Assembly (NCBI RefSeq): GCF_009707385.1
Contig: NZ_CP046115.1
Span: forward strand, 4,464,001-4,528,000
From: Klebsiella oxytoca
GTDB taxonomy: Bacteria > Pseudomonadota > Gammaproteobacteria > Enterobacterales > Enterobacteriaceae
DNA length: 64,000 nt
Reading direction: 5' to 3'
Shown: piece after piece, positions 1 through 64,000 of the stretch
How positions within the stretch are numbered: the first letter of the stretch is position 1
How the letters are laid out: each line of letters starts with the position of its first letter
Program-made: the position numbers and the translations under genes
The notes under the pieces: generated by a model
Database searches by the model: none
What the model was told of the DNA's origin: nothing
Seen by the model: only the letters and a program-made list of their open reading frames with translations

Positions 1-228
1 CCCCACGCCCTGGCCCTGATAAAAAGCCTGCTCTACTACTGCCAGCTCACCGATAGCCGCTGCATTGCCGAAGGCGTGGACAGTCTGGATAAATTCAACA
101 GATTAAAAACGCTGGGGATAGATCGTTTTCAGGGCTATTTTATCTCGCCGCCGGTAGAGCGTGAAAACGTCGACGATCTTATTCACCAGCTGCTAGCCGG
201 TCGCGATCTTAGTCTTGCCACCGGATAA
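1..228 (+). CDS. EAL-domain cyclic-di-GMP phosphodiesterase, C-terminal fragment
   Basis: The window opens inside this gene in frame 1, and 75 codons remain before the TAA at 226-228. The translation contains IAEGVDSLDKFNRLKTLGID followed by FQGYFISPPV. These are the EGV and QGY-F-S-P-P elements that close an EAL TIM barrel, which hydrolyses cyclic-di-GMP. The last 20 or so residues are a short tail. The catalytic EAL motif and any N-terminal sensor or membrane part lie outside the window, so activity cannot be judged. It runs towards the convergent yjdI-yjdJ pair and leaves only about 40 bp between the stops. Confidence 0.85.
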   Translation, partial: PHALALIKSLLYYCQLTDSRCIAEGVDSLDKFNRLKTLGIDRFQGYFISPPVERENVDDLIHQLLAGRDLSLATG

Positions 229-269
229 ATTACGCCAGCGTGCTGGCGCATTTATTTCTGGTGAGGGCT

Positions 270-545
270 TCAGGCGCGGATATCGTCGTATTCGCGGGTA
301 TTATCAAATTCATGTTTCGCAAATGGACACAGCGGAATAATTTTGCGCTGCTCGCCGCGCATTTTTTCTACTACTTTCGCCACCAGCTGTTTACCGACTC
401 CCTGGCCTTTCAGGCTGGGGTCAACGTCAGTATGTTCAATAATGCTAAGATGCTCGCCCGTGGGCACAAAAACAATTTCCGCCACCTGATTCCCTTCGGC
501 ATCATTGACATAAAATTTGTTATGACCTTCCAGTATTTCCATCAT
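270..545 (-). CDS. yjdJ: GNAT-family N-acetyltransferase-like protein YjdJ
   Basis: This 91-residue protein matches the small YjdJ type, a minimal GNAT fold. It shows [19 protein letters not shown] at about residues 37-55, which carries the Q-x-x-G-x-G/A acetyl-CoA pyrophosphate loop, and a C-terminal CPFAKHEF segment typical of the YjdJ / human NATD1 group. The substrate of this family is unknown. It follows yjdI by only 8 bp on the same strand, so the two are probably co-transcribed, as in E. coli. The start is the double ATG just after yjdI. Length is normal for the family. Confidence 0.85.
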
Positions 546-553
546 TTCCTCAC

Positions 554-784
554 TTATTTGTGGCGATACTTCAGTGCGCCGCTCGGGCAGGTATCGATGA
601 CTTTCACCACCGTGGCGACATCCACTTCATCAGGAACGATCCATGGTTTACGCTTCAGATTGAAGAGCTTTGCGCTACCGCGCACGCAGTTACCCGAATG
701 CTGGCAAATGGCGGTGTTAAAGTAGACATCAATCCTTTCGCCGGTATAGGCGCGATAGCCCGCTTCCAGTAATTCTTTATCCAT
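554..784 (-). CDS. yjdI: Small iron-sulfur (ferredoxin-like) protein YjdI
   Basis: This 76-residue protein belongs to the divergent 4Fe-4S mono-cluster family (YjdI). Cysteines occur in [12 protein letters not shown] (about residues 26-37) and in DTCPSGAL near the C terminus, and these are the likely cluster ligands. It is cytosolic, with no signal peptide or membrane segment. It is first in the yjdI-yjdJ pair. The physiological electron-transfer partner is not known for the family. The start ATG at 782-784 follows an AAGG-like ribosome binding site. Confidence 0.85.
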
Positions 785-1158
785 GACCTTGCCTCAGTTT
801 TACCCTAAATAATTCAAGCTACGGGACCAAACGATTAACCGTTTTCAACAGCGTTTGCGCTGGCCCGCATACGGTTGCCAGCGTCCATGCCATTTGAAGT
901 ATGACGGGTGTAGGTTATTGCGTTGCTTCTAAGCATAGCCCCGCCAGCAGCGGGTGACTATCGGCGACGGGCGAAATTTTTATTTCTACCACCTCGCGTC
1001 ATTAATGCAGAATAAATGATTTTCTATGCACAAGTTATTCAAAAGAAATGCTCTACTTCTCGATGAAATATAGACGCTTCGCTTATGTCTACCTTTTATT
1101 TACCTGATAGTGAGATTAAACTCATTTAACCCTAACTTGAGCACTCAGGTATTCCGTC
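785..1158. other. Intergenic region between yjdI and ytcA
   Basis: A 374-bp region separates two divergently transcribed units. It must hold the yjdI promoter and the ytcA-mdtNOP promoter. The yjdI-proximal part is an ERIC-related palindromic remnant (801-912). The ytcA-proximal 150 bp is AT-rich. I see no convincing open reading frame and no clear operator. Confidence 0.5.
801..912. repeat. Coreless ERIC-related palindromic element
   Basis: The left end (ACCCTAAATAATTCAAGCTA) and the right end (TTTGAAGTATGACGGGTGTA) are imperfect inverted copies of one another. They match the ends of the ERIC element at 48249-48429. Both elements also share an inner block around AACAGCGTTTGCGCTGGCCC. This copy lacks the canonical ERIC core (GTGAATCCCCAGG through GTGACTGGGGTGAGCG), so it is a shortened derivative of about 112 bp. 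Confidence 0.7.
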
Positions 1159-1431
1159 TTGAATCGTATTGTAAAGCTGGCGAGCCCTGCGCTGTTATTC
1201 TCGCTATTTACGCTCTCCGGCTGTTCATTATCCCCGGCGATTCCGGTATTAGGCGCTGCATTTCCAGGCTGGTTCTTCTGTTTATTAGGCGCTGCGCTTT
1301 TACTTATTCCCTGCCATATCCTGATCGTCCGCCAGGGATGGCAATCGCGATTTTCTCCACTGGTCTTCAGCTATCTGGCGCTGATGTTCCTGTTCGCCAC
1401 GATTTTGTGGTTCCTGTTCTTCGTAAACTAG
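1159..1431 (+). CDS. ytcA: YtcA-like small lipoprotein / membrane protein
   Basis: A 90-residue protein with a lipoprotein signal: hydrophobic segment, then LSGC lipobox with Cys at about residue 22, then SLSPAIPVLGA as in E. coli YtcA. Two further hydrophobic segments follow at about residues 34-55 and 65-89. It is the first gene of the ytcA-mdtN-mdtO-mdtP operon, with 6 bp between its stop and mdtN. In E. coli this protein is encoded with the MdtNOP efflux components. Its own role is unproven, and a structural or accessory role in the pump is inferred from context. Confidence 0.85.
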   Translation: MNRIVKLASPALLFSLFTLSGCSLSPAIPVLGAAFPGWFFCLLGAALLLIPCHILIVRQGWQSRFSPLVFSYLALMFLFATILWFLFFVN

Positions 1432-1437
1432 ATACCT

Positions 1438-2466
1438 ATGACACAATCCAGCTCAAGCGGTATCCGCAAAAAGTGGCCCCTGCTGGCGCTCGTTCTCGCC
1501 GCCATTCTGGCGCTGATTCTGGTTATCTGGCAGCTACAAACCTCGCCGGAAACCAACGATGCCTATGTCTATGCCGACACCATTGACGTTGTGCCGGAAG
1601 TGAGCGGACGGATCGTCGAGATGCCGATTCGCGACAATCAGCGGGTTAAAAAAGGCGATCTGCTGTTCCGCATCGACCCGCGCCCGTACCAGGCGATGCT
1701 TGACGATGCCAAAGCCCGTCTGACCACGCTTGATGCACAGATCATGCTGACCCAGCGTACGATCAAAGCGCAGGAATACAATGCGCAGTCGGTTAGCGCC
1801 GCCGTAGAGCGCGCTAAGGCGCTGGTGAAGCAAACCACCTCTTCGCGCGTTCGTCTTGAACCGCTGGTCCCGCAAGGATTTGCCTCACAAGAGAATCTAG
1901 ACCAGGCGCGAACGGCTGAAAAAGCCGCCCGCGCCGAGCTGGAAGCTACGCTACTGCAGGCCAGGCAGGCTTCCGCCGCCGTAACCGGCGTCGATGCCAT
2001 GGTGGCGCAACGAACGGGGCTCCTGGCGCAAATCGCGCTGGCCGAACTGCATCTTGAATTCACCGAAGTCCGCGCGCCGTTCAACGGCGTGGTGGTGGCG
2101 CTGAAAACCACTATCGGCCAGTACGCTTCGGCGCTAAAGCCGGTCTTTACCCTGCTGGATGATGACCACTGGTACGTGGTGGCCAACTTCCGCGAAACCG
2201 ATTTAAACAACGTGCGGCCCGGCGTGCCGGCCAGAATCACCGTGATGACCAACCATAGCCGCACCTTCGATGGCGTGGTCGACTCTGTCGGCACCGGCGT
2301 TCTGCCCGACGGCGGCAGCGTCATAGGTGGTCTGCCGGTCATTCAGAAAAGCATCAACTGGGTCCATGTCTCCCAGCGCTTCCCGGTTAAAATCGCCGTC
2401 AAAGACCCCGACCCGAACCTGTTCCGTATGGGCGCCTCCGCCAGCGCCGTTCTGCAGCCGCGATAA
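1438..2466 (+). CDS. mdtN: Efflux pump periplasmic adaptor (HlyD/EmrA type) MdtN
   Basis: A 342-residue membrane-fusion protein. There is one N-terminal membrane anchor (about residues 13-32), then a biotinyl-lipoyl half-motif (VVPEVSGRIVEMPIRDNQRV), a coiled-coil hairpin (about 95-200), the returning lipoyl strand (VRAPFNGVV) and a beta-barrel domain. It links the inner-membrane component MdtO to the outer-membrane channel MdtP. In E. coli, MdtNOP is associated with resistance to puromycin, acriflavine and related compounds. Length equals E. coli MdtN (343). It lies 6 bp after ytcA and 9 bp before mdtO. Confidence 0.92.
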   Translation: MTQSSSSGIRKKWPLLALVLAAILALILVIWQLQTSPETNDAYVYADTIDVVPEVSGRIVEMPIRDNQRVKKGDLLFRIDPRPYQAMLDDAKARLTTLDAQIMLTQRTIKAQEYNAQSVSAAVERAKALVKQTTSSRVRLEPLVPQGFASQENLDQARTAEKAARAELEATLLQARQASAAVTGVDAMVAQRTGLLAQIALAELHLEFTEVRAPFNGVVVALKTTIGQYASALKPVFTLLDDDHWYVVANFRETDLNNVRPGVPARITVMTNHSRTFDGVVDSVGTGVLPDGGSVIGGLPVIQKSINWVHVSQRFPVKIAVKDPDPNLFRMGASASAVLQPR

Positions 2467-2475
2467 GGAGACGGC

Positions 2476-4407
2476 ATGCATAGCTTGTGGCCGTTTCTTA
2501 CCCGGGAGCTCCGCGATGCGCCAGGACGGGCGAACTACACTCTGCGCCTGACCCTCAGCTGCGCGGTGCTGATTGTGCTGTTTATGACGCTGCATATTCC
2601 CTTCCTGGCCGTCGCGTTAATCGTGGTCTTTTACGTCAGTCAGCCTAACGTTCTGATGATTACGCTGGTCAGCGTGGTTTTCGTGGTGACCGTCAGCGTC
2701 GCTCTGGGCGGCGTTCTGCTGATTATCAAGTGGACCTACGACTACCCGCTGATCCGTCTGGTCGCTTCGGTAGTCCTGTTTTTCTGCGCGATTTACCTGA
2801 TGCGGGTGCTGGGTAAGCTGGGGCTGGCGTTTTTCGTGGTAGCGCTGGCGGTTATCTACGCCCAGACCTTCCCGTCGATGACCAGCCAGAGCGAAATTCT
2901 GGTACGCCTGCTGCTGTGGCTATGGGTAGCGATCAATACCGCCATTGTGGTGACGCTGCTGGTCAACGCCTGCTTCCAGCAGGCCTTTCCCGGCTATCAG
3001 TTTAAAGCTCATCTGGTGGTAATGCTGCGCCAGACGGCGAGGACTCTTACCCAGCCCGGCGAGGAGCAGCCTACCTTCAAAGCGCTCGCCGGACAGTTTA
3101 ACCAGCTGCAATCCCTGTATCAGCAGGCCGCGCGCGCCACGCCGGAGATTGCCGCCAGCCCGCACACCTGGCAGTCGCTGATGGGTGCCGCGCTGCGCTG
3201 CTATCATTTGGCCACGCTGCTACAGCCGGGTCACGACCATCCCGACGAGCGCCAGCGCATCGCCTGCGAACTGAATGCGCTGGCGGATAATCTCTCCACC
3301 GCCGCGGATTTCCAGCCTCTTCCCGTCCCGCGCGACGGCGCCAACAGCGCCATTTTGCAAGAAATGGTCCTGGTGCTGGCGAGGCTGGCGCGCGGCGAAG
3401 TCATCCCGCTGCCGCAGGGCGAAGTGGAAAAAGCGCCGCTGCTTCTGCCGGACGCGTGGTCTAATCCAGCCTATCTGCACTTTGCCCTGAAAACGCTGCT
3501 GGCGACCCTGCTCTGCTACGTTTTCTATACCGCCGCCGACTGGCAGGGCATCCACACGATTATGCTGAGCTGCGTCATTGTCGCCCAGCCGGGCCTGGGC
3601 GCCACCATGCAGAAAACGTGGCTACGCATCGGCGGCGCTCTGCTGGCCACGCTGATTGCGCTGCTATTAATCGTCTTTGTGCAGCCCTGGACCGATTCGC
3701 TGAGCGGCCTGCTGGCAATGACCCTACCGGTCTTTGCGTTATCCGCGTGGATTGCGGCAGGTTCGGAACGCATTGCCTACGCCGGGATCCAGATAGGCTT
3801 TACCTTCGCGCTGGCGTTTCTCAGCTGGTTTGGCCCGCTCAGTAACCTCACCGAACTACGCGACAGGGTTATCGGCATCCTGCTCGGCGTGCTGGTTTCC
3901 TCAATTGTTCATCTCTATTTGTGGCCGGATAGCGAAGTGCCGCAGCTTAAAGCGCGGCTGGCGCAGCTGTATCGCCAGCTGGCGCAAACCCTCGCCGCCC
4001 GCGATGGTGAGGTACAACTGGTGCCGCTATTTGCCGCGCTGAGCGAAAGCGAAACGTTAATCAACCGGGTTGCCGCCGAGCCGTTGGGAACCTACGCGCA
4101 TCCGTGGTCAGAAGCCAAAAACTGGCCGCTGCGGGCGACCTTTCGGCAGGCAGAAGAGATCCTGCGTCTTAGCGAAGGCTACCGCCTGTACGCAGAGCCG
4201 GGGGATAACTTTTTAATCCGCTGCGCCCGGCAGCTTGAAGGCTATGCCGACGATATCAACCAGCAAAAAAACACCGCAGAACAACCTCTGGCGCTGCAAC
4301 CGGCTCCCGCGAACCCGTTCGGCGCGGCGCTGGCCAGCGCGTTGGCCACGCTACCAACGTGGTCATTTGCGTCTTCAGCTATCCCGCAACAGGCAACCCG
4401 TTCATGA
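2476..4407 (+). CDS. mdtO: Inner-membrane efflux component MdtO (FUSC / aromatic acid exporter family)
   Basis: A 643-residue protein with two blocks of membrane helices (about residues 25-165 and 335-490) separated by a soluble domain. This is the layout of the FUSC / YccS / AaeB family. The C-terminal soluble part runs from about residue 495. E. coli MdtO is somewhat longer (about 683). The start follows an AAGGAG site and its stop overlaps the mdtP start as ATGA (4404-4407), which indicates translational coupling. It is the presumed inner-membrane transporter of the MdtNOP system. Confidence 0.9.
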   Translation: MHSLWPFLTRELRDAPGRANYTLRLTLSCAVLIVLFMTLHIPFLAVALIVVFYVSQPNVLMITLVSVVFVVTVSVALGGVLLIIKWTYDYPLIRLVASVVLFFCAIYLMRVLGKLGLAFFVVALAVIYAQTFPSMTSQSEILVRLLLWLWVAINTAIVVTLLVNACFQQAFPGYQFKAHLVVMLRQTARTLTQPGEEQPTFKALAGQFNQLQSLYQQAARATPEIAASPHTWQSLMGAALRCYHLATLLQPGHDHPDERQRIACELNALADNLSTAADFQPLPVPRDGANSAILQEMVLVLARLARGEVIPLPQGEVEKAPLLLPDAWSNPAYLHFALKTLLATLLCYVFYTAADWQGIHTIMLSCVIVAQPGLGATMQKTWLRIGGALLATLIALLLIVFVQPWTDSLSGLLAMTLPVFALSAWIAAGSERIAYAGIQIGFTFALAFLSWFGPLSNLTELRDRVIGILLGVLVSSIVHLYLWPDSEVPQLKARLAQLYRQLAQTLAARDGEVQLVPLFAALSESETLINRVAAEPLGTYAHPWSEAKNWPLRATFRQAEEILRLSEGYRLYAEPGDNFLIRCARQLEGYADDINQQKNTAEQPLALQPAPANPFGAALASALATLPTWSFASSAIPQQATRS

Positions 4408-5888
4408 CAGAAATCACTACTTACGCGCGCTTCTGGCGCTCCCCGGCGCTTGCTTTTGCCCTGACGTTATTAACCGGATGCGCGTTAATTCAGGACGATC
4501 CCGGCCAGGTTCCTGTGGTCAACCCGCAGCAGGCCGAGCTGGCACAGGTTATCCACCTGGCGAACAGCGGCTGGCCAACGGCGCGATGGTGGGAAGGTTA
4601 TCAGGATCCCCAGCTCAATATGCTGGTCAACCGCGCGTTGCAAAACTCCCCTACCATGCAGGCCGCCCGGCTACGGATTTCGCAATCGCAGTCCACGGTG
4701 GAGCTGGCGCAGTCGGCCATGGGCGTTCAGGCTATCGCCGTGGCGGCGCAAAACCATCTGCGCGTGACCAATAAACAGTTCACCTGGCCCTACTCCTTCT
4801 CCCTGCCGATAGATAAAAATGGTCCCTGGTATACGCTGAATACCGTCGGCGTCGGAGCGACGCTGAACATCGATTTATGGGGAGCCGATCGCGCACGCGT
4901 CGCCGCCGCGATTGGCGAAAAGAATGCCCGCCAGGCGGAAACCGCCGGGATCGAGCTGGATCTTGCCAGCAGCGTGGCCCAGCTCTATTTCGCGATGCAG
5001 GCAACCTTTCAAAAAATCGAATTACTCAACCAGCTGGAATCTATCGCCAGGTTCTCGGTGCAGGCCCATGAACATCGTACCGAACGCGGCGTCGAGGATA
5101 GCGTCGATGTCGCCAACGCTCAGTCCGAACTGCTGGCGGCCCAGCAGCAGGTGATTACGGCGCAGGGAACGCTGACCCAGTATCGGGAAACCCTGCGGGC
5201 GCTGATCGGCGCCGATGCGCATAGCATGCCGGAGATTCACCCCGTACCGCTTCCGACTCTCCAGGAAACGCTTCCGGATTCGCTGTCGTTTGAACTGCTG
5301 GCCCGTCGCCCGGATCTGCAGGCGCTGCGCGGTTACGTCAGCGCCTCCATGAGTCAGGTGGACGCGGCAAAAGCGGCGTTTTATCCGCACTTTGATATCA
5401 AGGCGTTCTGGGGCTACAACGCGCTAAGCGTCGGCGACTTATTTAAGTCCTCTTTCCAGCAGATCAACCTGCTGCCGGGGCTCTATTTACCGCTGTTTGA
5501 CGGCGGGCGTTTAAACGCCAATCTCAAGTCGGTGCGTACGGCGAGCAATATTTTGATTAAGCAGTACAACCAGGCGGTGCTGGACGCGGTTCGCGACGTG
5601 GCGATTAGCTCGAGCCAGCTTAACGATTTAAATCAGCAGGCAGCCCTGCAGCAGCAGAAGGTGACGGCGGCAATGGTGACCACCCGCAGCGCCAGCGCGC
5701 ACCATCAGCGGGGGCTGCTAAGCCGCTACGCTGCGGAAGAGGCACGACGGCCGACCATCGCCCAGCAGCTGTTATTGCTGGATATTCAGGCCCAGCGGCT
5801 CAGCACCGATATCACGTTGATTAAAGCACTGGGCGGCGATTACCGCGGTCCGACGGCGGCCTCCGCAGGGAGAGAAGTAGCTCAATAG
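4404..5888 (+). CDS. mdtP: Outer-membrane efflux lipoprotein MdtP (TolC-like)
   Basis: A 494-residue outer-membrane factor from the ATG at 4404, which overlaps the mdtO stop. It has a signal peptide with lipobox LLTGC (Cys about residue 27) and two OEP repeats with alpha-hairpin heptads. Typical sequence landmarks are ARRPDLQALRG (about 300) and LPLFDGGRLNANLKSVR (about 365), the usual NodT-type outer-membrane lipoprotein signatures. It forms the exit duct of the MdtNOP pump. The 3' end of the gene, coding for the last 14 or so residues, is the first member of the tandem array that follows, so the extreme C terminus may have been reshaped by the repeat. Confidence 0.92.
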   Translation: MTEITTYARFWRSPALAFALTLLTGCALIQDDPGQVPVVNPQQAELAQVIHLANSGWPTARWWEGYQDPQLNMLVNRALQNSPTMQAARLRISQSQSTVELAQSAMGVQAIAVAAQNHLRVTNKQFTWPYSFSLPIDKNGPWYTLNTVGVGATLNIDLWGADRARVAAAIGEKNARQAETAGIELDLASSVAQLYFAMQATFQKIELLNQLESIARFSVQAHEHRTERGVEDSVDVANAQSELLAAQQQVITAQGTLTQYRETLRALIGADAHSMPEIHPVPLPTLQETLPDSLSFELLARRPDLQALRGYVSASMSQVDAAKAAFYPHFDIKAFWGYNALSVGDLFKSSFQQINLLPGLYLPLFDGGRLNANLKSVRTASNILIKQYNQAVLDAVRDVAISSSQLNDLNQQAALQQQKVTAAMVTTRSASAHHQRGLLSRYAAEEARRPTIAQQLLLLDIQAQRLSTDITLIKALGGDYRGPTAASAGREVAQ

Positions 5889-6698
5889 CGGAGAATTTCC
5901 CTGCTCGCGCTGCACTTAGCAGGGCTACGGTTCTGTGCGGCACATGAGACGCGTCGCCCGGTCATTGTGCGGCAGCGTTTGCTGCTGGAGATCCGAGTCC
6001 GGCAGCGGCCTCCGCAGGAAGAGAAGTAGCTCAATAGCGGGAGAATTTCCCTGCTCGCGCGGCGCTTAGCAGGGCTACGGTTCTGTACCCTGGCTACGGT
6101 TCCGCAGACCAGGGCTGACCGGGCTTGCTGCTGGATATTCAGGTCCGACGGCGGCCTCTGCTGGGAGTGAAGTGGCTCGATAGCGGGGGAATTTCCCTGC
6201 TCGCGCTGCGCTTAGCTGGGCTACGGTTCTGTACCCTGGCGACGGTTCCGCAGACCAGGGCAGACCGGGCTTGCTGCTGGATATTCAGGTCCGACGGCGG
6301 CCTCTGCTGGGAGAGAAGTGGCTCGATAGCGGGGGAATTTCCCTGCTCGCGCGGCGCTTAGCAGGGCTACGGTTCTGTACCCTGGCTACGGTTCCGCGGA
6401 CCTGGGCTGCCCGGGTTTGCTGCTGGATATTCAGGTCCGACGGCGGCCTCTGCTGGGAGTGAAGTAGCTCAATAGCGGAGAATTTCCCTGCTCGCGCTGC
6501 GCTTAGCAGGGCTACGGTTCTGTACCCTGGCGACGGTTCCGCGGACCAGGGCAGCCCGGGTTTGCCGCTGGATATTCAGGTCCGACAGCGGCCTCCGCAG
6601 GGAGTGAAGTGACTCGATAGCGGGGGAATTTCCCTGCTCGCGCTGCGCTTAGCAGGGCTACGGTTCTGTACCCTGGCTACGGTTCTGCGGACCTGGGT
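5847..6698. repeat. Six-copy tandem array (about 146 bp) derived from the mdtP 3' end
   Basis: The block GGTCCGACGGCGGCCTC recurs at 5847, about 5996 (diverged), 6142, 6288, 6434 and 6579. The period is 145-146 bp, and the 145-bp step is explained by one lost base in a G run. Each later unit also starts with TTGCTGCTGGATATTCAG, which matches mdtP codons for LLLDIQ at about 5775. The units therefore fuse two mdtP 3' segments with about 57 bp deleted between them. Each unit holds the hairpin CCCTGCT-12 nt-AGCAGGG and a second CCCTGG/CCAGGG pair. No unit encodes a credible protein. It occupies the whole space between mdtP and the REP/terminator. Confidence 0.85.
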
Positions 6699-6733
6699 AG
6701 CCCGGATAAGGCGCTTCGCGCCGCAATCCGGGG
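6699..6733. repeat. REP (PU)-type palindrome
   Basis: The sequence has the classic REP form: CCCGGAT (6701-6707) pairs with ATCCGGG (6726-6732), and the inner GGCGC/GCGCC pairs around TTC. It sits directly after the mdtP-derived array and before the terminator of the convergent peptide transporter gene. Such elements often protect mRNA 3' ends. That role is inferred here. Confidence 0.75.
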
Positions 6734-6771
6734 ATTGGCAAAGGCGTAGGGTTGCCCCGCAATAGGCCAAT

Positions 6772-6795
6772 AAAAAAACCGGCGCCCGGCGCCGG
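6772..6795 (-). terminator. Rho-independent terminator of the POT transporter gene
   Basis: On the minus strand the stem CCGGCGC-CGG-GCGCCGG is followed by seven T residues, 24 bp after the stop codon of the transporter. Confidence 0.9.
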
Positions 6796-6818
6796 CTTTT
6801 CATTTATCGCTTTCGCAA

Positions 6819-8369
6819 TCAGGCATTCGCCTCTGGTTTTTGCTCGGTGGATTTACTGTTTTCCAGCATGCGGCGCACCGGCACAATCAGCACACACAGA
6901 ACCGCGGCGCAGATCAGTAGCGCCATAGAGCAGCGTGCGAACAGATCGGGCAGCATATCCAGCTGATCGGCCTTCACGTGTCCGCCAATCAGGCCCGCCG
7001 CCAGGTTCCCCAGGGCGCTGGCGCAGAACCACAGCCCCATCATCTGACCGCGCATTCTTTCCGGCGCCAGCAGCGTCATGGTCGCCAGGCCAATTGGGCT
7101 GAGGCACAGTTCGCCCAGGGTCAGCATCAGAATGCTGCCGACCAGCCACATCGGCGATACGCCCGTACCGCCGTTGCTCAGAACGTTTTGCGCCGCCAGC
7201 ATCATCAGGCCAAAGCCCGCCGCCGCGCACAAGATACCGATAACAAACTTGGTGATACTGCTCGGACGCACGTTCTTACGCGCCAGCGCAGGCCATGCCC
7301 AGCTAAATACCGGCGCCAGCAGAATAATAAACAGGGCGTTGATCGACTGGAACCACACCGCCGGGATCTCGAAGGAACCAATCATACGGTTGGTATAGTC
7401 GTTAGCAAACAGGTTAAACGAGGTCGGTTTCTGCTCAAACGCCGACCAGAAAAAGGCAGCGGAAATCAGCAGGATAAAGCACACCAGCAGGCGGGCGCGC
7501 TCTTTGCGGCTCAGTCCGGCGAAGACGAACAGGTAGATAAAATAGAGCACCACCGACGCCGCAATAACGTAGACCAGCACGCTGGCAACCGCGACCGGGT
7601 TAATCACAATAACGCCCTGGGCAATCAAAGCGATGATAACCGCCACGCCCACCGTCAGCGCCAGCAGCCATGCGCCAACACCGTTTCTTTTTACTACCGG
7701 GCTATTCCAGGTTGAATCCAGGCCGACTTCGCTGTCGTAGCGTTTCATCGCCGGAACGGCAAAGACGCGGAAGATAATCAGCGCAACCAGCATCCCGATG
7801 CCACCGATGCCAAAGCCCCAGTGCCAGCCGTGAGATTTAATCAGCCAACCGGAGATCAGCGGTGCAATAAACGAGCCCATGTTGATGCCCATATAGAACA
7901 GCGAGAATCCGCCGTCGCGGCGCGCATCACCTTTCTTGTACAGTGTACCGACCATCACCGAAATACAGGTTTTAAACAGGCCGGAACCGAGCACGATAAA
8001 CATCAGGCCAATAAAGAACAGGCTATCGCCCATCACCGCCGACAGGGCGATGGAGAGATGACCCAGAGCGATCAGTATCGAACCGTACCAGACCGCTTTT
8101 TGCTGACCCAGCCAGTTATCCGCCAACCAGCCGCCCGGCAGGGCTGCAAGATACATCGTTCCGGCAAAGATGCCGACGATGGCAGAGGCGTTTTCACGCG
8201 CCAGCCCCATCCCGCCGTCATAAACGGTGGCCGCCATAAATAAAATCAGTAACGGACGAATGCCGTAAAACGAGAAACGCTCCCACATTTCGGTGAAAAA
8301 CAGCGAACCGAGCGGATAAGGATGGCCAAAAAAGGTTCGGCTTTCATTTTTATTAACAGAGGAATGCAT
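6819..8369 (-). CDS. Proton-dependent oligopeptide transporter (POT/PTR family)
   Basis: A 516-residue polytopic membrane protein. The N-terminal FFTEMWERFSFYG carries the E-x-x-E-R-F motif of POT helix 1, which couples proton and peptide movement. GGWLADNWLGQQ (loop 2-3) and FSLFYMGINMGSF (helix 5) are the other PTR signatures. The family imports di- and tripeptides with protons across the inner membrane. E. coli has four (DtpA-D). This sequence looks closer to the shorter-N-terminus type seen outside that set, so no symbol is given. The start at 8369 follows GGGAGAAG. A longer in-frame start at 8441 lacks a ribosome site. It is monocistronic, with its own terminator. Confidence 0.88.
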   Translation of the reverse strand: MHSSVNKNESRTFFGHPYPLGSLFFTEMWERFSFYGIRPLLILFMAATVYDGGMGLARENASAIVGIFAGTMYLAALPGGWLADNWLGQQKAVWYGSILIALGHLSIALSAVMGDSLFFIGLMFIVLGSGLFKTCISVMVGTLYKKGDARRDGGFSLFYMGINMGSFIAPLISGWLIKSHGWHWGFGIGGIGMLVALIIFRVFAVPAMKRYDSEVGLDSTWNSPVVKRNGVGAWLLALTVGVAVIIALIAQGVIVINPVAVASVLVYVIAASVVLYFIYLFVFAGLSRKERARLLVCFILLISAAFFWSAFEQKPTSFNLFANDYTNRMIGSFEIPAVWFQSINALFIILLAPVFSWAWPALARKNVRPSSITKFVIGILCAAAGFGLMMLAAQNVLSNGGTGVSPMWLVGSILMLTLGELCLSPIGLATMTLLAPERMRGQMMGLWFCASALGNLAAGLIGGHVKADQLDMLPDLFARCSMALLICAAVLCVLIVPVRRMLENSKSTEQKPEANA

Positions 8370-8445
8370 AACTTCTCCCAAAGATGTCCACAGCGCTTTA
8401 ACGCAGCGGAAAGCGTGTTGGCCTTTTATAAACAAGGCCAATCAT

Positions 8446-8460
8446 TCACATTTAATGTGA
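8446..8460. promoter_or_regulatory. Palindrome upstream of the POT transporter gene
   Basis: TCACATTTAATGTGA is symmetrical except at its central base and lies 77 bp upstream of the transporter start. It is not a CRP site, because the half sites are in the reverse order. It is a candidate operator for an unknown regulator. The rest of 8370-8923 is largely non-coding. A 73-residue minus-strand frame at 8682-8903 resembles nothing I recognise. Confidence 0.35.
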
Positions 8461-8780
8461 CGTTATTTAACCATTTGATAACCTAATAATGGTCCTGTCT
8501 AGCCCCTTCCCCCAACTTTTTAGATGAAAAGTCGACAAACGTCTACTTTTACAGATTTAAAGTTGGTGGAGATGGAAATGTGATTGACATAACAATTCAC
8601 AATAAAAATGAATTTTTTTATTATAGGAAACAACAGATTAAACATTCACATCATGGATGAAAGGCAGGAAAATCACGCATCTTAAACCCGAATAAAATCA
8701 GGGGAAATGTGAAGTTGACCGGCCTTGCGCGAGGTAAGCAGCATAAACGGAGGTCTTGTTTTGGCAGAATAATGCGGGCA

Positions 8781-8820
8781 CATCGCTGTCGGCGAAGATG
8801 AAGCGACGCCGACAGCGATG
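8781..8820. other. Perfect 14-bp inverted repeat (hairpin) in non-coding DNA
   Basis: CATCGCTGTCGGCG (8781-8794) and CGCCGACAGCGATG (8807-8820) are exact reverse complements around a 12-nt loop. It lies about 100 bp downstream of the first DUF805 gene, in that gene's transcription direction, but no T run follows on either strand. It could be a factor-independent 3'-end hairpin or a remnant of a small palindromic repeat. Confidence 0.6.
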
Positions 8821-8923
8821 CCGATGATGTTGAAGGAAAAGTAGATCGAAAATTGATATCCAAAACGATCTGCCGCCGTTTTGTATCCAGGGCAGGCAAA
8901 CAAAACAGAAGCGGTAAAATGTG

Positions 8924-9295
8924 TTATTCAAAAAAATAGACCGGCGGCATACCATATCGGTTCTCGCTCTCCTGACCTTTTCTTGCCAGGAAAAACAGCA
9001 GAACCAGCCAGCCAACCACAGGCAGGATGATCAACATTCCCCACCATCCGCAGCGACCGGTATCATGCAAACGACGTACTAATAAGGAATAAGATGGACA
9101 CAGCAGAACTAAACCCATCGCCGCATATATCACTGGTACCACATCCTGCGGAGCATCAGATAACAGGAATGACAGCACCCCGCTTCCGATATAAATAACC
9201 AACACAACAAATTGATACCACCAGAACTCACGTCGACTGGCCCGCTCATTGAGATCCAGATAATGATGAAAGAACGCACAGTGAAACCATTTCAT
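8924..9295 (-). CDS. DUF805 inner-membrane protein, copy 1
   Basis: This 123-residue protein has the DUF805 pattern: an N-terminal amphipathic stretch, RASRREFWWYQ at about residue 18, membrane helices at about 27-46, 52-70 and 84-106, the loop RRLHDTGRCGWW and the ending KGQESENRYG. Relatives in E. coli are YhaH/YhaI, of unknown function. It is the last gene of a six-gene minus-strand array alternating DUF805 and DcrB-like genes, 14 bp after a DcrB-like gene. It is the most diverged of the three copies. Its start follows an AGGGA site. Confidence 0.85.
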   Translation of the reverse strand: MKWFHCAFFHHYLDLNERASRREFWWYQFVVLVIYIGSGVLSFLLSDAPQDVVPVIYAAMGLVLLCPSYSLLVRRLHDTGRCGWWGMLIILPVVGWLVLLFFLARKGQESENRYGMPPVYFFE

Positions 9296-9309
9296 TGTTG
9301 GCTCCCTAG

Positions 9310-9852
9310 TTAATATTTCAGCGAAGAGAGGGCAGCCTCACCCGCAGACTTATACTGGCTCTCCAGATCGCTTGTGACTTTAAATATCACAAACATCAGT
9401 TTCCCATTAAAAGAGGAAACTTGCGTCAGGTGATGAAGATATTCATTTTCATCAGCATCAGGAATATTAAATGCCAGGCGTACCATTTTATGTCCGTTGA
9501 TATCCAAGGGTAATAACGAAGGTGAAAACGCCTTCAATTCTTCTTTCATTATTGCTACAACACCCGGAACATCAGCTTCCTTAGTAGCATTCTCAGTTAC
9601 GCTGAATACAATGCTAACAATGCCCCTTTCGGTCTCAACGTACCAGGATTCCTGTGGTTGGTTTGTTTCATCCGGATACATTTCCAGATGAAACTCCTGC
9701 GGAACTCGGACAAACTCAACCGGTAGTTCTATCGTGGCTTTACCTTCCAGAATACTGACAACCTGAGTTTTCTTCTCTGCTTGCGTCTCTAATGAGAAAA
9801 CAATACCAGCAGAACTAATTAATAGAGAACTGGAACCAACCCTGTATTTCAT
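9310..9852 (-). CDS. DcrB-like secreted protein, copy 1
   Basis: This 180-residue protein has an N-terminal export signal and then a domain resembling the folded part of E. coli DcrB. The shared pattern is L-x-G-K-A-x-x-E-L-P-V near the N terminus, NGHKMVRLAF in the middle and a C-terminal beta strand ending SSLKY. Paralogues follow at 9894, 10966 and 35749, all sharing P-Q-E-x-W-Y-V-E. The signal region here is less canonical than in the other copies. I chose the ATG at 9852, behind AGGGGG, over a TTG at 9858. The function is unknown. DcrB itself is a periplasmic/inner-membrane lipoprotein needed for some phage infections and envelope homeostasis. Confidence 0.7.
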   Translation of the reverse strand: MKYRVGSSSLLISSAGIVFSLETQAEKKTQVVSILEGKATIELPVEFVRVPQEFHLEMYPDETNQPQESWYVETERGIVSIVFSVTENATKEADVPGVVAIMKEELKAFSPSLLPLDINGHKMVRLAFNIPDADENEYLHHLTQVSSFNGKLMFVIFKVTSDLESQYKSAGEAALSSLKY

Positions 9853-9893
9853 CACCAATAACCCCCTAAGCTATTTCATTGCTGACGACTCAG

Positions 9894-10430
9894 TTAATAC
9901 TTCAATGAAGAGAGAGCGACCTTGCCTGCGGGTTTGTATTTACTCTCCAGTTCGCTTGCTACGTAATACTCCACAAGCATTATTTTTCCGTTGAAGGAGG
10001 AAACTTGTATCATCGTATGGGTATGTCCATTCCCCTCATCGTCGGGAACATTGAACTCCAGACGTCCCATTTTGTGACTATTCACTTTCACCTGTGACAT
10101 CGAAGGCGAGTACTCGCTCCACTCATTTTTCATCGTCGCTGTCACCATTGGAATCATGGCTTCCTTCAGCTCTTCGTCTAAAATATTGAATGAAATAAAA
10201 ACGTTACTACCCTCCTTTTCTACATACCACGCCTCCTGCGGCCGATCTTCTTCTTCCTCATAGATGACTTTAAGAATGGCCTTCGGCATTCTGACAAATT
10301 CAACCGGCAGCTCTACCGTCGCCTTGCCGCCCAGCACTTTAACCACCTGGGTCTTATCTGCCGCCGAAACTGAAAAAGCAAACCCGGCAGCACTGATTAA
10401 CAGAGCACTAAAAAGAGATCCATATTTCAT
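9894..10430 (-). CDS. DcrB-like secreted protein, copy 2
   Basis: A 178-residue protein with a clear signal peptide (MKYGSLFSALLISAAGFAFS, cleavage about residue 23 after VSA). It then has KTQVVKVLGGKATVELPVEF and the paralogue-specific RPQEAWYVE at about residue 65. The C-terminal half has VNSHKMGRLEF and ends ALSSLKY. There is no lipobox, so it is predicted to be soluble in the periplasm. It lies 41 bp upstream of copy 1 with no DUF805 gene between them, so this cassette is DcrB-DcrB-DUF805 rather than a strict alternation. An acidic E-E-E-E-D run at about residues 58-62 is unique to this copy. Confidence 0.72.
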   Translation of the reverse strand: MKYGSLFSALLISAAGFAFSVSAADKTQVVKVLGGKATVELPVEFVRMPKAILKVIYEEEEDRPQEAWYVEKEGSNVFISFNILDEELKEAMIPMVTATMKNEWSEYSPSMSQVKVNSHKMGRLEFNVPDDEGNGHTHTMIQVSSFNGKIMLVEYYVASELESKYKPAGKVALSSLKY

Positions 10431-10473
10431 AAATAATCACTCCATAATTAAGTTAAACACCAGTTATTAACCT

Positions 10474-10845
10474 TTAGACTTTTAGTACCAGAGGAGAAGG
10501 ACCGTATTGATTACTCCCCTCCTGACCTTTTTTAAGCGAAAATATTAATAAGATAATACTGCCGATCAGCGGAATCAGGAGAATAAACGCCCACCTCCCG
10601 CTCTTCCCTATATCGTGAAATCTTCTGACTGCCACACAAATAGAGGGGCAGAGAAATATCAAACCAAATGCCTTCTTAACTAAAAAATAGGTCAAACCAT
10701 ATCGGTGAAAGATCATCCCCACGATAAAATCGATAACCAATGTGATAACAAAAACAATCAGGGTATACATCCAGAACTCACGTCGTGAAGCGCGGCCCTT
10801 CATGTTAAAATAATTTTCAAACATGACTTTTTTAAATTCATTCAT
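10474..10845 (-). CDS. DUF805 inner-membrane protein, copy 2
   Basis: A 123-residue DUF805 protein with RASRREFWMY at about residue 18, three or four hydrophobic helices, RRFHDIGKSGRWAFILL and the C-terminal KKGQEGSNQYGPSPL. It is clearly more similar to copy 3 (11657-12037) than to copy 1, and both end with the YGPSPL / FGPSPL motif. It lies between two DcrB-like genes on the same strand. The ATG follows a weak ribosome site. Function is unknown for the family. Confidence 0.87.
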   Translation of the reverse strand: MNEFKKVMFENYFNMKGRASRREFWMYTLIVFVITLVIDFIVGMIFHRYGLTYFLVKKAFGLIFLCPSICVAVRRFHDIGKSGRWAFILLIPLIGSIILLIFSLKKGQEGSNQYGPSPLVLKV

Positions 10846-10965
10846 CGTTAAATTCTTTTATACACTCTGAATAACACCGCACGCTGAGTATCAGCCCCAA
10901 CTAGCAGCCAGCAGCATATTTTATGGTGCTGACGCTTCCGCCAGCACCACCTTCACTCTCGTCGC

Positions 10966-11508
10966 TTAATACTTCAGCGACGAGAGTGCTGCTTCACCTA
11001 CTATTTTGTATTTACTCTCCAGATCGTTTGTCACGTTAAACGCCACGTACATCATCTGCCCATTAAAAGAGGAGAGCTGCATCAGGTTGTAGATATAATT
11101 CCCCTCATCATCAGTCGGTGTATTAAATTCAATACGGTCCATTTTATGACCATTGATTTTCACGTGTGACACTGTTGGTGATAAAACACTTAACTGTTTT
11201 TTAAAAACTTCACTAACTTTTGAAAGTTCAGATTCTTTAATCTTATCTTTAGTGACGCTGAATGCAATTGTGACTTTGCTATCCACATTTTCCACATACC
11301 AGGCTTCCTGAGGACGATTTCTCTCCTCGGTATATTTTTCAGCAAGCAGATTCTGCGGCATTTTGACAAATTCAACCGGCAGCTCTATTGTCGCCTTACC
11401 GCCGAGAATTTTAACAACCTGGGTTTTATCCGCCGCTTGTGCCGCAGTTGAAAAAGCAAGCCCGGCAGAGCTGATTAACAGAGCACTAAAAAGAGTTCCA
11501 AATTTCAT
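10966..11508 (-). CDS. DcrB-like secreted protein, copy 3
   Basis: A 180-residue protein with signal peptide MKFGTLFSALLISSAGLAFS and predicted cleavage after AAQA (about residue 24). The mature part has KTQVVKILGGKATIELPVEF, then RPQEAWYVE, INGHKMDRIEF and the ending GEAALSSLKY. The start at 11508 follows GGAG. A longer in-frame start at 11523 is possible. It is the copy closest in sequence to the lipoprotein paralogue at 35749: both have KESEL/KESQL and the N-x-M-Q-x-x-S pattern. Upstream (11509-11656) is a non-coding gap that may hold an internal promoter. Confidence 0.72.
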   Translation of the reverse strand: MKFGTLFSALLISSAGLAFSTAAQAADKTQVVKILGGKATIELPVEFVKMPQNLLAEKYTEERNRPQEAWYVENVDSKVTIAFSVTKDKIKESELSKVSEVFKKQLSVLSPTVSHVKINGHKMDRIEFNTPTDDEGNYIYNLMQLSSFNGQMMYVAFNVTNDLESKYKIVGEAALSSLKY

Positions 11509-11656
11509 GACTAACTTCTCCATATATTAGGTATAGCGCTCCCGGCCTTTAATGATATTCAGGGATGAACTATCGAATCAGGCAGGGCAAGATCTCGGTT
11601 TATTTAATATATCAACTTATAATTATCGAGGATTTTCAGATCACTCGACAGGGTAG

Positions 11657-12037
11657 TTATCCCGATTTACTTTTTAACTCCAGCGGAGAAGGTCCAAATT
11701 CATTACTACCCTCCTGACTTTTCTTAAGCGTAAAGACCAACAGGATAATGGGACCTACCAGCGGCACAAGAAGAAGAAAGGCCCATTTCCCGTTTTTCCC
11801 AATGTCATGTAATCGCCTCACCAGAATGCAAATTGAAGGTCCTAAAAAAATAAAATAAAAAACTGTGGTAGCAAAATACCGGGCAGGGTTATCGGGGCTA
11901 AATTTCACACCAGCTGATATGTCGATTATAATCATTATTACACTGATTAAAAAAACAAACTTCCAGTATTCCCCCCGAGAAGCGCGCCCCCTCAATCGAA
12001 AATAGTCACCAAACCCTGATTTTTTAAGCAATCCCAT
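11657..12037 (-). CDS. DUF805 inner-membrane protein, copy 3
   Basis: A 126-residue DUF805 protein and the first gene of the six-gene array. It shows FRLRGRASRGEYWKF, hydrophobic helices, VRRLHDIGKNGKWAFLLLVP and KKSQEGSNEFGPSPL. It starts with ATG at 12035-12037. About 140 bp of AT-rich DNA separates it from the trimeric-autotransporter operon upstream on the same strand, so its own promoter is likely but read-through is possible. Confidence 0.87.
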   Translation of the reverse strand: MGLLKKSGFGDYFRLRGRASRGEYWKFVFLISVIMIIIDISAGVKFSPDNPARYFATTVFYFIFLGPSICILVRRLHDIGKNGKWAFLLLVPLVGPIILLVFTLKKSQEGSNEFGPSPLELKSKSG

Positions 12038-12181
12038 AATTTAATCCTTTTACATACAGTACATAAAAAATGAAGTTAACCTTTGCCTATAGCAATAAAT
12101 TACGTTTATTAATTTCGTAATAACCAAACCACGAATGAGCTCAGATTAACTTCAACAGTCATATAATAAAAAATCAGATAA

Positions 12182-13159
12182 CTATTTCCTCCTCCCTTTC
12201 ACCGGCGTTTTTTCTTCAACAACCGGCTCAGCCACCGCAACAGGGATATCCCGCAGGCTCAGATTAACAAAATGATCCTTACCGAGGATTTTGCCGTTAC
12301 CCAGCCACTCAATACCGCGATAGGTCAGCCTCAACCCGGCATCGCTGCGGCGCAGGATATTTCCGCTGCCGTCCGACACCGCATATCCCGTCTCATTAAG
12401 CAGGTTCACGGTCATGGTTTGCGCCTGCGTATCGCGATACATCTGCTGTACGGAGTTCAGATAATCACCCGCCAGATCCGCCAGCGACTGCTTCACCCGG
12501 GCATCGACCATCGCCGCCGTCTGCGGCTGAGTCCCCAGATTCGTCGCCAGCAGCGCATACAGCTGGGCCGTCGCTTTCGCCAGCGCCACCTGCACCTTCA
12601 CGTCCTGAGCGAATTTTGTCGTATCCCAGCTGACAGTTTGACGTTCAGTGGTCACCGTTTCGGTTTTTTGCTCTTCCCACACCTTCCATTTTGCCGGCGC
12701 GGGCAGCAGCTTCTCTTCGCTGACCTGCTCTTTCTTCACGCCGCGGTAGCGGACGTTATCCGGCGCATCGAACAGCGACGTCGCCAGGTACGACGCGCAC
12801 ACGCTCTGCTGCTGGCGGGTATCCCCGTGCACCAGAACGGACAGCGGACTGCCCTGCACCGGCACCGCCGCCACGTTCACTTTGCTGTTCTCCAGCGCCC
12901 GAATGATATCCGCCCGTACCCGGTCACCGCGCGCCATGTCGCACACCAGGCGCATCACCGGCTCGTTCACCTTACCATTGACCCTGGGCACCAGGCTGTT
13001 TAACGAATCGGTAATCAGGGTGTATGCCGGGATCGACATCACCGCCACCGTGGAGGTTGTCGTGGCTGTTGCTGCCGGGCTTTCTGCCGCCGCCATCCCT
13101 GACGCTGACAGGGAAGCCAGCATCACCATCAGTGCACTACGCTTAAGCTTTCCTTTCAT
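12182..13159 (-). CDS. Periplasmic protein of unknown function, last gene of the trimeric adhesin operon
   Basis: A 325-residue protein with a signal peptide (cleavage about residue 25, after GMAAA). It then has an Ala/Thr-rich segment and a mixed alpha/beta region. Residues 165-185 are charged (EEQKTETVTTERQTVSW), and a helical region at 195-245 could be coiled coil. Cys at about 73 and 122 could form a disulfide. The C terminus is Lys/Arg-rich (KTPVKGRRK). I do not recognise the family. It lies 33 bp downstream of the SmpA/OmpA-like lipoprotein gene and behind an AGGA ribosome site, so it is probably co-transcribed with the adhesin, perhaps as an assembly or anchoring factor. Confidence 0.75.
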   Translation of the reverse strand: MKGKLKRSALMVMLASLSASGMAAAESPAATATTTSTVAVMSIPAYTLITDSLNSLVPRVNGKVNEPVMRLVCDMARGDRVRADIIRALENSKVNVAAVPVQGSPLSVLVHGDTRQQQSVCASYLATSLFDAPDNVRYRGVKKEQVSEEKLLPAPAKWKVWEEQKTETVTTERQTVSWDTTKFAQDVKVQVALAKATAQLYALLATNLGTQPQTAAMVDARVKQSLADLAGDYLNSVQQMYRDTQAQTMTVNLLNETGYAVSDGSGNILRRSDAGLRLTYRGIEWLGNGKILGKDHFVNLSLRDIPVAVAEPVVEEKTPVKGRRK

Positions 13160-13192
13160 TCCTTTATCCTCTTTAAATAAGACTTTGACCTG

Positions 13193-13975
13193 TTACTGCA
13201 CGTCTATCGTGATGCGTCGGTTCGGCGCCAGGCAGGCGATGGTTGCGGCTGATTTGCCACCTTCACACTGCACCCGCGGCATTGAAGCGCCCATTCCGAT
13301 AGAAGTCATGACATTCGCCGGCAGACCACTGGCGACCAGCACCCGCTTCACCGACTCCGCCCGGGCCTGCGACAGGCGCAGGTTGCTTTCGGCTGAGCCG
13401 AAACGATCGGTATGGCCGGTGATAGTTATCTGGCGCACGTCCTGCCCGGACTGACGAATCTCCGCCGCCATCTGGCGGATCTGCGCTTCCCCCTGAGCGC
13501 TTAACTGCGCGCTGGCAAAGGCAAACAGGGCTTCCGCGTTCAGTTCACGCTGCATGACCGCAGGCTTCGCCGGGGCCAGCTGCGTCAGGCAGTTTTCCGG
13601 CAGGAAGTGCGTATCGCCCACTTTCATGCTGCTGTCGTACAGCACCTTGTACTGGCACGTCACCACTGAACCGGCGGCGGTCGGGAAATGGAAGATATAA
13701 TCCCACTCCTTAACCCGCATCACGCCTTCCTTAAAGTGCGGGACGCCCAGCAGCTCATACACCTGGGCTTTGCTCATCCCCGGCCTGATTTTCGCCAGCG
13801 CATTGACATCCGGGTAGCTGCCTTCCCCCCTGACCGCCGACGCCTTATCGGGGAATATCGGCATGGTGGCCTTCCCCTGCGCGTCCGGGTTGCTCAGGCT
13901 CCGGGTACATCCTGTCAGCAGCAGTACCGTACAGGCAGAGGCCAGCAGGCCTAACTTCATCTGTTTCATCATCAT
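13193..13975 (-). CDS. Lipoprotein with SmpA/OmlA-like and OmpA C-terminal domains
   Basis: A 260-residue protein. The signal peptide ends in the lipobox LLLTGC (Cys about residue 23). Residues 55-115 resemble the SmpA/OmlA (BamE-like) fold, with IRPGMSKAQVYELLGVPHF and WDYIFHF. Residues 145-260 form an OmpA-like peptidoglycan-binding domain with ITITGHTDRFGSAESNLRLS and the ending APNRRITIDV. It would tether the outer membrane to the cell wall beside the adhesin. Salmonella SadA also has a partner lipoprotein, SadB, encoded next to it, which supports an accessory role. This one is a different, larger architecture. A hairpin (14001-14022) separates it from the adhesin gene. Confidence 0.85.
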   Translation of the reverse strand: MMMKQMKLGLLASACTVLLLTGCTRSLSNPDAQGKATMPIFPDKASAVRGEGSYPDVNALAKIRPGMSKAQVYELLGVPHFKEGVMRVKEWDYIFHFPTAAGSVVTCQYKVLYDSSMKVGDTHFLPENCLTQLAPAKPAVMQRELNAEALFAFASAQLSAQGEAQIRQMAAEIRQSGQDVRQITITGHTDRFGSAESNLRLSQARAESVKRVLVASGLPANVMTSIGMGASMPRVQCEGGKSAATIACLAPNRRITIDVQ

Positions 13976-14000
13976 TTCTTCCTTTAAAGACCGGGACAGT

Positions 14001-14022
14001 GCCCCGCCACTATTGGCGGGGC
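14001..14022 (-). other. Intra-operon hairpin between adhesin and lipoprotein genes
   Basis: GCCCCGCC and GGCGGGGC form a perfect 8-bp GC stem around ACTATT. It lies 13 bp past the adhesin stop codon. No T run follows in the transcription direction, so it is more likely an RNA-processing or stabilising hairpin or an attenuator than a full terminator. Confidence 0.65.
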
Positions 14023-14035
14023 CTCCTGCTGCCTG

Positions 14036-17000
14036 TTACCACTGATAACCCACGCCGATTGACGCACCGAAGTCGCCCTGACTGTTCGTGGTACCGGATA
14101 TCTTCGTTACCCACTTACCGTTGTCAGAGATGGTCGACACACCCAGTGCAACCGCCGACTGACCCTGATAGGTACCCCCGCCCAGACCTACCATGCTTGC
14201 CCCCGGGGCATACGGCTGCGGCAGGCTGGACATCGCCATCGCACCCGCAATACCGGCGCTCAGCTTGTCCTTCTGGTCGTTAACCATGTTTTTCAACTGG
14301 TTAAACTGCTTGTTGGTGTAGTTAACCGATTCAGAGACACCCTGTTTCAGCTGACCGACGTTCACCGCATCGGTGATTTCCGTACCCGCTGCCACGTTGG
14401 TTACCTGGCGTTCGCCACCGGAGTAGCCCATCGAGACGCTATTTTCACGGTTAGCCACGGAGTTCGCGCCCAGCGCCACCGAGTTTTTGGCCGTCGCCGA
14501 CGAACCGTTACCCAGCGCGACAGAGTTTGCTCCCGACGCCGATGCCTTCGTACCCACTGCCATGCTGTTGCTGCCGCTGGCTGACGATCCGGCACCACCC
14601 GCCAGTGAATCGCTACCGCTCACGGCAGGTTTGGCGTAGTTACTGGTGTTATTCACCTGGAACATACCGTCCTTACCGTTACTGATATTGCTCACGTTGT
14701 TGGTGATACTGCCGGTGGCATCTTTCAGCTGCGCCACGTTCACCGCATCGGTATCTTCCGTCCCCGCCGCCACGTTAGTCACCTGACGTTCATTACCGGC
14801 AGAGCCGACGGACACCGTGTTATCACGGTCAGCAACCGAGCCACTGCCCAGCGCCACCGAGTTGCTGGCGGTCACCGAGGCGTTATCGCCGATGGCCACG
14901 CTGCCGGTGCCCGATGCGCTGGCATTGTTACCGGTGGCGATAGCGCCGTTTCCGGAAGCCTGCGCGCCATTACCGGTCGCAATGCTGTTATCGCCGCTGG
15001 CCACCGTACCCTGACCCAGCGCAACAGCGTCTTTTCCGCTGGCGACCGCGTCCGGTCCGGTCGAGTTCACCTTCAGGTAACGCATGGTCGGCATAACCGT
15101 ATTGTTGTAAGACTCCTCAATATTGGTGACCCGGTAATCAAGGTTCTCGACCTTCTGGTTAGTGGCATACAGCTGGCTGCCGTTCACCGCATCGGTGCTC
15201 TTCGCACTCAGCTCGCCTGCCGCCACGTTGGTGATTTTGTTCACCGTGGTGGAGCCATGGCTTGCCGAGAACGCGCCCAGATTCTCATCCCACAGCAGGG
15301 CATCACCTTTCAGGCCATCAACGTTGACGACGATGTTCTCCAGCGCCGTGTTGGTGGCATACAGCTGCGAGCCGTTCACCGCATCGGTGCTGGTCGCCGA
15401 CAGACGACCCGCCGCGACGTTGGTGATGGTGCGCTCTGCCCCTTCACTGCCCACGCTCAGCGTGCTGGTCGGGTTCGCCCCGGCGAAAGCGTAGTCGGTG
15501 CCGCGCAGCGTCACCCCTGCCGTGCCCACTGCCGCTTCCGTCAGAGAACCTGCACCCAATGCGATATCACCGGCATTGTTCGCCACCGCACCCATCCCGA
15601 TCGCCACCGAATCCAGCCCCAGCGCCTGCGAGTCTGCACCCGTCGAGTTGGCGTGGAAGTACTTGATACCGGTGTTGTAGATGTTCTGCACCGAATCGCC
15701 CAGATTGCTGATGTTCTGCGTGTTCTTCGCGATATTAGTGGTGTTCGTCGCCACCTGCTGGTTGGTCGCAAACAGCTGCGAACCGTTCACCGCATCGGTA
15801 CTCTTCTCACTCAACTCGCCCGCCGCCACATTGGTGATCTTGTTCACCGCCGTATCGCCATGACTGGCCGAGAACGAACCGACATACTCGTCCCACAGCA
15901 GCGCATCCTTCTGCAGCCCGTCCACATCAATGTTCAGGTTCTCCACCGCCGTATTGGTGGCGTACAGCTGGGAACCGTTCACCGCATCGGTACTGGTCTC
16001 AGAGAGACGACCTGCCGCCACGTTGGTGATGGTGCGCTCGGCCCCTTCACTGCCCACGCTGACGGTACTGGTCGGGTTCGCCCCGGCGAAGGCGTAGTCG
16101 GTGCCGCGCAGCGTCACCCCTGCCGTCCCCACTGCCGCTTCCGTCAGAGAGCCTGCCCCGAGCGCGATATCACCGGCATTGTTCGCCACCGCACCCATAC
16201 CAATCGCCACCGAATCCAGCCCCAGTGCCTGCGAGTCTGCCCCCGTCGAGTTGGCATGGAAGTACTTCGTACCGCTGGTGTAGATGTTCTGCACCGAATC
16301 GCCCAGATTGCTGATGTTCTGCGTGTTCTTCGCGATATTAGTGGTGTTGGTCTCCACGTTCTGGTTAGTGGTAAACAGCTGCGAACCGTTCACCGCGTCC
16401 GTACTCTTCTCACCCAGCTCGCCCGCCGCGACGTTAGTGATGTTATTCACCACCGTATCGCCGTGACTCGCCGAGAAGGCCCCTTTATCCGCATCCCACT
16501 GCAGCGCATCCTGTTCCAGACCGCCGACGCTGGTATGCAGGTTCTCCACTGCCGAGTTAGTCGCATACAGCTGCGAACCGTTCACCGCATCGGTGCTGGT
16601 CTCAGACAGACGACCCGCCGCGACGTTGGTGATGGTGCGTTCAGCCCCTGCACTGCCCACGCTGACGGTGCTGGTCGGGTTCGCCCCGGCGAAGGCGTAG
16701 TCAGTACCACGCAGCGTCACCCCTGCTGTACCCACTGCCGCTTCCGTCAGAGAGCCTGCCCCGAGCGCGATATCACCGGCATTATTTGCCACCGCACCCA
16801 TACCAATTGCTACCGAATCCAGCCCCAGCGCCTGCGAGTCTGCCCCCGTCGAGTTGGCATGGAAGTACTTCGTGCCCTTCTCGTTAATGGTGGTGATCGT
16901 GTCGCCCAGATTGCTGATGTTCTGCGTGTTCTTCGCGATATTGGTGGTGTTGGTCTCCACGTTCTGATTGGTCGCAAACAGCTGCGAACCGTTCACCGCA

Positions 17001-20000
17001 TCCGTGCTCTTCTCACCCAGGTCGCCCGCCGCCACGTTGGTGATCTTGTTCACCGTCGTGTCGCCGTGGCTCGCCGAGAAGGCCCCTTTATCCGCATCCC
17101 ACAGCAGCGCATCTTTCTGCAACCCGCCGACGTTGTTGTTCAGGTTCTCCACCGCCGAGTTGGTCGCGTACAGCTGCGAACCGTTCACCGCGTCGGTGCT
17201 GGTCTCAGACAGACGACCCGCCGCCACGTTAGTGATGGTGCGTTCAGCCCCTGCACTGCCCACGCTGACGGTGCTGGTCGGGTTCGCCCCGGCGAAGGCG
17301 TAGTCAGTACCGCGCAGCGTCACCCCTGCTGTACCCACCGCCGCTTCCGTCAGAGAGCCTGCCCCGAGCGCGATATCACCGGCATTTTTTGCCACCGCAC
17401 CCATACCGATAGCGACCGCGTCCTGACCCAGCGCCTGCGAGTCTGCACCCGTTGAGTTGGCGTGGAAGTACCTGGTGCCTTTCTCATTAATGGTGGTCAC
17501 CGTATCGCCCAGGTTGGTGATGTTCTGCGTGTTCTGCGCGATATTAGTGGTGTTGGTCGCCACCTGATCGTTGGTTGCCTTCAGCTGCGAACCGTTCACT
17601 GCATCGGTACTGCCGTCTTCCAACGCCCCTTCAGCCACATTGGTGATCTTGTTCACCGTGGTATCGCCGTGGCTCGCCGAGAAAGCCCCTTTATCCGCAT
17701 CCCACAGCAGGGCATCTTTCTGCAGCCCGCCGACGTTGTTGTTCAGGTTCTCCACCGCCGAGTTGGTCGCGTACAGCTGCGAACCGTTCACCGCATCGGT
17801 GCTGGTCTCAGACAGACGACCCGCCGCCACGTTGGTGATGGTGCGTTCACTGCCCACATCCCCCACGCTCACGGTGCTGGCCGGATTGGCCCCGGCGAAG
17901 GCGTAGTCGGTGCCGTTAATGCTGGCACCCGCTGTACCCACTGCCGCTTTCGTTACCGAGTTCGCGCCCAGCGCCACATCGTTAGCGTTATTGGCAATCG
18001 CCCCCATACCGATAGCGACAGAGTCCTGGCCCAGCGCCTGCGAGTCCGCACCCGTCGAGTTGGCATGGAAGTACTTGGTGCCGGTGTTGTAGATGTTCTC
18101 CACCGAATCGCCCAGATCGCTGATGTTCTGCGTGTTCTTCGCGATATTGGTGGTGTTCGTCTCCACGTTCTGATTGGTCGCAAACAGCTGCGAACCGTTC
18201 ACCGCGTCCGTGCTCTTCTCACCCAGGTCACCCGCTTCCACATTGGTGATCTTGTTCACCGTCGTGTCGCCGTGGCTCGCCGAGAAGGCCCCTTTATCCG
18301 CATCCCACAGCAGCGCATCTTTCTGCAACCCGCCCACGCTGTTGTCCAGGTTTTCCAGTGCGGTATTGGTCGCAAACAGCTGCGAGCCGTTTACCGCATC
18401 GGTACTGGTCTCAGACAGACGACCCGCCGCCACGTTAGTGATGGTGCGTTCACTGCCCACATCCCCCACGCTCACGGTGCTGGTCGGGTTCGCCCCGGCG
18501 AAGGCGTAGTTGGTGCCGTTAATGCTCTCACCCGCCGTACCCACTGCCGCTTTCGTTACCGAGTTCGCCCCCAGCGCCACATCATTGGCGTTATTGGCAA
18601 TCGCACCCATACCGATAGCGACAGAGTCCAGACCTGTTGCCGTGGAATCTGCGCCTGTGGAATTGGCGTGGAAGTACTTGGTACCGGTGTTGTAGATGTT
18701 CTCCACCGAATCGCCCAGATCGCTGATGTTCTGCGTGTTCTTCGCGATATTGGTGGTGTTCGTCTCCACGTTCTGGTTGGTCGCAAACAGCTGCGAACCG
18801 TTCACCGCGTCCGTGCTCTTCTCACCCAGGTCACCCGCAGCCACGTTGGTGATCTTGTTCACCGTCGTGTCGCCGTGGCTCGCCGAGAAGGCCCCTTTAT
18901 CCGCATCCCACAGCAGGGCATCTTTCTGCAACCCGCCCACGCTGTTGTCCAGGTTCTCCAGTGCCGTATTGGTCGCAAACAGCTGCGAGCCGTTTACCGC
19001 ATCGGTACTGGTCTCAGACAGACGACCCGCCGCCACGTTGGTGATGGTGCGTTCACTGCCCACATCCCCCACGCTCACGGTGCTGGTCGGATTGGCCCCG
19101 GCGAAGGCGTAGTTGGTGCCGTTAATGCTCTCACCCGCCGTACCCACTGCCGCTTTCGTTACCGAGTTCGCCCCCAGCGCCACATCATTGGCGTTATTGG
19201 CAATCGCACCCATACCGATAGCGACAGAGTCCAGACCTGTTGCCGTGGAATCTGCGCCTGTGGAATTGGCGTGGAAGTACTTGGTACCGGTGTTGTAGAT
19301 GTTCTCCACCGAATCGCCCAGATCGCTGATGTTCTGCGTGTTCTTCGCGATATTGGTGGTGTTCGTCTCCACGTTCTGGTTGGTCGCAAACAGCTGCGAA
19401 CCGTTCACCGCGTCCGTGCTCTTCTCACCCAGGTCACCCGCAGCCACGTTGGTGATCTTGTTCACCGTCGTGTCGCCGTGGCTCGCCGAGAAGGCCCCTT
19501 TATCCGCATCCCACAGCAGGGCATCTTTCTGCAACCCGCCCACGCTGTTGTCCAGGTTTTCCAGTGCCGTATTGGTCGCAAACAGCTGCGAGCCGTTTAC
19601 CGCATCGGTACTGGTCTCAGACAGACGACCCGCTGCGACGTTGGTGATGGTGCGTTCCTTACCTTCACTGCCCACGCTGACGGTGCTGGTCGGGTTAGCC
19701 CCGGCGAAGGCGTAGTCGGTGCCGTTAATACTCTCACCCGCCGTACCCACTGCCGCTTTCGTTACCGAGTTCGCCCCCAGCGCCACATCGTTAGCGTTAT
19801 TGGCAATCGCACCCATACCGATAGCGACGGCATCATCACCCAGAGCCAGTGCTTCGGTCCCCTTAGAGTTGGCCTTGAAGTACTTGACTTTGTTATTTAA
19901 CTGACCGACGTTCACGGCATCTGTATCATCCACACCCTCGGCCACATTGACGATTTTGTTACCAGCGACATCCACCTTCTCTTTGGTGAACATCGGCCCG

Positions 20001-23000
20001 TTCTCGATGGTCAGCCCGTCGGTGTTCATCACCGTCTTGCCGGTGGTCACCGACTCAAACGCCGCGTTATCCGCCAGCTTGATGGTCAGGTCGCCCTTCT
20101 CATCCAGCTCCGTCAGCACATTGCCCGCCGAGTAGGTCTCGCCCTCACCCGTCGCCCCGCCGCCGAGGATACGCATCGTCTCACCCAGCTTACGTTTGGC
20201 GTTCTCACCCTGGTTGGCCGCAAAGGTCAGCGGAGAGTCCGTCAGCTCGCCGACGCTGTTGTTCAGGCCTTCCAGTGCGGTATTGGTCGCGTACAGCTGT
20301 GAACCGTTCACCGCCTCGGTGCTCTCTGCCGACAGCAGACCCGCCGCCACGTTAGAGATGGTGCGTTCACTGCCCACATCCCCCACGCTGACCGTACTGG
20401 TCGCGTTTTTGCCAGCAAACTCATAGGGCTTACCGTTGATTTTAACGTCGTTCTGCCCCTTCGCTTTCGCCGTCACCGAATCCGCGCCCAGCGCCACATC
20501 GTTAGCGTTGTGCGCGATAGCGCCCATACCGATGGCCACAGAGTCCAGACCCACCGCGTCAGCTTCATCCCCGGTAGAGTTGGCTTTGAAGTACTTGGTC
20601 CGGTTGTACAGCTGGGAGCCGTTCACCGCATCGGTACTGCCGTCTTTCACCTCGCCCTCGGCCACATTGACGATTTTATTACCGGCGACATCCACTTCAG
20701 TTTTGGTGAACTTCGGCCCGTCCGTGATGGTCAGCCCGTCGCCGGTCAGCACCGTGGTTTTGTTCTCACCCACGTTCACCGTGGTGAAGTCCGGGTTGTC
20801 CGCCATCAGCAGCTGCAGCTTATCGTCCACCACCGCCGTCTTCAGGTTGGCCCCGCTGTAGTCACCCTCTGTGCTTCCGGCACCCAGGATATCCACCGTC
20901 GAGCCCAGCGTTTTAGCCACCTTGCCGTCATTACTCTGGAAGGTCAGCTCACTGTTCGCCACCTTCTCCAGCTGGCTCAGGTTCACCGCATCAGTGCCCT
21001 GCTTACCGTCTGCCACGTTACTGAGCCTGGTGCCGCCGGTCTCTGTTTCCGGATCATAGGCCTCGCGGCCGAGAGTGATGCTGCCGTAGTTCACCGTGCC
21101 GTCTTCACGCACGTCATACCGCACCGCCTGGTTGCCCAGACGGTCCACCGCCGTGTTGGTCGCAAACAGCTGTGAGCCGTTCACCGCCTCGGTGCTCTCT
21201 GCCGACAGCAGACCCGCCGCCACGTTGGAGATGGTGCGCTCTGCCCCGTCTTTGCCCACGCTCACCGTGCTGGTGACGCCCTCACCGGCACCGGCAAACT
21301 CATACTCTTTACCGTCGAGCAGCAGTTTATCCTGCCCCTTCACGTCACCGGTCACCGAGTTCGCCCCCAGCGCCACATCACCCTCGTTACGGGCAATCGC
21401 GCCCATACCGATGGCCACAGAGTCCAGACCCGCAGCGTCGGAGTCATCTCCCTCAGAGTTGGCATTGAAGTATTTGGTGCCCGCCTTCAGCTGGCTCAGG
21501 TTCACCGCATCACTGTCCTGCTTGCCGTCCGCCACGTTCGCGATGGTGGTTCCGCCTGTCTGGTCTGCCGGGTTATAGGTGTCGCCATCAAGGGTGATAC
21601 GGTTGTAGTTGACGGTCTCCGTCCCGTCTTCCGCTTTATCCACGCTATACCGCACCGCCTGGTCGCCCAGACGGTCCACCGCCGTGTTGGTCGCAAACAG
21701 CTGCGAGCCGTTCACCGCCTCGGTGCTGTCATCTGCCAGCAGACCCGCCGCCACGTTAGAGATGGTGCGTTCGTTGTCTTTACTGCCCACGCTCACCGTG
21801 CTGGTGACGCCCTCTCCGGCACCGGCAAACTCATACTCTTTACCGTCGAGCAGCAGTTTATCCTGCCCCTTCACGTCACCGGTCACCGAGTTCGCCCCCA
21901 GCGCCACATCACCCTCGTTACGGGCAATCGCGCCCATACCGATGGCCACAGAGTCCAGACCCGCAGCGTCGGAGTCATCTCCCTCAGAGTTGGCATTGAA
22001 GTATTTGGTGCCCGCCTTCAGCTGGCTCAGGTTCACCGCATCACTGTCCTGCTTGCCGTCCGCCACGTTCGCGATGGTGGTTCCGCCTGTCTGGTCTGCC
22101 GGGTTATAGGTGTCGCCATCAAGGGTGATACGGTTGTAGTTGACGGTCTCCGTCCCGTCTTCCGCTTTATCCACGTCATACCGCACCGCCTGGTCACCCA
22201 GACGGTCCACCGCCGTGTTGGTCGCAAACAGCTGCGAGCCGTTCACCGCCTCGGTGCTGTCATCCGCCAGCAGACCCGCCGCCACGTTAGAGATGGTGCG
22301 TTCGTTGTCTTTACTGCCCACGCTCACCGTGCTGGTGACGCCCTCTCCGGCACCGGCAAACGTGTATTTTTCCCCGTCAAGCGTCAGGGTCTTCTGCCCC
22401 TTCACGTCACCGGTCTCTGAGCCAGCCCCCAGAGCAACTGAATTTTCATGGTTCGCTTTCGCGCCGGCGCCTAATGCAAGACTACTGGCTTCCGTCGCTT
22501 CAGCGGAATCGCCCAACGCTGTTGAAGACATAGCTACCGCGGAGCTGCTCATACCAATTGCCAGTGCACCTCCTTGTTTAGCAAACGCAAGTGTACCAAA
22601 GGCCAATGCACCATCAATATGGGCTTCAGCCCCTGTACCAATGGCAACGGTGTTCGCCCCGCTTACTTTTGAAAAAGCCCCTAAGGCCACGGTGTCGCTA
22701 CCAGCAGCATTGGAGTCGTGCCCGATTGCAACACCGCCCGATGAATTGTTAAAAGCCTCTGTACCTATCGCGATAGCATCCAGCCCGGCAACGGTTACCC
22801 CGCTACCTATAGCAACTGAGTATTCACCCGTATTGGTTGTCGCTTTTCTGGTACCAATTACTGCACCATTCTTGTCTAATGTTGATGTCAGCCGCTCTCC
22901 GGTTTTGTCGCTCAGGATTATAGCCTGCCCTAACGACGTTGAGCCCTCACCCGTCGCCTCTACATAAGAACCCAGCGCGATGCTTTCATGTCCGGAGGCT

Positions 23001-24961
23001 TTGGCAGCGACACCGCCGATAGCTACCGAGCTTGTCTCGATACTCTCGGCCTCCCGGCCAATGGCGATTGCAGAAGATCCTGAGGCCTTAGACTCCGTTC
23101 CAACGACGATACTGTTAGCCGATGTGGCAATAACACCAGCACCCAGCGCGATAGCGCCACCACCACTAGCAACGGTTTTAGTTCTTGAGATTTCTACACC
23201 AGCAGCGTTGTATACAGGAATGCTGGATCCTATAGCCAGTGACTGGGAGCCACCAGCCTCGACCTCACGACCAATGGCGACAGAATCAGTGTAAGCCTTA
23301 GCTTCGCTCCCTATCGCCGTCGCGTAGTCGTACCCGGCGCTTGAACTTTGCCCTAAGGCCATGGCGCTCATACCGGTGGCACTCGCCTTCTGCCCCAGTG
23401 CCGTGGATTTCAGACCGGTAGCTTCAGCCTCAGTACCAATTGCTGTGGCGTTCACAGCATTTACCTTAGATTCAAGCCCGATTGCGATACCGCCTATCGC
23501 CTCTTTGCTCGCAACGGCCAGCGTACCCATTGCGATACTATCCAGCGCCTGAGCCTTCACCCCGCTACCTACAGCAACAGAGTATTGACCAGAGGCAGCT
23601 GTTGCGGTCCTTATTCCACCGGTGCTTGTTGTATCTAGACGCTCTCCATCGGCGTTCCTTATTACCGCCTGACCTAACGCCGTTGAGCCATCTGCACTCG
23701 CTTCCACATAAGAACCCAACGCGATGCTTTCACGTCCAGAGGCTTTGGCAGAAACCCCACCAATTGCTACTGAGGTTGTCCCGGTACTGCTGGCCTGTTG
23801 GCCAATGGCAAGTGCTGAAGTCCCTGTAGCATCGGAAAGCGTTCCTATTACAACGCTGTTCGCCGAAGTAGCAGACACACCAGCCCCCAGAGCTATAGCA
23901 CCATTACCCGTTGCTGTTGTTTTTACCACTACCTCTTTTTCTTCACCTGCCTCATTTTTAACAATTTTTGTTGTGGTTGCACCTATAGCCACAGACTGAT
24001 AGCCAGTGGACTCAACACCTTGGCCTACAGCAACAGAACCCGTTTTTGTTGCGTTAGCATCCGCGCCAAGTGCCGTAGACTGGATGCCTGTAGCCATCGC
24101 ATAGTTTCCTAAAGCAACACTCTGCCCACCGCTAGGGTCCTTGACCTGGTTCAGAGGGTCACCGACATGACCAGCTCGGCTTTCCATACCAATCGCTATA
24201 CTAGAATCGTATAAAGTCTGAGCATTATTACCAATCGCTATCGAATGGTCCGTTGATGCAGTTGCATATGTGCCCACAGCTACTGACCTTGTTGCTGTTT
24301 TAGATTGCGCACCAATAGCAATACTGTTCGTACTTTCCTCGGGCTTGGGATTCCCCTCATCATCAGTAATGCTAGCTTTCTGAGCTGCATCTGTGTTTGC
24401 TTGCGCATTCAAACCAAAAGCTATGCTGCTATTACCGGAAGTAGAAGCATTAAGGCCAATAGCTGCAGAGTACGTACCAACCACTTTACTATCCATACCA
24501 ATAGTAATTGCACCCAGTCCTGCAGCTGCGGCGTTAGTCCCTATGGCTATACTATTGCTTGCAGCTATTCCCTTGCCGTCACTAATAGCCTTGGCACCAT
24601 TGCCCAAAGCGATAGAACCTGTAGCCTGAGCTACGGCCATATTGCCAATAGCCGTTGTTTCGGACGCCTGTGCCGAAGCGCCATTACCAATAGCGGTATT
24701 TGATGCCACATTCGCATCACTGGTTGGCGTGACCACCACCCCTTGAGTCGCGCCCCCAGTAAGAACAGACGATGCATTCACCATCCATGCTCCCGCCGTC
24801 CCCGGGATCCCCACCAGGGTGACGCTCAGCAATGCAACGGGCAGTGCCCGGCGCGCCCTTCTTAAACCGGACTTACCTTTACCTCTGGCTTTCGCCAGCT
24901 CGCTGACCGCCACCCATAAACCCAGGCTCGCGTTCCAGACTAAACGATATACTGTATTCAT
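14036..24961 (-). CDS. Giant trimeric autotransporter adhesin (YadA/SadA/UpaG-like)
   Basis: This 3,641-residue protein has the full trimeric autotransporter layout. The N terminus is an extended signal peptide (MNTVYRLVWNASLGLWVAVS, then a basic stretch and hydrophobic core, cleavage about residue 58). Residues about 85-850 are YadA head repeats (SVAIG / STALG type), including an internal duplication offset by about 744 bp. Two 531-bp stalk repeats follow, then transitional units, then seven 603-bp units, each starting KYFHANST and containing DAVNGSQL necks. Residues about 3290-3540 are a second head/neck region. The last 75 or so residues form the YadA membrane anchor, ending GASIGVGYQW. 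It should be a trimeric surface fibre mediating adhesion or autoaggregation. The reading frame is intact throughout. The start follows an AGGGGG-type site. Confidence 0.95.
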   Translation of the reverse strand: MNTVYRLVWNASLGLWVAVSELAKARGKGKSGLRRARRALPVALLSVTLVGIPGTAGAWMVNASSVLTGGATQGVVVTPTSDANVASNTAIGNGASAQASETTAIGNMAVAQATGSIALGNGAKAISDGKGIAASNSIAIGTNAAAAGLGAITIGMDSKVVGTYSAAIGLNASTSGNSSIAFGLNAQANTDAAQKASITDDEGNPKPEESTNSIAIGAQSKTATRSVAVGTYATASTDHSIAIGNNAQTLYDSSIAIGMESRAGHVGDPLNQVKDPSGGQSVALGNYAMATGIQSTALGADANATKTGSVAVGQGVESTGYQSVAIGATTTKIVKNEAGEEKEVVVKTTATGNGAIALGAGVSATSANSVVIGTLSDATGTSALAIGQQASSTGTTSVAIGGVSAKASGRESIALGSYVEASADGSTALGQAVIRNADGERLDTTSTGGIRTATAASGQYSVAVGSGVKAQALDSIAMGTLAVASKEAIGGIAIGLESKVNAVNATAIGTEAEATGLKSTALGQKASATGMSAMALGQSSSAGYDYATAIGSEAKAYTDSVAIGREVEAGGSQSLAIGSSIPVYNAAGVEISRTKTVASGGGAIALGAGVIATSANSIVVGTESKASGSSAIAIGREAESIETSSVAIGGVAAKASGHESIALGSYVEATGEGSTSLGQAIILSDKTGERLTSTLDKNGAVIGTRKATTNTGEYSVAIGSGVTVAGLDAIAIGTEAFNNSSGGVAIGHDSNAAGSDTVALGAFSKVSGANTVAIGTGAEAHIDGALAFGTLAFAKQGGALAIGMSSSAVAMSSTALGDSAEATEASSLALGAGAKANHENSVALGAGSETGDVKGQKTLTLDGEKYTFAGAGEGVTSTVSVGSKDNERTISNVAAGLLADDSTEAVNGSQLFATNTAVDRLGDQAVRYDVDKAEDGTETVNYNRITLDGDTYNPADQTGGTTIANVADGKQDSDAVNLSQLKAGTKYFNANSEGDDSDAAGLDSVAIGMGAIARNEGDVALGANSVTGDVKGQDKLLLDGKEYEFAGAGEGVTSTVSVGSKDNERTISNVAAGLLADDSTEAVNGSQLFATNTAVDRLGDQAVRYSVDKAEDGTETVNYNRITLDGDTYNPADQTGGTTIANVADGKQDSDAVNLSQLKAGTKYFNANSEGDDSDAAGLDSVAIGMGAIARNEGDVALGANSVTGDVKGQDKLLLDGKEYEFAGAGEGVTSTVSVGKDGAERTISNVAAGLLSAESTEAVNGSQLFATNTAVDRLGNQAVRYDVREDGTVNYGSITLGREAYDPETETGGTRLSNVADGKQGTDAVNLSQLEKVANSELTFQSNDGKVAKTLGSTVDILGAGSTEGDYSGANLKTAVVDDKLQLLMADNPDFTTVNVGENKTTVLTGDGLTITDGPKFTKTEVDVAGNKIVNVAEGEVKDGSTDAVNGSQLYNRTKYFKANSTGDEADAVGLDSVAIGMGAIAHNANDVALGADSVTAKAKGQNDVKINGKPYEFAGKNATSTVSVGDVGSERTISNVAAGLLSAESTEAVNGSQLYATNTALEGLNNSVGELTDSPLTFAANQGENAKRKLGETMRILGGGATGEGETYSAGNVLTELDEKGDLTIKLADNAAFESVTTGKTVMNTDGLTIENGPMFTKEKVDVAGNKIVNVAEGVDDTDAVNVGQLNNKVKYFKANSKGTEALALGDDAVAIGMGAIANNANDVALGANSVTKAAVGTAGESINGTDYAFAGANPTSTVSVGSEGKERTITNVAAGRLSETSTDAVNGSQLFATNTALENLDNSVGGLQKDALLWDADKGAFSASHGDTTVNKITNVAAGDLGEKSTDAVNGSQLFATNQNVETNTTNIAKNTQNISDLGDSVENIYNTGTKYFHANSTGADSTATGLDSVAIGMGAIANNANDVALGANSVTKAAVGTAGESINGTNYAFAGANPTSTVSVGDVGSERTITNVAAGRLSETSTDAVNGSQLFATNTALENLDNSVGGLQKDALLWDADKGAFSASHGDTTVNKITNVAAGDLGEKSTDAVNGSQLFATNQNVETNTTNIAKNTQNISDLGDSVENIYNTGTKYFHANSTGADSTATGLDSVAIGMGAIANNANDVALGANSVTKAAVGTAGESINGTNYAFAGANPTSTVSVGDVGSERTITNVAAGRLSETSTDAVNGSQLFATNTALENLDNSVGGLQKDALLWDADKGAFSASHGDTTVNKITNVEAGDLGEKSTDAVNGSQLFATNQNVETNTTNIAKNTQNISDLGDSVENIYNTGTKYFHANSTGADSQALGQDSVAIGMGAIANNANDVALGANSVTKAAVGTAGASINGTDYAFAGANPASTVSVGDVGSERTITNVAAGRLSETSTDAVNGSQLYATNSAVENLNNNVGGLQKDALLWDADKGAFSASHGDTTVNKITNVAEGALEDGSTDAVNGSQLKATNDQVATNTTNIAQNTQNITNLGDTVTTINEKGTRYFHANSTGADSQALGQDAVAIGMGAVAKNAGDIALGAGSLTEAAVGTAGVTLRGTDYAFAGANPTSTVSVGSAGAERTITNVAAGRLSETSTDAVNGSQLYATNSAVENLNNNVGGLQKDALLWDADKGAFSASHGDTTVNKITNVAAGDLGEKSTDAVNGSQLFATNQNVETNTTNIAKNTQNISNLGDTITTINEKGTKYFHANSTGADSQALGLDSVAIGMGAVANNAGDIALGAGSLTEAAVGTAGVTLRGTDYAFAGANPTSTVSVGSAGAERTITNVAAGRLSETSTDAVNGSQLYATNSAVENLHTSVGGLEQDALQWDADKGAFSASHGDTVVNNITNVAAGELGEKSTDAVNGSQLFTTNQNVETNTTNIAKNTQNISNLGDSVQNIYTSGTKYFHANSTGADSQALGLDSVAIGMGAVANNAGDIALGAGSLTEAAVGTAGVTLRGTDYAFAGANPTSTVSVGSEGAERTITNVAAGRLSETSTDAVNGSQLYATNTAVENLNIDVDGLQKDALLWDEYVGSFSASHGDTAVNKITNVAAGELSEKSTDAVNGSQLFATNQQVATNTTNIAKNTQNISNLGDSVQNIYNTGIKYFHANSTGADSQALGLDSVAIGMGAVANNAGDIALGAGSLTEAAVGTAGVTLRGTDYAFAGANPTSTLSVGSEGAERTITNVAAGRLSATSTDAVNGSQLYATNTALENIVVNVDGLKGDALLWDENLGAFSASHGSTTVNKITNVAAGELSAKSTDAVNGSQLYATNQKVENLDYRVTNIEESYNNTVMPTMRYLKVNSTGPDAVASGKDAVALGQGTVASGDNSIATGNGAQASGNGAIATGNNASASGTGSVAIGDNASVTASNSVALGSGSVADRDNTVSVGSAGNERQVTNVAAGTEDTDAVNVAQLKDATGSITNNVSNISNGKDGMFQVNNTSNYAKPAVSGSDSLAGGAGSSASGSNSMAVGTKASASGANSVALGNGSSATAKNSVALGANSVANRENSVSMGYSGGERQVTNVAAGTEITDAVNVGQLKQGVSESVNYTNKQFNQLKNMVNDQKDKLSAGIAGAMAMSSLPQPYAPGASMVGLGGGTYQGQSAVALGVSTISDNGKWVTKISGTTNSQGDFGASIGVGYQW
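15060..19880. repeat. 603-bp tandem repeats in the adhesin stalk
   Basis: The segment coding for KYFHANS recurs at about 15650, 16253, 16856, 17459, 18062, 18665 and 19268, exactly 603 bp apart. A diverged KYFKANS unit lies at the 19.9-kb end. Adjacent copies between about 18.5 and 19.7 kb are nearly identical over a full period. The period is a multiple of three (201 residues), so gain or loss of units keeps the frame. Confidence 0.9.
21290..22370. repeat. Two 531-bp tandem repeats in the adhesin
   Basis: Two nearly identical 177-codon units lie 531 bp apart. Both carry VTSTVSVGSKDNERTISNVA, NYNRITLDGDTYNPADQTGG and KYFNANSEGDDSDAAGLDS. They are a different repeat class from the 603-bp units and lie towards the N terminus of the protein. 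Differences are limited to scattered bases such as the YDVDKAEDG/YSVDKAEDG pair. Confidence 0.85.
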
Positions 24962-25010
24962 TGTTTCCCCCTGGTCTTTTAAATAAAAGACTGGTTTATT
25001 CCTTTAATTG

Positions 25011-25745
25011 TTATTGAGATATACGCAGAGATGCCTGCTCTTTCAGAACCAGATTTCGCTCCAGAGAGCTTTTATTCAGCTGCGACGCATAGTCGCGATA
25101 TAATTTCTGCGCTTTCTGCGGCTGGTTTATTACGTACTGGTAATAGCCGCCGACAAAAAATACCGCCTGAGTGACGGCATCCGCCTTTTCCTCTGCCTGG
25201 CTGAAAGCAATACTATCGATTAGCTGAAACACGGACTTTTCATCACCTTTCCCGCTGTAAATATCAGCAATGGCCGACTCATATGCCGAAAACCACTTAT
25301 AATTAGCGGCTTTATCAGTCAGTGTTTTTTGCAGTGCTGTTGTTCCTCCTTGCCATGTCCTGGCGGTTAACCATAAATCCCAGAGCAGGCCGTAGTCCCG
25401 CTCGCGCCCGTTACCGTTTTGTCGCAATAAAGTGAAGGCCCGCCGGGCCTCGTCGTAGCGCTCCAGCGCCGCCAGGTTAACTGCCGAAGGTAGAAGGATC
25501 ATCCCCGCCAGCATGCCGTTATTCAGGGCATCATATTTCTGCCGGGCTTCACGGTGATGGCCCGCCAGGTCGTCATTAATCGCCTGCTGGAAGGTCGCCA
25601 TCGGCGTTTTTTCGACAGAAGAAAGAGAATGAGATGAATTCAGCGAAATATTTTCTGCAGACGCAAAAATAGTGTTGCTGAATAAAAATAGAAACAGAAG
25701 ACTCAGCATTTTTCTTGCCGAGCGAATATAGGTTAACCTGGACAT
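25011..25745 (-). CDS. Secreted TPR-like helical protein upstream of the trimeric adhesin
   Basis: A 244-residue protein with a signal peptide (hydrophobic LSLLFLFLFSNTIFA, cleavage about residue 29). The mature part is almost entirely helical, with TPR-like pairs: AINDDLAGHHREARQKYDAL at about 51-70, NLAALERYDEARRAFTLL at about 87-104, and QYVINQPQKAQKLYRDYA near the C terminus. There is no lipobox. It is encoded 49 bp upstream of the adhesin on the same strand. TPR proteins often act as periplasmic scaffolds, and a chaperone-like role for the adhesin is inferred only from position. An alternative start at residue 13 would give a shorter signal peptide. Confidence 0.75.
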   Translation of the reverse strand: MSRLTYIRSARKMLSLLFLFLFSNTIFASAENISLNSSHSLSSVEKTPMATFQQAINDDLAGHHREARQKYDALNNGMLAGMILLPSAVNLAALERYDEARRAFTLLRQNGNGRERDYGLLWDLWLTARTWQGGTTALQKTLTDKAANYKWFSAYESAIADIYSGKGDEKSVFQLIDSIAFSQAEEKADAVTQAVFFVGGYYQYVINQPQKAQKLYRDYASQLNKSSLERNLVLKEQASLRISQ

Positions 25746-25848
25746 AATTTATTCCATCCGTGAATGCGCCGTCACATATACGTCAGCGACTTCTCTTTTA
25801 ATCATTAAAAGAACGAAAGATCACCTGCTTTAATGACTGATGTAATAA

Positions 25849-26403
25849 TCAGACCGGGACTTTCATTCTCAGCATATCCTGACACACAAAAATGCCCTGA
25901 GAGTTACAGTTGAGTAGCCCGTATTTTTGAAAAACGTTGCGTTTAATGCGGTAAATAATCCTCATCGATACGCTGAAGTCTACAACCTGTGGTTGAGATG
26001 AATAATCAGCGCTAAGGTGATTAAATATGCTAAGAACCCGTTTTGATACCGTCCCGCGCTTGACGGGAATCTTCCTGGCAATATCCATAAAACGACGGAA
26101 TTCCAGTGAAGATATCGTTTTTGATATCAGACAAGGGAACTCAATCATCCCGCTGCTGTTAATGGGTATATCCAGCATGATCACCACCCGACAAAATGGC
26201 ATGATCGATCTCTGCAGAATTTTCTTTCTGCTCAGATGATGGTTTACGGCCACCACAACGATATCACCCGCAACAGGCTCGAACGCTCTCAGACTTTCCT
26301 TTTCATTGAGGTTAATAAACACAGAAGCAGCGGCTTCGTTATCTGTCGCAGCGGAGAGCCCATAAAGAAAAAAAGTATCATCGGAAATAAAGTAGCTTTT
26401 CAT
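25849..26403 (-). CDS. LuxR-type HTH regulator heading the adhesin operon
   Basis: A 184-residue protein. The N-terminal half (MKSYFISDDTFFLYGLSAAT onward) looks like a degenerate receiver-type domain. The C-terminal half has a helix-turn-helix of the LuxR/GerE kind, ending IYRIKRNVFQKYGLLNCNSQ then GIFVCQDMLRMKVPV. The last 35 residues are nearly the same as those of the partial gene at 63796-64000, which precedes the fimbrial operon. The ATG at 26401-26403 follows AAGGACG. A longer frame to 26544 lacks a ribosome site. It is first in the adhesin gene order, with 103 bp to the TPR gene, and probably regulates the operon. Confidence 0.75.
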   Translation of the reverse strand: MKSYFISDDTFFLYGLSAATDNEAAASVFINLNEKESLRAFEPVAGDIVVVAVNHHLSRKKILQRSIMPFCRVVIMLDIPINSSGMIEFPCLISKTISSLEFRRFMDIARKIPVKRGTVSKRVLSIFNHLSADYSSQPQVVDFSVSMRIIYRIKRNVFQKYGLLNCNSQGIFVCQDMLRMKVPV

Positions 26404-27132
26404 GTAAAACGTCCTTTTCGATGAACATCCATTTGTCGGCCAGTTCCACATAGCCGTATTTAAAGATTCATTTTTCTGCGCGTCTTTGCTCCGGTCATTT
26501 ATTAGATGAATACATTTTAAGCATCGCACAACCCAAAATAACAATTGATTTCACCGCAACACAAAGCAAAATCAATCGTCAAAAACTATCAATAAAGAAA
26601 AATGCGTTTCAGCGGAAGGATTTTTTTATTAGTATTTTCATGGTATTACAAAAAAAACATATCAGGTTTAACCATAAGATAATGATATATATACGATAAT
26701 AAAAAATATTATTGATAAATTTTTTAAAAACAATGAGATAAAAACAACAGGGTCTTCTGGAGCCAGCTGATGGCGAAAGCCTGCAAATAAAAATTCAGAG
26801 CCGGTACCTTATTAGAGGAAAAGTCTTAAAACATAATAATTGCGCTTAAAAATAAAATAGCCAATTCATCAAGCAGTTAAGGATAGAAACTCTAATAATT
26901 GTTTTTTTATTGTTAAATAAAGGGCCTTTTTTTCAAAGAAAAGGCCCGGTTCATTAAGAAAAATCCCCTGTCAAATTTTCGCGCTGGCTAACGCATTCGT
27001 AGTAAAACGCCGTTTTCAGATGCCATAAGCTAGCTTTTTTCATTGCGCTAAATGGTCTCTACCGCGTTGGCCTGAAGGTTGGTTATGCAGAAAAAAGCTC
27101 AATTCCGCTTCTGTTTTACTCAATCTCACACT
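26404..27132. other. AT-rich intergenic region upstream of the adhesin regulator
   Basis: A 729-bp stretch with no convincing gene. It is strongly AT-rich from about 26540 to 26900, as expected for an H-NS-silenced promoter region of a surface-structure operon. It contains the terminator at 26922-26947, which serves the upstream two-component system. The part from 26950 to 27132 is more balanced and may be the untranslated tail of the kinase gene. Confidence 0.5.
26922..26947 (-). terminator. Rho-independent terminator downstream of the two-component system
   Basis: On the minus strand GGGCCTTTT pairs with AAAAGGCCC and is followed by TTTATTT. It lies about 185 bp beyond the kinase stop codon. 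No T run follows on the plus strand. Confidence 0.65.
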
Positions 27133-28506
27133 TCATGACGGCAAAAAATTGACCGCCACTTCAAAACCGCCGGTTGGGCGATTCTGCCAGCTCACCTCAA
27201 ATTCATGCAGACGCGCAATCCGTTTGACGATGGATAACCCCAGACCGCTGCCGTTCTCGCTGGCGCCGGGCGGGCGGAAAAAGCGCTCGCCCAGGCGTTC
27301 CAGATGGCTGGGCATCACGCCTGGCCCGTTATCGACGACCCGCAGGCGATGATGCTGAAGAACTATCGCCACCTCGCCACCGGCCTGGGTATAGCGCAGG
27401 GCGTTATTCACCAGGTTACTGAGCAGCATCTTCAACAGCAGCGGATTGCCCTGGATCACCGCCGGAGGCACGCTGGTTTCAAGAGTCAACGCCACCTTTT
27501 TTTGCTCCGCCAGCGGAGTTAGCTCCCCTATCACCTCACTCGCCAGCCGACACCAGTCAATATGACTTAAATCGGCCATCAGCACGGTGTGACCGTCAAG
27601 ACGGGAAAGGGCGAGCAGCTGGTCCACCAGCCGGGTGGTCCGGTCAATACCTATAATAAGGTTATTAAGCGCATGACGAGGGGTTTTGCCATTCTCTTCC
27701 GCCAGCAATGCCACTTCACTCTGAATACGCAGCGCGGTAAGCGGGCTCCGCAGTTCATGGGCGGCATCGGCGGTAAACTGGCGCTCACGCTCGAACATGC
27801 CGCTGACGCGGACAAACAGCTCGTTAAGCGCAATGACCAGCGGACGGGCTTCCCTGGGAACACGTTTTACTTCCAGCGCCCGGCTGTCATCCGGGCTGCG
27901 GCGCGCCAGCTGCTGTGCGGTATGTTTCAGCGAGTAGAGTTCGCGGCGTACTATCCAGGCGGTTAATCCCAGCATCAACGGCAGGCCAATAACCCACGGC
28001 CAAAGCTGGCGGAAGACAATTTCGCTGACCACATCGGAACGGTACTCTTTTTCCTGCCCGACCGCGATGGTATAGGCTTTATCCGGCGTTGAGATATAGA
28101 GAATGCGCCACATCTCGTCGTCATCGCCCTCGAGAGGTTTATCGATAAACCCCATTAAACCGGTGTAGCCAAACTCATGGCCGTGATCGTTGTCGCTTAA
28201 CAGCAGCGCGCCGTGGCGGTCAAAAATCGCAAAACCCAGCGCATCGTCATCCTGCAGGCCGGTGTCTCCCATTCCCACCAGATTGCGCGTTTTAGGTAGA
28301 GAGACAGAGGTGCTGTCATCGACCGCCAGCTCGCTCAGATTGGCGGTGGCCAGACGTTTGGCGAACAGCATCTGCTGGGTATCAAAAACTTCGTCGATAA
28401 CCTGCCGGGTCTGCCACCAGGCCAGGCTGCTGGCCGCCCCCCAGACCAGCAGGGCAATAGCTGAAATATAGATAAGCAGTCGGGTGCGTAAACTGAGATC
28501 ATTCAT
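27133..28506 (-). CDS. QseC-like sensor histidine kinase
   Basis: A 457-residue kinase from the ATG at 28506, which overlaps the end of the response regulator by 8 bp. Membrane helices lie at about residues 10-30 and 168-187, enclosing a periplasmic sensor region with VDEVFDTQ-like and [11 protein letters not shown] segments as in QseC. The HAMP-like linker is followed by the H box [17 protein letters not shown] (His about 250), the N box [10 protein letters not shown], and the G boxes DNGPGV and GSGLGLSIV. All catalytic motifs are present. It resembles E. coli QseC clearly, but whether it is the orthologue or a paralogue cannot be decided here, so no symbol is assigned. The signal sensed is unknown. 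Confidence 0.9.
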
Positions 28507-29164
28507 CTTCGGCTCCCAGATAGTAGCCAAGACCACGCTCGGTTCGAATAAAATCATTACCCAGCTTGCGCCGCAAATGATGAATATGCACCTCAATGGC
28601 GTTACTGCCGAGTTCGTTATTCCAGCTGTAAAGTTTCTCTTCAAGTATCGCCCGGGACATAATGCGCTGCTTATTTAGCAACAGCTGTTCCAGCAGCGCC
28701 TGCTCGCGGACGGTCAGGGTAATGGGTTGGCCGCTGCGGGTCACGCTGCGCGTATCGGTATCGAACACCACATCACGATGTCTGAGCTGCGTAGAGTAGT
28801 GGGCATGGCTACGGCGAATCAGCGCATTAAGGCGGGCGACCAGTTCACCAAGCGCGAAGGGTTTACCCATATAATCATCCGCGCCGCCGTTTAACCCCTC
28901 AATTCTTTGGTGCAGCGCGTCTCGCGCCGTGAGGATCAATACCGGAACCCGGCACTGCTGCTGACGCCACCAGCTCAGAACATCCATACCGTCAATGCCG
29001 GGCAGGCCGAGGTCGAGAATAACGGCGTCAAAAGGCGCCATCAGCAGCGCCTGTCTTCCCGGCTCGCTGTGGGTAAACCAGTCAACGCAAAAGCCGCACT
29101 GTTCAAGCCCATTCTTAATGCCGTCGCCTATCAGGCTATCGTCTTCCAGTAACAGTATTCTCAT
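28499..29164 (-). CDS. QseB-like OmpR-family response regulator
   Basis: A 221-residue two-domain regulator. The receiver has the acidic pair E7-D8-D9, phospho-acceptor Asp51 (VILDLGLPG) and Lys101 (DDYMGKPF). The C-terminal winged helix (about residues 125-219) includes [15 protein letters not shown] and [11 protein letters not shown]. It pairs with the overlapping kinase gene downstream. The QseB family controls motility and surface structures in enterobacteria. Here its nearest neighbour upstream is an autotransporter gene, but a regulatory link is only an inference. Confidence 0.92.
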
Positions 29165-29351
29165 TCCTTTATTATCCGTGGTAATTATGGGTGAGCGAAA
29201 AAATATGCGCAGCTCACCTGTCTTATAGTTTCCCTGAAATATTTAGGTGGAGGGATAAACGTCATTGAGCATATAGAAAAAACTGAAGTTTCGCTGCAAT
29301 AATAATCTGATTAATGCGAACGATCGGGAAATATATTGATTTTGAGCGGCT

Positions 29352-29383
29352 CAAAAAAAATATAACGGCTCCGCAGAGCCGTT
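29352..29383 (-). terminator. Rho-independent terminator of the autotransporter gene
   Basis: AACGGCTC and GAGCCGTT form an 8-bp stem with a 4-nt loop, followed on the minus strand by ATATTTTTTTT. It begins about 14 bp after the autotransporter stop codon. Confidence 0.88.
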
Positions 29384-29396
29384 AATTCGGTCGATT

Positions 29397-32222
29397 TTAG
29401 AATTGATAATTAAGACGGAACAGCAATCCTTTATCGCTCTGACTCTCTTCCTGCCAGTGCCAGGCGTTCAAGCCAAGTGAAGTATTGCCCGTTACCCAGC
29501 GGGCGCCAACCTGGGCGTTGCTGGTGATTTTTTCCCGCCGGGCGCTCGCGTTTTTAAAACGCACGCCGGGGGCGCTGTTCAGGCGGGCATATCCCGTTTG
29601 CTCCTGATAATAAATAGTCGGTCCGGCTTCTACGCTGGCATTAAGATGCAGACCATTTTCATCCTGCCAGCCCAGGCGCACGCCAGCCAGAATATCGACC
29701 GCCGTTTTATCGCGGCCATCAAGATTCAGGTTCCACTCGCCGGCCCGCTGCTCCTGCACCGCGTCAGCGTGATGCCAGCGCATTTTCGCTCCGGCATAAG
29801 GCTCCAGCGTCAGTTCCTTACTCAGTTCGAGATTTTTGCCCAGCGTTGAGGTGAAGCTGAGCTCCTGCTGTTCACTATGAGCGGTCGCCTGACGGTTAAC
29901 ACCTTGATAACGAATATGCCGCGAAGTATCCAGCTGATGGATGCTGGCATCGAGCTGGTTTTTCCACAGCCATTCGCCCAGGGAATATTGATGCCCCAGC
30001 CCAAAGAACTGGCTATAGCCATTATCAACGCCATCAGCACCTTTATTCGTTCCCCCTTCAATACGCGCCAGGCCGTAGCGTAGCGTGAACTGCTGCCCGT
30101 CGAGACTGAAGTCCTGGGTCAGGGCCACCATATCGTAGCGGCCATTCTCCCCCAGTTCGGCCTGCGGGTTATGTTTGTCAATGATATTGAAGCCCAGCCC
30201 CGCGGTCGTTTTCAGGGTGTTGTCCGCCATCCGTTCAAAACGGTTGGTCAGGGTTCTGGCCTGGCGCAGCGCCAGCCCAATATCGCGGCCTGAGATCTGA
30301 GAAATGGCCTGACTCAGCCCCTGAACGGAAGATTGGTTAAGGCTACCGTACAGCGCGCTGGCGTGGTAACCCTCCTCCAGCGCCTTTGCCGCCGCCTGCA
30401 GGTCGGCGTTACTGACCAGCTCGTCATAGCGATTTTTGCTCATCACCACATCGACATTTCCCTGGCTATCCTTTATTCCCTTCGCCTGCCAGACAACGCT
30501 GGTTGACTGAATATTGCCGGAGCCGTTGAGATTATTGCCGACAAAAACATCATCAAGCCTGACCGACGTCGCGCTGGTTTGCTGCGTAAAGGCGGTATCG
30601 ACCTGTACATCCGCGAGATTAAGGTTTTGCCCATAGAGCGCCCCGGCCTGGGCTATGTTCTGCGTCCCAATGGTGTAATTGCCGACCGTATACTGCCGGG
30701 TGGCATCACTACCGTTAACGTAAATTTTTCCGCTGTTCACGATGCGGTCATTGCTGGTTGTCGTCGTAAACGGCGCGGCGCCGCTGGCGTTAATGTGAAT
30801 AACCCCCTGACTGTCGTTGATGAGCGTACTGTTACCCGTACCGCGCAGCGCGGTTAAGCTGCCGCTGGCCGCGCCGTTGTCGGCGGTAAGCGTGATGGTT
30901 CCACGGTTGATAGCACTCGCCCCGCGAGCGGCGGTAAGCGCGCTGCCGCTATTATTCACCGTGATCTGCCCGGTGTTAACGACCGTTGCGCCCGCCCCCT
31001 CCGCATACATGCCGGTTCCCCCAGCGGAAACGTTCATCGTGCCGCTGTTAATAGCGCTTAAGCCGCCGGTACTATATTCATTCTCAATACGGATACCGGT
31101 CGCCCCGGAACCGCTAACCGTCATACCGCCTCTCTGCAGTACACTGCCTCCGGTACTGGCTTCAGCATCAATACCCGTCGCATTCGCGCCGACCGCAAAA
31201 TTCTGGCTATCCTGAATAACCTGGAAATTATTACCATCGATATCGAAGGCGCTGGCGATAACGTCATCGTCGCGCCAGGTACCGCTCAGCGAAGAGACGT
31301 TAATCCGGGCGCTTTCGGCAATGGTGAGTTTGCTCTGCTGGCCATCCAGCTTGATACCCGTACTGTCCCAGCCGGAAACGGTGAGCGAACCTTTTACCGA
31401 CACCGTCGCATTCGCTCCTTCAATATCGATAGCGTCAGCACCGCTTTGGACATTCACTTTGCTGCTGGCGGCTAAGTCGAGCGTACTGCCCGCACCGTTG
31501 AGCTCAATAATACTGGCATCGCTACTGGCAGACAGATTACCGGCAATGTTAATCTGCGCCTGGCTACCGGTGATGCTTAAAGCGGTGGCATCATTTTGCG
31601 CGGTCGTGGTAACCCCTGCTGGCTGATTCAGCGTTATTCCCTGGCCCGTAATTCGGGCGGTGTATTGATTGTTTCCGCTGGCCAGGCTGTTTGCATCAAC
31701 CGCCAGAGTGCCGTTGCTTTGATTAAAAGTGAAAGGCGTGACGTTGCTTGCCGCACTATTTAAATGTGCGCTAAATCTATCCTGAGTGGAATTACCCGTA
31801 TTGCTTCCGCTATTGCCGGTGTTGCCGGTATTACCTGGATTGTCGGTGTTACCTGTTCCGCCCGTATTATTCAAATTATTCCAGCGGTCGATAACGTCCT
31901 GCGGCGTATTGGTCGGCCAGTTACCGTAGCGATGATAATATTCGATGTAATCATCATAATCGTCGAAATCATCATCGTCGTCATCGCCATCGCCACCGCC
32001 GCCCGCAGCAACGGCAATACCCAACGCCGCAAGCGTGGCGCCACCGCCAACCCACCACCATAGTGAACTTGATTCGTCATCAGCACGGCAGTTTTCAGGC
32101 AAACTGGCGCGCTGTTCGGCGGAGAGTTTATCGATATTTGATGGGCAGCTGGCCGCCTGGCTACTGATTGACGTTGCCCCCAAAGATAATGAGATCATGC
32201 AGGAGAGAAGTTTCTTATTCAT
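29397..32222 (-). CDS. Autotransporter outer-membrane protein (MisL/AIDA-type position and layout)
   Basis: A 941-residue type Va autotransporter. The signal peptide ends near residue 23. An unusual segment follows: CRADDESSSLWWW, a hydrophobic GGGATLAALGIAVAAGGGG stretch (about 58-76), then a run of Asp residues with YDDYIEYYHRYGNWP. A Gly/Asn/Thr linker (about 118-147) leads into a beta-helix passenger rich in N, S and G (about 150-640). The C-terminal beta-barrel (about 665-941) ends LLFRLNYQF, with the terminal Phe needed for BAM insertion. It is followed upstream by FidL-like and MarT-like genes, as misL is in Salmonella SPI-3 (MisL is 955 residues). Function as an adhesin is inferred. 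Confidence 0.9.
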   Translation of the reverse strand: MNKKLLSCMISLSLGATSISSQAASCPSNIDKLSAEQRASLPENCRADDESSSLWWWVGGGATLAALGIAVAAGGGGDGDDDDDDFDDYDDYIEYYHRYGNWPTNTPQDVIDRWNNLNNTGGTGNTDNPGNTGNTGNSGSNTGNSTQDRFSAHLNSAASNVTPFTFNQSNGTLAVDANSLASGNNQYTARITGQGITLNQPAGVTTTAQNDATALSITGSQAQINIAGNLSASSDASIIELNGAGSTLDLAASSKVNVQSGADAIDIEGANATVSVKGSLTVSGWDSTGIKLDGQQSKLTIAESARINVSSLSGTWRDDDVIASAFDIDGNNFQVIQDSQNFAVGANATGIDAEASTGGSVLQRGGMTVSGSGATGIRIENEYSTGGLSAINSGTMNVSAGGTGMYAEGAGATVVNTGQITVNNSGSALTAARGASAINRGTITLTADNGAASGSLTALRGTGNSTLINDSQGVIHINASGAAPFTTTTSNDRIVNSGKIYVNGSDATRQYTVGNYTIGTQNIAQAGALYGQNLNLADVQVDTAFTQQTSATSVRLDDVFVGNNLNGSGNIQSTSVVWQAKGIKDSQGNVDVVMSKNRYDELVSNADLQAAAKALEEGYHASALYGSLNQSSVQGLSQAISQISGRDIGLALRQARTLTNRFERMADNTLKTTAGLGFNIIDKHNPQAELGENGRYDMVALTQDFSLDGQQFTLRYGLARIEGGTNKGADGVDNGYSQFFGLGHQYSLGEWLWKNQLDASIHQLDTSRHIRYQGVNRQATAHSEQQELSFTSTLGKNLELSKELTLEPYAGAKMRWHHADAVQEQRAGEWNLNLDGRDKTAVDILAGVRLGWQDENGLHLNASVEAGPTIYYQEQTGYARLNSAPGVRFKNASARREKITSNAQVGARWVTGNTSLGLNAWHWQEESQSDKGLLFRLNYQF

Positions 32223-32302
32223 AATTTTCCTTAATCTTTATTCTTAAAACTTCCAGCGCAACCACGGCAGCTCCTGGAAAAGCATGAATTGAATCCTCTG
32301 CA

Positions 32303-32321
32303 CCTTAAGGGAAACTTAAGG
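32303..32321. promoter_or_regulatory. Inverted repeat upstream of the autotransporter gene
   Basis: CCTTAAG-GGAAA-CTTAAGG is a perfect 7-bp inverted repeat, 81 bp upstream of the autotransporter start in the 393-bp gap to the fidL-like gene. It could be an operator, for example for the adjacent MarT-type activator. The rest of the gap (32223-32615) shows no gene I trust; two overlapping short frames there look like noise. Confidence 0.4.
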
Positions 32322-32615
32322 CAGATATTTTCTGTCCGGGGCTTTCAGAAAAAGCCGAAGAGAATTGAATAGACATCTTCTGGCGAGAGAAACCGATGTA
32401 AAAAAATAGCGACCAGATGTTGAGGTAGACACATGAATGGCGAATATGAATATTGAATACTTCCAGACGTAAATATACCGCCATCTGAGCTTCTCCTGAT
32501 GGTTCTCGTCTGTAACAATATTGCCTGCTGATTATCCATTCATCAGGCAATGTTCGGAGGGCCCTTAAGCTTTAGTCAAGATACATACCGCCTCCTTGTC
32601 GATACTTTTTTATAA

Positions 32616-33080
32616 CTATACTTTTTTACAATACAGAATCGGTATGCCATGTTGTTTTATGAGATAGTCACCGCCGTTTTGCAATTGAAACTCATATACA
32701 TATTCCACATCGCGGCTACTAAATACCATAGGTAAAAGATGCTGTAATTTATTATCAATCTCACCATCAGAAATAGATGAATGCTGCTGGCTCACCTTAA
32801 TATACATCAGCTTCCCATAGGACTCATAGTTAAACACCGTGGCAATTTTAATATATTCCAGCGCATTATTTTCCTCCTGAAATCTGCCGGCGATAGTTAA
32901 AATCCCTCGCCCTTTTTCAAAATTCACCCCGACATTAGCTATAAGCGTACTTGCGTCAATATGACTCTCAAACTCACCCCGGCATTTAACGTCCAGTTTA
33001 TTATAGTGCTCAACGGTCAAAAATAATGTCACCAGGGATAGCGTCATAAATATACCTGAAAAAATCAGCAAACGTCTCAT
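32616..33080 (-). CDS. FidL-like inner-membrane protein
   Basis: A 154-residue protein with one N-terminal membrane helix (about residues 5-24) and a periplasmic domain of about 125 residues. Cys at about 33 and 150 may form a disulfide. Its size, topology and position directly downstream of a ToxR-like regulator match FidL of Salmonella SPI-3 and related partner proteins such as PsaF/MyfF. Its ATG overlaps the stop of the marT-like frame as ATGA (33077-33080), which indicates translational coupling. Partner proteins of this kind stabilise the periplasmic part of the regulator, and that is the likely role here. Sequence identity to FidL could not be computed. Confidence 0.65.
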   Translation of the reverse strand: MRRLLIFSGIFMTLSLVTLFLTVEHYNKLDVKCRGEFESHIDASTLIANVGVNFEKGRGILTIAGRFQEENNALEYIKIATVFNYESYGKLMYIKVSQQHSSISDGEIDNKLQHLLPMVFSSRDVEYVYEFQLQNGGDYLIKQHGIPILYCKKV

Positions 33081-33873
33081 AGCTCACCCCTTATATATGA
33101 TGAAGTGCAATTCCTGGCCGTTCCTTTCGACCTGTTGCACGCAATCACGAAAAAACTTACCGGCTTTGATACGATGCTAATATACCTGAGCGGGTGCAGT
33201 TCACAGTCAGAAATAATCTCCTGATGTTTCTTCAGGAAAATATCAATTTCAGTTTTATAAATACTCACCGGCTGGCGTAAGTATAAATTACAATTATCTA
33301 TTTGCTGATAATGCGTGTAGTCAAGAGTAAAATCATCCTGCTTGAATAAAAAATATTTATACCCTGCCATCAACAGCGACAGCGTGCCAATCGTCATTAT
33401 TAATGAAAGTATGTATATGGTTTTATGCTCAGATGCGACAAAAACCGTTTTCGCCACTCCTGCATGCCATCGGGTAATGGCGTAACACTCTCCGTTGGAG
33501 AGTATTCATTACCCGGCTTAGTTTCCTCCTCTCCGACGTTGACCCGCATGTTTTCATTAAATACAAAACCTTTGCGGGGAACCGTAATAATGAAGTCCTC
33601 ACTACTATCCGAGACCACCTTAAGCGCCTTACGTACTAACAATATGGTCTGGTAGAGCGTGTTTGGCGATGTTTCAATCACGCTATTATTCCATGCGCTT
33701 TCGTACAGTAACTGATGACTGACGATTGTTCCTGGCTCTTCAAGCAGAATTTCCAGACAACGGGAACTGGGCCGCCCCAGGATCTGTTTTTTCTCAGCAT
33801 GCTTCGTGTTCATTAGCAGATTTTTTTCAGGATAAAAAGCGATCAACTCATTTATCAGAATTACCTTGCTCAT
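33077..33873 (-). pseudogene. MarT/ToxR-like transmembrane regulator, interrupted by a frameshift
   Basis: Two overlapping frames together make one regulator. Frame A (from 33873, ATG behind AGAGGG) encodes a CadC/ToxR-type winged helix with ILGRPSSRCLEILLEEPGTI, NTLYQTILLVRKAL and VPRKGFVF, then a linker ending EWRKRFLSHLS and a stop. Frame B (33077-33457) encodes the membrane helix IYILSLIMTIGTLSLLMAGY and a periplasmic domain with paired cysteines. Adding one T to the T5 run near 33446 would join them as EWRKRFFVASEHKTIY and give 265 residues, close to MarT. The defect may be a real mutation, a slippage site or a sequencing error. Alternatively, frame B could start separately at a GTG at 33457. 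Confidence 0.65.
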
Positions 33874-34418
33874 GTGTCCCTCTTCACTCTGGTCAATATT
33901 AAAAATGATAGCGCGCCCCATAGTGAAGCACGCTGTCGGTTGCTTAAATCAATCTTATACCCTCAACAGAGGAAGATCAAAAAACCAGTAAAATCATAAA
34001 CATAATAAAATAAGATATGAATTTACGTCTTATGTTCTTAAATGATCTGTTGATCCCTTCCCAATCAGAATGATACTGGTAATCTTACTCCCCACAAAGA
34101 CAAACGCATGTTGAAAATCGAGGTTAATAAAACTTTATTCTAAAAAAAGATGAAAATAGAATTTTACCACTTCATTGTTTTTATAAATAAAAACAACGAA
34201 CTTTGCCCGACGAACTCATCTAAAACGGCAAAAAAAATCCAATTTAACTTTATAAAATGGCATTAAAATCTGTTTAGAAATCAAAAAACAAACATAAACG
34301 CTTCATATATAGCTATTATTGATTATGTGTTTCATGTGAAGGTATTATTCATACTTTTACAAGGATGCGATTATATAGAATTATCTCAATCAACCATTCA
34401 TGGATGCAGAGGTTAATC
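33874..34418. other. AT-rich divergent regulatory region
   Basis: This 545-bp region separates the marT-like gene (minus) from a winged-helix gene (plus) and must hold both promoters. It is very AT-rich, notably 34120-34330, with several A and T tracts typical of H-NS-bound DNA. An upstream in-frame ATG for the winged-helix gene at 34365 has a poorer ribosome site than the one chosen. No other gene is visible. Confidence 0.5.
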
Positions 34419-34853
34419 ATGAAGATATTTGGTTACCTTCTCGGCAACGAGACTGATGGTGTTTTATTTTTTAAGGAAAAGCATCTGCTATTACCGCTCA
34501 ATGCCCGGTATGGCCCCGTTCGCTTAAGAAGTACCATGTCGCGATTGCTTTTATTTCTGCTAGAAAAAGGAAACATAGGTTTAATTCGTGATGAACACAT
34601 TATGAAAAACGTTTGGGAAATCCATGGATTGAAAGCTTCCGGCCCTCGTTTATGGCAAGTCGTCAACGACCTTAAAAACAAGCTTGCGAAAGTTGGCGTT
34701 GATAATAATTTCATTATGCGCGTAGAAGGCCGCGGCTACCTTATCAACAACTTGTATGTGGAATCAATCTATATAAGAGCAGCCTGGGTGATGTTAGACA
34801 ATTTTATGCTTGAGAGTCAAAACATCACCTCCTTTAAGTTAGTTAAAGAATAG
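34419..34853 (+). CDS. Small winged-helix (OmpR/CadC-type DNA-binding) regulator
   Basis: A 144-residue protein from the ATG at 34419, behind CAGAGG. The whole protein is little more than a winged-helix DNA-binding domain: MSRLLLFLLEKGNIGLIRDE (about 45-64), the recognition helix region GLKASGPRLWQVVNDLKNKL and the wing IMRVEGRGYLINN. There is no membrane segment, so unlike CadC or ToxR it appears to lack a sensor. A short C-terminal tail follows. It diverges from the marT-like gene. A regulatory role for the surrounding surface genes is inferred. A 162-residue version starting at 34365 is possible. Confidence 0.75.
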   Translation: MKIFGYLLGNETDGVLFFKEKHLLLPLNARYGPVRLRSTMSRLLLFLLEKGNIGLIRDEHIMKNVWEIHGLKASGPRLWQVVNDLKNKLAKVGVDNNFIMRVEGRGYLINNLYVESIYIRAAWVMLDNFMLESQNITSFKLVKE

Positions 34854-35040
34854 ATTTTTAGTTTACCCGCTTCCACAGGGAATAGAGTTTCATAAAGGAA
34901 ATGGCATTCATCACTCGCCCTTGCGTAGTCACCATTAGTTAAGACGCCACATTATTATAACGTTGATATTATTATGTCAAATTTAATGCAGTGATGCATA
35001 TCATTCATTTTTTACTTATCGAAAAAATGTAGGAGATTTT

Positions 35041-35579
35041 ATGCTTATATATTCATCTGACCAGTATTTTTCTCTTGCAATGAATGAGATACTGAGTGAA
35101 TTTCAAAATCGAAAAACCAAGGAGCTCATTCTTATCGACTCCGGGAAAAAGATTTATACATTTTTGAGGTCAAGACACTTTCTGGCATATTGCATCAGGA
35201 CTCTTTTTCTGCTCTTATCAATAGCCAGTATATGGTTTTTCCGCGAAATGTCGCTATTGCTCAACTGCGTAATTATATCGCGGCGGGTGTAGTTTCTTTA
35301 AATAAGCGTGATAAGAAAATGGATATGACCCGTATGGAGGAGTCCGTTTTGCGCGCGCTTTATGCCGGGTTAAGCATGAGTGATATTGCAGAACACTATG
35401 GCATGAGTTCAAAAAGGGTCAGCTCACTCAAAAGAGGCGCGTTGACCAAAATGGGAATCGATAATATTTCGTTATTCTTTTCCCTCTTGCGCTGTTGGGA
35501 GTTTTTCTGGCCGTTTATTTCATGCTTTTATCCATCAACCGCAAAGTATGCTGAAAAAATGATGATCCCTGCACACTGA
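35041..35579 (+). pseudogene. LuxR/RcsB-type HTH regulator, interrupted by a frameshift
   Basis: The start at 35041, behind GGAG, opens a frame with MLIYSSDQYFSLAMNEILSE that loses homology-like character after DSGKK and stops at 35292. The next frame carries IFEVKTLSGILHQDSFSALI upstream of its first ATG and then a LuxR-type helix-turn-helix: RMEESVLRALYAGLSMSDIA, EHYGMSSKRVSSLKRGALTK. Adding one A to the A5 run at about 35146 joins them (DSGKKDLYIFEV) into 179 residues. It is a truncated or frameshifted regulator of the same general kind as the adhesin-operon regulators. A sequencing error cannot be excluded. The C-terminal tail is hydrophobic and aromatic. Confidence 0.65.
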
Positions 35580-35748
35580 TTTTTATTGAGAATAATATTA
35601 AACGGACATTGAAGTTTATCCGGTGTCTGGCTATGGCCAGGTTTACCTTTGGGCAATCAGGCCCCAAATATCAATGGATGGATATTAAATCTACCCAAAG
35701 AGAGTTCGTACATTTAATGTAATATAGTTGTTAACAAGGAGCTTCACC

Positions 35749-36300
35749 ATGAAATATCGTATGTTACTGAGTGCCCTAGTTGTTTGTTGTACCCTCCCTC
35801 TGACCGCCTGTGATAGCAAAAATGAAGCCGCCACAGACAAAGCGAACAGAACGCAGATTGCTGACAGTAAAGCGTCAATTGTATTGCCTGAAGGCTACAT
35901 TAAAATGCCTGACGAGATGCTGGCGCATAAGTATCCTGCGGCGAACAGGCCTAAAGAGGCGTGGTACGTTGAAAAGGAAGATGGCAAGGTATCCATAGCC
36001 TTCAACGTGACCCAAAATTCTATCAAGGAGTCTCAGCTCCCTGAATTAGCAGAAGTCATGAAGAATAATCTCGCGACCTTCTCTCCGGAAATTAGCTCCG
36101 TGACGATTAATGGCAATAAGATGCAGCGGATCAAAGTGACGACCCCGGATGCGGCAGACCCAAATGGCGGGATTTATAACGTGATGCAGTTCGCGTCCGT
36201 GGACGGTAAGTTGATGATTGCAACTTTCAACGCGACTGCCGACCTCAAAGACCAGTATAGCAATGCGGGTCTGGAATCTCTGTCATCGATTCAATACTAA
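35749..36300 (+). CDS. DcrB-like lipoprotein
   Basis: A 183-residue protein. The signal peptide ends in the lipobox LPLTACDS (Cys about residue 21), so it should be lipid-anchored like E. coli DcrB. The Asp after Cys suggests retention in the inner membrane. The rest matches the DcrB-like copies at 9.3-11.5 kb: RPKEAWYVE, VSIAFNVTQNSIKESQLPE, INGNKMQRI and the ending LESLSSIQY. It is the only lipoprotein of the four and the only one on the plus strand. The start follows AAGGAG. The family has no known enzymatic activity. DcrB is linked to phage entry and envelope homeostasis. Confidence 0.78.
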   Translation: MKYRMLLSALVVCCTLPLTACDSKNEAATDKANRTQIADSKASIVLPEGYIKMPDEMLAHKYPAANRPKEAWYVEKEDGKVSIAFNVTQNSIKESQLPELAEVMKNNLATFSPEISSVTINGNKMQRIKVTTPDAADPNGGIYNVMQFASVDGKLMIATFNATADLKDQYSNAGLESLSSIQY

Positions 36301-36310
36301 GATGCTGCAT

Positions 36311-36330
36311 GGGGCTGTTCAGCCAGCCCC
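36311..36330 (+). terminator. Possible terminator after the DcrB-like lipoprotein gene
   Basis: GGGGCTG-TTCAGC-CAGCCCC forms a 7-bp GC-rich stem 10 bp after the stop codon. The T stretch after it is weak (AAACATTTC), so efficiency is uncertain. Confidence 0.45.
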
Positions 36331-36388
36331 AAACATTTCATCCTTTAAAACTCTGTCCGGCTCCATCCCTGACCATCGTCAGCAGCGA

Positions 36389-37120
36389 TTATTTAATCCA
36401 GCGTTGTTTAATTTCGCTGTATTCAGGAGAAGCCATCACTTTCTCCAGCGCCTGGTTTATTTCTGCCAGCAGCGGATTCCCTTTACGCAGCGCAATACCC
36501 AGCCCTTTACCGTAGTATTCCGGGTCGGTGGCTCGCTCATCCATAATGACGAACTCAGGGTTTTCCTTTAGCCAGTTTTTCATCGCCGACACATCGCCGA
36601 ACACGCCGTCCAGGCGACCGTTTCGCAGGTCGATTAACGCATTCTGATAGCTATCATAGGCTTGCGATTCAATCTCACGATGGCGATCCTGGAGGTAACG
36701 CTGATGAGACGTCCCGTTTTCCAGGCCAAGCTTCTTGCCTTTTAAATCAGCAAAGGTGTGGAAGGTATCTTTACGCACCACCGCCACCGCCGATAGTTCA
36801 TTAAAGTATGGCGTCGAGAAATCCACCTGCTTTTCACGCAGCGGGGTGATGTCCATCCCGGCAATCGCCGCATCCATTTTCTTAAAGCGCAGTGCCGGAA
36901 TCAGGCTATCAAAACTCTGGTTCGTGAAGGTACAGGTCGCCTGTAGCTCCTTACACACCGCTCTGGCGATATCGATATCAAAGCCGGCCACCTGGTTATT
37001 GCTATCGACAAACTCAAATGGCGGATAGGTCGCGCTGGTGCCAAAATTGATAACCCGTTCAGCCGCCAGCGTAGTGGCGGAAAATAAGCCTATCGCAAGA
37101 GCCAGATAAGCACTTTTCAT
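36389..37120 (-). CDS. ArtJ/ArtI-like periplasmic amino-acid-binding protein
   Basis: A 243-residue solute-binding protein (SBP_bac_3). The signal peptide MKSAYLALAIGLFSATTLAA is cleaved at about residue 20. The mature part has FGTSATYPPFEFVD (substrate site), AGFDIDIARAVCKEL, the signature FDSLIPALRFKKMDAAIAGMD, and GLENGTSHQRYLQD. These closely follow E. coli ArtJ/ArtI of the arginine ABC system. No permease or ATPase gene is nearby, so it is an orphan binding protein that may work with a transporter encoded elsewhere. The start at 37120 follows GGGAG. The frame could extend to 37201, but that would destroy the signal peptide. Confidence 0.88.
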   Translation of the reverse strand: MKSAYLALAIGLFSATTLAAERVINFGTSATYPPFEFVDSNNQVAGFDIDIARAVCKELQATCTFTNQSFDSLIPALRFKKMDAAIAGMDITPLREKQVDFSTPYFNELSAVAVVRKDTFHTFADLKGKKLGLENGTSHQRYLQDRHREIESQAYDSYQNALIDLRNGRLDGVFGDVSAMKNWLKENPEFVIMDERATDPEYYGKGLGIALRKGNPLLAEINQALEKVMASPEYSEIKQRWIK

Positions 37121-37577
37121 ATGTATTCTCCCTGTGATGCACTCACAACAACGCCTGGGCTCATTATTTATCTCAGGCGTCGAATCGAATTGATGACCCA
37201 ACTAATTTTCGTCATTGATGTACCGTACAGGATAAACCTGCGAAACCGAGGAGACGACCCGTACGAGGAGAAAAATCATACATGAATTGACGTCGATCCT
37301 ATAGAATCCTGACGCCTTCTTTTGGGGAAATTAATTAATCATATCCATGAGTTACATGAACTTCAGCAGCATGAAATATCACAAGAGAGGTTTTGAATCA
37401 GCCGTACAAGATAAGTATTTAAAAAGTAGAGGCTAAGATTTTGCTGGCATCCCATTAAGCACTATAAAAAACCATCTCCCAATAAAATAGGGTAAGAGTG
37501 TTCAGGATGTTTTTGCAGCGTAAAAATAAATATAAAGAATATTTCCCGGGGACATTCATCCCCGGTTTGCCAGACAA
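37121..37577. other. Intergenic region between uxuA and the binding-protein gene
   Basis: 457 bp with no credible gene. It contains the promoter of the binding-protein gene in its left part and the candidate uxuA terminator (37546-37565) in its right part. The centre (about 37330-37480) is AT-rich. Confidence 0.45.
37546..37565 (-). terminator. Candidate terminator of uxuA
   Basis: CCGGGG and CCCCGG pair around an 8-nt loop, 12 bp after the uxuA stop on the minus strand. The following sequence is only moderately T-rich (GAAATATTCTTTAT). Confidence 0.5.
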
Positions 37578-38645
37578 CTATTTTTGCTTTTCCAGTGCTT
37601 CCCACAGACCCATCAGGTAAGTGACGCCTAAGGCGCGGTCGTACAGACCATATCCGGGACGCCCGGTTTCTCCCCAAATAAAGCGCCCATGGTCCGGACG
37701 AATATAGCCGTCAAAACCATTGTCATGCAGAGCCTGCATTATGCGGTACATATCCAGAGAACCATAGCAGGAAGGATGCGCCGACTCGTAAAAGTCTTTG
37801 TCTTTAATAAGCTTAATATTACGTACGTGCGCAAAGTGCAGACGTTTACGCCGGGTAAATTCAGCCAGAATTTCATAGACGTTGTTGTCAGGATCTTCAG
37901 CAATCGACCCTGTACAAAGCGTGATACCGTTTGCCGGTGAATCGACCGTATCGCAAATCAACGCCAGATCGGCATGATTTTTTACCACTCGCGGAAGGCC
38001 AAAAATAGAGTACGGCGGATCGTCCGGGTGAATAGCCATTTTGACGCCCACCTCTTCACATACCGGAACGACTTCACGTAAGAAATAGAACAGATTCTCC
38101 CGAAGCTTAGTGTCATCCACATCGCTATAGCGGGCGAACAGTTCCTGCACCTTCGCCAGACGCTCGGGTTCCCAGCCAGGCAAAGCGAAACCGTTAGCGT
38201 TCTCCAGTACCTCTTTAACCACCTCTTCCAGAGTTTTATCAATACCGTGCTTTTCAAAGGCCATGGTCAATGAGCCATCCGGCAGCACATAATTCATATC
38301 GGTTTTCATCCAGTCAAAGACTGGCATGAAATTATAACAAATGACTTTTACGCCAAATCCCGCCAGGTTGCGGATGGTTTGTTTGTAGTTGTCGATATAA
38401 CGGTCGCGTTGCGGAGAACCAATTTTAATGTCATCGTGAATGTTTACGCTTTCGATAACTTCCATCTTCAGGCCAGCGGCGTGGGCCTGTTCAACCAGCG
38501 CCTTAATTTTTTCTACCGGCCATACTTCACCGGGGGCAACATCGTAAAGTGCCCCCACCACGCCTTCTACCCCGGGAACCTGTCGAATGTACTCCAGCGG
38601 GATTTTATCTTCCTGTGGCCCGAACCAGCGCATTGTCATCTGCAT
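37578..38645 (-). CDS. uxuA: Mannonate dehydratase UxuA
   Basis: A 355-residue enzyme of hexuronate breakdown. It dehydrates D-mannonate to 2-keto-3-deoxy-D-gluconate. It starts MQMTMRWFGP and has VPGVEGVVGALYDVAPGEVW, HDDIKIGSPQRD, the YNFMPVFDWMKTD segment, MAIHPDDPP with its metal-binding His, and GYIRPDHGRFIWGE near the C terminus. Length matches the short form of the family (B. subtilis type), while E. coli UxuA is about 394. The ATG at 38645 follows GGAAG. It diverges from uxaC. UxuB, which makes mannonate from fructuronate, is not in the window. Confidence 0.93.
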   Translation of the reverse strand: MQMTMRWFGPQEDKIPLEYIRQVPGVEGVVGALYDVAPGEVWPVEKIKALVEQAHAAGLKMEVIESVNIHDDIKIGSPQRDRYIDNYKQTIRNLAGFGVKVICYNFMPVFDWMKTDMNYVLPDGSLTMAFEKHGIDKTLEEVVKEVLENANGFALPGWEPERLAKVQELFARYSDVDDTKLRENLFYFLREVVPVCEEVGVKMAIHPDDPPYSIFGLPRVVKNHADLALICDTVDSPANGITLCTGSIAEDPDNNVYEILAEFTRRKRLHFAHVRNIKLIKDKDFYESAHPSCYGSLDMYRIMQALHDNGFDGYIRPDHGRFIWGETGRPGYGLYDRALGVTYLMGLWEALEKQK

Positions 38646-38958
38646 GTTAACTTCCGCCTTAATCTTCCTGAATTTATACCATACTAGTATTTTAAAGCAT
38701 ATTGAGTAATTTTTATTAGATCAATACTTATTTTAAAAATAGCTATCGCTTAGCTTCCGTCCATTTCAGCATCATTTAAAGAAGTAAACCTTCATTATAA
38801 ATTGTTATTTATATGTGAAATAAAACAAACAGATAACGATGTTTCAATCCATTATTGCCACTATTTTTTCAATACCTGATAAATTAACTTGCTTCCCCAT
38901 CAAGACTCCGAAAAACAATTTAGACCCAATAATATGATTTAAGTCACAAATTCTTTAT
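38646..38958. promoter_or_regulatory. uxuA upstream region of the uxuA-uxaC divergent promoter
   Basis: This AT-rich region carries the uxuA promoter. The 10-bp palindrome ATACTAGTAT (38681-38690) lies 36 bp upstream of uxuA and resembles a half-site arrangement bound by GntR-family regulators such as UxuR/ExuR. The match to their known consensus is not close. No gene is visible here. Confidence 0.4.
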
Positions 38959-38986
38959 TTGCACTTGTATGGTAGTAGACTAAAAT
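38959..38986 (+). promoter_or_regulatory. Candidate sigma-70 promoter of uxaC
   Basis: TTGCAC (38959-38964) and TAAAAT (38981-38986) are spaced 16 bp apart. The spacer contains TAGTAGACTA, a near-palindrome that could be an operator. Transcription would begin at about 38993, which is the edge of the inverted repeat described next. Confidence 0.5.
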
Positions 38987-38988
38987 TA

Positions 38989-39081
38989 TGCAAGCGGTTT
39001 AATGTCGGCCCTTAAAAGCGCTATCGCAGACCAATCCCCACTTAAAATAGTTAGTGCTTTAGGCCAACAAAACCGCTTGCA
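38989..39081 (+). ncRNA. Structured 5' leader of uxaC (long inverted repeat)
   Basis: TGCAAGCGGTTT (38989-39000) and AAACCGCTTGCA (39070-39081) are perfect 12-nt reverse complements. Inside them GGCC..TTAAAAGC (39007-39019) pairs with GCTTTAGGCC (39056-39065), with a small bulge. The outer arm ends about 9 nt before the GGAG ribosome site of uxaC (39091). This nested arrangement suggests a folded leader RNA or cis-regulatory element. No known riboswitch class was recognised. Confidence 0.5.
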
Positions 39082-39099
39082 GCATGCACTGGAGATTTT

Positions 39100-40515
39100 A
39101 TGTCATTGATAAATGATAATTTTATGATCGGCAATCTGGCAGGTAAGAGGCTGTATCTTGAGATAGCAAGAGAGCAGCCTATTATCGACTACCATTGCCA
39201 TCTTGATGCGAAGGCTATTTGGGAAAATAAGCCTTTCGCTGACATTACGCAGTTATGGCTGGAAGGCGATCATTATAAATGGCGCGCGATGCGGGCAAAT
39301 GGTATTCCCGAGAGAAAAATTACCGGTCATGCCGCCGCAGAAGAAAAATTTGAAGCCTGGGCGCAAACCGTTGAGGCCAGCTTCGGTAATCCTCTCTATC
39401 ACTGGACCCATCTGGAACTTAAATACTATTTTGACATTGATGACACGCTAAACAGCCACAACTGGCGTGAAATAATGACGCAGTGTAATGAGCAGTTACG
39501 CCGCAAAGAATTTTTACCTCAGGCGTTAATTTGCCGTTCAAATGTCGAGGCTCTGTGCACAACGGATGGGCCGCTGGATAATCTGGAATATCATCAGCTA
39601 CTGGCGGCAAAGAGTGATTTCTCTCCGCTGGTTCTCCCCACTTTTCGTCCTGATGAACTCTTTGATACCGATCCGGAAAGATTCCTGACGTTTCTTTCCC
39701 GCCTTGCAGAGAAAACCCAAATCAGCATCGCTTCTCTGGAGCAATTTCTGGCCGCCCTGGAATCACGTATCGCGTTTTTCCACAGCGTAGGGTGTCGCAT
39801 ATCCGATCACGGTCCGCTGGAGATCGTTTACAACCATCTGGATGAAGGTTCCGTGGCCGCGCTGTTCCGGCGGCGTCTTAAGAGCGAAACCCTGACCAAC
39901 GAGGAGCAGCAGGCGTGGGATACCGCGATTTTTATCGCACTCGCTAAAATGTACAAGCAGCGTGATTGGGCAATGCAGATTCACTTCGGCGCCATTCGCA
40001 ACAATAACAAACCGATGTTCAATAAGGTGGGCATCAACTGCGGTTTTGACTCCGTTGGCGATCAAACGCTCCTTGCCGGCAACCTGAATGCGCTGCTCAA
40101 CGCCATGACTGAGAACAATGGCCTGCCCAAAACCATTATTTATAACCTTAACGCCGGCTATAACGACGTGGTTGCCTCTGCCATCGCCAACTTCCAGAGC
40201 GGCGAAGATGGCGTGAAATCCCCGCTGCAGTTTGGCTCGGGCTGGTGGTTTAACGATACGCGCCGCGGCATGGTCAATCAGCTTAATACGTTAGCCGATC
40301 AGGGGTTACTGGCCAACTTTGTCGGCATGCTCACCGATTCCCGCAGCTTCGTTTCCTATACCCGACACGATTACTTCCGCCGGATCCTCTGCGATCTGAT
40401 TGGGGAATGGGTGGAAAGAGGCGAAGTTCCTGACGATAAAAATATTCTTACCTCAATGATTCGTGGTATTTGCGTAGAAAACGCACGCCGCTATTTCCGT
40501 TTTTCTCAAGCCTGA
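39100..40515 (+). CDS. uxaC: Glucuronate isomerase UxaC
   Basis: A 471-residue uronate isomerase of the amidohydrolase superfamily. It converts D-glucuronate to D-fructuronate and D-galacturonate to D-tagaturonate. The metal-binding motif is in IIDYHCHLDAKAIWENKPF (about residues 27-45). Other landmarks are MQIHFGAIRNNN, GWWFNDTRRG and LTDSRSFVSYTRHDYFRR near the C terminus. Length equals the E. coli enzyme (470). The start follows GGAGATTTT. A GPH-family symporter gene follows after 14 bp, which suggests a two-gene operon for uronate uptake and isomerisation. Confidence 0.95.
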   Translation: MSLINDNFMIGNLAGKRLYLEIAREQPIIDYHCHLDAKAIWENKPFADITQLWLEGDHYKWRAMRANGIPERKITGHAAAEEKFEAWAQTVEASFGNPLYHWTHLELKYYFDIDDTLNSHNWREIMTQCNEQLRRKEFLPQALICRSNVEALCTTDGPLDNLEYHQLLAAKSDFSPLVLPTFRPDELFDTDPERFLTFLSRLAEKTQISIASLEQFLAALESRIAFFHSVGCRISDHGPLEIVYNHLDEGSVAALFRRRLKSETLTNEEQQAWDTAIFIALAKMYKQRDWAMQIHFGAIRNNNKPMFNKVGINCGFDSVGDQTLLAGNLNALLNAMTENNGLPKTIIYNLNAGYNDVVASAIANFQSGEDGVKSPLQFGSGWWFNDTRRGMVNQLNTLADQGLLANFVGMLTDSRSFVSYTRHDYFRRILCDLIGEWVERGEVPDDKNILTSMIRGICVENARRYFRFSQA

Positions 40516-40529
40516 TACAGGTATCAACC

Positions 40530-42077
40530 ATGACCCTCAAAAACAGAAAAGTGACTATTCCTGTCAGTATCGGCTACGGTCTGACGGATATTATGGGCGG
40601 CGGAGCCTTTACCGTCATCGGTGCATGGCTTCTCTTTTTCTATACCACCTTTGTCGGCCTGTCGCCGATTGAAGCGGCATCTATTGTGGCGATAGCCCGT
40701 ATTGTTGATGCTATCGTTAGCCTGTTTATGGGCAGCTTCACCGACCATTTCTATAAAAATTATCTGGGTAAAAAATTTGGCCGCCGTCGTTTCTTCCTGT
40801 TAATTGGCGCGCCGCTTATGCTGGTTTATATCCTGCTGTGGATGAACGGCATGAATTTCTGGTTCTATCTCGCGGTCTACCTGGCCTTTGAGATTATCGC
40901 GGCAATGGTGCTTATCCCCTGGGAAACGCTGCCGTCTGAGATGACCAAAGATTTTAACGATCGAACCAAGCTCTCGACTTGCCGCATGTTTTTGTCGGCA
41001 TCCGGTACCTTTCTCGCCACTTTTATTCCGGGTCTGCTGATCGGCTGGCTGGGTGAGAATAACGCAGATGCTTATCTGATTAACGGCGTAGTCTTTGCCG
41101 TTATGTTTACCGTCTGCGTATTTATTTCCTGGAAAGTCACCTGGGAGCGCGAGCTCACGCCGGAAATGCAGGCGGAGATCGAGAAAGCGTCGCAGCCCAC
41201 TACCTTCGCAGAGAAAATCACGGCCTTCGGTAACTTGTTTAAAGAGTACGCTTCCACCCTGAAGGTGCGCGCATTTCGTAAACACCTGGCCATCTATCTC
41301 TTTTCCTTCACCGCGAAGGATGTTTACAACACGGTGTTTGTCTTTTTCTGCGTCTATTGCCTGAATGTCTCCTCCTCTCTGGCGGGAACGCTGCTGTCGA
41401 TGAGCATTGTGGGATTGCCGGTCACGCTGGCGGCGGGCGTTGCCATCATTAAATACGGTCCATCCCGTCTTTATATCTTCGCTTATACCCTGATGATGCT
41501 GTGTCTCGGCGGATTCTTCCTGGTCTATCAGTTCCCGACGGATAACAAAGTGATGCTGCTGGTGATCCTCGCGGGCGTTTATCAGGTCGGCCGCTGCGTG
41601 CTGGAATTTACCCCGTGGAACGTATTCCCGTTTATTCCGGATATCGACGAAATGATTACGCGCCAGCGCCGCGAAGGCCTGTTTGCTGCGGTGATGACCT
41701 TCTCCCGCAAGACAACGGTTGCCATCGCGACCTTTGCGGTGGGCCTGCTGTTACAGAGCGGAGGCTTCGTGAAAGGTAGCCAGGCGCAGCCTCAGGAAGC
41801 CATCACCACGATTGCTATGCTGCTGTTTGTCGGCACCGCCGGGCTGTTGATCATTGCTCTGTGGCAAGCGCTGACCTTCCATCTGAACAAGCGTACGCAC
41901 AAAATTTTTGTCGATGAGATTGATCGCCTGAAAGCGCATGGCCGCAAGCAGGATGTCACGCCTGAAGCCCGCCATGTTGTGGAAGATCTTACCGGTTACT
42001 CTTACGATAAACTGTGGTGTGAGGATGCGTCAGCGCCCGTCAACGCAAATAACCCAGGCGCCGCCCTCAACGGATAG
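40530..42077 (+). CDS. GPH-family sugar/uronide:cation symporter
   Basis: A 515-residue membrane protein of the glycoside-pentoside-hexuronide family, with about 12 helices. The N terminus has GYGLTDIMGGGAFTVIGAWL and FMGSFTDHFY, and the loop KKFGRRRFFLLIGAP corresponds to the cation-coupling region of MelB-type carriers. The C-terminal 60 residues are cytosolic and charged. From its position after uxaC, the substrate is probably a glucuronide, oligouronide or free hexuronate. The start at 40530 was preferred over a frame opening at 40470 inside uxaC. No symbol is assigned because several GPH members fit. Confidence 0.87.
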   Translation: MTLKNRKVTIPVSIGYGLTDIMGGGAFTVIGAWLLFFYTTFVGLSPIEAASIVAIARIVDAIVSLFMGSFTDHFYKNYLGKKFGRRRFFLLIGAPLMLVYILLWMNGMNFWFYLAVYLAFEIIAAMVLIPWETLPSEMTKDFNDRTKLSTCRMFLSASGTFLATFIPGLLIGWLGENNADAYLINGVVFAVMFTVCVFISWKVTWERELTPEMQAEIEKASQPTTFAEKITAFGNLFKEYASTLKVRAFRKHLAIYLFSFTAKDVYNTVFVFFCVYCLNVSSSLAGTLLSMSIVGLPVTLAAGVAIIKYGPSRLYIFAYTLMMLCLGGFFLVYQFPTDNKVMLLVILAGVYQVGRCVLEFTPWNVFPFIPDIDEMITRQRREGLFAAVMTFSRKTTVAIATFAVGLLLQSGGFVKGSQAQPQEAITTIAMLLFVGTAGLLIIALWQALTFHLNKRTHKIFVDEIDRLKAHGRKQDVTPEARHVVEDLTGYSYDKLWCEDASAPVNANNPGAALNG

Positions 42078-42111
42078 ATCCTGCCGGCAGGAGTGGCCAA
42101 TATGTCATGCC

Positions 42112-42141
42112 TTGCCTCCCCTGCGCAGCAGGCGGAGGCAA
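42112..42141. terminator. Strong hairpin between convergent operons
   Basis: TTGCCTCC-CCTGC-GCA-GCAGG-C-GGAGGCAA folds into a 13-bp stem with one bulged base. It lies between the convergent symporter stop (42077) and the DeoR-type regulator stop (42164). No T run follows on either strand, so termination may need Rho. Confidence 0.5.
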
Positions 42142-42163
42142 CATTCAGCGGCAATACCGAGCG

Positions 42164-42937
42164 CTAATCGCGCTCCTCTTCATCCAGAGAGATAATCTGA
42201 ATTCCGGCGTTGCGATACTCTTCAGCCTCATCGGGCAGACGATCGATAACGACGGTATCAATCCGGCTTGCGGCGGTAAACTGGGCAAGAGAGGTATTGT
42301 TAAGCTTGCTGTAGTCGCAAACGATAATCACCTGGCTGGCGTGTTCAACCATGCCTCGTTTTGTTTCTGCCAGCATAATGTCGGCAACGCAGGCGCCGTG
42401 TTTCAGCGATAGCGAATTGGTGCCCATAAACGCTTTATCGACGTTAAGCGTATCAAGAATAGAACGCCCGTTAATCGCCACCACGCAGTGGTAGCCCTTC
42501 TTAACGATCCCGCCCAGCAGAATAGTTTGTATAGAGGGACTGGCCTCCAGCTCGCGGGCAATTTGATAATCGTTGGTAACCACCGTTACGTTCTGTCTGT
42601 CACGAATATTACGCGCGATATGTAAGGTCGTGGTGCCGGTATCCAGCACGATGATATCGCCATCTTCAACCAGCGCCGCCGCACGTTGGCCAATCCGCTC
42701 TTTGGCGCTGAGGTTAACAATTTCACGCGCGTCGGAGGCCTGCTCAAAGCTCGCCCGGGTGCGCAGAACGGCCCCGCCATGGGTTCGGGTGAGCAGCCCC
42801 TCCTCTTCCAGCTGGCGGAGATCGGCACGAATGGTGGCACCAGATACGTTAAAGACATCACACATCTCAGACACAGCGACTTTGCGTTTTTCCCTGAGAA
42901 TACTGAGCAACTTCTCCTGTCTTTCTTCTGCAAACAT
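42164..42937 (-). CDS. DeoR/GlpR-family transcriptional regulator (1)
   Basis: A 257-residue regulator. The N-terminal DeoR-type winged helix (about residues 5-57) has KVAVSEMCDVFNVSGATIRA and ends EEGLLTRTHGGAV. The C-terminal DeoRC sugar-phosphate sensor has DIIVLDTGTTTLHIAR (about 93-108), the D-x-G-T-T-T phosphate loop, and VIIVCDYSKLN. Effectors of this family are usually phosphorylated sugars. It is the last gene of the minus-strand operon DeoC-like aldolase, FGGY kinase, DeoR, and probably controls it. The start follows GAGG. Confidence 0.9.
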   Translation of the reverse strand: MFAEERQEKLLSILREKRKVAVSEMCDVFNVSGATIRADLRQLEEEGLLTRTHGGAVLRTRASFEQASDAREIVNLSAKERIGQRAAALVEDGDIIVLDTGTTTLHIARNIRDRQNVTVVTNDYQIARELEASPSIQTILLGGIVKKGYHCVVAINGRSILDTLNVDKAFMGTNSLSLKHGACVADIMLAETKRGMVEHASQVIIVCDYSKLNNTSLAQFTAASRIDTVVIDRLPDEAEEYRNAGIQIISLDEEERD

Positions 42938-42992
42938 TCTGCCTCTCTCTTATTTACGACGCTTGCCACGCGGTGTCGGCGTTGGCTTACCT

Positions 42993-44498
42993 TCAGTCCG
43001 GTCCTGCGCTCAGCGCATCCAGCCTGTCGTATAGGGCAGCGGATTGCTGATAGAGCGTATCAAAAAGCTCAGCGCAGGAGTGGTAGTACTCCTGCAGACG
43101 GGGATCCGGCGAAATCAGTTTGTCAAACTGGACGGTCTGCCGCACGCCGCTGGCAAAATCGGCATAGAGCCCCGCGCCAACCCCGGCGATAATACCGCAT
43201 CCGGTGACGCCATTCTCCTGATTGCGGGTAGATAATATCGGAAGATTGTACGCCGCAGCTTTGATTTCAAGCCATAGCTGGCTGCGCGCGCCGCCGCCGG
43301 AAGCTATCATTTGCTGCGGATATTGCCCGCACTCCTGCAGCTGGCGAAGGTTGCGCCAGGAAGCGAACGCCACCCCCTCCAGCACCGCCCGGAATAAATG
43401 ACCGCGACGATGCTTACGCTGCAGGCCGAAGAACTGCGCCCGCGAATTGTTGTGCTCGGCCAGGCGTTCTCCCGTCAGATAGGGAAGAAATATTAGCCCT
43501 TCCGCGCCAGCCGGTACCTCCGCCGCCTCCTGTAAAAACTGCGGGTGGGTTATCTGGTTATCGGCAAGCGCCAGCCGCGCCCAGCGAACGGCATCCCCCC
43601 CGGCATCCAGGATCGTAAATCCGCCCCAGGCAGCGTTGGCCAGATGAAGGTTATTGACCAGCGGATGGCGTAACGGTCGCGGCGATACCACCGTTATCAG
43701 CGTCGAGGTTCCGGTGGAGTCAGATGCCATTCCCGGCTCATACACGCCCGATCCGAGCAGGGAGGCCGCCATATCAGAAGTACCGGCAACCACCGGAATC
43801 CCCACCGGCAGGCCCGTCAGTCCGGATGCCCGCGGAGTCACCTGGCCGATAATCTCGCTGGATAGTTTGAGGTCCGGCAGCTGATCGAGCCGCAGGCCAA
43901 ACATCTCACAGGCTTGCGAAGACCAGTCTCGGGTTTCGCTATCCATCAGGAAATAGCAGGACGCCTCGCTATAGTCGGTCGCCAGCGCGCCGGTCAGCAT
44001 AAAATTAATATAGTCTTTTGGCATCAGCACTTTGGCGAGCTTCGGCCAACTTTGCGGATGATGCTCCCGCCACCAGGCTAATTTGAAAGCGGGCCACGCC
44101 GCGGCGGGCGGGTTATTCAAATGCACCAGCCACTTTTCCTGCCCTTCGCGCGCGGCAAAAGCATCGACCTGCGGCTGGCTGCGCTTGTCATTCCACAATA
44201 GCGCCCGGTCCTCCACCAGCTGGCCATCACTATCCAGCAGCACCGTACCGTGCATCTGTCCGCAGGCGCCAATAACCGCAATCTGCGCAACCGTTTCAGG
44301 ATAGCGGTAGAGCACCTCGCGTATGCATTCACAGGCGGCCTGCCACCATAAAGAAGGGGCCTGCTCTGACCAACCTGCGCGCGGCGTGGTCTGTTCATAC
44401 TCTCTTTGCGCAAATCCGACCATCGTGCCATCAACGCGCAAAATAGCGGCGCGAGTACTGCCTGTGCCAACATCAATCGTGAGTATTTTATCTTTCAT
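42993..44498 (-). CDS. FGGY-family carbohydrate kinase (xylulokinase-like)
   Basis: A 501-residue kinase. The N-terminal FGGY domain starts with the ATP phosphate loop ILTIDVGTGSTRAAI and has IGACGQMHGTVLLD and ALLWNDKRSQPQ. The C-terminal domain has VAGTSDMAASLLGSG, STGTSTLITV, LPYLTGERLAEHN and ASGGGARSQLWLEIKA, the adenosine motif. It phosphorylates a sugar or polyol, most likely a ketopentose. The true substrate is unknown. The chosen ATG (44498) is 6 nt after GGAG; a GTG one codon earlier is also possible. It lies 53 bp after the aldolase gene. Confidence 0.88.
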   Translation of the reverse strand: MKDKILTIDVGTGSTRAAILRVDGTMVGFAQREYEQTTPRAGWSEQAPSLWWQAACECIREVLYRYPETVAQIAVIGACGQMHGTVLLDSDGQLVEDRALLWNDKRSQPQVDAFAAREGQEKWLVHLNNPPAAAWPAFKLAWWREHHPQSWPKLAKVLMPKDYINFMLTGALATDYSEASCYFLMDSETRDWSSQACEMFGLRLDQLPDLKLSSEIIGQVTPRASGLTGLPVGIPVVAGTSDMAASLLGSGVYEPGMASDSTGTSTLITVVSPRPLRHPLVNNLHLANAAWGGFTILDAGGDAVRWARLALADNQITHPQFLQEAAEVPAGAEGLIFLPYLTGERLAEHNNSRAQFFGLQRKHRRGHLFRAVLEGVAFASWRNLRQLQECGQYPQQMIASGGGARSQLWLEIKAAAYNLPILSTRNQENGVTGCGIIAGVGAGLYADFASGVRQTVQFDKLISPDPRLQEYYHSCAELFDTLYQQSAALYDRLDALSAGPD

Positions 44499-44551
44499 CA
44501 CTGGCTCCGGTGACGTCTTAAGGCGGGCTACCAGGCCCGCAGCTTCTCAGT

Positions 44552-45265
44552 TTAATCGGCGTTCAGCTCGGGAAAACGTTCAGGGTGCTGTTCCAGTTCC
44601 GCCAGCACTTTGCTTACCGCGCCATGGCTCATGCCAAAGCGACGAACGCCAAGCTGATAGAGCGCGCGCACCGTTTCCAGATCGCGAATACCTCCCGCGC
44701 CTTTGATATCAATTCGCCCTTTAAGCTGATCGGCGATGATGCTGACTTTTTCCACCGTCGCCCCGGTTGGCGCCCAGCCGGTAGAGGTTTTGACCCACTT
44801 CATGCCGACCTCTACGGCAATATCGCAAACCCGGCGAATTTGTTCTTCATTCAGATAGTGCGTTTCGAGGATCACTTTCGCCGGAACCGGGGCTGCGGCC
44901 TCCACCACCCGGCGCAAATCTTCGCGAACATAGTCATAATCGCCGGATAAAACTTTGCCAATATTCACCACCATGTCCACTTCACGAGCGCCATCGGCAA
45001 TCAGCTGCCGCACTTCCTGAACCTTAATATCGGTAGCATGTCCACCGCCTGGAAAGCCGACCGGCCCGCCAATCATCACTTCTCCCGTGCCCTGCTGCGG
45101 CAGCAATGTGCTGAGAAAACGCGTCCAGCACGGCAGTACGTGTACGGAAATAATATTGTAGCGAGCTGCCAGTTCAGCACAGGCGCGAACGTCGGCTTCA
45201 GTGCTGGTCGCCTGGACGGCGCTCAGGTCAATTAAACGTGCAAAACGACGGGTTGTTTCATTCAT
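44552..45265 (-). CDS. DeoC-type aldolase (deoxyribose-phosphate aldolase family)
   Basis: A 237-residue class I aldolase. The Schiff-base lysine is Lys159 in KWVKTSTGW. A second conserved lysine lies in IDIKGAGGIRD, and D97 lies in EVDMVVNIGK. DeoC splits 2-deoxyribose-5-phosphate to acetaldehyde and glyceraldehyde-3-phosphate, but this copy is outside a nucleoside (deoCABD) operon and groups with sugar kinase genes, so it may act on another deoxy- or keto-sugar phosphate. The start at 45265 follows AGGA. A frame to 45301 is possible but lacks a ribosome site. It is first in its operon. Confidence 0.88.
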   Translation of the reverse strand: MNETTRRFARLIDLSAVQATSTEADVRACAELAARYNIISVHVLPCWTRFLSTLLPQQGTGEVMIGGPVGFPGGGHATDIKVQEVRQLIADGAREVDMVVNIGKVLSGDYDYVREDLRRVVEAAAPVPAKVILETHYLNEEQIRRVCDIAVEVGMKWVKTSTGWAPTGATVEKVSIIADQLKGRIDIKGAGGIRDLETVRALYQLGVRRFGMSHGAVSKVLAELEQHPERFPELNAD

Positions 45266-45341
45266 GGTTTTATCCTGCTCTTTGTTTTTAATTGCTTTCA
45301 TTTAATGCTCTAAATTGGCATAAATCCATTTAAAAACGCAT

Positions 45342-45388
45342 CAAATGAAAATAACGTGATCAATTTAGCATTTTTTTATTTTCATTTG
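45342..45388. promoter_or_regulatory. Candidate operator: 13-bp perfect inverted repeat
   Basis: CAAATGAAAATAA (45342-45354) and TTATTTTCATTTG (45376-45388) are exact reverse complements with 21 bp between. The pair begins 77 bp upstream of the aldolase start, in the control region shared with the divergent DeoR-type gene. It is a good candidate for binding by one of the two DeoR-family proteins. Confidence 0.6.
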
Positions 45389-45428
45389 TTTTTAATTAAC
45401 AGACGAAAAATGAATGAAGCGATCCTCG

Positions 45429-45476
45429 AACGGGCATAAGCGGTCATTAACGGGCATAAGCGGTCATTAACGGGCA
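45429..45476. repeat. Direct 20-bp repeat, two and a half copies
   Basis: AACGGGCATAAGCGGTCATT occurs at 45429-45448 and 45449-45468, and its first 8 bases again at 45469-45476. It lies between the two candidate operators. It could be a short tandem duplication or a set of regulator sites. Confidence 0.7.
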
Positions 45477-45477
45477 C

Positions 45478-45495
45478 AAAAGCAATTTTGCTTTT
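45478..45495. promoter_or_regulatory. Candidate operator: 18-bp palindrome AAAAGCAATTTTGCTTTT
   Basis: The palindrome AAAAGCAA-TT-TTGCTTTT is followed by repeats of TTTGTTTGC/TTTTGTTTG to about 45520. DeoR-family proteins often bind such A/T-rich repeats. It lies about 190 bp upstream of the second DeoR-type gene. Confidence 0.5.
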
Positions 45496-45684
45496 ATTTT
45501 TGTTTGCTTTTGTTTGTGACCGGATAGCGAATAAAACCGCGCAAAAAGCGGCGGAAGGCGGGTCGAAATGCGGTTCTGGTCACACAGTCTGCTGATAAAA
45601 CCACGGCCTGCGCCGGATATTTCCGGCGTCCCAACGTCCCGAACAAGGGGAAGGTAAGCTGATTTAGTACTTCAGGAGAGAGTT

Positions 45685-46485
45685 ATGTTGCCGCTGGAAC
45701 GTCACCGTTTGATTGTCGAACTGCTGGGCCAACGCGGGGTAATGCGGGTCAATGAGATCGCACAAGCCACCCAGGTTTCCAGGGAAACGATTCGCCGCGA
45801 TCTGAGCGAACTGGAGCGACGCGGAATATTAAATCGTAGTCACGGAGGAGCGCTGGTGACGGAAAACGCCCTCCCGGCAAGCAGAACGCTGGCGCCTGCC
45901 CTTCCGGTCGAGGATGCGCAGGGAAGCTTTCAGCAAAGAACGCTGCTGCACAGCGAGGGCAAAATGCGCATTGCCCGTAAAGCGCTGCAGTTTCTCCAGC
46001 CGGGAAAGACTATTTTGCTCGACGGCAGCACCACCAGCTGGTTTTTAGCCCGGCAGATGCCGGAGATGGCGTTAACGGTTATCACGCCATCCATCCGCAT
46101 CTTACAAACGCTGATGAGCAGGCGTTCATTGCATCTGGTGGGGTTGGGAGGCGATTTTTCGCCTGGCGAGGAGTCGTTCTTTGGGGAAAACGCCTCGCGA
46201 ATGCTGCGGGAGTATGACGTTGATACGCTCTTTTTCTCATGCCAGGGGCTGGAGCGCGATAGCGGCCTGTATGTAGGGACGGAAGCCCACGCCGCATTGC
46301 TGAAACAGATGATGGTGACCGCCCGCCAGGTGGTTGCATTAGTCGATGCCAGCAAACTCGGACGCCTGGGCGTAACGCGGCTCGGAGGATTAGGCGAACT
46401 CGACTGTTTAATCACCGAAAAGTTTGACGATCCGCTGCTGGAAAAAGAGATGACCTGGCACAACGCCAGCATACAAATCGCCTGA
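45685..46485 (+). CDS. DeoR/GlpR-family transcriptional regulator (2)
   Basis: A 266-residue regulator. The N-terminal winged helix has RVNEIAQATQVSRETIRRDL (about residues 21-40) and ERRGILNRSHGGAL. The sensor domain has KTILLDGSTTSWFLAR (about 109-124), the D-G-S-T-T phosphate loop, and VVALVDASKLG. It starts a plus-strand operon with alsE-like, pfkB-like, fucP-like and VOC genes, divergent from the aldolase operon that ends with the other DeoR-type gene. Which regulator controls which operon is unknown. The start follows AGGAGAG. Confidence 0.9.
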   Translation: MLPLERHRLIVELLGQRGVMRVNEIAQATQVSRETIRRDLSELERRGILNRSHGGALVTENALPASRTLAPALPVEDAQGSFQQRTLLHSEGKMRIARKALQFLQPGKTILLDGSTTSWFLARQMPEMALTVITPSIRILQTLMSRRSLHLVGLGGDFSPGEESFFGENASRMLREYDVDTLFFSCQGLERDSGLYVGTEAHAALLKQMMVTARQVVALVDASKLGRLGVTRLGGLGELDCLITEKFDDPLLEKEMTWHNASIQIA

Positions 46486-46594
46486 GTACGCCGTCATGCG
46501 ATGACGGTTAATACCAGCATTGTCGAAACGCTGCTTTGCGCGGCAGGGCCAGACTTTGCCTGAAATCAGCCCATTACCGGAATCAAGAGGCCTT

Positions 46595-47284
46595 ATGCGT
46601 TATTACATTTCTCCCTCGCTCATGTGTATGGACATGATGCAAATAACTGAACAGCTGCGTTTTTTAAATAACAAAGCCGACAGGCTGCACGTCGACATCA
46701 TGGACGGACACTATGTGAAAAATCTGGCGCTCTCGGCCAGTTTTGTCGCGCAGATTCGTCCTTATACCGCGCTGCCTATCGATGTCCATTTGATGGTTGA
46801 AGAACCCGCTTTGTTTATTCCGGCGCTGCTCAAGGCCGGAGCGGACTCTATTTCACTTCATCCAGAAACCATCTGCCGGGAAGCCTTTCGCGTCATCAAC
46901 ACCATCCGTCAGGCGGGGAAAGAAGTGGGGATGGTCCTCAACCCCGCCACGCCGATTGAGAGCGTTCAGCACTATCTGCATCTGCTCGATAAGGTCACCG
47001 TGATGACCGTCGATCCGGGCTATGCCGGTCAGCCGTTCATTCCCGAAATGCTCGACAAAATCGCGCAGCTTCATCAGTTAAAACGGACCCGTGGCCTTAG
47101 GTTCTTGCTTGAAGTCGACGGTTCATGCAACCGACATACCTACCGTGAACTGCTGGGGGCCGGGGCGCAGATATTAATTATGGGCAGCAGCGGTTTATTC
47201 CGCCCGGATATTCCGCTCGAACAGGCCTGGGAAAATATGTCTCTGGACCTGGCCGCGGCGCTGGGTTCCCCCGAGCTGGTTTAA
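46595..47284 (+). CDS. Ketose-phosphate 3-epimerase, AlsE-like
   Basis: A 229-residue TIM-barrel enzyme of the ribulose-phosphate 3-epimerase family. It opens ISPSLMCMDMMQI, as E. coli AlsE (allulose-6-phosphate 3-epimerase) does, and has LHVDIMDGHYVKNLALS, DVHLMVEEP, VMTVDPGYAGQPFIPEMLDK and LEVDGSCNRHTYREL. The metal ligands (His and Asp in DIMDGH, His in DVHLM, Asp in EVDG) are all present. Probable substrates are D-allulose-6-phosphate or a related ketose phosphate. The start at 46595, behind AGAGG, fits AlsE. The frame extends upstream to 46520. It lies 9 bp before the kinase gene. Confidence 0.88.
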   Translation: MRYYISPSLMCMDMMQITEQLRFLNNKADRLHVDIMDGHYVKNLALSASFVAQIRPYTALPIDVHLMVEEPALFIPALLKAGADSISLHPETICREAFRVINTIRQAGKEVGMVLNPATPIESVQHYLHLLDKVTVMTVDPGYAGQPFIPEMLDKIAQLHQLKRTRGLRFLLEVDGSCNRHTYRELLGAGAQILIMGSSGLFRPDIPLEQAWENMSLDLAAALGSPELV

Positions 47285-47292
47285 AGGAGCGG

Positions 47293-48237
47293 ATGATGTC
47301 AGGAAAAGTCTGTGTTTTTGGTTCGTTCAATTTCGACATGGTCGCCAGAGTTGAGCGTTTCCCCGTGCCGGGCGAGTCGTTAGTGGCATGCGCAAGCATG
47401 ACCAGCGCCGGAGGAAAAGGGGCGAATCAGGCCACCGCCGCGCTAAAAGCGGGGGCGAATGTCCACTACATCGGCAAGATTGGTCATGATACGTTCGGTC
47501 AATTTGCCCGCCGCCATCTGAAAAGCGTGGGTTTTAATGCCGTAACGCTGCTGGTCGCGGAGTCCGTCCCTACCGGCAATGCGCTGATTTATGTTGCCGG
47601 CAATGACGCCGAAAATATGATTGCCGTCGATCCCGGCGCGAATATGACGGTCACGGACGATGAAATCGCCGGCTGCATTCCCGCCATCGGCTGCGCGGAT
47701 GTGGTTCTGGTTCAGCTGGAGAACAATCTTTCCGCCATTGAACAGGTCGTTGATGCCGCTCAGCGGGCCGGCGTCTTCGTGGTGCTCAACCCCGCCCCCT
47801 GGCAGGCCGTGGATAAAGCCTTTCTGAGTAAAGTCGATTTGCTCACCCCGAACGCGACGGAAGCCAGATTAATGACCGGCTGTCGGGCTGACGATCTGGC
47901 TGGCGCTGCAGAAGCGGCCGATGTTCTGCATGTTCAGGGCGCACGCAACGTCATTATCACGCTTGGCGCCAAGGGCGCGCTGCTGAGCGAGCAAGGCGTG
48001 AAAACCCATATCCCCTGCTTTCCTTCTCATCCCCGCGATACCACCGGCGCAGGAGATGCGTTCAACGGCGCGCTGGCGGCGCGGCTTGCCTGCGGCGAGC
48101 CGCTGCACAAAGCGGCCCAGTTTGCGGCGGCCTACGCCGCGGTCAGCGTCGAAAAGCAGGGCGCGTCATCTTTACCTGAGTACCAGGAGGCACAAGAACG
48201 GCTTTTACGTGCCGCCTCTGATTATGAAATGGCATAA
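47293..48237 (+). CDS. PfkB-family sugar kinase (ribokinase/deoxyribokinase-like)
   Basis: A 314-residue kinase. It has the N-terminal FGSFNFDMVARVERFPVPGE, the sugar-binding SAGGKGANQATAALKAGA (about residues 38-55) and the C-terminal PfkB signature DTTGAGDAFNGALAARLA (Asp base about 255). These are typical of ribokinase. Because a DeoC-type aldolase and a FucP-type permease are nearby, deoxyribokinase is a reasonable reading (compare deoK-deoP of Salmonella), but ribose and other pentoses remain possible. Two adjacent ATG codons follow GGAG. An ERIC element lies between this gene and the permease gene. Confidence 0.87.
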   Translation: MMSGKVCVFGSFNFDMVARVERFPVPGESLVACASMTSAGGKGANQATAALKAGANVHYIGKIGHDTFGQFARRHLKSVGFNAVTLLVAESVPTGNALIYVAGNDAENMIAVDPGANMTVTDDEIAGCIPAIGCADVVLVQLENNLSAIEQVVDAAQRAGVFVVLNPAPWQAVDKAFLSKVDLLTPNATEARLMTGCRADDLAGAAEAADVLHVQGARNVIITLGAKGALLSEQGVKTHIPCFPSHPRDTTGAGDAFNGALAARLACGEPLHKAAQFAAAYAAVSVEKQGASSLPEYQEAQERLLRAASDYEMA

Positions 48238-48248
48238 ACCCTACGACA

Positions 48249-48429
48249 TATACCCAAAATAATTCGAGTTGCAGGACAAAACGGCTAGCCGTTCTGAACA
48301 GCGCTTGCGCTGGCCCCGTAAGGCCGAGTCACGCGGCGACGCAGTGAATCCCCAGGAGCTTACTCTGGTAAGTGACTGGGGTGAGCGAGGAAAGCCAACG
48401 CACAAACGACTTGAAGTATGAAGGGTACA
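48249..48429. repeat. ERIC element inside the operon
   Basis: It contains the ERIC core: GTGAATCCCCAGGAGCTTAC followed by AAGTAAGTGACTGGGGTGAGCG-like sequence (48343-48388). The outer ends TATACCCAAAATAATTCGAG and CTTGAAGTATGAAGGGTACA are inverted copies. At 181 bp it is longer than the standard 127-bp ERIC because of an insert around AACAGCGCTTGCGCTGGCCC, which it shares with the coreless copy at 801-912. It fills the gap between the pfkB-like and fucP-like genes and ends 24 bp before the permease start. Confidence 0.92.
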
Positions 48430-48452
48430 AAAACCATTACGAGGATAGCTCA

Positions 48453-49784
48453 ATGAGTACGCTAATAACGGATAAGGTCGATAAAGCGGCGGTCCACAAT
48501 GAAAAACTGGATACCAGCGCCTATTTACCGCATACCCCCTGGCTGCAGTTTTTACTGGTCTGTTGCCTGTTTGCGCTATGGGGGATGGCGGGCAACCTGA
48601 ATGATATTTTGATTGCCCAGTTTAAAAAGGGTTTCGATTTAACGGATACGCAGACCGCGCTGGTACAGTCGATTTTTTTCCTCGGCTACTTTTTTGTCGC
48701 TCTGCCCGCGGCGGCGCTGATTAAGCGATATTCCTATAAAGCGGCAATTATTATAGGACTATGCCTGTACGCTCTGGGCTGTTTCCTTTTCGTACCCGCC
48801 GCACAGATCATGACCTACGGCGCTTTCCTCGCCTGCCTGGGAGTGATTGCCTGCGGACTCTCTTTCCTGGAAACGTCTGCGAATACCTACTCGAGCCTGC
48901 TGGGCCCGATTCAATCCTCCACCCAGCGCATTAACTTTTCGCAGATCTTCAACTCCCTCGGCGTTATTTCCGGCGTGCTGATTGGTCAGGTGATGGTTTT
49001 CGGCGAAAACGACCCGAGCCATGAACAGCTGCTGGCGATGCCCGCTGCCGCCGCGGACGCCGCGCGCCATCAGATGGTAGGTCAGGTGGTTGGCCCTTAT
49101 CTGATTATCGGCTCCGTGCTGGTGGTGCTGGCGCTGGTATTTGTGTTTGTTAAATTTCCATCATGCAAGGGCACCCAGTCTCAGCAGCAGGCTCCGGCGG
49201 AGAGCATGGGACCCACGCTGAAACGCCTGTTTGCCATTCCGCGTTTTCGCCTTGGGATCCTGTCGCAGTTTTTGTACGTCGGCGCCCAGGTAGGCGTATG
49301 GAGCTTTACGATTCGCTTTGTGCAGCTCGTACAGGAGGGAACCAGCGAGCACTCCGCCACCTACTGGCTGCTGGCTTCTCTGGTGATTTACGCCGTGGGA
49401 AAAACCATTGCCACCTGGCTGATGAACCGTCTGAATCCGGCGCTACTGCTCGGCACCTTTGCCCTGGCCGCTACCGTCCTTTTATTGATTGCCGTATTCA
49501 GCAGCTCAATGCTGGCGGTCTATGCGCTGATTCTGGTGAGCTTCTGCATGGCGCCATGCTGGCCGACTAACTTTGGTCTGGTCATTAAAGGCATGGGGAA
49601 AGATACCCAGACCGCAGGCTCGATAGTGGTGATGTCAATTATCGGCGGCGCGGTTATTCCGCTGGTGATGGGCATTATCTCTGATATGAACGGCGGCAAT
49701 ATGCAAATCGCCTTTATCGCCCCGCTCTTATGCTTTGTGTATGTCGCTTTCTATGGTTTCTGGTGCGTGCGTAAGGGGGTATAA
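48453..49784 (+). CDS. FucP-family (FHS) sugar:H+ symporter
   Basis: A 443-residue membrane protein with 12 predicted helices. It has LFALWGMAGNLNDILIAQFK at about residue 50, SFLETSANTYSSLLGP (about 142-157), and QIFNSLGVISGVLIGQ, which are the fucose/glucose/galactose permease signatures. The family also includes the deoxyribose permease DeoP. The N-terminal 30 residues are hydrophilic. The start follows GAGGA, just past the ERIC element. Its stop is 1 bp before the VOC gene start. The substrate is inferred to be the sugar processed by the neighbouring kinases and aldolase. Confidence 0.88.
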   Translation: MSTLITDKVDKAAVHNEKLDTSAYLPHTPWLQFLLVCCLFALWGMAGNLNDILIAQFKKGFDLTDTQTALVQSIFFLGYFFVALPAAALIKRYSYKAAIIIGLCLYALGCFLFVPAAQIMTYGAFLACLGVIACGLSFLETSANTYSSLLGPIQSSTQRINFSQIFNSLGVISGVLIGQVMVFGENDPSHEQLLAMPAAAADAARHQMVGQVVGPYLIIGSVLVVLALVFVFVKFPSCKGTQSQQQAPAESMGPTLKRLFAIPRFRLGILSQFLYVGAQVGVWSFTIRFVQLVQEGTSEHSATYWLLASLVIYAVGKTIATWLMNRLNPALLLGTFALAATVLLLIAVFSSSMLAVYALILVSFCMAPCWPTNFGLVIKGMGKDTQTAGSIVVMSIIGGAVIPLVMGIISDMNGGNMQIAFIAPLLCFVYVAFYGFWCVRKGV

Positions 49785-49785
49785 G

Positions 49786-50175
49786 ATGCGCGAACTTATC
49801 AACAATATTGCCCATATCGGCTATCAGGTCAGCGACTTAATGCGTTCGCTGGCATTCTACGAACCGCTGGGTTTTAAGCGCCAGCAGCGGTTTAGCAAAC
49901 CCTCGCCGCAGGGCACCATTGAAGTCGCTTTTATTGAAATGGGGGGCGCTGTTCTCGAGCTGTACCAGCTTCCCGCAGGAACGCCGTTCGACGCTCCTCG
50001 CTGCGGTATCGATCATCTGGCGCTTAAGGTCAGCGATCTTAATGCCGTTCAGAAGCGACTTGAAGCGCTCGGCTATCCGCTGGATGAAGGGCCGATAGAA
50101 GAAGACAACGTGCGCTTCCTGCTGATTCGCGGCCCCGATGGTGAACGGCTCGAGTTCGATGCGTTTAAACATTAA
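49786..50175 (+). CDS. VOC-family (glyoxalase/dioxygenase fold) protein
   Basis: A 129-residue vicinal-oxygen-chelate protein with two beta-alpha-beta modules. The likely metal ligands are His in NIAHIGYQVSD (about residue 8), Glu in VLELYQLPAG, His in GIDHLALKVSD (about 69) and Glu in GERLEFDAF near the C terminus. This four-ligand pattern fits a glyoxalase I-type or epimerase-type enzyme. It is the last gene of the sugar operon, immediately after the permease stop. It may act on a reactive aldehyde or an epimer of the pathway. The substrate is unknown. Confidence 0.85.
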   Translation: MRELINNIAHIGYQVSDLMRSLAFYEPLGFKRQQRFSKPSPQGTIEVAFIEMGGAVLELYQLPAGTPFDAPRCGIDHLALKVSDLNAVQKRLEALGYPLDEGPIEEDNVRFLLIRGPDGERLEFDAFKH

Positions 50176-50570
50176 GCCATTGCGCTGAAGACAATTTTGC
50201 CACTTTTAGACCCGGGTAAAGCGAGTCTAACCTGACGCTGCTGCCTGCCGCCGGATAAAACGATCGGCAGCGCAGCGCCAGGTACTTCATCCAGCCGACC
50301 AGCTACCGCCACCCGCCGTAAAGATGCTGCTATTGCACCGTATCACTCTGAGAGCGGCGCTTATCAAAATAATATTCCGCATATCGATTTTATATCCTGT
50401 TGTCCTTACGTCACCGATAACCGGTTTTATGTATTAACCGTTCTCTGAAGCTTGCTCGCTTCAGTCGCCATTTTTGTACACTATTTAACCTGATGGCACC
50501 TTTCTTGCCTTTTATCTACTTTCTCCGACGGCAGCTTTTGTCGGCTAACGTACATAAAAAGGACAGGAAA
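50176..50570. other. Intergenic region before the OFA-family transporter
   Basis: 395 bp with no gene visible. A CTGCCG/CGGCAG pair near 50252-50270 could be a weak 3' hairpin of the sugar operon. The transporter promoter should lie near 50400-50540. Confidence 0.4.
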
Positions 50571-52220
50571 ATGGCGCAAATGAATGAAAATATCGCGACC
50601 GCACCGGTCTCTCCGCTACGCGAGTTCTTCGCGAAACCACGTATTATCGCCAGGCCCGGCTTTAACCGCTGGCTGGTGCCGCCGGCGGCGCTGGCCGTTC
50701 ATCTCTGTATCGGTATGGCCTATGGATTTTCGGTTTACTGGCTGCCCATGTCGCAGTTAATAGGAGGAAGCGAGTCCCTACAATGCCCGGTCAATATGTC
50801 GTTCTGGCAGCAGCTGTTTACCCGCGATTGCGACTGGAAAATCTCCATGCTGGGTTGGACCTACACGCTGTTTTTTGTTTTTCTCGGCTGTTCAGCCGCG
50901 CTGTGGGGCAGCTGGCTTGAGAAGGTTGGGCCACGGCTGGTCAGTTTTATTGCCACGCTATGCTGGTGCGGCGGCCTGCTGCTATCAAGCGTCGCTATCT
51001 ATTTCCATCAGCTATGGCTGTTATGGCTGGGGGCCGGGGTTATCGGCGGTGTGGGCCTCGGGCTGGGCTATATTTCACCGGTTTCGACGTTGTTACGCTG
51101 GTTTCCCGATAAGCGCGGCATGGCGGCCGGAATGGCCATTATGGGTTTTGGCGGCGGAGCGCTGGTCGGGGCTCCGCTGGCAAACGCGCTGATGAACTAC
51201 TTCGCCGGCCCGGAGGGTAACGGCGTGTGGCAGAGCATCCTGGCGCTGGCCGCGATTTATGCGCTGTTTATGCTCGGCGGCACCTTTGGCTATCGCCTGC
51301 CGCCAATGGGCTGGCATCCTTCGGGTGAAAAGGCGCAAAAAACCATCCGCAATAATTCAACGATTCAGGTCCACGTTCACGTCGCCTGTCGTACCCCGCA
51401 GTTCTGGCTGCTGTGGATGGTACTGTGGCTAAACGTGACCGCGGGTATCGGTATCCTCGGTATGGCCTCGCCGATGCTGCAGGAGATCTTTGCCGGTAAG
51501 CTGCTATCGCTCGATCTGAGCTGGCATGAACTTAACGGCGAACAGCTAAAACGCATTGCGACCATGGCCGCCGGATTTACCGGTCTGCTCAGCCTGTTTA
51601 ACATTCTGGGGCGTTTTTTCTGGGCATCGGTATCCGACCTGTGCGGGCGCAAAATGACCTTTGCGATGATTTTCTGCCTGGGCGCCGTGCTGTACGGTAC
51701 GTTGCCGCTGGTGAATCACGGCGGCTATATCGCGCTATACGTCTGCGCGATGTGCATTATCATTTCGATGTACGGCGGAGGGTTTGCCAGCATTCCCGCT
51801 TATCTGGCCGACATATTTGGTTCACAGATGGTTGGCGCGATTCATGGACGCCTGTTGACCGCCTGGTCGGCTGCGGGGATCAGCGGCCCGGTTCTGGTGA
51901 ACTATCTGCGCGAATATCAGCTGACCCACGGCGTCTCGCCTGAGCGCGTCTATGATATCACGCTGATGGTCCTGACCGCCCTGCTGGTCATTGGCTTTAT
52001 CTGTAATCAGCTGGTGCGTCCGCTTACGCAAGACCATGCAATGACCGCCGAACAGCAGCAACAGGCGAAAGGTCTGTATACCATTAACAAGGATGCTCAG
52101 CTTACGTGGGAGCCCCGTCCGTCAACGCTGCTGTTGACCGCAAGCTGGGTAGCGGTCAGCGTTCCGCTTTTATGGGGAATAGGTACTACGCTACAGCAGG
52201 CCGTGAAGTTTTTTATGTAG
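50571..52220 (+). CDS. MFS transporter of the OFA (oxalate/formate antiporter-like) family
   Basis: A 549-residue transporter. The N-terminal GMAYGFSVYWLPMSQLIGG and the loop RWFPDKRGMAAGMAIMGFGGG (about 178-198) are the family's signatures. GRFFWASVSDLCGRKMTF is the second MFS motif. Twelve helices are expected. It is longer than standard OFA members (about 400-430) because of a cysteine-containing insert after helix 1 (about 65-90), a central loop and an extended C terminus with two more hydrophobic segments. The start at 50571 follows AGGA. A frame to 50493 lacks a ribosome site. The substrate, presumably a monocarboxylate or dicarboxylate, is not evident. It stands alone. Confidence 0.85.
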   Translation: MAQMNENIATAPVSPLREFFAKPRIIARPGFNRWLVPPAALAVHLCIGMAYGFSVYWLPMSQLIGGSESLQCPVNMSFWQQLFTRDCDWKISMLGWTYTLFFVFLGCSAALWGSWLEKVGPRLVSFIATLCWCGGLLLSSVAIYFHQLWLLWLGAGVIGGVGLGLGYISPVSTLLRWFPDKRGMAAGMAIMGFGGGALVGAPLANALMNYFAGPEGNGVWQSILALAAIYALFMLGGTFGYRLPPMGWHPSGEKAQKTIRNNSTIQVHVHVACRTPQFWLLWMVLWLNVTAGIGILGMASPMLQEIFAGKLLSLDLSWHELNGEQLKRIATMAAGFTGLLSLFNILGRFFWASVSDLCGRKMTFAMIFCLGAVLYGTLPLVNHGGYIALYVCAMCIIISMYGGGFASIPAYLADIFGSQMVGAIHGRLLTAWSAAGISGPVLVNYLREYQLTHGVSPERVYDITLMVLTALLVIGFICNQLVRPLTQDHAMTAEQQQQAKGLYTINKDAQLTWEPRPSTLLLTASWVAVSVPLLWGIGTTLQQAVKFFM

Positions 52221-52225
52221 GTGCT

Positions 52226-52255
52226 CGCAGCCGATGCCGTCAGATATCGGCTGCG
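52226..52255 (+). terminator. Hairpin after the OFA-family transporter gene
   Basis: CGCAGCCGAT and ATCGGCTGCG form a perfect 10-bp stem around a 10-nt loop, 5 bp after the stop codon. No T run follows. The rest of the gap to 52778 shows no gene and no other structure I can support. Confidence 0.5.
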
Positions 52256-52778
52256 GCAAGTGACTAATCTCGCCCTTACGTAATAACAGACCGTATGCTG
52301 GCGGCGATCAATAAATCCGCCAGCCTGCGGCTCGATATCCTGAGGCGCCTCTTCTGCTGTCCGCATAGACAGCGGAGGAAAACGGGGGGCCTTTCCTGCC
52401 CATCCGCGACGCGGATAGTACGATGCCGTTAAAGCTAAGCCGCTATCCCGAAGATAAAGGCACCAACAGAGGCCAGATGCGCACTTTTTGTGGCACACAA
52501 CATGGTCTGTATCCATAGATCTGGTTATTCTAGCAGCCAGGTGAATATTTATTGCGTTATCACCATTACGCCCACGGGGAGCGCAGCACGGACATCTCAG
52601 GGCAGCAGACCGCTGGCGTAGCCTGTCTCAGGGCTGAGGCCATCGCGGGAAGTGGTCGCAAGGGGTTTATTTGTATTCGGCGCTTAACAACGCTGAATGC
52701 ATATTAGGGAAGAATGGCTGTATATCGAACCTTTCACTGATATTGCAGCCTTTACTGAATCTTCAGGAGAATCAATTG

Positions 52779-53219
52779 ATGGTAAATATTTATATTGCGA
52801 GCCCTTTTTTCAGCGACGATCAAATTGCACGGGTGCAGCGAGTGGAACAGGCGCTGACCGCAAACAAAACGGTGGATAAATTTTTCTCACCCCGCCTCGC
52901 TGACCCGGACAACCTGGAATACGGCAGCCTACCCTGGCGCGACTTCATCTTTAAGAACGATATCAAACACCTCGATGAAGCGACGGTAGTCGTTGCCGTA
53001 GTTGATTTCTTTGACGATCACGTCGACAGCGGTACGGCATATGAAATCGGCTATGCCCACGCATTTAAAAAGCCGCTGATTATCGTTCAGGAAAAAGGGA
53101 ATAAGCTAAACCTGATGATTTCAGAAAGCCTGACCTACTATACCCAAAGCGCTGAAGAGTTAGAGAGTTACGACTTTACCCAGCTTAAAAAGAATATTTT
53201 TACCGGCGACGTTTTCTGA
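52779..53219 (+). CDS. Nucleoside 2-deoxyribosyltransferase family protein
   Basis: A 146-residue protein of the nucleoside 2-deoxyribosyltransferase superfamily. It begins VNIYIASPFFSDDQIARVQR, with the nucleotide-binding strand-loop. The catalytic motif is DSGTAYEIGYAHA with Glu89 as the nucleophile, and DFFDD sits just upstream. Members move deoxyribose between bases or hydrolyse nucleotide N-glycosidic bonds. The substrate here is not known. The start ATG at 52779 follows CAGGAGA; a frame opening at 52671 has no ribosome site. It ends with a strong terminator. The convergent P-loop kinase gene is just beyond. Confidence 0.87.
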   Translation: MVNIYIASPFFSDDQIARVQRVEQALTANKTVDKFFSPRLADPDNLEYGSLPWRDFIFKNDIKHLDEATVVVAVVDFFDDHVDSGTAYEIGYAHAFKKPLIIVQEKGNKLNLMISESLTYYTQSAEELESYDFTQLKKNIFTGDVF

Positions 53220-53225
53220 TATCAC

Positions 53226-53251
53226 GCGGTCGCCTCAGCGACCGCTTTTCT
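53226..53251 (+). terminator. Rho-independent terminator of the deoxyribosyltransferase gene
   Basis: GCGGTCGC-CTCA-GCGACCGC is a perfect 8-bp GC-rich stem followed by TTTTCT, 6 bp after the stop codon. Confidence 0.9.
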
Positions 53252-53269
53252 CCATCACCGCACGACCGT

Positions 53270-53788
53270 TCATGAACTCACCGAGCGCGACTCAATATGC
53301 TGAAGGATCTTCTCTACCACCTCTTCGGCTGTCATTAAAGATGTGTCCAGAGTGAGGCTGGCGGAGCGCCAGGGTTCGTACTCACGGGTAATGACCTTTT
53401 GCCAGTCCGGCAAGATATGCCCGCTAATATCCGCTTCACGATTTTCAACGCGATGTCGGTGCTGCGTTTGATCGGAGCAGGTAAATTCTATCTCCAGAAA
53501 AGGCGCGTCAGTATCAGTCGCCACTTCTCTCCAGGCCTGCCGGGTAATGGCGATGGAATTAACCGAGTCGGCAATCACGGTATTTCCCAGCCTGAGGTTA
53601 TCCGCAGCAATAGAGTACGCCACCAGATATCCGGCCGGGCCCATCTCTCCCATGGCGAGAGTTTTCGCGCGAATCAAAGATTGTTCAATTGAATCAATAC
53701 GTAACCAGACAGCTTTCAACCTGATGGCCAGAAGACGGGCAATGGTTGATTTACCGGTACCGGGCAGTCCGCCAAAGATCAATAACAT
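53270..53788 (-). CDS. P-loop kinase-like ATP-binding protein
   Basis: A 172-residue protein with Walker A at the N terminus (LLIFGGLPGTGKSTIARLLA) and the base-binding-type RIDSIEQSL. It resembles the AAA_33 / zeta-toxin-like small-molecule kinases (chloramphenicol phosphotransferase or gluconokinase fold). IADSVNSI and HRVENREADISGH, with lid arginines, follow. The C terminus is LDTSLMTAEEVVEKIL. The substrate is unknown. It could be an antibiotic- or nucleoside-modifying kinase, but nothing in the sequence fixes this. The start follows AGGGA. It is monocistronic, convergent with the deoxyribosyltransferase gene. Confidence 0.8.
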   Translation of the reverse strand: MLLIFGGLPGTGKSTIARLLAIRLKAVWLRIDSIEQSLIRAKTLAMGEMGPAGYLVAYSIAADNLRLGNTVIADSVNSIAITRQAWREVATDTDAPFLEIEFTCSDQTQHRHRVENREADISGHILPDWQKVITREYEPWRSASLTLDTSLMTAEEVVEKILQHIESRSVSS

Positions 53789-54020
53789 ACGTATCCCTTA
53801 ATAAATAACAAATGCAGAGGATGACCACAGTAGAGTGCTGATAACATCACGTCCAGCGCGATACGGGCTCGCTGCAGCACGAGCCTATAACCATATTAAA
53901 ATAACGGTTAAATGACATCTTTTGAGTTTATTTACAGCTACTGAGCCACGGGACCTTAGCCTGACTGGCCCCCCCGCGGCGTTTTAACAGATGTTTTTTT
54001 CATCAGCGCAAATGCCAGCG

Positions 54021-54809
54021 CTATTCGTCTTCATCAGCATATAGCTGCCTGAGCGCATTGATATTGACGATTAGAATTTTGCCGTACTTAGCGTCTATCC
54101 AGCCTAACTTTTCCCACGCGACCAGCCGTTTGTTGATAGTCTGGCGGGTCGTGTTAATGATTGTCGCCAGATCGTCCTGCGTCAGGTAGAGATTGATTAA
54201 TACCCCCCGTTCGTGCGGCTCACCATATCCCTCAGACAAACTCACTAGCCGCTTTGCCAGGCGGGCAGAAACCGATAAAAGCGTGCTGTCATGCAGCATA
54301 GTGAAGGCATTACGTACCACTTTACACAGCAGTAACGCCATAAATCGATGAAAAATTGGGTAATTTTGCAGAAGGAATTCAACATCGCTGGGTTTGAGTG
54401 TCAGAAGTGTGGTTTTACCGATCGCCCTGGCGTCGTGGGTTCGGAGGGATTTATCGATCATGCCAATTTCGCCGAACCAGTTGCCCGGAGAGAGATAGCG
54501 GAAAATACATTCTCTGCCGTCAGCAGAAACGGTACTTACCTTTACGGAACCGGTGATGACCGCATAGAAGCCAAGCGATTCATCACCGCGGTAGTGAATG
54601 ATCTCCCCATTATCGTACTGATACAAACCGGCGCGGGACATAATCTGTTCAACGAGATAGTCCGGTAGCGCTCGAAACCAACTGCTACCAAGCAGAATAT
54701 GGTTGATCTCCTCCGACGAAATGACGAGATCATGCGACGGTGCTACGGCCAATATCTTAACCATCGTTGTGGCAACCTGAGGTCGATTGTTGTCGTAGCA
54801 CTGTATCAT
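54021..54809 (-). CDS. Crp/Fnr-family transcriptional regulator
   Basis: A regulator of up to 262 residues. The cyclic-nucleotide-binding-like domain (about residues 45-160) has GEIIHYRGDESLGFYAVITG and FRYLSPGNWFGEIGMIDKS. The C-terminal Crp-type helix-turn-helix has LTQDDLATIINTTRQTINKR. No Fnr-type cysteine cluster is present, so it is not an oxygen sensor of that kind, and cAMP-contact residues were not verified. It is 30 bp downstream of a sugar-acid MFS transporter gene in the same direction, so it probably regulates the dehydratase-transporter operon. The start is uncertain: the ATG at 54809 has its AGGA very close, and another lies at 54764. Confidence 0.85.
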   Translation of the reverse strand: MIQCYDNNRPQVATTMVKILAVAPSHDLVISSEEINHILLGSSWFRALPDYLVEQIMSRAGLYQYDNGEIIHYRGDESLGFYAVITGSVKVSTVSADGRECIFRYLSPGNWFGEIGMIDKSLRTHDARAIGKTTLLTLKPSDVEFLLQNYPIFHRFMALLLCKVVRNAFTMLHDSTLLSVSARLAKRLVSLSEGYGEPHERGVLINLYLTQDDLATIINTTRQTINKRLVAWEKLGWIDAKYGKILIVNINALRQLYADEDE

Positions 54810-54839
54810 TTCCTGTGAATCAAAGCGGCGCAGATATTT

Positions 54840-56186
54840 TTATTCACTGACCGGTAATTTATGCGTTGCTGGCTGAGTATTCATCGGTTTTTCAATGCCG
54901 AATCGACGCAGCGCCAGAATCATCAGACTGCCCATAGCCGTTACCAGGGCGAGAAAGTAGAGCCCTGCCTGTGCGGAATGAAAAGTATGCTCCGCCCAGA
55001 CGCGCAGATTTGGCGCAACAAATCCCCCCAGATTTCCCATCGAGTTAATTAACGCGATGCCGGAAGCGGCTGCCGCGCCGCCAAGATATGAGGAAGGGAA
55101 GGTCCAGTACAGCGGCTGCATCGCCAGATGCCCGGCAGCGGCGACACACAGGGCAACAATGGCAATCAGCGGAATACTGTCCGCCAGACCGGAAACGGCA
55201 ATTCCGATTGCCCCCGACATAAAGGTGATAGAGGCAACATAACGACGTTCCTGTAGCCTTTCCGAAATACGCGGCACGTAGTACACCGCGATAGCAGCGC
55301 ACAGCGGCGGAATAGCGGTAACGAAACCGACCAGTAGGCCAACTTTAGTGCCCATCAGCGTGGCGATTTGCGTCGGCAGGAAGAAGTAGATCCCATACCC
55401 GCATACCTGCACCGTAAACCAGATCAGACATAAATAAAGCACGCGTACATCCAGCAGTGCTTGCCACACACTTTTTGGCCCGTGAGCAAGTTTGGCCTGC
55501 TCTTCCTGATTCAGCGTTTGGTTAAGCGCCGCTTTTTCCTGTTTTGTCAGCCAGGTGGCGTTATCAGGGCGATCGTCAAGATAGAAGAAAACCCAGATTC
55601 CGACGGCAGAAGCGAGCAATCCCTCAACGAGGAACATCAGCTGCCAACCGTGCAGGCCAAACGCCAGCACCGTCCCCTCAAGCGACAGGAGAGAACCTGA
55701 AAGCGGGCCACCGATGATAAACGCAAGCGGTGCGCCAAACAGAAAATAGCCGGTAACGCGTGCGCGGATATGCTGCGGGAACCAGAAGGTCAGATAAAGA
55801 ATGACCCCGGGGAAGAAACCTGCTTCGCTGACGCCAAGCAGGAAGCGTAAAAAGATAAAAACCGACTCCGTGTGGGCGAACATCATCGCCGCGGACACGA
55901 GGCCCCAGGTCACCATAATACGCGCAAGCCAGACGCGAGCGCCGATACGATACAGCAGTATATTGCTGGGGACTTCGAACAGCGCATAGCCGATAAAGAA
56001 GATACCGGCGCCGAAAGCGTAAGCCGCATCGCTCAGGCCGGTGTCCAGCTGAAACTCTTGTTTGGCAAAGCCAATGTTGGAACGATCCAGATAGGCCAGA
56101 ATAAACATCAACGTAACCATCGGGATGATCCGACGGATGGATTTACGGATTGCCAGTGATAAATCCTGATCGGTAGGGGCGAGCAT
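54840..56186 (-). CDS. MFS transporter of the anion:cation symporter (ACS) family
   Basis: A 448-residue, 12-helix transporter. The signature YLDRSNIGFAK at about residue 33, RFLLGVSEAGFFPGVILYLT (about 114-133) and FWFPQHIRARVTGYF belong to the phthalate/hexuronate/tartrate (ACS) group. It imports a carboxylate or sugar acid with protons. It lies between the dehydratase and regulator genes on the same strand, so the substrate is probably the same acid sugar the dehydratase uses. The start follows GAGGTG. Confidence 0.9.
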   Translation of the reverse strand: MLAPTDQDLSLAIRKSIRRIIPMVTLMFILAYLDRSNIGFAKQEFQLDTGLSDAAYAFGAGIFFIGYALFEVPSNILLYRIGARVWLARIMVTWGLVSAAMMFAHTESVFIFLRFLLGVSEAGFFPGVILYLTFWFPQHIRARVTGYFLFGAPLAFIIGGPLSGSLLSLEGTVLAFGLHGWQLMFLVEGLLASAVGIWVFFYLDDRPDNATWLTKQEKAALNQTLNQEEQAKLAHGPKSVWQALLDVRVLYLCLIWFTVQVCGYGIYFFLPTQIATLMGTKVGLLVGFVTAIPPLCAAIAVYYVPRISERLQERRYVASITFMSGAIGIAVSGLADSIPLIAIVALCVAAAGHLAMQPLYWTFPSSYLGGAAAASGIALINSMGNLGGFVAPNLRVWAEHTFHSAQAGLYFLALVTAMGSLMILALRRFGIEKPMNTQPATHKLPVSE

Positions 56187-56253
56187 AAATCACCTCTTTG
56201 TATTTGTCGTTATTGTGGTGGCCCGAGCGTGCGCACGGGCGATACAGGTTGGT

Positions 56254-57366
56254 TTATCGTACGCTAAAGCGTTCAAGAGCCTCCTGGCGAAGGGTGGTGC
56301 CTGCGCCAGGCTCGGTGGGCAGAGAGTAGTAACCCTCTTTGACCTCAACCGGATCGACGAAGCAGTCCAGCGTCCAGGGGATAAACTCCAGCAGCGAGCA
56401 TGAAGGATGCGCCATAACCAGATGCAGCTGCGCCTGCATCATGTCACCGTGATGTGGCGTTACCGGCAGATTGAAAGCCTGACCAAGATCGGCAATTTCC
56501 CATACTGCCGTCAGCCCCCCGCAACGTGTTGCATCAGGCTGCAGGTAATCCACAGCGCCTGCCAGCACAAACTCTTTGAAAGAATCAAACTGATAGAGCA
56601 GCTCGCCCAGCGCAATTGGCGTGTTGATATGTTCAGCCAGGGTACGATGGCTCGCGACGTCGTCGTGCCACATCGGTTCTTCAAACCAGGTGATATCGAA
56701 GTCAGCCAGCCGGGAACCGTACTGCTTGGCGATACTGATATCCCATTTTGCGTTCGCGTCGACCATCAGATTCACATCATCGCCAATCGCCTTTCTGACC
56801 GCCTCAATGCGTTTGAGATCTTCCCGCGGATCCGGCTTACCGATTTTCATTTTGATGGCATTAAACCCTTCTTCAAAAATCATTTTTTTGCAGTCATCAA
56901 CCAGTTCCGCCGTATCGCGGACCAGCCAGCCACAGTCGGTGTTATAAGCGAGGACACGGGTATTTTTCGAACCGCCAAAGACTTTCCACAGCGGCTGCTC
57001 CACTCTTTTTGCTTTGAGATCCCACAGCGCGATATCAATGGCTGAGAGCGCCATTTGCATCAAGCCGCCACGACCGACCCAGATATTTGTCGAACTGCGA
57101 GACATCTTACGATGCAGATAACGAACTTCACTGGCGTCCTCGCCGATCAGCATTGGACCAAAAACGTCCTGAATGATGGTGGTGATAAGGCGGTCGGTGG
57201 TGATATCGGCATGGGTTCCGGTATAGCCATAGCCAACAAGACCGGTGTCCGTTTCGATCATCACCCCCGGCATTCCCCAATGGGTAATGCTATGGGTTGA
57301 GTCGCCGATAATATTTTTCGTAACCGGCACGTGCATAATAAAGGTGGTGAGTTTGGTTATTTTCAT
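56254..57366 (-). CDS. Enolase-superfamily sugar-acid dehydratase (mandelate racemase subgroup)
   Basis: A 370-residue member of the enolase superfamily. The capping domain is followed by a barrel with the Lys-x-Lys motif (Lys172, Lys174 in AIKMKIGKP), metal ligands Asp203 (VDAN), Glu229 (FEEP) and Glu255 (ALGE), and the His305 base in PHHGD. Asp278 (QPDAT) is the usual partner of the His. This set matches acid-sugar dehydratases such as galactarate/talarate, rhamnonate or gluconate dehydratases. The exact substrate cannot be fixed by eye. The start at 57366 follows AGGAAG. It leads an operon with the ACS transporter and Crp/Fnr-type regulator. Confidence 0.88.
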   Translation of the reverse strand: MKITKLTTFIMHVPVTKNIIGDSTHSITHWGMPGVMIETDTGLVGYGYTGTHADITTDRLITTIIQDVFGPMLIGEDASEVRYLHRKMSRSSTNIWVGRGGLMQMALSAIDIALWDLKAKRVEQPLWKVFGGSKNTRVLAYNTDCGWLVRDTAELVDDCKKMIFEEGFNAIKMKIGKPDPREDLKRIEAVRKAIGDDVNLMVDANAKWDISIAKQYGSRLADFDITWFEEPMWHDDVASHRTLAEHINTPIALGELLYQFDSFKEFVLAGAVDYLQPDATRCGGLTAVWEIADLGQAFNLPVTPHHGDMMQAQLHLVMAHPSCSLLEFIPWTLDCFVDPVEVKEGYYSLPTEPGAGTTLRQEALERFSVR

Positions 57367-57760
57367 TGCGGCTTCCTGTGTCTGTATGTCCTGACGGATG
57401 GCGCCAATGTAGCAACGGCCTTCCTGCAAGGCTGTCAAACGGTTGACACATCTCCGGAAGCGGAGAGGATTAACTGATTTTTTTGAAGTGGATCGCGAAT
57501 TTGGCCGCAGCCCGGCCGGGTGATAAGCCATTAAGCTTATTCAGAAAAGCATTGTATAATGTGGCGTACGTCATATCCGGCAAATGGATCGTACATAAAC
57601 CATTAAAAAGAGTATTTCATTAACGATGCCAAATCATGATTGGTATAACTGAATTTATAGTTAAATTTCAAAGAACTGGGCGACTACTGCTATCCCATGC
57701 CCGCTCGAATTCAAGAATAAAATAACCATAAAAAGCAATAATCACCATAGGAATTCATTT
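57367..57760. other. Divergent intergenic region
   Basis: 394 bp between the dehydratase operon (minus) and a small membrane-protein gene (plus). TATAAT at 57555-57560 is a perfect plus-strand -10 hexamer, but no good -35 was found. A loose palindrome GTAC..ATCC..GGAT..GTAC spans about 57568-57594 and could be an operator. No gene was found. Confidence 0.4.
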
Positions 57761-57970
57761 ATGAAGTTTACGTTAATAGCCCTGGGAGTAATATTAATCA
57801 TCGCATCGAGCCTGTTTTTTATGTGGCTGAGTGCGATGGGATGCATGTCAACAACGGGAGGTCCGTGCCACCGCAATGATTTTTTAACTGAAGAAGCGAT
57901 TTATCTGTTCTATGCCCCGGTGACAATAGGGTGCATCTTTATTTTCCTGGGAATCAGAAGGCGAAAATAA
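57761..57970 (+). CDS. Small two-helix membrane protein
   Basis: A 69-residue protein with two hydrophobic helices (about residues 4-26 and 46-64) and a Cys-containing loop (MGCMSTTGGPCHRNDF) that would face the periplasm. The C terminus is basic (GIRRRK). I do not recognise the family. It has a good ribosome site (AGGAA), typical initiation and a stop with normal codon use, so it is probably real. It stands alone between the sugar-acid operon and the fimbrial operon. Confidence 0.7.
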   Translation: MKFTLIALGVILIIASSLFFMWLSAMGCMSTTGGPCHRNDFLTEEAIYLFYAPVTIGCIFIFLGIRRRK

Positions 57971-58187
57971 CCATGAATCGTTTGTACAGTGCTGACGTCC
58001 AAAGCTAACGTAGAAAAAAATCAAGGAAGGAGTGGGATTCCCCCTCCTTTATTAGTTTTGTTCTTTCCTTACAGCAGGTAGAGAAGCACATAAATATTTC
58101 GCAAGATTTAACGGCTACTTAATACATCCCGATCAGCGTACCGCTGTAGAATGGAAATTTCTTTTTAGTCAGCAAAAAACGTGCTTT

Positions 58188-58217
58188 CCCGCGTTAACGC
58201 TCAATAGCTAACGCGGG
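58188..58217. terminator. Terminator of the fimbrial operon (hairpin)
   Basis: CCCGCGTTA and TAACGCGGG form a perfect 9-bp stem with a 12-nt loop. It ends 11 bp from the stop of the last fimbrial frame. On the minus strand a T6 run follows about 9 nt after the stem. On the plus strand TTTTTATT follows, so it may serve both sides. Confidence 0.65.
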
Positions 58218-58228
58218 AAGCATTTTTA

Positions 58229-59520
58229 TTAGTAGTAGTTTATCGTAAACTCCACAGCAGAATCCGCCCTGCCCGCCGTCATTGTGGTACTTCCGGCAGT
58301 TCTGACGTAGCGGGCTCTCAGAGGTATAGAGTAGTTAGCGACGCTGTTCAATAAATTCAGGCCGCTGTCTACCGCCAGACCAGAGACAGCTTTTTCCATT
58401 ACATTGATACTCGATTTATCCTGAATTTCCAGGCACACGCCGCTCGCCGCATCAGTCGTGGGTGCGATATTAGCGCAATGCTCTCCGCTCGGCATTTCAC
58501 TAAACCCATAAACTGGATTAAATAGTACACTAACGGTATTTGGAGTCAGGGCTCCCAAAACAATATCATCATCGCCATTCCAGCTAAAAGACGGCCATTG
58601 ATTGGCTATCGCTTTGTAGAAACCAAACATCGGCGGGCAATTATTCAACTCAATGGCAAAATCCACCCACGGTGTATTTTCCATATTATCTGACACATTA
58701 TGCTTCCCCATGGCCACATTGACATCGGGTGTCTGGCAGGTACCTGAGACTACATTAATGGAGCCGGACTCTATAATTAAACGAGGACCATAGTCTCGGG
58801 TCACTTCAGGCCCTGACGCATTCTCAAGAAAATCCATATGCAGAGTTACTGGCGGAACAGAGATGGGAACAGACCACGTCCCCGAGGGAATATCCCCCGT
58901 TTTAAGCAGATAAATATCCACGGTAAGATACTGTCCCATATAAGACGCTATACCACCCCAGCCGGAGCTCGTTCCATCCCCCCCCCCCAGTTCTGGATAA
59001 AGGGATAAGCCTTTAAGTTTGCAGAGGCAATCACAAGACCTAATCCAGGAATGCCTGTATCATAAATATTTCTGTTCCTCCACGTACCTACAATAGCCGG
59101 CAGACTACCTTCTATATTATGGTACAAGGTAAGCGTTATCGGGTTTTGATCACCATCGGTACGAATACAGTCTGTAACGCCGAGAAAATCCCCATTATCC
59201 GGATTCTTAATACTTTGGCTCCAGAGCACCGTACCAACCGGACTGTTTCTTAATGCTGAAACCTGAATACCGTCAAGAAGGAGTGGTATATGATAATCCA
59301 CATAAGTGGTGCGCCCTGACATGTTCGAGGCACAATCTATTGCGGCAAGCGCCCTGCCCGGCAGCAGCGACAACAACAGCAACGACGCGAGAGAAAACAT
59401 GATCCCGTGTTTTACGCTGAAATCATCCCGCCGCTCGCCCGTCATCCCTGCCCGCTGCTTTCCTGATAACGCCCGCGACACGCCGGCGATATAAGAACAA
59501 TATTTCGTGAGTTTTTTCAT
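58229..59520 (-). pseudogene. Two-domain fimbrial tip adhesin, switched off by an 11-G tract
   Basis: Two consecutive frames make one adhesin. The first (59520-58948) has a signal peptide (MFSLASLLLLSLLPGRALA) and a lectin-type receptor domain, and ends just after the G tract at IQNWGGG. The second (58939-58229) is the pilin domain, ending SAVEFTINYY. In the second frame, the codons immediately past the tract read DGTSSGWGGIASYMGQYLTV. With 9 or 12 G residues the two join into about 430 residues with no stop. With the 11 seen here, translation stops. It is the last gene of the operon, so loss leaves pilus assembly intact but tip-less. A true phase-variable switch and a sequencing error are the two explanations. 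Confidence 0.75.
58978..58988. repeat. Homopolymer tract of 11 C/G in the adhesin gene
   Basis: Eleven consecutive C on the plus strand (G on the coding strand) sit at the junction between the receptor and pilin domains of the fimbrial adhesin. Such tracts slip during replication and are known phase-variation elements in other surface genes. Confidence 0.95.
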
Positions 59521-59650
59521 TAAACGCTATGTCCCTGTTCTGTGCTTATTTAACAAGAATGCTGATGGCGGCATCGACACACGATCTATAAATAAGCGCG
59601 GTGCCCTTTCATGCTGAGCGTCACGCGCTTACCGGCATTCCTTTACTGTT

Positions 59651-62179
59651 TTACCGGACTCCGTCCGTTATCGCCCGGCACTGCGCGGTGACCGCCGTGG
59701 TTTCACCGTTTCTGGCGGCCGGAGGTAGCCGGTAAGCAAGACGGCAGCGCTCGTCTGCCGCTTCGCCCCAGCGGATAAACAGCTGCCCCTCATCGGCCTC
59801 CACGCGGGCAAAAATGCGCTTATTCTGCCCCACCACGCCCACCACGTTATTGCCCGCATCCAGGACGTTCGCCCCGAACGGCACCTCCGGCCCCCCGGCG
59901 AGGGAGATCAGCACCGGCCGCCCCTGCGTCGTGCCAAACGACAGCTTCACCACCGCGCCGCGGTACGGCGACACCTTCTGGCTGGTCTCGTCCAGCTCCG
60001 TTTCCTCCGGGATCCCCTTCGGATCGATGCTGATTTCATTGAGCTGATAAGCATTCAGGTACGGCACCAGCGCGTAGCCCCGGCCGTCCACTCTGATGCC
60101 GGAATAGCCGCTCACCGCCGCGCCCTCCGCGCCTTTCGCTTCGACCAGCGCCTGGGTTTCGCCGGTATACGGGCTCAGCGTCAGACCGCCGCTGTGCAGC
60201 ACCGCCGCGCCGCTCAACCCCAGCGAATAGTTGTGATAATGCTTCCCGCTGCCGCCAAAGGCCTGCAGGGTGGTGTAGCGGGTACGCAGCGAGGTGCTGC
60301 CGTTGACGCTGGTATTACCGCCTCTATTCGCATTCGCCCCGCTCAGGCTGTAGCTGAGCGATTTATCCTCCAGCGCCGAGCCGCTGAGCGTCGCCTGCTC
60401 CCGCACGACGCCGCCGGGGTCGTGGTTCAGGTTCACGCTCATCTGGCGGAACGGACTGCCGCCGCCCAGCGGGATCGTCAGGTTCAGCATATAGCGGTTT
60501 TCAAAATCGCCGCTGCCGTTGCGGCTGCGGCTGGCGCTCAGGCTGTAGCTGACCCGCCCCATCTGGTTCGAATACCCCAGCTGGTACTGACGGTCGCTGT
60601 CGTCCCGGTTCCAGTAGTTCTGCTGGTACGCGCTCAGCCAGAAACTCCCCCGGCCCTGCGGCAGGCTCTGGCTCGCGGTGATCCCCAGCCGACTTTTGGG
60701 CCGCATAATCGTGTTAACCTGCCCGTTCTGATGCGGGCTGTCCCGCAGCTGCATCGCCGTCATGTAATCCAGGTAGCCGTCGGTCGAAAAGCGGTAGGCC
60801 GCGACGCTGATATTGCTCCCCGACTGCGCGATAAACTTGCTGTATTTCAGCTGATAGCTCTGGCCGCTCATGCTGCGGCCGTGCCCGTCCACCGGCTTTT
60901 CCAGCGCGGTTCTGGCGTGGGTCACGTCGAGGGAAAAGGCCCCCACCGGCGTGCCCACCGCGGCACCCAGCTGCCCGGCCTGGTAATCCTCATTGCCCTG
61001 CAGCCCGGCGTAGCCGGTAAACAGGTTGCTCAGCCCGCGGCGGAAGGTGAACTCCCCCAGCCAGGGCTCGCTGCTGACCCACCCCTGGCGCAGTTTCCCC
61101 AGCGTGGCGCTGTAGTGGTGCGTCCCCGGACGCAGCAGGTTACTGGTGGAGGCAAACGGCACCGTCTGTTTATGCACGCTGCCATCGGACTCCTGCACCT
61201 CCACCTCCAGGTCGCCGCCGTAGCCGGTGGGGTACAAATCGTTAATCTCAAACGGGCCCGGCGGCACGGTGGTTTCATACAACAGCCGCCCCTGCTGGCG
61301 AATTTGCACCCGGGCATTACTGGCTGCCGTCCCGCGGATCAGCGGCGCGTAGCCGCGCTGCGAGTCCGGCAGCATCTGCTCTTCGTTCGCCAGCTGCACG
61401 CCGCGAAAGGCCACGGTGTCAAACAGCTCCCCGGTGGTACTGGTGTCGCCGAGCGTCAGGCGCCCCTGAATCTGCGGAATATCCCGCTGGACATAGGTGT
61501 TGAGCGTCTGGTAGTGGCTGCCGGTCTCGTCCCGCCAGCTCCAGCTGCCGTTGTGACGGAAGAACCAGCCGCCAATATTGACCCCGCCGGCCAGGCCGGT
61601 ATAGGCGCTGTCCGCACTGCCGGAGCGGCTTTCGTTGCGGTAGTAGCTGGCGCTGTAGCTCAGCAGCCCGGCGGTGATCCCTTTGTCCCACATCGCCGGG
61701 TTGACATAGCCCCGGGGGTGGCGCACCAGATACAGCGCCGGGATCTCCAGCTCGAGCCGCTGCTCGCCGGTGTCTAACTGAACTTTTGCCTGCGGTATCA
61801 CCGCCTGAATCCCCAGGCAGTCATTCTCATTGCTGTTCGCCAGCAGCGCCTGCGCCTCAGGGCGCAGCCTGTCGATATCGAGGTCAATATCGAGCAGGGC
61901 CCGGGGAGAGAGGCAGATTTCACTGCGCCGTTCAGGCGGGCGGAGCGCGACGGTAATATCTTTCACGCCCCGGGACGCGCCGTTGACATACACTTCTGCC
62001 CGGTACACCCCGGGGGCGGCCTGGTTCTGCTCATAGCGGCTGAGATCGAGTTTCTGCTGGCTGCCCCGGCTCATAAACACGGTTTCGAACTCCACCGTCT
62101 CCTGGGCGTACAGCGGGGCGCAGAACAGGGCAATCGCACAGGCAACCGGCCGGCGGATAAAGGGGGCAAAGGGTTTCAT
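59651..62179 (-). CDS. Fimbrial outer-membrane usher protein
   Basis: An 842-residue usher. The signal peptide (cleavage about residue 25, LYA-QETVEF) is followed by the N-terminal chaperone-binding domain, the 24-strand pore with plug (about 140-660) and C-terminal domains. Landmarks include VNIGGWFFRHNGSWSW, GDTSTTGELFDTVAFRGVQL, and PPGPFEINDLYPTGYGGDLE. Near the end, cysteines in RCRLAY and TAQCRAI form the usual disulfide. It secretes and assembles pilin-chaperone complexes. The start at 62179 (GGAG six bases upstream) gives a normal signal peptide. The frame reaches 62239 and overlaps the chaperone gene. Confidence 0.93.
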   Translation of the reverse strand: MKPFAPFIRRPVACAIALFCAPLYAQETVEFETVFMSRGSQQKLDLSRYEQNQAAPGVYRAEVYVNGASRGVKDITVALRPPERRSEICLSPRALLDIDLDIDRLRPEAQALLANSNENDCLGIQAVIPQAKVQLDTGEQRLELEIPALYLVRHPRGYVNPAMWDKGITAGLLSYSASYYRNESRSGSADSAYTGLAGGVNIGGWFFRHNGSWSWRDETGSHYQTLNTYVQRDIPQIQGRLTLGDTSTTGELFDTVAFRGVQLANEEQMLPDSQRGYAPLIRGTAASNARVQIRQQGRLLYETTVPPGPFEINDLYPTGYGGDLEVEVQESDGSVHKQTVPFASTSNLLRPGTHHYSATLGKLRQGWVSSEPWLGEFTFRRGLSNLFTGYAGLQGNEDYQAGQLGAAVGTPVGAFSLDVTHARTALEKPVDGHGRSMSGQSYQLKYSKFIAQSGSNISVAAYRFSTDGYLDYMTAMQLRDSPHQNGQVNTIMRPKSRLGITASQSLPQGRGSFWLSAYQQNYWNRDDSDRQYQLGYSNQMGRVSYSLSASRSRNGSGDFENRYMLNLTIPLGGGSPFRQMSVNLNHDPGGVVREQATLSGSALEDKSLSYSLSGANANRGGNTSVNGSTSLRTRYTTLQAFGGSGKHYHNYSLGLSGAAVLHSGGLTLSPYTGETQALVEAKGAEGAAVSGYSGIRVDGRGYALVPYLNAYQLNEISIDPKGIPEETELDETSQKVSPYRGAVVKLSFGTTQGRPVLISLAGGPEVPFGANVLDAGNNVVGVVGQNKRIFARVEADEGQLFIRWGEAADERCRLAYRLPPAARNGETTAVTAQCRAITDGVR

Positions 62180-62219
62180 CGACAGCTCCATTTTGTAAAC
62201 CATTCCTGAACGGCGGGTC

Positions 62220-62924
62220 TTATTTCCCTGCAATATCAACCGGTCGCAGGGCGCCGTAGTCGTTAATGATGACCGGGTAAAATGTGGTGACGGATTTATT
62301 CAGGGTAAAGGTCCGGGTGCCGCCCGGGGCCATCATGCCGCCCTCGGAGATCGGTTTATCGCCCTTATCATCTTCCGTGAGATAAGCGACGGTAATGTGG
62401 AACGGCGTCGGATTACGGGCGGTGACCTGGTTACCGGAACGGGTCCAGACCACTTTTGATGGCGCCTCAGTGGCCGCGTTCCTGGACAGCCCGGCAGGGC
62501 GGAAAAAGATCTTCAGCCGCGAACGAAACGCCATCTGCAGCCGGTTCTGTTTATCGGGATTCGCCACTTTAGGCGGGACTTCCAGCACGTTCAGATAGAA
62601 AACGGACTCTTTGTCCTGCGGCAGGGCCTCGCCGGTATAGCGCAGGCGCAGGGTCTGGCCGCGACCAGCGTTGACGCGGTTAATCGGCGGGGTCAGGACA
62701 AACGGTGCCTTCGCGGTTTCCGGGGTGGACTTCGGGTCGCCGGAGTCCACCCAGGCCTGGATGAGTACCGGACCCGAACCGTTGTTGTTCATTTTGACCG
62801 ACACCTCTTTCTCGGCTGCCGGGTAGATAACCCGCGTACCGGTAATGACGATTGCGCTGTGTGCCGGCAGTGCGAGGCCGGCCAGCAGGAGAAGAAGCAG
62901 TCGGGAAAAAAGTGGGAGTGTCAT
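62220..62924 (-). CDS. Periplasmic fimbrial chaperone
   Basis: A 234-residue PapD-like chaperone with a signal peptide (cleavage about 23, after AHS). It has the N-terminal domain motif IVITGTRVIYPAAEKEVSVK with the conserved Arg, PPINRVNAGRGQTLRLRY with its conserved basic residue, and VFYLNVLEVPPK (G1 donor strand region). The second domain has ARNPTPFHITVAYL. It binds pilins by donor-strand complementation and delivers them to the usher. It lies between the pilin and usher genes, and its stop is 40 bp before the usher start. Confidence 0.94.
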   Translation of the reverse strand: MTLPLFSRLLLLLLAGLALPAHSAIVITGTRVIYPAAEKEVSVKMNNNGSGPVLIQAWVDSGDPKSTPETAKAPFVLTPPINRVNAGRGQTLRLRYTGEALPQDKESVFYLNVLEVPPKVANPDKQNRLQMAFRSRLKIFFRPAGLSRNAATEAPSKVVWTRSGNQVTARNPTPFHITVAYLTEDDKGDKPISEGGMMAPGGTRTFTLNKSVTTFYPVIINDYGALRPVDIAGK

Positions 62925-62942
62925 GGCATTCCTTCCTGAAAA

Positions 62943-62964
62943 CCGGCAGCGTTCCCGCTGCCGG
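62943..62964 (-). other. Intra-operon hairpin between pilin and chaperone genes
   Basis: CCGGCAGCG-TTCC-CGCTGCCGG is a perfect 9-bp GC stem with a tetraloop. It lies 26 bp after the major-pilin stop and 18 bp before the chaperone start. This placement is typical of elements that stabilise or attenuate fimbrial mRNA so that the pilin is made in excess. Confidence 0.75.
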
Positions 62965-62990
62965 TGAATTAACGGGTAATAACGACAGGC

Positions 62991-63545
62991 TTACTGGTAG
63001 TCGATGCTGAAGTTGACGGCGCTTTCGACCAGACCCGGCGTGGTGGCACCGGTCGCGTAGTACTCCACGGAGTACGGCAGCACGGTTGACCCGCTGGAGA
63101 TATCGAAACGGGTGGTGTTGACGGTCTGATCAGAGTTACCCACCTTGATTTTGCTGCCAGTTTGCTGATCGAGCAGCTGCAGCTGGACGTTGGTTGCCGC
63201 AGTCGCCGCCGCAGCAGTGTTGATCAGGTTATAGCTGTTAAAATCAACGGTAGAGCCGTTCTCAAAGAAGGCTGCCGCGGTGTTGGTCGCCGTCACGCCC
63301 TGGCAGTTCTCCAGACCGATGGTAAAGCCGGTGGTACCGGTCGTCTGACCCGCTGCCGCCAGGGTGGCAACGCTGACGGTCGGCAGGGTCACCAGCGCCG
63401 GAGAAGGCTGGCCGTCAACGGTGATGTCACAGGTGGTTGCAACCAGCTCGCCTTCAAAATTGATGGTGCCGTCTGCCGCCATAGCAGAAGAAGCGAAGCA
63501 CGCGGAGGCGATAACAGCAGAAAGAGCAAGTGTGTTGAATTTCAT
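62991..63545 (-). CDS. Major fimbrial subunit (FimA-like pilin)
   Basis: A 184-residue pilin. The signal peptide MKFNTLALSAVIASACFASS is cleaved after AMA at about residue 23. The mature protein has GTINFEGELVATTCDITVDG with the first Cys, a second Cys in IGLENCQGV (the pilin disulfide), and the penultimate-Tyr type ending ESAVNFSIDYQ, the beta strand recognised by the chaperone. It is first in the operon. I chose the ATG at 63545, behind GGAG, over an in-frame start at 63584 that would disturb the signal peptide. No minor pilin genes follow, only the usher, chaperone and adhesin. Confidence 0.93.
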   Translation of the reverse strand: MKFNTLALSAVIASACFASSAMAADGTINFEGELVATTCDITVDGQPSPALVTLPTVSVATLAAAGQTTGTTGFTIGLENCQGVTATNTAAAFFENGSTVDFNSYNLINTAAAATAATNVQLQLLDQQTGSKIKVGNSDQTVNTTRFDISSGSTVLPYSVEYYATGATTPGLVESAVNFSIDYQ

Positions 63546-63795
63546 TTTAAAACTCCATTTATTAATAAAACGCTTATCCTTCATCCTTTAATGAAAGATA
63601 AGTTCCATCACCGTGAAATTAATGTCTTCCGGCTAAACGTTCATCCGTGAGGAATAAAAGTTTACCGCTGTCAGACAAGATTAATTTCATCCGGTAAACC
63701 AAATGCATAAAAACGCGTTAAAATACTGACCGGTGTCTTACCGGAGATATCCTGTTCCATAAAAAAGATATAAACACCAGGTACGGTGAAAACGC

Positions 63796-64000
63796 TCAGA
63801 CCGGCACCTTCATACTGAGGATATCCCGGCACAGTAATATGCCGACAGAATTACAGTTCAGCAGACCATATTCATGAAAGACATTGCGTTTTATCCGGTA
63901 AATGGCTTTCATGGCATTCCGCGAACCGTCAGAAATCGTGGCAGCAGACTTTCCGTTACACAGGTCGTCAAACATAGCCAGCGTACTGCGGGAAACCTCT
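63796..64000 (-). CDS. LuxR-type HTH regulator heading the fimbrial operon (partial)
   Basis: The window ends inside this gene, so only its last 67 codons are visible. They read AMKAIYRIKRNVFHEYGLLN, then CNSVGILLCRDILSMKVPV and a stop. This matches the C terminus of the regulator at 25849-26403 almost residue for residue (IYRIKRNVF, YGLLNCNS, C-x-D-x-L-x-MKVPV). It lies 250 bp upstream of the pilin gene on the same strand, as its paralogue lies upstream of the trimeric adhesin operon. It is a probable regulator of the fimbrial operon. The N-terminal domain is outside the window. Confidence 0.8.
   Translation of the reverse strand, partial: EVSRSTLAMFDDLCNGKSAATISDGSRNAMKAIYRIKRNVFHEYGLLNCNSVGILLCRDILSMKVPV

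What the first reader, a model, noticed from the sequence alone, without database searches (positions are those of the whole stretch)
58948..59010. Poly-G tract at the domain junction of the fimbrial tip adhesin: candidate phase-variation switch
Seen: 11 G residues on the coding strand exactly where the receptor domain meets the pilin domain. The frame stops 13 codons later, while the alternative frame continues through the whole pilin domain. Only 9 or 12 G restore a continuous adhesin of about 430 residues. Known: long G tracts slip and switch surface genes on and off in several pathogens. Inference: the pilus can be made with or without its tip adhesin. A homopolymer sequencing error is the main alternative.
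Basis: partly seen in the sequence, partly recalled or inferred. Interest (0 to 1): 0.82.

Follow-up and report, generated by a model that had tools for sequence, protein, structure and literature searches.

The report
G-tract in a Klebsiella fimbrial adhesin
A bacterial gene for the sticky tip of a hair-like fibre is cut in two at a run of eleven identical bases, the kind of sequence that slips during copying and can turn a surface gene on and off, but switching itself has not been shown.

Summary
The tract is real: 11 C on the + strand at 58978-58988 (11 G on the coding strand). It splits the tip-adhesin gene of a four-gene chaperone-usher operon in a Klebsiella-group genome. One correction: the tract is not at the domain junction. 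It lies in a disordered, hypervariable loop of the MrkD/CupB6-like receptor domain, about 78 residues before the pilin domain.

An uninterrupted 430-aa relative (94% identical to the downstream piece) exists in Klebsiella grimontii, and the same genome has an uninterrupted paralogue in a second, 89% identical operon. Both halves of the split gene show equal constraint and no other break. The genome has one other 11-G tract, inside an open capsule-type glycosyltransferase gene.

Best explanation (about 0.5): slipped-strand ON/OFF switching, recorded in the OFF state. Fixed inactivation and a homopolymer miscount remain live. No reads and no second isolate could be examined, so length variation is not shown. 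The mechanism is a known kind (Neisseria pilC1 poly-G); I found no paper describing it for an enterobacterial chaperone-usher tip adhesin, in ten limited searches.

The parts
58978..58988 (-). 11-G homopolymer tract (11 C on + strand) inside the receptor-domain coding region
   Evidence: longest G/C run of the window
58948..59520 (-). upstream piece of the tip-adhesin gene: long leader plus most of the receptor domain, 190 aa, ends shortly after the tract
   Evidence: 91% identical to P0001, 78% to own paralogue over aa 1-175
58229..58977 (-). downstream piece: rest of the receptor domain plus the whole pilin domain, in another frame (open from 59059)
   Evidence: PF00419 E 6.6e-5, below the curated cut-off; 94% identical to P0001
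59651..62239 (-). outer-membrane usher
   Evidence: PF00577 E 7e-165, PapC_N, PapC_C
62220..62924 (-). periplasmic chaperone
   Evidence: PapD_N, PapD_C
62991..63584 (-). major pilin (FimA-like)
   Evidence: PF16970, PF00419
63796..64000 (-). end of a 184-aa frame next to the operon, a possible regulator (runs past the window; L054:11797-12351); the paralogous operon has a similar 198-aa frame at the same place
   Evidence: no Pfam match at E 1, so 'regulator' is a guess from position

Best explanation
Slipped-strand (contingency-type) switch of a chaperone-usher tip adhesin. The G tract gains or loses bases during replication. When the frame is closed, as in this assembly, translation stops just after the tract, and the product lacks the last strands of the receptor domain and the whole pilin domain, so it cannot be placed at the pilus tip. 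When the frame is open the complete adhesin of about 430 residues is made. The tract sits in a disordered, hypervariable, glycine-rich loop of the receptor domain, where extra or missing glycines should be tolerated. Shown: tract, frames, domains, uninterrupted relatives, constraint. Inferred: slippage rate, reversibility, effect on the pilus.
For: Tract and frames. Markov expectation 0.04 in the window; one of only two 11-runs in the genome, whose tail falls 20, 3, 2, 2 for runs of at least 8, 9, 10, 11. Uninterrupted K. grimontii relative of 430 aa, 94% identical to the downstream piece, cluster of 43 members. Uninterrupted paralogue of 429 aa in the same genome. No other stop or frame break in either piece; dN/dS against the paralogue is 0.24 before the tract, 0.24 just after it and 0.22 in the pilin part, so the downstream half was kept under constraint. 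Tract in the least conserved stretch, at a low-confidence loop (P0001 181-189, pLDDT below 50). The second 11-G tract of the genome lies in a capsule-type glycosyltransferase gene whose three relatives read as DNA lack it. Of 39 adhesin places listed in the family search (at most four candidates scored per genome), only this one is split, and none of the 42 other fetched rows has a G run above 6.
Against: No length variation was observed: one genome, no reads. The relatives read as DNA lack the tract, the own paralogue included, so it is not a conserved switch; P0001's codons at this place are unknown. Scaled to the genome, the Markov model expects about 3 such runs, so their number is no excess (my scaling). 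G tracts of 10 or more occur in 18 of 20 genomes of the genus, and 12 of 36 inspected touch no open frame of 90 aa or more, so a long tract by itself is weak evidence. Slipped-strand switching by long G tracts is, to my knowledge, unusual in Enterobacterales. The dN/dS values describe the long divergence from the paralogue and cannot date the inactivation.
Confidence: 0.5

Rival explanations
1. Recent fixed inactivation: the gene was broken once by slippage at the G run in this strain and is now an early pseudogene; the uninterrupted paralogous operon makes it dispensable.
For: An uninterrupted paralogue with a near-identical assembly machinery is in the same genome (89.4% DNA identity over 5.85 kb). 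Fimbrial genes lost by frameshift are reported as frequent in host-restricted Salmonella (PMC3373541, passages seen). The homologues read as DNA lack the tract.
Against: No second lesion, and the lesion is in the one sequence of the gene prone to reverse itself.
Confidence: 0.24
2. Homopolymer miscount in the assembly: the gene is really uninterrupted in the sequenced strain and the recorded tract length is wrong. A long G tract would still be there.
For: Long G runs are a classic error site of several sequencing methods (recalled); the closest relative is uninterrupted.
Against: The assembly looks good: one contig, 100% complete; a mechanical frame list of the window, judged by eye, shows no other evident split gene and includes an unbroken 3641-codon frame. 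The other 11-G tract lies in an open frame. None of this tests this tract.
Confidence: 0.21
3. Programmed slippage of RNA polymerase or ribosome on the G run makes a fraction of full-length adhesin from the closed gene, without any DNA change.
For: A homopolymer of this length is a possible slippery site; both frames are conserved.
Against: Bacterial transcriptional slippage is best known on A/T runs (recalled); no other signal was looked for.
Confidence: 0.05

Closest known systems
Neisseria pilC1 poly-G switch (type IV pilus tip adhesin)
   Same: A G homopolymer of about ten bases inside the gene of a pilus-tip adhesin; slippage truncates the protein. PMC5231331 (passages seen) reports pilC1 tract-length changes between paired isolates, on to off. 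A paralogue, PilC2, exists (named as PilC1/C2 in PMC3960869, passages seen).
   Different: Different pilus type and unrelated protein; there the length change was seen, here it was not.
MrkD / CupB6 / LpfD / FimH two-domain tip adhesins of chaperone-usher pili
   Same: Receptor domain plus pilin domain, last gene of a pilin-chaperone-usher-adhesin operon; fold matches to CupB6 5cyl, LpfD 5afo, FimH and MrkD1P 3u4k.
   Different: No G tract is known to me in these genes; type 1 fimbriae of Klebsiella switch by promoter inversion (recalled). Sequence identity in the fold matches is 8-24%.
E. coli Group 3 capsule kpsC reversible frameshift at an A homopolymer
   Same: Enterobacterial surface gene, reversible frameshift at a homopolymer (PMC13410964, passages seen).
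   Different: Short A tract, described there as rare, capsule gene.
Bordetella fim promoter poly-C switch
   Same: Homopolymer slippage controlling fimbriae (recalled).
   Different: Acts on transcription of the major subunit, not on the adhesin frame (recalled).

Membership tests
Chaperone-usher two-domain tip adhesin | Gene in a cluster with usher, PapD-type chaperone and pilin | tested here: met
Chaperone-usher two-domain tip adhesin | N-terminal receptor domain of the FimH/MrkD fold | tested here: met
   On the uninterrupted relative P0001 and its alignment: profile match to MrkD1P 3u4k E 1.3e-7; Foldseek 3u4k E 1.1e-5, TM 0.62 by target, rmsd 5.7, and CupB6 5cyl E 5e-10. The whole-length two-domain alignments have large rmsd (11-18), domain orientation included. 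The MrkDrd Pfam model stays below its cut-off in the four of five homologues where it is seen
Chaperone-usher two-domain tip adhesin | C-terminal pilin domain | tested here: met
Chaperone-usher two-domain tip adhesin | One continuous reading frame | tested here: not met
   Window gene split in two frames; the paralogue and the K. grimontii relative are uninterrupted
Slipped-strand phase-variable (simple sequence repeat) gene | Homopolymer or short repeat long enough to slip, inside the gene or promoter | tested here: met
   11 G inside the gene
Slipped-strand phase-variable (simple sequence repeat) gene | Length change moves the gene between open and closed frames, with both halves otherwise intact | tested here: inconclusive
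   Both halves intact and under equal constraint; a changed length was not observed
Slipped-strand phase-variable (simple sequence repeat) gene | Tract-length variation within a culture or among isolates | not testable with these tools
   No reads and no second isolate of the species reached
Slipped-strand phase-variable (simple sequence repeat) gene | Tract kept in relatives | tested here: inconclusive
   Absent in the 42 other homologue rows with DNA, all at most 78% identical; the close K. grimontii relative was seen as protein only, with a glycine-rich stretch at this place

The most novel reading that the evidence does not exclude
This Klebsiella lineage carries a small slipped-strand 'phasome' of two 11-G tracts, one in a fimbrial tip adhesin and one in a capsule-type glycosyltransferase, giving four surface states (adhesin on/off times polysaccharide on/off). 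An uninterrupted paralogous adhesin served by a near-identical usher would be the alternative tip, and in-frame length changes would alter the glycine loop of the receptor domain. Translational poly-G switching of a chaperone-usher tip adhesin would be new for Enterobacterales, as far as my searches reach.
Probability: 0.27. Interest if true: 0.68.

Novelty: new member of a known kind. Interest (0 to 1): 0.42.

Why it matters
Enterobacterial fimbriae are known to switch mainly by promoter inversion or DNA methylation (recalled). A base-slippage switch inside the adhesin gene itself would be a second, independent layer acting on binding rather than on pilus transcription. Such genes are liable to be annotated as pseudogenes, so genome surveys of adhesins may undercount them.

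Tried and rejected
Domain-junction placement: rejected by the fold model and the Pfam/VIA boundaries.

An invertible promoter switch for this operon was looked at only as short inverted repeats upstream. Nothing convincing was found; recombinase genes were not searched for.

Relatives in E. coli genomes: none by megablast or distant blastn. Plasmids: none by megablast; four records with distant homologues of 28-32% identity by protein search with the paralogue. The upstream piece alone found no homologue of 104-332 aa; truncated forms may be hidden inside 90% clusters, so this says little.

The genus is Klebsiella in the broad sense, inferred from the names of close hits.

Literature: ten searches listed no paper that I recognised as a poly-G switch in a chaperone-usher tip adhesin of Enterobacterales. 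Only open-licence papers are held, eight of the ten searches required all their terms together, and of the listed papers I opened five, as passages only. PMC10400614 gave nothing on the point.

Correction made in checking: the notebook entry says 19 G/C runs of 8 or more; recounting one search gives 20.

Full report
What is there. The minus strand between 63584 and 58229 holds a four-gene chaperone-usher operon: FimA-like pilin, PapD-type chaperone, usher, and a tip adhesin as last gene. The adhesin is in two frames. The upstream piece (59520-58948, 190 aa) has no Pfam or NCBIfam match; the downstream piece is open from 59059 to 58229 and carries the pilin domain. The change of frame falls in a run of 11 C (+ strand) at 58978-58988.

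Is the tract unusual? In the window a first-order Markov model expects 0.04 G/C runs of 11 or more, while the counts of runs of at least 4, 5, 6, 7 and 8 are all below expectation. Scaled by me to the whole genome the model gives about 3, and 2 are seen, so the number of such runs is no excess. A dinucleotide shuffle expects 2.83 eight-G matches in the window; 4 are seen, all from this one tract, and 32 of 100 shuffles reach 4. The genome (5,394,761 bases, one contig) has 20 G/C runs of 8 or more, 3 of 9 or more and 2 of 10 or more, both of 11: the two long ones stand out from the genome's own tail. In the genus, 37 G tracts of 10 or more occur in 18 of 20 genomes. Of the 36 looked at (all but the window's own), 12 touch no open frame of 90 aa or more, and many of the others lie in frames that look spurious to me. 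So a long G tract is not rare here; one in the middle of an otherwise sound gene is, in my reading, less common.

Is the gene otherwise sound? Yes. K. grimontii has an uninterrupted 430-aa relative (P0001, cluster of 43 members, 94% identical to the downstream piece and 91% to the upstream piece). The same genome holds a paralogous operon, 89.4% identical over 5.85 kb of DNA, whose 429-aa adhesin is uninterrupted and has no G run above 4. Against the paralogue, dN/dS is 0.33 in the leader (60 codons), 0.24 in the receptor part before the tract, 0.24 after it and 0.22 in the pilin part. The downstream half has therefore been under the same constraint as the upstream half; these values do not date the break. 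In the family search (392 genomes drawn from a larger group, 25 with a match at E 1e-20, at most four candidates scored per genome) the 40 listed rows are 39 gene places, and only the window's is split. The 42 other homologue rows with DNA (a few genes fetched twice) have no G run above 6.

The second tract. The other 11-G run of the genome (C1:3555405-3555415) is inside a 374-aa glycosyltransferase frame (PF00534) of a locus with Wza- and Wzc-like genes (those two names are read by me from the sequences, not from a family search). Its frame is open. Three relatives read as DNA (46%, 46% and 38% identical, the last with stops) have other codons and no G tract at that place; three closer ones seen as protein only (56-71%) have other residues there and no glycine run. 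A run of 8 lies in the Wzc-like gene. That both longest G/C tracts of the genome are inside surface-structure genes supports the contingency-gene reading; two tracts are a small sample.

How it most likely works. I commit to a slipped-strand ON/OFF switch caught in the OFF state (about 0.5). Fixed loss (0.24) and a homopolymer miscount (0.21) are not excluded. The miscount would change only the state recorded, not the presence of a long tract. The effect on the pilus is open: no tip, the paralogue's tip on a pilus built by a near-identical usher, or no pilus.

Compared with what is known. Neisseria pilC1 is the closest mechanism: a poly-G inside a pilus-tip adhesin gene whose length changes truncate the protein (PMC5231331, passages). 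Reversible frameshift at a homopolymer is shown for the E. coli kpsC capsule gene (PMC13410964, passages). I found no paper on a poly-G switch in an enterobacterial chaperone-usher tip adhesin in ten searches of an open-licence library (listed in Tried and rejected), which is weak evidence of absence.

Noticed in passing
G000:C1:3555405-3555415 (L055, outside the window): Second 11-G tract of the genome, inside an open glycosyltransferase gene of a capsule-type locus; the three relatives read as DNA lack the tract. A second candidate slipped-strand switch.
   Followed up: partly
L053:5878-12059 (G000:C1 about 403900-410060): Paralogous chaperone-usher operon, 89% identical over 5.85 kb. The adhesin leaders are about 96% identical in DNA (60 codons) while the receptor parts differ by about 26-30%, a mosaic that suggests recombination or diversification.
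   Followed up: partly
L054:13378-17940 (just beyond the window end): A second, different chaperone-usher cluster with what looks like a FimH-like 315-aa adhesin and an usher lies next to the window's operon (named by eye).
   Followed up: no
window 14036-24961: 3641-aa trimeric autotransporter adhesin (27 YadA stalk stretches, YadA head and anchor, ESPR leader).
   Followed up: no
window 29397-32222: 941-aa autotransporter with a BigA beta-sandwich domain, next to a sensor kinase gene (27133-28644) and a likely response regulator (the regulator named by eye).
   Followed up: no
window 59345-59520: The adhesin has an unusually long leader of about 59 residues, strongly conserved between paralogues, although a shorter signal peptide could start at an internal Met.
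   Followed up: no
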